Made by a program: the position numbers and the translations under genes | Notes under the pieces: generated by a model | The model's database searches: none | Seen by the model: the letters and a program-made list of their open reading frames with translations, nothing else | What the model was told of the DNA's origin: nothing | Assembly (NCBI GenBank): GCA_937883885.1 | Contig: CAKZXL010000397.1 | Location: 1-8,832, forward strand | Length of the DNA: 8,832 bases | Direction: 5' to 3' | Source of the DNA: an uncultured Aquincola sp. | GTDB lineage: Bacteria; Pseudomonadota; Gammaproteobacteria; Burkholderiales; Burkholderiaceae | Shown: one piece after another, positions 1 to 8,832 of the stretch | Position numbering within the stretch: the first letter of the stretch is position 1 | How the letters are laid out: each line of letters starts with the position of its first letter

Positions 1-1
1 C

Positions 2-103
2 TACAACACCGACTGCCAGCCGTTCAAGTGGACAGCCACCGCTGACTCGATCCTCCAAAAGCTGCATCGACTTTGCTCACGTATGAGTGGGACAGGACAC
101 TAG
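2..103 (+). mobile_element. IS630-family transposase, C-terminal fragment (5' end outside window)
   Basis: Reading from base 2 gives 33 codons, YNTDCQPFKWTATADSIL followed by QKLHRLCSRMSGTGH, ending at TAG 101-103. The pattern N-x(4)-PFxWT-x(2)-AD-x-IL-x(3)-x-R-x-C is the usual C-terminal tail of IS630/Tc1-mariner type DDE transposases, just after the last catalytic acidic residue. The catalytic core lies outside the window, so I cannot say whether the element is intact. No terminal inverted repeat can be identified at 104-158 without the other end. The family call rests on recognising the tail motif. It marks the left border of the accessory block and may have helped bring in or rearrange the two genes that follow. 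Confidence 0.8.
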
Positions 104-145
104 GCGAACGCGACTAGCGTCCGCTCGGTGAGGTAGCACAATGAT

Positions 146-151
146 GGAGAG
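146..151 (+). promoter_or_regulatory. Ribosome binding site GGAGAG supporting the TTG start at 159
   Basis: GGAGAG lies 7 nt upstream of TTG 159 and decides the start in favour of TTG over ATG 192. A five-codon mini-ORF (ATG 141, peptide MMESF, TAA 156-158) runs over the site and stops directly against the TTG. It could act as a leader that feeds ribosomes to the start, but it may be chance. Confidence 0.45.
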
Positions 152-158
152 CTTCTAA

Positions 159-1910
159 TTGCCTTGGTCACCTCCTACCGACCACACCCGAATGACTGAT
201 GCGCTGAACGAAGGAAGTTGTGAGCCTGAGCTTGCGAGAATGATTTCCATCCTCCAGGCCGGAGACCGGGCGAGCTACGTGGCACTGATTCGGTCAGTGC
301 CGTACGAGGAGCGGGATCAATTGCTATGGCCCGCCGTGGGCGCGCAACACAGTGCCACGGTCAACTTGGTGGATGAGCTGGTCTTGTGGCCGAGCGACAA
401 GGCCAGCGAGGCCATGAACTACTTAGTCCCTGCAATCGGGCACGCACCGACCCTCTCACCAGTGGACGCTCGCAAGCTGCTGCATTTCGCACCATCCGTC
501 GGCTTGAGCTTCCTGCATCGTCTCGCAGAGAGTTTGAGCCCCCACTTCGCGCGAGACTTCGAGCTTGGAGCGCTTCTTGGATCAGAGCTGCAGGTCGAAG
601 CGCACTCCGAGGCGGAATACAGGGTCTGGGCGCAGGCACTCTGTTCCGCATCACCATTGCGCGCGCTGTCACTCGCGAGGTCAATGACCACTAGCGACCC
701 AGGCCAGGCGCGCGTCTTTTCGGCGATCTTGCAATACCTTCCGGTCCGCTTGGACGAAGTCGTTGCTGAAATCGCTACCCACGCCGAGGCGCTGATAGAG
801 CAGGCAGTGATTGCGGCCGCGGTCATCGGCGAGTTCGGCTGGTTCGGGATGTCTTCGCTAGCTCGGGTGTTGCCGGGTGCTGTCGTGCAGCTCACGGTAG
901 GCGCAAGCGCTGGCGAGCGTGGCGCTGTCCTGGCAGGCTGCGGCGTCTTGCAACTACGCTGGGAGGAAGGCCCCCGTCAGGATCTCGTGGAACTGGCGGA
1001 GGTGGTGGCCCAGGCAAGCCTTGCACACGCCAGCTACAGCGCCCCCGTTGGACGCGCGCTCTCCAGCATGCTCCACAACGACCAGACGCGTCCGGTGGGC
1101 GAACGCTGTCTCGAAAGGATGGGGACTTGCCAGACGCTCAATCCGGTCGAAAGCATGGAGGAAGCGTTCGACGCGCTTTGCGACTTCCCGGAGTCATTCG
1201 GAAACGTGCTGACTGCTTGGCTGCTGGCGCCAGGCATCTCCTTCAACGCCCTGCGCAGCCTGCTATCGAAGTGCGGTTCCGGTAGGGCGCCGGTGGTCTT
1301 GCAGATAGCCATGTTCCGAGCGGCGCCAGCGCCGCGGAAGCTGGCGGCGGGCCGGCGGCTTATGTCCCTCTGCATCAACGGGGAAGTCCTGTGTCAGTTT
1401 ATCGGCCTGCTGGCGGAGACCACTTCCCTTCAGCCGCACGGACTTCAGCTCGCCGAAGCACTGCTTAACCAGGCATTCATCGAGTATCCCAACGCCACCG
1501 TCGAGTTTCTCAAAGCGAACACGAGGCCCGACGCCAAGACGAAGCCGCATGCCTCCCTCTATCGAGTGGTACTGGCCAACGCACTTCGGTGGCAGCGGGT
1601 GCTAGCGCGCCTGCCGCGCCTGAAGGAACTTCGGCCCGACGATCAGAGAATGAGGGCGCTGCAATCGATGTACCGGCGCCGCAACGAAGAGATCATGCGG
1701 ATCGCACGCGAGCGCTCGGTGTTCGCTTCGCTCGCCACCCAGGTAAATGTTGCCCAGGGCCGCAAGTTCGCGACCCACCATGGCAGAGGTGCTCCCCAGG
1801 TCACCGAGATGGTCCAAACGCGACACTCAATGGAGTTGCCGTCGTCCGAACTCGCAGATCCGACCGGCGGTGCGCTCACGCGCTTGGCAACGCTCTCGGC
1901 GGCCCAGTGA
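159..1910 (+). CDS. Large, probably all-helical protein of unknown function; first gene of a two-gene module
   Basis: I do not recognise this 583-aa protein. It is rich in Leu/Ala amphipathic stretches throughout, such as the segments around residues 55-130 and 150-230, with no signal peptide, no membrane segment and no Walker or nuclease motif. I infer a cytoplasmic alpha-solenoid or scaffold. The C-terminus differs: a very basic helix (MYRRRNEEIMRIARERSVF, residues about 504-522) leads into a compact motif-like stretch, MELPSSELADPTGG (about 558-571), which looks like a conserved functional tail. The TTG start at 159 is chosen because GGAGAG (146-151) sits 7 nt upstream; the next in-frame ATG, at 192, has no Shine-Dalgarno sequence. 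Its stop overlaps the GTG start of the next gene (GTGA, 1907-1910), implying translational coupling and probably a shared function. GC is visibly lower than in the genes right of 6400, consistent with transfer. Confidence 0.8.
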   Translation: MPWSPPTDHTRMTDALNEGSCEPELARMISILQAGDRASYVALIRSVPYEERDQLLWPAVGAQHSATVNLVDELVLWPSDKASEAMNYLVPAIGHAPTLSPVDARKLLHFAPSVGLSFLHRLAESLSPHFARDFELGALLGSELQVEAHSEAEYRVWAQALCSASPLRALSLARSMTTSDPGQARVFSAILQYLPVRLDEVVAEIATHAEALIEQAVIAAAVIGEFGWFGMSSLARVLPGAVVQLTVGASAGERGAVLAGCGVLQLRWEEGPRQDLVELAEVVAQASLAHASYSAPVGRALSSMLHNDQTRPVGERCLERMGTCQTLNPVESMEEAFDALCDFPESFGNVLTAWLLAPGISFNALRSLLSKCGSGRAPVVLQIAMFRAAPAPRKLAAGRRLMSLCINGEVLCQFIGLLAETTSLQPHGLQLAEALLNQAFIEYPNATVEFLKANTRPDAKTKPHASLYRVVLANALRWQRVLARLPRLKELRPDDQRMRALQSMYRRRNEEIMRIARERSVFASLATQVNVAQGRKFATHHGRGAPQVTEMVQTRHSMELPSSELADPTGGALTRLATLSAAQ

Positions 1911-3619
1911 CCACCGGCAGCCTTCGCCTCCTCCTGGAGGATTTCCTCGGCCTCATGAAGGAAGAGGGCGAACTGGACTCGTTCTTACCACTCCTCTTCT
2001 CGTCGATGGGCCATGAGATCGTCTTCAGAGCACAGAAGGGTCCCAGGCAGTACGGTGTGGACATCGTCTCGGTCGGGAAGGATCCCGATGGTCGCAAGAA
2101 GCTCTTTTTGTGGCTGGTGAAGTGTGGCGACATCGGACGGCAGGAGTGGAACTCCGGCCCGCAGTCCGTCCGCCAGTCGATCGACGATGTCGGTGACGTG
2201 TACCTCGCATCACACATCAGTCCACAACACAAGTCGCTGCCGAAGAAGCTGATTGTGCTGACGAACGGCGACTACCTCTCCAGCATCAACCAAACTCTGG
2301 CGAGCTTTCTCAGCACCTGGGCAGCGCGCAATCAGGCAGAGGTGGACCAGATCAATGGGTCTTCGCTGGCTGCCCTTGTAGAGCGACATCTCCTCACCGA
2401 GTACGTCCTGCCAACTGGCGATCGCGCGCTGCTTCGCCGGATGCTTGCCAACGTGGGGACGCCGGAGCTGTCAGTGTCGGTCGGCAGGCAACTCGTGAAC
2501 AACCTGCTGGCTAAGGCGCGCACCCCGGCCAAGTCCAAGGGCGCCCATACTAAACAGGTTCTGACGGCACTTCGGGGCATTCGTACGTCGCTGAGCGTCT
2601 TGCTGTACTGGGCGCAAAACGAAGGCAATCTGCGCGCGCCGTACAGGCTGGCCGAGTACACCATCCTGGCCGTGTGGGGCGAATTCCATGGCGTACTGGG
2701 TCAGCGCAGTGATGTCTCGCAGGAGTTTGCGGAATTGCTGGCCCAGCTTACAGCCATCGCGGACGCGTTCCACCTCCGGCTTGAGCCCTACCATCAGACA
2801 CAGAACGCCATCGCCACGGTGCGCCCAGATAGCATCCTGGTGAGCGAGACGGTGTTCGAGGAACTGGGAAGACTAGGCTTGCAGGGATGCATCTGGGCAA
2901 GCCTGTCGGTCCAGGGACTCGGGGAGGTGGCGGCTGCGATGGCCGGCGTATACCGCGGTCGTCTCCGCGCCATTCTGGAAACTCACACCTGTTCGCGGTC
3001 GCCGACGTACGACCATCAGTCGGTAGACGTCCACGCTGCGCTGCTGCTCCTGCTTGCCGTTGGCGACAAGGATGTCGCCATGCAGTGGGTCGAAGAGATG
3101 GCTGTGCGCCTCGGATACGCGGTGAAGCATCGTCGGCACTGGCCGTTGAATGCGAGCTTCGATGAAGCGCTTGCCATCCACCACGAGAGCGAGGTCCCTG
3201 CTCTCGAGCACATGCGACACACGACCTTCGTGCCACTCCTGCTGTTGTGGACCGCAGTGCTGGGCATGGGCAAGGTCTACGAATTCCTCGTCACCGAAGT
3301 CGTCGCCAATCTGGGGTCGACAACGATGAACTTCTGGAGTCCTGAGCAGGACTTCGATGCAATCGTCGCCGATGGACGCACGCTTCAGGCGCACGGCGTT
3401 GGCGAAGGTTTCCTGCAGGTTCCCGCCAAGCCGTCGGAGTTCATCGCCCAGCTTGCCGCTCCTCTTGAAGGCGCGCAGCCGATAGCGAACTCGGCTTGGT
3501 ACCAATTCAGGGCGGCCTACATACCGCTTTTGGCGGGACTGTACTGGCGACTGCAGATTCCCAGGCAGATGCTTACGGAACAAGCGCTCGCGCTGGCGTC
3601 GCAGCCCAACGAGCGATAA
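1907..3619 (+). CDS. PD-(D/E)XK nuclease-like N-terminus fused to a long helical region; second gene of the module
   Basis: 570 aa from GTG 1907. The N-terminal ~110 residues look like a restriction-endonuclease fold: a helix (residues 6-34), then MGHEIVFRA-x(6)-YGVDIVSVG with D52, a short turn (KDPDGRKK), and the strand LFLWLVKCGDIGR with K72. This matches the GxD...xVKxGDI layout of Mrr/PD-(D/E)XK enzymes, but the position two before the lysine is L70 where D, E or Q is usual. It continues WNSGPQSVRQSIDDVGDVYLA and LPKKLIVLTNGD (about residues 81-126). The remainder (about 140-570) is mostly helical with no ATPase motif, and ends in the motif-like stretches NFWSPEQDFD (475-484) and WYQFRAAYIPLLAGLYWRLQIP (531-552). 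I infer nucleic-acid cleavage or binding in partnership with the preceding gene, perhaps in phage or plasmid defence. The frame is also open upstream to 1589, but that stretch lies inside the first gene and reads as low-complexity shadow. ATG 1955 would cut off the first helix. Confidence 0.78.
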   Translation: MTTGSLRLLLEDFLGLMKEEGELDSFLPLLFSSMGHEIVFRAQKGPRQYGVDIVSVGKDPDGRKKLFLWLVKCGDIGRQEWNSGPQSVRQSIDDVGDVYLASHISPQHKSLPKKLIVLTNGDYLSSINQTLASFLSTWAARNQAEVDQINGSSLAALVERHLLTEYVLPTGDRALLRRMLANVGTPELSVSVGRQLVNNLLAKARTPAKSKGAHTKQVLTALRGIRTSLSVLLYWAQNEGNLRAPYRLAEYTILAVWGEFHGVLGQRSDVSQEFAELLAQLTAIADAFHLRLEPYHQTQNAIATVRPDSILVSETVFEELGRLGLQGCIWASLSVQGLGEVAAAMAGVYRGRLRAILETHTCSRSPTYDHQSVDVHAALLLLLAVGDKDVAMQWVEEMAVRLGYAVKHRRHWPLNASFDEALAIHHESEVPALEHMRHTTFVPLLLLWTAVLGMGKVYEFLVTEVVANLGSTTMNFWSPEQDFDAIVADGRTLQAHGVGEGFLQVPAKPSEFIAQLAAPLEGAQPIANSAWYQFRAAYIPLLAGLYWRLQIPRQMLTEQALALASQPNER

Positions 3620-3867
3620 CTCCTCGGTTCTCTTCGCCTCTACTCAGCCTAGCTGACTTCTTCCGGTAGGACTTGCCATTCGACGGCCGCACTCGGACGT
3701 CCACTCTCAGTCTTGAGCTGACGTACATCTAACCGCCTGCGACATCCCGGTCTGACAGAAGGCGGCCGTTCGGTATTGTTCGCGATGGCGTTGTGTTGAC
3801 ACAGGGCAAGGACTCCGATTCTCAGCCGGAGCTTCTGGTATGGCCCTCAACTTGATGGCAGACCATC
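3620..3867 (+). other. Intergenic region between the two-gene module and the integrase remnant
   Basis: I see no gene here. A consensus -35-like TTGACA occurs at 3796-3801, but no convincing -10 lies 16-18 nt downstream. A weak inverted repeat (CCGCCT 3733-3738 with AGGCGG 3760-3765, 21-nt loop) could form a poor hairpin after the module, without a T-run. Neither is strong enough to call on its own. Confidence 0.5.
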
Positions 3868-4119
3868 ATGGGCACCACAGGCAGCAACGCTCATCGCGTG
3901 CCGTGAGGCAAAGGCAAGATCGTCGGGCAAAAGGCTCCGTTCAAGCTCAAGGACACCTGGGCGCTTTGCGTCCGATCCAAGAACCTTGGCGCCGCCAAGT
4001 TGCTGCTGGGCCATTCCAAGCTGGAGTCGACCGTCCGATACCTTTGCATCGAGGTTGATGACGCTGGCCACGCACGCAAGGCGGACGTTGTCAGATGCAA
4101 CGGCTGCTGCCCGGCGTGA
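3868..4119 (+). pseudogene. Decayed tyrosine recombinase/integrase remnant with premature stop and internal deletion
   Basis: From ATG 3868 the frame reads MGTTGSNAHRVP, TGA (3904-3906), then GKGKIVGQKAPFKLKDTWAL, CVR, SKNLGAAKLLLGHSKLESTV, RYLCIEVDDA, ending at TGA 4117-4119. The second half is the signature C-terminal box of tyrosine recombinases: LLGHSKLESTVRYL contains the LGH motif and the catalytic Tyr of the RYL sequence. The first half, GQKAPFKLKDTWALCVR, resembles the N-terminus of the short (~190-aa) proteobacterial integrases. Those proteins normally have well over 100 residues between these segments, including the catalytic Arg and HxxR, so an in-frame internal deletion has joined the two ends. 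The premature TGA is one base from CGA (Arg). After VDDA the sequence departs from the usual short tail, suggesting a further frameshift. It cannot encode an active enzyme and marks the right side of the accessory block. Confidence 0.72.
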
Positions 4120-4301
4120 TGCCGGACTCACGCAGACGGCCAAAGGAGGGCACTGCCAACCGGCTGCTATGCGGCCCCCGACCACTGGCGAGCGCACTCC
4201 ACTGTCGCATGGGGGCAAATTGACTGCCCGCAGCGCCCTTTCGAGAAATGGGATTCTCGTATCCTTGCGAACTGTACAAATCAGACACAGTTTCCTCGCT
4301 C
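4120..4301 (+). other. Region upstream of the lipoprotein gene; small hairpin, no clear promoter
   Basis: No gene is supported here. A perfect 6-bp inverted repeat, CGAGAA (4242-4247) and TTCTCG (4254-4259) with a 6-nt loop, encloses the alternative ATG at 4248. TTGACT at 4220-4225 resembles a -35 box, but no -10 partner is evident. The lipoprotein promoter is presumably here but cannot be pinpointed. Confidence 0.4.
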
Positions 4302-6350
4302 ATGCTCCGCTCCCGCCTGTCCTGCCTATTGCTTGCCACCATCCTGTCCGCATGTGGCGGTGGCGGTGGCGGTGGCGGTGGCGGCGGCGGTGGTGGCGGG
4401 GGGGACAGCGGTGGTGGCGGTGGTGGCTCGGCCGGCCCCAGCCCCAGCGCAAGTACGGGACTTGTGCCCAGCGCCCCAGCGGCGGGTGCCACGCTCTATG
4501 CGGATGCAGCAGCCCTGCGCCCGTTGATCGACGGTGCCCGCTGGCAGTACCGCGGCGTGGAGAAGGCCGCTGACGGCAGCACGACCATCCGCTACACAGC
4601 CTCCGTCAGTCAGAAGTCGCTGGGCGGCAGTTGGGAGGAAACCGATAGCCAGGGCTTCCTGGGCGAGGACGAAATCACGACGATTGCGCTGAGCAGCGGA
4701 AGCATAGTCGCCCAGGTCAAGGACCCGCTCGGCGTCGGAAGCAGCGAGGTCGTCGCGATCACGGAGCTGCGCTCGCCGGTACGGGTGAATGACCAGTACA
4801 CGCAGTACGAGCGCAGCGACCTGTCGACGGGTACCGACGTCGATGGTGATGGCAAGGTCGACCTTGCCGACGTCGCCATCTATACGCGCGTCATCGGCAG
4901 CGAAGACGTGGAACTGCCGGAGTTGGCCCGGACGGTGACAGCCGTGAAGGTGGAGACAACGGCCCTGGTACGCGTCAAGAGGTCGTCGACCGGCGCGGCG
5001 CTACCCGTCAGCAACCTGGTGCAGACCCAGTGGTACGTCGCGGGCGTCGGCGTGGTGCGTCGCAGTCTCAGCGCGGCTTCGACCACCGGTAGCGTCGGGC
5101 CGCTCGCCTACGACGAGCTGCTGTTCAGCTGGGACGGTGTCACGCAGGGGCTGGGCGCGTTGGGCCCGACGGCGGCGAGCGTGCCGAACTCGCCGACCTT
5201 CGCGTTGCTGCCCGACACGCTTGCGGCGACAACGCTGGGCGACCGCGCGCTGGTGCTGGCGGGCAGCCGTCAGGCCACCAACCCGGGCGCTCTGACTTTC
5301 GGCGTCTTAGACAAGCGTGGCGTCTTGCAGTCGACTGTTCAGGTGACGGGCCTGGGCGACTCGCTCTACAACTTCAGCCCACCGAGTCTCTTTGGTGTGG
5401 ATGCGAACACCGCGCTGCTGGTCATGCCGGTGGGTACGAGCCCGGGGACGCTGAAGTTGCAGCGGGTCGATGCCGGTGGTGCCCTGCTGGGCAGCTCGAG
5501 CACGATCACGTTGGCGACGCTCAATGCGTTCGTGCCGACGGCCTGGGATGGTCAGGCGCTGTGGGTTGCATGGCTCAACTCCGCTAGCCAAGTCAGCGAC
5601 TCTGGCAAGCTCATGCTGCAACCCTTCGGACTTGATGGTCAGCCGTTGGCGGCGGCCCAGGTGCTGGACGCGCCTGCCATGAGCGGCCAGATCCTCAGCG
5701 TGGGTCTGAGCGCCGCCGCTGGCCGTGTGCTGGTGACCTGGGCGGACGCAGAATTTGGCGGGACCACCTACCGCTACGCCTTGGTCGCGGGTAGCGCCGG
5801 CAGGGCCGACGTGCATACGCTTGGCATGGCACAGAGGTATTCCGGCTCGCAGCCGACCGTGGTGCCAACGCTGGGCAGCGGCGTTGCCGCGTTGCAGTGG
5901 GATGGACCCGTGTTCACGTTCAACGGTACCGGCCCGCTGCCCGACTCTCTGCCGCGCGCCATCTTGCTGGACGCGAGCGGAAACCCTCTGCGCAGCAGTT
6001 CGGGCAGCCTGGATGACGAGCAGCTTCCCGCCGCCTGGGTTGGCGTCAACACGCCGGTGCTGGCGCAGGCACTTAGCGACCGGTTGGTCATCAGCAGCTT
6101 TGCCTACCAGCGGACGGTACCTCAATTCATCAGCCCCAGCGACTTCATCCTCACGACCTTTGTTCAGCCAGGCAGCCGTCCGCTGGCAACGGCTGCGCCC
6201 TCGGCGACCAGTCTCGCGGCCGCAAGCGGAACCTCAACCAACTTCGACCGATTCGGCCTACCCGCCTTCGTGCTGCTGTGGGATGACCGCGCGCTGGTCA
6301 TTGGCAACAACTCCGGGCGAACGATGACCAGCGTGTTCTGGTTGCGCTGA
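4302..6350 (+). CDS. Outer-membrane lipoprotein with poly-Gly linker, unknown function
   Basis: 682 aa from ATG 4302. MLRSRLSCLLLATILSAC is a short type II signal peptide: Arg-rich n-region, hydrophobic core and lipobox LSAC with Cys18 as the lipidated residue. Gly at +2 does not signal inner-membrane retention, so outer-membrane anchoring is likely. Sixteen Gly, Asp-Ser and six more Gly follow directly, forming a flexible tether. Residues about 70-250 form an extracytoplasmic domain (LRPLIDGARWQYRG near the start, QWYVAGVGVVRR at 243-254). It contains DVDGDGKVDLAD (179-190), a dockerin/EF-hand-like calcium loop. The remaining ~420 residues are Gly/Ala/Ser/Leu-rich with repeated short beta-strand-like stretches (e.g. 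VLVTWADA, GVAALQWDG), perhaps a beta-propeller or beta-sandwich; this is inference. ATG 4248 is also in frame but would put 18 extra residues before the signal peptide. Neither start has a good Shine-Dalgarno sequence. I do not recognise a named family. Confidence 0.85.
   Translation: MLRSRLSCLLLATILSACGGGGGGGGGGGGGGGGDSGGGGGGSAGPSPSASTGLVPSAPAAGATLYADAAALRPLIDGARWQYRGVEKAADGSTTIRYTASVSQKSLGGSWEETDSQGFLGEDEITTIALSSGSIVAQVKDPLGVGSSEVVAITELRSPVRVNDQYTQYERSDLSTGTDVDGDGKVDLADVAIYTRVIGSEDVELPELARTVTAVKVETTALVRVKRSSTGAALPVSNLVQTQWYVAGVGVVRRSLSAASTTGSVGPLAYDELLFSWDGVTQGLGALGPTAASVPNSPTFALLPDTLAATTLGDRALVLAGSRQATNPGALTFGVLDKRGVLQSTVQVTGLGDSLYNFSPPSLFGVDANTALLVMPVGTSPGTLKLQRVDAGGALLGSSSTITLATLNAFVPTAWDGQALWVAWLNSASQVSDSGKLMLQPFGLDGQPLAAAQVLDAPAMSGQILSVGLSAAAGRVLVTWADAEFGGTTYRYALVAGSAGRADVHTLGMAQRYSGSQPTVVPTLGSGVAALQWDGPVFTFNGTGPLPDSLPRAILLDASGNPLRSSSGSLDDEQLPAAWVGVNTPVLAQALSDRLVISSFAYQRTVPQFISPSDFILTTFVQPGSRPLATAAPSATSLAAASGTSTNFDRFGLPAFVLLWDDRALVIGNNSGRTMTSVFWLR
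4356..4427 (+). repeat. GGC/GGT/GGG low-complexity tract encoding poly-Gly
   Basis: 24 codons encode Gly16-Asp-Ser-Gly6. The first part (4356-4382) is a perfect alternation of GGC and GGT, a 6-bp tandem repeat prone to slippage. Changes in units of 6 bp would only vary linker length; changes of other sizes would shift the frame just after the lipobox. Confidence 0.85.
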
Positions 6351-6370
6351 GGTTCGGGCGAATCGACCTC

Positions 6371-6399
6371 GCCTGGCCGACCATTCGGGCCGGCCAGGC
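6371..6399. terminator. Hairpin between convergent genes, possible bidirectional terminator
   Basis: GCCTGGCCG (6371-6379) and CGGCCAGGC (6391-6399) form a perfect 9-bp, very GC-rich stem with an 11-nt loop. It lies 20 bp after the lipoprotein stop and about 48 bp after the FAS1 stop on the other strand, where a shared terminator would be expected. There is no clear T-run on either side, so it may be a weak or factor-assisted terminator, or a 3'-end stabilising hairpin. Confidence 0.5.
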
Positions 6400-6447
6400 C
6401 CTGACGAGTGCCTATTGGCAAAAGCCGGCGACCCGGGGCCCTGCCTC

Positions 6448-6903
6448 TTACTTCGCCGGCATGATCACCGCATCAATCACGTGGATCACGCCGTTGCTGG
6501 CCGCGATGTCGGTCTTCACGACATTGGCCTTGTCCACCTTCACGCCGCCGGTGGTGCTGACGGTCAGCTCGGAGCCTTCCACGGTCTTCACCTTGCCGGC
6601 CTTGACGTCGGCGGCCATGACCTTGCCGGGCACCACGTGGTAAGTCAGCACCTTGGTCAGCGCGGCCTTGTCCTTGAGCAGCGCGTCGAGCTGGGCCTTG
6701 GGCACCTTGGCGAAGGCTTCGTCGGTGGGCGCGAACACGGTGAACGGGCCCGGGCCCTTCAGCGTGTCGACCAGGCCGGCGGCCTTGACGGCGGTGACCA
6801 GGGTGTTGAACTGGCCGGCTGAGGCGGCGGTGTCGACGATGTCGGCGGCCATGGCGGTCATGGCACCCACGCTCAGGGCGGCGGCAATCAGCATCTTCTT
6901 CAT
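6448..6903 (-). CDS. Secreted fasciclin (FAS1) domain protein
   Basis: 151 aa, the usual size of single-domain bacterial FAS1 proteins. [21 protein letters not shown] is a Sec signal peptide with an AxA cleavage site (AMA, residues 17-19), so the product is periplasmic or secreted. The FAS1 landmarks are in order: [14 protein letters not shown] (H1 box, FTVFAPT at 54-60), [10 protein letters not shown] (86-95, the conserved YH motif) and [13 protein letters not shown] (H2 box, about 137-149). FAS1 domains typically mediate cell-surface or matrix adhesion; the bacterial role is poorly defined. AGAAGGAA (6911-6918 on the plus strand, as its complement) is a good ribosome binding site. It lies 51 nt downstream of a second FAS1 gene on the same strand, probably as one operon. 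Confidence 0.95.
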
Positions 6904-6954
6904 GGTGGTCTTCCTTCTGGTTTCAGGGGTTGGTGAGGGAGAAAAACAGCGGGG

Positions 6955-7470
6955 TCACACTGCAGGCAGCAGTACCTTGTCGATGGCGTGGATCACGCCA
7001 TTGGTGATCTCGATGTCGGTGGCCACGATGGCGCTGCGGCGGCCGCGGCCGTCGGTGATGACCAGGTCGCTGCCGACGGTGAAGGTGCCGCCCTGCAGCG
7101 TGGTGATGGGCGTGCCCACCGGCACCTGCGCCTTCAACACCTTGCCGGCCAGCACGTGGTAGGTGAGCACGGTGGTCAGCAGCGGCTTGTTGGCCAGCAG
7201 CGCTTCCTTGGTGGTGCCCAGTTCGGTGAGCAGCGCCGCGAAGGCGGCATTGGTGGGCGCAAACACGGTGAACGGACCGGTGCCGCTGAGGGTGGCGGTC
7301 AGGTCGGCGGCCACCACAGCCTCCACCAGGATGCTGAAGTCGGGGCGGCTCTGCGCCTCTTGCACGATGTTGCGGTCGTGGTCGTCGTCGTCATTGCCGC
7401 AGGCGGCCAGCAGCGAGGTGCCGGCGCCCAGGGTCGCGGCCAGCAACAAGGAACGTCTTCTGAACTGCAT
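6955..7470 (-). CDS. Fasciclin (FAS1) domain lipoprotein
   Basis: 171 aa. The signal MQFRRRSLLLAATLGAGTSL runs into LAAC, giving a lipobox with Cys24. GNDDDDHD follows; Gly at +2 argues for the outer membrane, and the acidic stretch probably forms the tether. One FAS1 domain covers about residues 44-171, with [14 protein letters not shown] (FTVFAPT at 67-73), LTYHVLAGKV (101-110) and NGVIHAIDKVLLP (157-169). It shares all three boxes with the neighbouring secreted FAS1 protein but differs elsewhere, so the two are old paralogues. GGGAG lies 6 nt upstream of the ATG. It is the promoter-proximal gene of the pair and is divergent from the tetR gene across a 144-bp intergenic region, which suggests, but does not prove, control by that regulator. 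Confidence 0.95.
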   Translation of the reverse strand: MQFRRRSLLLAATLGAGTSLLAACGNDDDDHDRNIVQEAQSRPDFSILVEAVVAADLTATLSGTGPFTVFAPTNAAFAALLTELGTTKEALLANKPLLTTVLTYHVLAGKVLKAQVPVGTPITTLQGGTFTVGSDLVITDGRGRRSAIVATDIEITNGVIHAIDKVLLPAV

Positions 7471-7511
7471 GAGGGGCTCCCGTGTGACTGAGGACTCCGC
7501 ATGCTAACCAT

Positions 7512-7541
7512 TTGGTCGCGAAGTAGACTGCTCAGTATCAT
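7512..7541 (+). promoter_or_regulatory. Candidate sigma-70 promoter for the TetR-family gene
   Basis: TATCAT (7536-7541) matches 5 of 6 bases of the -10 consensus, and TTGGTC (7512-7517) is a weak -35 at 18-bp spacing. The palindrome at 7542-7567 begins directly after the -10, where a bound repressor would block transcription. Predicted by eye. Confidence 0.35.
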
Positions 7542-7567
7542 TCAATACCCAACGGTGTGGATATTGA
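7542..7567. promoter_or_regulatory. 26-bp imperfect palindrome, candidate TetR-family operator
   Basis: TCAATACCCA (7542-7551) and TGGATATTGA (7558-7567) pair at 9 of 10 positions around a 6-bp centre (ACGGTG). Size and symmetry suit a TetR-family homodimer. It lies between the divergent FAS1 and tetR genes, next to the candidate tetR -10 box, so autorepression is the simplest reading. Regulation of the FAS1 pair is also possible. Confidence 0.55.
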
Positions 7568-7614
7568 CGAACGAGTCTTTCCGGGTCAACATGGCTTCCG
7601 GGAAAGAGGGTGAG

Positions 7615-8271
7615 ATGGGAACCAAGACCGAGAACCTGAAGGCCGCGGCGCCGGCCAAGCGCAGCTTTCGCGCGCAGATGCACCTGGCGCGTGAAGACGC
7701 CATCGTGGAAGTGGTCAACCGCCTGCTGGCCGAGCGCGGCTATGAAGCGATGACGGTGGACGACGTGGCCGCCGAGGTGGGCATTGCCAAGGCCAGCCTG
7801 TACCGCCACTTTCCCAGCAAGGAAGACCTAGCCGCTGCCGCCATGGTGCGCATGCTGCAGAGGGCGCTGGCGTACGTGGACACGCTGGACGACCCCACGG
7901 CCGAAGGCGCGCCGGCCACGCCGCTGAACAAGCTCAAGGCCGCCACCCGCTGGACGCTGAAGGCCCAGCTGCAGGGTGAACTGCCTTCACTGCCCAGCCA
8001 CAACTCGGGCCTGCGCGGCGCGCTGACGCAGAACGAGGACTACGTGAGTGCGCTTATGGGCCTGAGCGACCGGCTGGGCGCGTGGATCGAGGCGGCGCAG
8101 GCCGATGGCAGCCTGGATGCGCAGCTGCCGCCCATCGCGGTGCTGTACACGCTGTACGCCCGCGGCTGCGACCCGGTGCTGGGCTTTCTGCAAGGCACCG
8201 GCGAATTCACCGATGCGCAGATCGTGGAGATGGTGCTGGGCACCTGCTTCAACGGCCTGGCTGCGCGCTAG
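7615..8271 (+). CDS. TetR/AcrR-family transcriptional regulator
   Basis: 218 aa from ATG 7615, typical TetR length. The N-terminal DNA-binding domain is clear: helix 1 at about residues 26-41 (REDAIVEVVNRLLAERG), then YEAMTVDDVAAEVGIAKASL and YRHFPSKEDL. The helix-turn-helix spans about residues 47-66, with the recognition helix around KASLYRHF. The C-terminal part (about 75-218) is helical and would hold the ligand and dimer interface; its ligand cannot be predicted. The start is chosen because AGAGG (7605-7609) lies 5 nt upstream. In-frame ATGs at 7591 and 7501 would add residues, and the latter would run through the candidate promoter and operator. The gene is divergent from the FAS1 pair, and its stop overlaps the stop of the convergent PHA-region gene. 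An RND pump gene lies nearby, a common TetR target, but it is beyond an oppositely oriented gene. Confidence 0.93.
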   Translation: MGTKTENLKAAAPAKRSFRAQMHLAREDAIVEVVNRLLAERGYEAMTVDDVAAEVGIAKASLYRHFPSKEDLAAAAMVRMLQRALAYVDTLDDPTAEGAPATPLNKLKAATRWTLKAQLQGELPSLPSHNSGLRGALTQNEDYVSALMGLSDRLGAWIEAAQADGSLDAQLPPIAVLYTLYARGCDPVLGFLQGTGEFTDAQIVEMVLGTCFNGLAAR

Positions 8272-8561
8272 CTAGGCCCCAATAGCTCATCGAGCTGCGC
8301 ACGGATGTGCGACTCGATGCGGCCGCGGTAGGCACTTAGCAGAAAGCCCAGCTGCGCGTCCAGCTCGAAGCGCTCGGCGCTCACCCGCAGCTCGCCCGAC
8401 ACGCCGCTGCGCGCAAAGCGCACCCGGTCTTCGTCATCACCCGCCTGGTACTCACAGGCCAGGCCCCAGTCACGCTCCGCCTGTTCCACCCACACCCGCG
8501 CCCGCTCCCGCGCGCCGGCCAGGCCCAGGGGGTGGGCCCGGTGGATTTGCAACTGCGCCAT
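8268..8561 (-). CDS. Putative polyhydroxyalkanoic acid system protein (PHA_gran_rgn family)
   Basis: 97 aa, about the usual size (~90) of the family first noted near PHA granule genes. Family-like features are the start MAQLQIHRAHPLGLAGARER, an alpha/beta layout with WVEQAERDWGLACEY, the central VRFARSGVSGELRVSAERFE, and the end LGFLLSAYRGRIESHIRAQL followed by DELL. The last two segments are the best conserved in this family. The function is unproven; a role at polyhydroxyalkanoate granules is assumed from gene neighbourhoods elsewhere. No PHA synthase, phasin or depolymerase gene is visible in this window. GGAGA lies 4 nt before the ATG. Its TAG stop shares the tetranucleotide CTAG (8268-8271) with the convergent tetR stop. 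Confidence 0.88.
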   Translation of the reverse strand: MAQLQIHRAHPLGLAGARERARVWVEQAERDWGLACEYQAGDDEDRVRFARSGVSGELRVSAERFELDAQLGFLLSAYRGRIESHIRAQLDELLGPS

Positions 8562-8657
8562 CTCGTCTCCGCCTCATCGTGTCGTCGGCCGGGGGTCAGC
8601 CGGTTGCACGCCTTGGAGCAGCGGGGCTGCGCGCAGGTTCCGCGCCTGGGTGTGGGC

Positions 8658-8832
8658 CTAGTGCCGATCCGCCGGCGTCAGCCCCGGGTCGCCACCCATC
8701 GAAGGCGCGGCCTGCACCGGCTTCCGCCGTTCACGCGCCAGGTACGAGTACAGCACCGGCACCACCACCAGCGTGAGCAAGGTGCTGGTGATCACCCCGC
8801 CGATGATGGCGCGGCCCATCGGCGCCTGGATC
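8658..8832 (-). CDS. RND-family efflux permease, C-terminal end (N-terminal part outside window)
   Basis: The minus strand from 8831 reads IQAPMGRAIIGGVITSTLL, TLVVVPVLYSYLARERRKPV and a 19-residue tail to TAG (8658-8660). PMGRAIIGGVITSTLLTLVVVPVLYSYL is the characteristic last transmembrane helix of RND/HAE1 (AcrB-like) or CusA-like inner-membrane proton-driven transporters: small residues followed by the xSTLLTLxxVPxLY signature. About 57 of roughly 1,000-1,050 residues are visible, so substrate class (drug or metal) cannot be told. The rest of the gene, and probably its periplasmic adaptor, should lie to the right. Confidence 0.9.
   Translation of the reverse strand, partial: IQAPMGRAIIGGVITSTLLTLVVVPVLYSYLARERRKPVQAAPSMGGDPGLTPADRH

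Follow-up and report, generated by a model that had tools for sequence, protein, structure and literature searches.

The window, by which we mean the whole 8,832-nucleotide stretch of DNA that was analyzed, carries two long and intact open reading frames on the same strand, here called oloA-like and oloB-like (Table 1). A sequence-only reading had described two large genes spanning positions 159 to 3619 and coupled by a GTGA overlap. The coupling (1907 to 1910) is present, the GTG start codon of the second gene (1907) falling within the stop of the first, and both genes are intact as described. The left boundary held less well: the first gene probably starts at ATG 192 rather than at TTG 159, because the 94%-identical homologue P0123 opens with the identical MTDALNEGS. 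The same order and overlap recur in relatives, most of which have a similar stop/start junction, in line with the view of the pair as a coupled two-gene module. The pair also has a lower GC content than the five genes to its right, as had been noted by eye (0.631 for oloA and 0.612 for oloB versus 0.660 to 0.701), and the same is seen at third codon positions (0.736 and 0.755 versus 0.800 to 0.934).

The earlier view that the genes sit in a mobile-element scar was borne out by translated searches of plasmids (tblastn). The left fragment matches 56 plasmid records, the top one at 87.9% identity over 33 of 33 amino acids, to annotated IS630 transposases. The right fragment matches 322 plasmid records, in three of which the match covers at least 80% of its length; some of the 322 are annotated as integrase or tyrosine-type recombinase. 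Pfam gave chance-level matches only on both fragments. Around the cassette, the search for direct repeats found short, imperfect ones only. A search by way of the right-hand lipoprotein gene matched 25 of 250 genomes but yielded no relative close enough to reveal an empty site, the matches listed covering at most about 215 of its 700 residues.

Table 1. Features of the gene pair and its borders (positions within the window)
Feature	Position	Strand	Remarks
IS630-family transposase gene, 3' end	2..103	+	33 codons plus stop, cut by the window edge
oloA-like gene	192..1910	+	572 aa; PADLOC OloA match, homologues P0123-P0127, alignment
OloA C-terminal half, residues 315-572	1134..1907	+	Better conserved; sole part seen by the OloA model
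GTGA stop/start overlap coupling oloA and oloB	1907..1910	+	Read from the sequence
oloB-like gene	1907..3619	+	570 aa, intact; PADLOC OloB match
Predicted Mrr_cat-like PD-(D/E)XK domain of OloB, residues 19-159	1961..2383	+	hhalign against Mrr_cat
E19 and E22 codons	1961..1963 and 1970..1972	+	Both precede D24
D24 codon	1976..1978	+	Aligns with the helix-A Glu of Mrr; identical in 25/25
D52 codon (GVD)	2060..2062	+	Aligns with the GxD aspartate of Mrr
K72 codon	2120..2122	+	Aligns with the K of Mrr QxK
Tyrosine recombinase C-terminus remnant	about 3922..4113	+	tblastn against plasmids

The pair had been put forward as an undescribed module, neither protein of which matched a system that could be named. 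This does not stand, as the PADLOC models of Olokun, a system described before, match both proteins. The second protein matches the OloB model (PDLC03926) with an E value of 2.7e-98 and 328 bits, residues 7 to 556 aligning with model positions 2 to 550 of 556. The first matches the OloA model (PDLC03925) with an E value of 1.8e-25, over residues 315 to 565 only (model positions 332 to 587 of 596). We judged membership against these models, which stand in for experimentally tested OloA and OloB: both proteins are present, and oloA lies directly upstream of oloB on the same strand. The models match all 22 aligned OloBs and all 15 aligned OloAs, the window included; an OloB search found 143 proteins, 120 of which were listed. 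Searches of both proteins against Pfam, NCBIfam, PHROGs, and PDB sequences gave nothing useful. As far as the available text of the sources goes, Olokun is an anti-phage system attributed to reference 7 of PMC10121019, its mechanism is treated as unknown, and it has been reported from Enterobacter and E. coli. We consider it probable that these two genes make up a divergent anti-phage operon of the Olokun system, in which OloA would sense infection and a predicted Mrr-like head of OloB would cut DNA.

The window pair resembles Olokun in its A-B order and overlapping ends, and its relatives sit in defense islands and on mobile elements. It differs in that the N-terminal half of its OloA escapes the OloA model, that its OloB past the head is only 18 to 22% identical to the compared members outside the window's clade, and that Pfam finds no defense gene adjoining the pair or elsewhere in the window. 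In the relative L001, whose OloA is 25% identical to that of the window, the OloA model covers residues 47 to 563. The divergent members show that Olokun-like pairs extend past what the OloA model covers in full.

The specificity of these models bears on whether the pair is a separate two-gene defense system caught by broad PADLOC models, the published Olokun being another family. A pair in genome G487 (locus L020, also fetched as L031) shares the gene order, the overlap, and the PADLOC matches (171.8 bits for OloB and 78.4 bits for OloA), and its second protein has a canonical-looking D...ELK near the C terminus by eye. However, BLAST, family HMMs, and hhalign detected no relation between this pair and the window family. 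Because a pair that the family profiles reject is nonetheless matched, the PADLOC models are less specific than their E values suggest. Together with the recognition of the window OloA over its C-terminal half only, this lends some weight to a separate system, but we regard that reading as unlikely. On the OloB model, which has 556 positions, scores within the family go up to 688 bits, and the window's match of 328 bits spans almost the entire length. Moreover, the L020 type seems rare: it was found in its own genome only among 249 genomes, in one plasmid record as a partial match (over 25%), and in no viral contig. Finally, the window family occurs in Klebsiella, Enterobacter hormaechei, and E. 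coli, which agrees with the hosts named for published Olokun in the source text at hand.

The sequence-only reading would have been undermined had the two genes not been neighbors elsewhere. Instead, of 25 distinct loci, which were drawn from genomes, plasmids, and viral contigs, 24 have a gene matching the OloA profile that lies directly upstream of oloB and overlaps it, one of these genes being a remnant; in the remaining locus, an insertion sequence separates oloA from oloB. The 25 loci are L001, L003-L010, L022-L030, L032-L036, L042, and L043, and they include L005, where OloA is a 142-amino-acid remnant and OloB is cut by IS3. Excluded were nested or repeated fetches (L002, L011-L019, L037-L041, L044, and L112-L116), the unrelated pair (L020/L031/L100), a fragment (L021/L045), and L109-L111. 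The last three come from two chromosomes of E. coli and a plasmid of Enterobacter, and in each an annotated 903-bp gene overlaps oloB by 4 bases.

Named close relatives of the pair are mostly betaproteobacteria. The pair is sparse: within the order of a relative it was found in 4 of 399 genomes, within the family in 3 of 392, and within the phylum in 9 of 398, a count that takes in G487 (the unrelated pair) and G621 (the fragment). A phage collection gave no OloB at an E value of 1e-5, the DNA of three other family members had no match in the E. coli genomes searched, and a protein search with the OloA alignment returned five proteins, none a new OloA (7,994 candidates sharing most words were scored).

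We compared the flanks of eight loci with eight control stretches from the same contigs, since enrichment near known defense genes had been proposed as a check. The flanks matched 129 PADLOC families and the controls 2, with open reading frames called by a simple longest-ORF rule (109 neighbor and 125 control proteins). The 129 are families rather than proteins, many are near-duplicates of one another, and the best 25 of 129 were listed. The eight loci come from the 12 whole-genome loci with wide flanks (L022-L031, L042, and L043); L025, L026, L028, and L031 were left out, L028 being a 7-kb contig with no control stretch and L031 having no family OloA or OloB. Taken with the PADLOC match, these neighborhoods make the proposed defense role likely. 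The position of the pair between transposase and recombinase remnants could instead point to housekeeping or element maintenance, for example, a recombination helper of a mobile element. We give this very little credence, as the distribution is sparse, the replicons are varied, and the neighborhoods of relatives are rich in defense genes.

To characterize the N-terminal head of OloB, for which a PD-(D/E)XK-like fold had been proposed, we compared a profile of residues 1 to 175 with the nuclease family Mrr_cat (PF04471). hhalign matched the two at 83.2% (E = 8.8e-6; score, 37.1), and the match was put through shuffle and block controls: none of 300 column shuffles reached it, the top shuffle scoring 21.2. 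When the profile was limited to 20 sequences from other clades than the window's, the match stood at 77.8% with a score of 35.1 and the register unchanged; the window-clade alignment A3 alone gave 42.9%. The Mrr_cat profile was built from 26 of 30 fetched loci, leaving out L058 (internal stop) and the weak L069-L071. The match depends on profiles, as single OloBs do not stand clearly above decoys: they score 18.3 to 31.2 (the window's own, 24.7), 2 of 234 unrelated single proteins outscore the window's OloB, and 2 of 20 other single OloBs beat the top decoy (27.8). Matches of the head to Cap4 nuclease (0.1%; profile from three of three fetched loci) and to Mrr_cat_2 (0.9%; profile from 6 of 10 fetched loci) failed. 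The former failure says little, because Mrr_cat itself matches Cap4 at just 0.7%; the latter counts somewhat against an Mrr reading, because Mrr_cat matches Mrr_cat_2 at 98.3%. In register with Mrr_cat are an acidic residue in the first helix, GxD, the lysine, and a C-terminal "TNGD ... NGSxLA" block. The OloB head differs in having insertions past the K strand, a replaced glutamine in the QxK motif, about 400 additional residues, and a partner gene. Overall, the controlled profile-profile match supports the proposed fold and suggests that the OloB N terminus is an Mrr-like predicted nuclease domain; we describe it as resembling the PD-(D/E)XK fold rather than as an established active nuclease of that kind.

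The residues D52 and K72 and the motif GDIGR are where the sequence-only reading had placed them. D24, D52, K72, and R78 are identical in 25 of 25 sequences and G74 in 24, and D52 and K72 are also identical in further alignments of 69 and 22 sequences (69/69 and 22/22). The residue and identity table behind these 25 rows comprises the window, P0125 with P0004, P0127 with P0005 (both presumed pairs, matched by their same-sized source contigs), and 22 of the 25 loci, leaving out L005, L006, and L026. Two residues before the lysine, at position 70, the window has L; all 25 sequences carry L, V, I, S, or T there and all 69 carry L, V, or S, and none of the aligned OloBs has the D, E, or Q expected for (D/E)XK or QxK. 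The site may therefore be inactive. Accordingly, the main alternative within Olokun is that the Mrr-like head is dead and only binds DNA or holds a complex together, with the activity residing elsewhere, for instance toward the C terminus of OloB or within OloA; we see this as a real but minor possibility. The invariance of D24, D52, K72, and R78 speaks against it, as does the head showing the highest conservation among the four parts of OloA and OloB compared, since a dead binding domain need not retain D and K. Moreover, the acidic cluster E19/E22/D24 of helix A could supply the missing ligand.

Past residue 200, a crude propensity profile of OloB is mixed (29 to 50% helix and 16 to 27% strand). 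The motif-like tail noted earlier holds in part: in NFWSP, W477 is kept in 24 of 25 sequences and P479 in 23 of 25 across the family, whereas WYQFRAAYIPLLA is conserved mainly within the window's clade (A543 in 20 of 25). Against Pfam, NCBIfam, and solved structures, OloB had no usable match; the best E values were about 0.02 to 0.03, with unrelated names. For both OloA and OloB, profile matches to solved structures had E values between 0.03 and 1.8 and were judged to be due to chance.

The two halves of OloA differ in conservation. Of the four parts compared, the N-terminal half is the least identical to its counterpart in the window in all 21 pairs that have it; in P0127, for example, identity is 32% for this half, 62% for the OloA C-terminal half, and 70% for the OloB head. 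It is absent from L004, L007, and L030, whose 300-amino-acid OloAs match the C-terminal part only of the OloA family profile. An upstream gene acting as a new sensor partner of the short OloAs was considered and dropped, because the upstream genes of L007, L030, and L109 bear no relation to one another. The first 290 residues of the window OloA are acidic (19 K/R and 33 D/E), and the basic C terminus remarked on before is evident in the last 100 (17 K/R versus 10 D/E). A crude propensity profile gives 36 to 54% helix per block. A designed helical-repeat protein (E = 0.29) and alpha-Rep (E = 0.82) were among the structure-profile matches, and HEAT_2 had one match (E = 0.1) among 15 OloAs; a helical-repeat reading of OloA would fit these matches, which prove nothing.

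From these sequence comparisons, we infer a sensor (OloA) acting with an Mrr-like nuclease (OloB). The two proteins would assemble into a complex, with the fast-evolving OloA N-terminal half sensing infection, as a phage product or altered DNA, and the better-conserved C-terminal half contacting OloB. The Mrr-like head of OloB would then cut DNA, either that of the phage or all of the cell's DNA, the latter amounting to abortive infection. A bolder version, which we offer tentatively, is that Olokun is a sensor-nuclease machine whose Mrr-type effector has its acidic ligand relocated to E19/E22/D24 of helix A, and whose OloA N-terminal sensor is swapped or dropped between lineages, so that a conserved OloA C terminus and OloB core would be triggered differently. 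Olokun itself is already known; our analysis suggests that what is new here are the clues to its mechanism, namely, the Mrr-like head of OloB and the variable N-terminal half of OloA. With its invariant residues, the former makes the mechanism of Olokun open to tests by point mutation, and the latter to tests by domain deletion.

A 2022 study by Millman and colleagues reportedly described Olokun. When the products of genes A and B were compared with PADLOC-DB, the gene A product matched OloA (88.3 bits, residues 315 to 565 only) and the gene B product matched OloB (328.4 bits, residues 7 to 556), which overturns the claim of the sequence-only reading that neither protein matches a nameable system. 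Neither protein had a useful match in Pfam, NCBIfam, PHROGs, or PDB sequences. As judged by the PADLOC models, which stand in for the tested Olokun proteins, the pair is OloA plus OloB, the two Olokun proteins. The same models also matched an overlapping pair in genome G487 (496 and 481 amino acids [aa]; 78.4 bits for OloA and 171.8 bits for OloB), and no relation of this pair to the window's family was detectable by BLAST, HMM, or hhalign. We regard the window's family as the core of the PADLOC Olokun model because its best members reach 688 bits on the OloB model and because the G487-type pair was not recovered in 248 other genomes or viral contigs, apart from one partial plasmid match. Either the Olokun models mix two families, or the G487 pair, whose second protein has a D...ELK motif close to the C terminus, is a separate look-alike module.

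Positions of features in the window and in related loci
Sequence	Feature	Position	Strand	Basis
Window	IS630 transposase remnant, last 33 codons	left of gene A		
Window	Gene A (oloA-like), 572 aa, intact	192-1910	+	ORF reading
Window	Gene B (oloB-like), 570 aa, intact	1907-3619	+	ORF reading
Window	Tyrosine recombinase remnant	right of gene B		
Window	Putative lipoprotein	4248-6350		
Window	Long GGT/GGC-type simple repeat	4350-4420		
Window	Two tandem genes, one fasciclin domain each	6448-7470	-	
L005, Burkholderia ubonensis plasmid	Decayed Olokun locus	3979-9039		
L109, E. coli chromosome	CHAT-domain gene and short OloA-OloB pair	3033-10579		
L111, E. coli chromosome	CHAT-domain gene and short OloA-OloB pair	5599-10579		
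L020 (also L031, L100)	G487 pair	1387-4300		

The genes are coupled by a GTGA overlap, and the layout proposed earlier holds, as do its flanking IS630 end and dead tyrosine recombinase; GC and GC3 of both genes are below those of the right-hand genes, as had been claimed. The start proposed for gene A, TTG 159, is possible, but ATG 192 is favored by P0123, a 94% identical relative with the same first residues. Rightward of the recombinase, the first gene is lipoprotein-like but lacks a clear Pfam match. It is followed by two genes with fasciclin domains, one for a TetR regulator, one of PHA-granule-region type, and an apparent AcrB-type transporter end that falls under the Pfam threshold (24.7 bits; cutoff, 28). 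The simple repeat lies in the gene for the putative lipoprotein, where it codes for a polyglycine run directly past a lipobox-like cysteine.

Using our own profiles of both families, to which some of the loci themselves contributed, we found OloA upstream of OloB on the same strand in all 25 distinct loci and overlapping it in 24, commonly through an ATGA or GTGA junction. The pairing, as read from these sequences, is real. In a Tolypothrix locus, an ISAs1 transposase is inserted between the two genes. In the B. ubonensis locus, an IS3 element breaks OloB, and what is left of OloA is a 142-aa remnant directly 3′ of a nucleotidyltransferase and a gene matching a 2TM CBASS effector model.

The neighborhood of the relatives is one of defense. 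At an E value of 1e-5, 109 pair-flanking proteins in eight genomes matched 129 PADLOC families, versus 2 for 125 proteins elsewhere on the same contigs; among the 25 neighbor families listed are AriA, AbiLi, MADS proteins, HEC-01, SoFic, and type II methyltransferases. Annotated neighbors include a CD-NTase and ThiF (Sulfitobacter plasmid), a NACHT NTPase (Tolypothrix plasmid), and a helicase and methyltransferase (Photobacterium plasmid). No other defense genes were seen in the window by Pfam. We give little weight to a non-Olokun or nondefense reading. The short pair on each of the two E. coli chromosomes has a CHAT-domain gene 110 bp upstream, and in L109 that gene is preceded by one for an AAA ATPase.

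A search of 5.8 billion proteins (7,994 candidates scored in each case) found 143 relatives of the gene B product and 5 of the gene A product; the few named gene B relatives include "Candidatus Accumulibacter," Duganella, Paraburkholderia, Deefgea, Rugosibacter, Roseateles, and one Pseudomonas. More distant members are carried by 34 plasmid records (19 from Klebsiella, one from a cyanobacterium) and 6 viral contigs, and one short-OloA subtype occurs in 2 of 5,426 E. coli genomes. Members were present in 4/399 genomes of a relative's order, 3/392 of its family, and 9/398 of its phylum (including the G487 pair and a fragment in G621), the three sets overlapping and all containing the relative G001. 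In the G621 remnant, an N-terminal OloA piece (profile positions 15 to 239) is directly followed by an OloB piece (516 to 560). In Undibacterium umbellatum, OloB is seemingly split across two contig ends, with a stop codon within the second piece, possibly through interruption by a repeated element.

The PD-(D/E)XK-like N terminus proposed for the second protein is supported by profile comparison. A profile of OloB residues 1 to 175 (81 sequences), set against a 26-sequence profile of the Mrr_cat nuclease domain, matched it at 83.2% with an E value of 8.8e-6 and a score of 37.1, which none of 300 column shuffles reached (best, 21.2); 15 other OloA/OloB blocks scored at most 21.2 (a block overlapping the head), the others ≤18.1. 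The window's own clade alone gave 42.9% (score, 29.0), and 20 members outside it gave 77.8% (score, 35.1) in unchanged register. Single OloB sequences scored weakly, at 18.3 to 31.2, and the window's own score of 24.7 was exceeded by 2 of 234 unrelated proteins compared singly (top decoy, 27.8); the Mrr claim is therefore carried by the profile and not by any single sequence. In the alignment, which extends to the domain's C-terminal end, D24 pairs with the helix-A Glu, D52 with the GxD Asp, and K72 with the QxK Lys. E19, E22, D24, D52, K72, and R78 are identical in all 25 rows compared; the sole departure from Mrr is residue 70, a Q in Mrr but a hydrophobic residue, Ser, or Thr in all OloB rows. 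An Mrr-like fold of the head is supported at the sequence level, with putative nuclease activity; that Olokun here carries a catalytically dead OloB head seems unlikely.

In all 21 pairs retaining it, the N-terminal half of OloA is the part least identical to the window. For the relative P0127, this half is 32% identical, the C-terminal half 62%, and the OloB head 70%; the corresponding values are 15%, 26%, and 60% for locus L042 and 11%, 19%, and 39% for L043. A 300-aa OloA without the N-terminal half occurs on Klebsiella plasmids (L004, L007) and in genome G571 (L030). Such a pattern would be expected of a sensor meeting changing phage triggers.

Olokun is named as described in reference 7 of PMC10121019, placed in a Pseudomonas island hotspot (PMC12629846), said to still lack thorough characterization (PMC12592470), and listed in a table with an unknown mechanism (PMC12926258). 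None of the Olokun passages covered, drawn from a collection with few subscription papers and without the original description, describes OloB as an Mrr-like nuclease. The pair is probably an Olokun-type defense system with a nuclease effector, in which OloA and OloB would function jointly, OloA recognizing infection and OloB cutting DNA.
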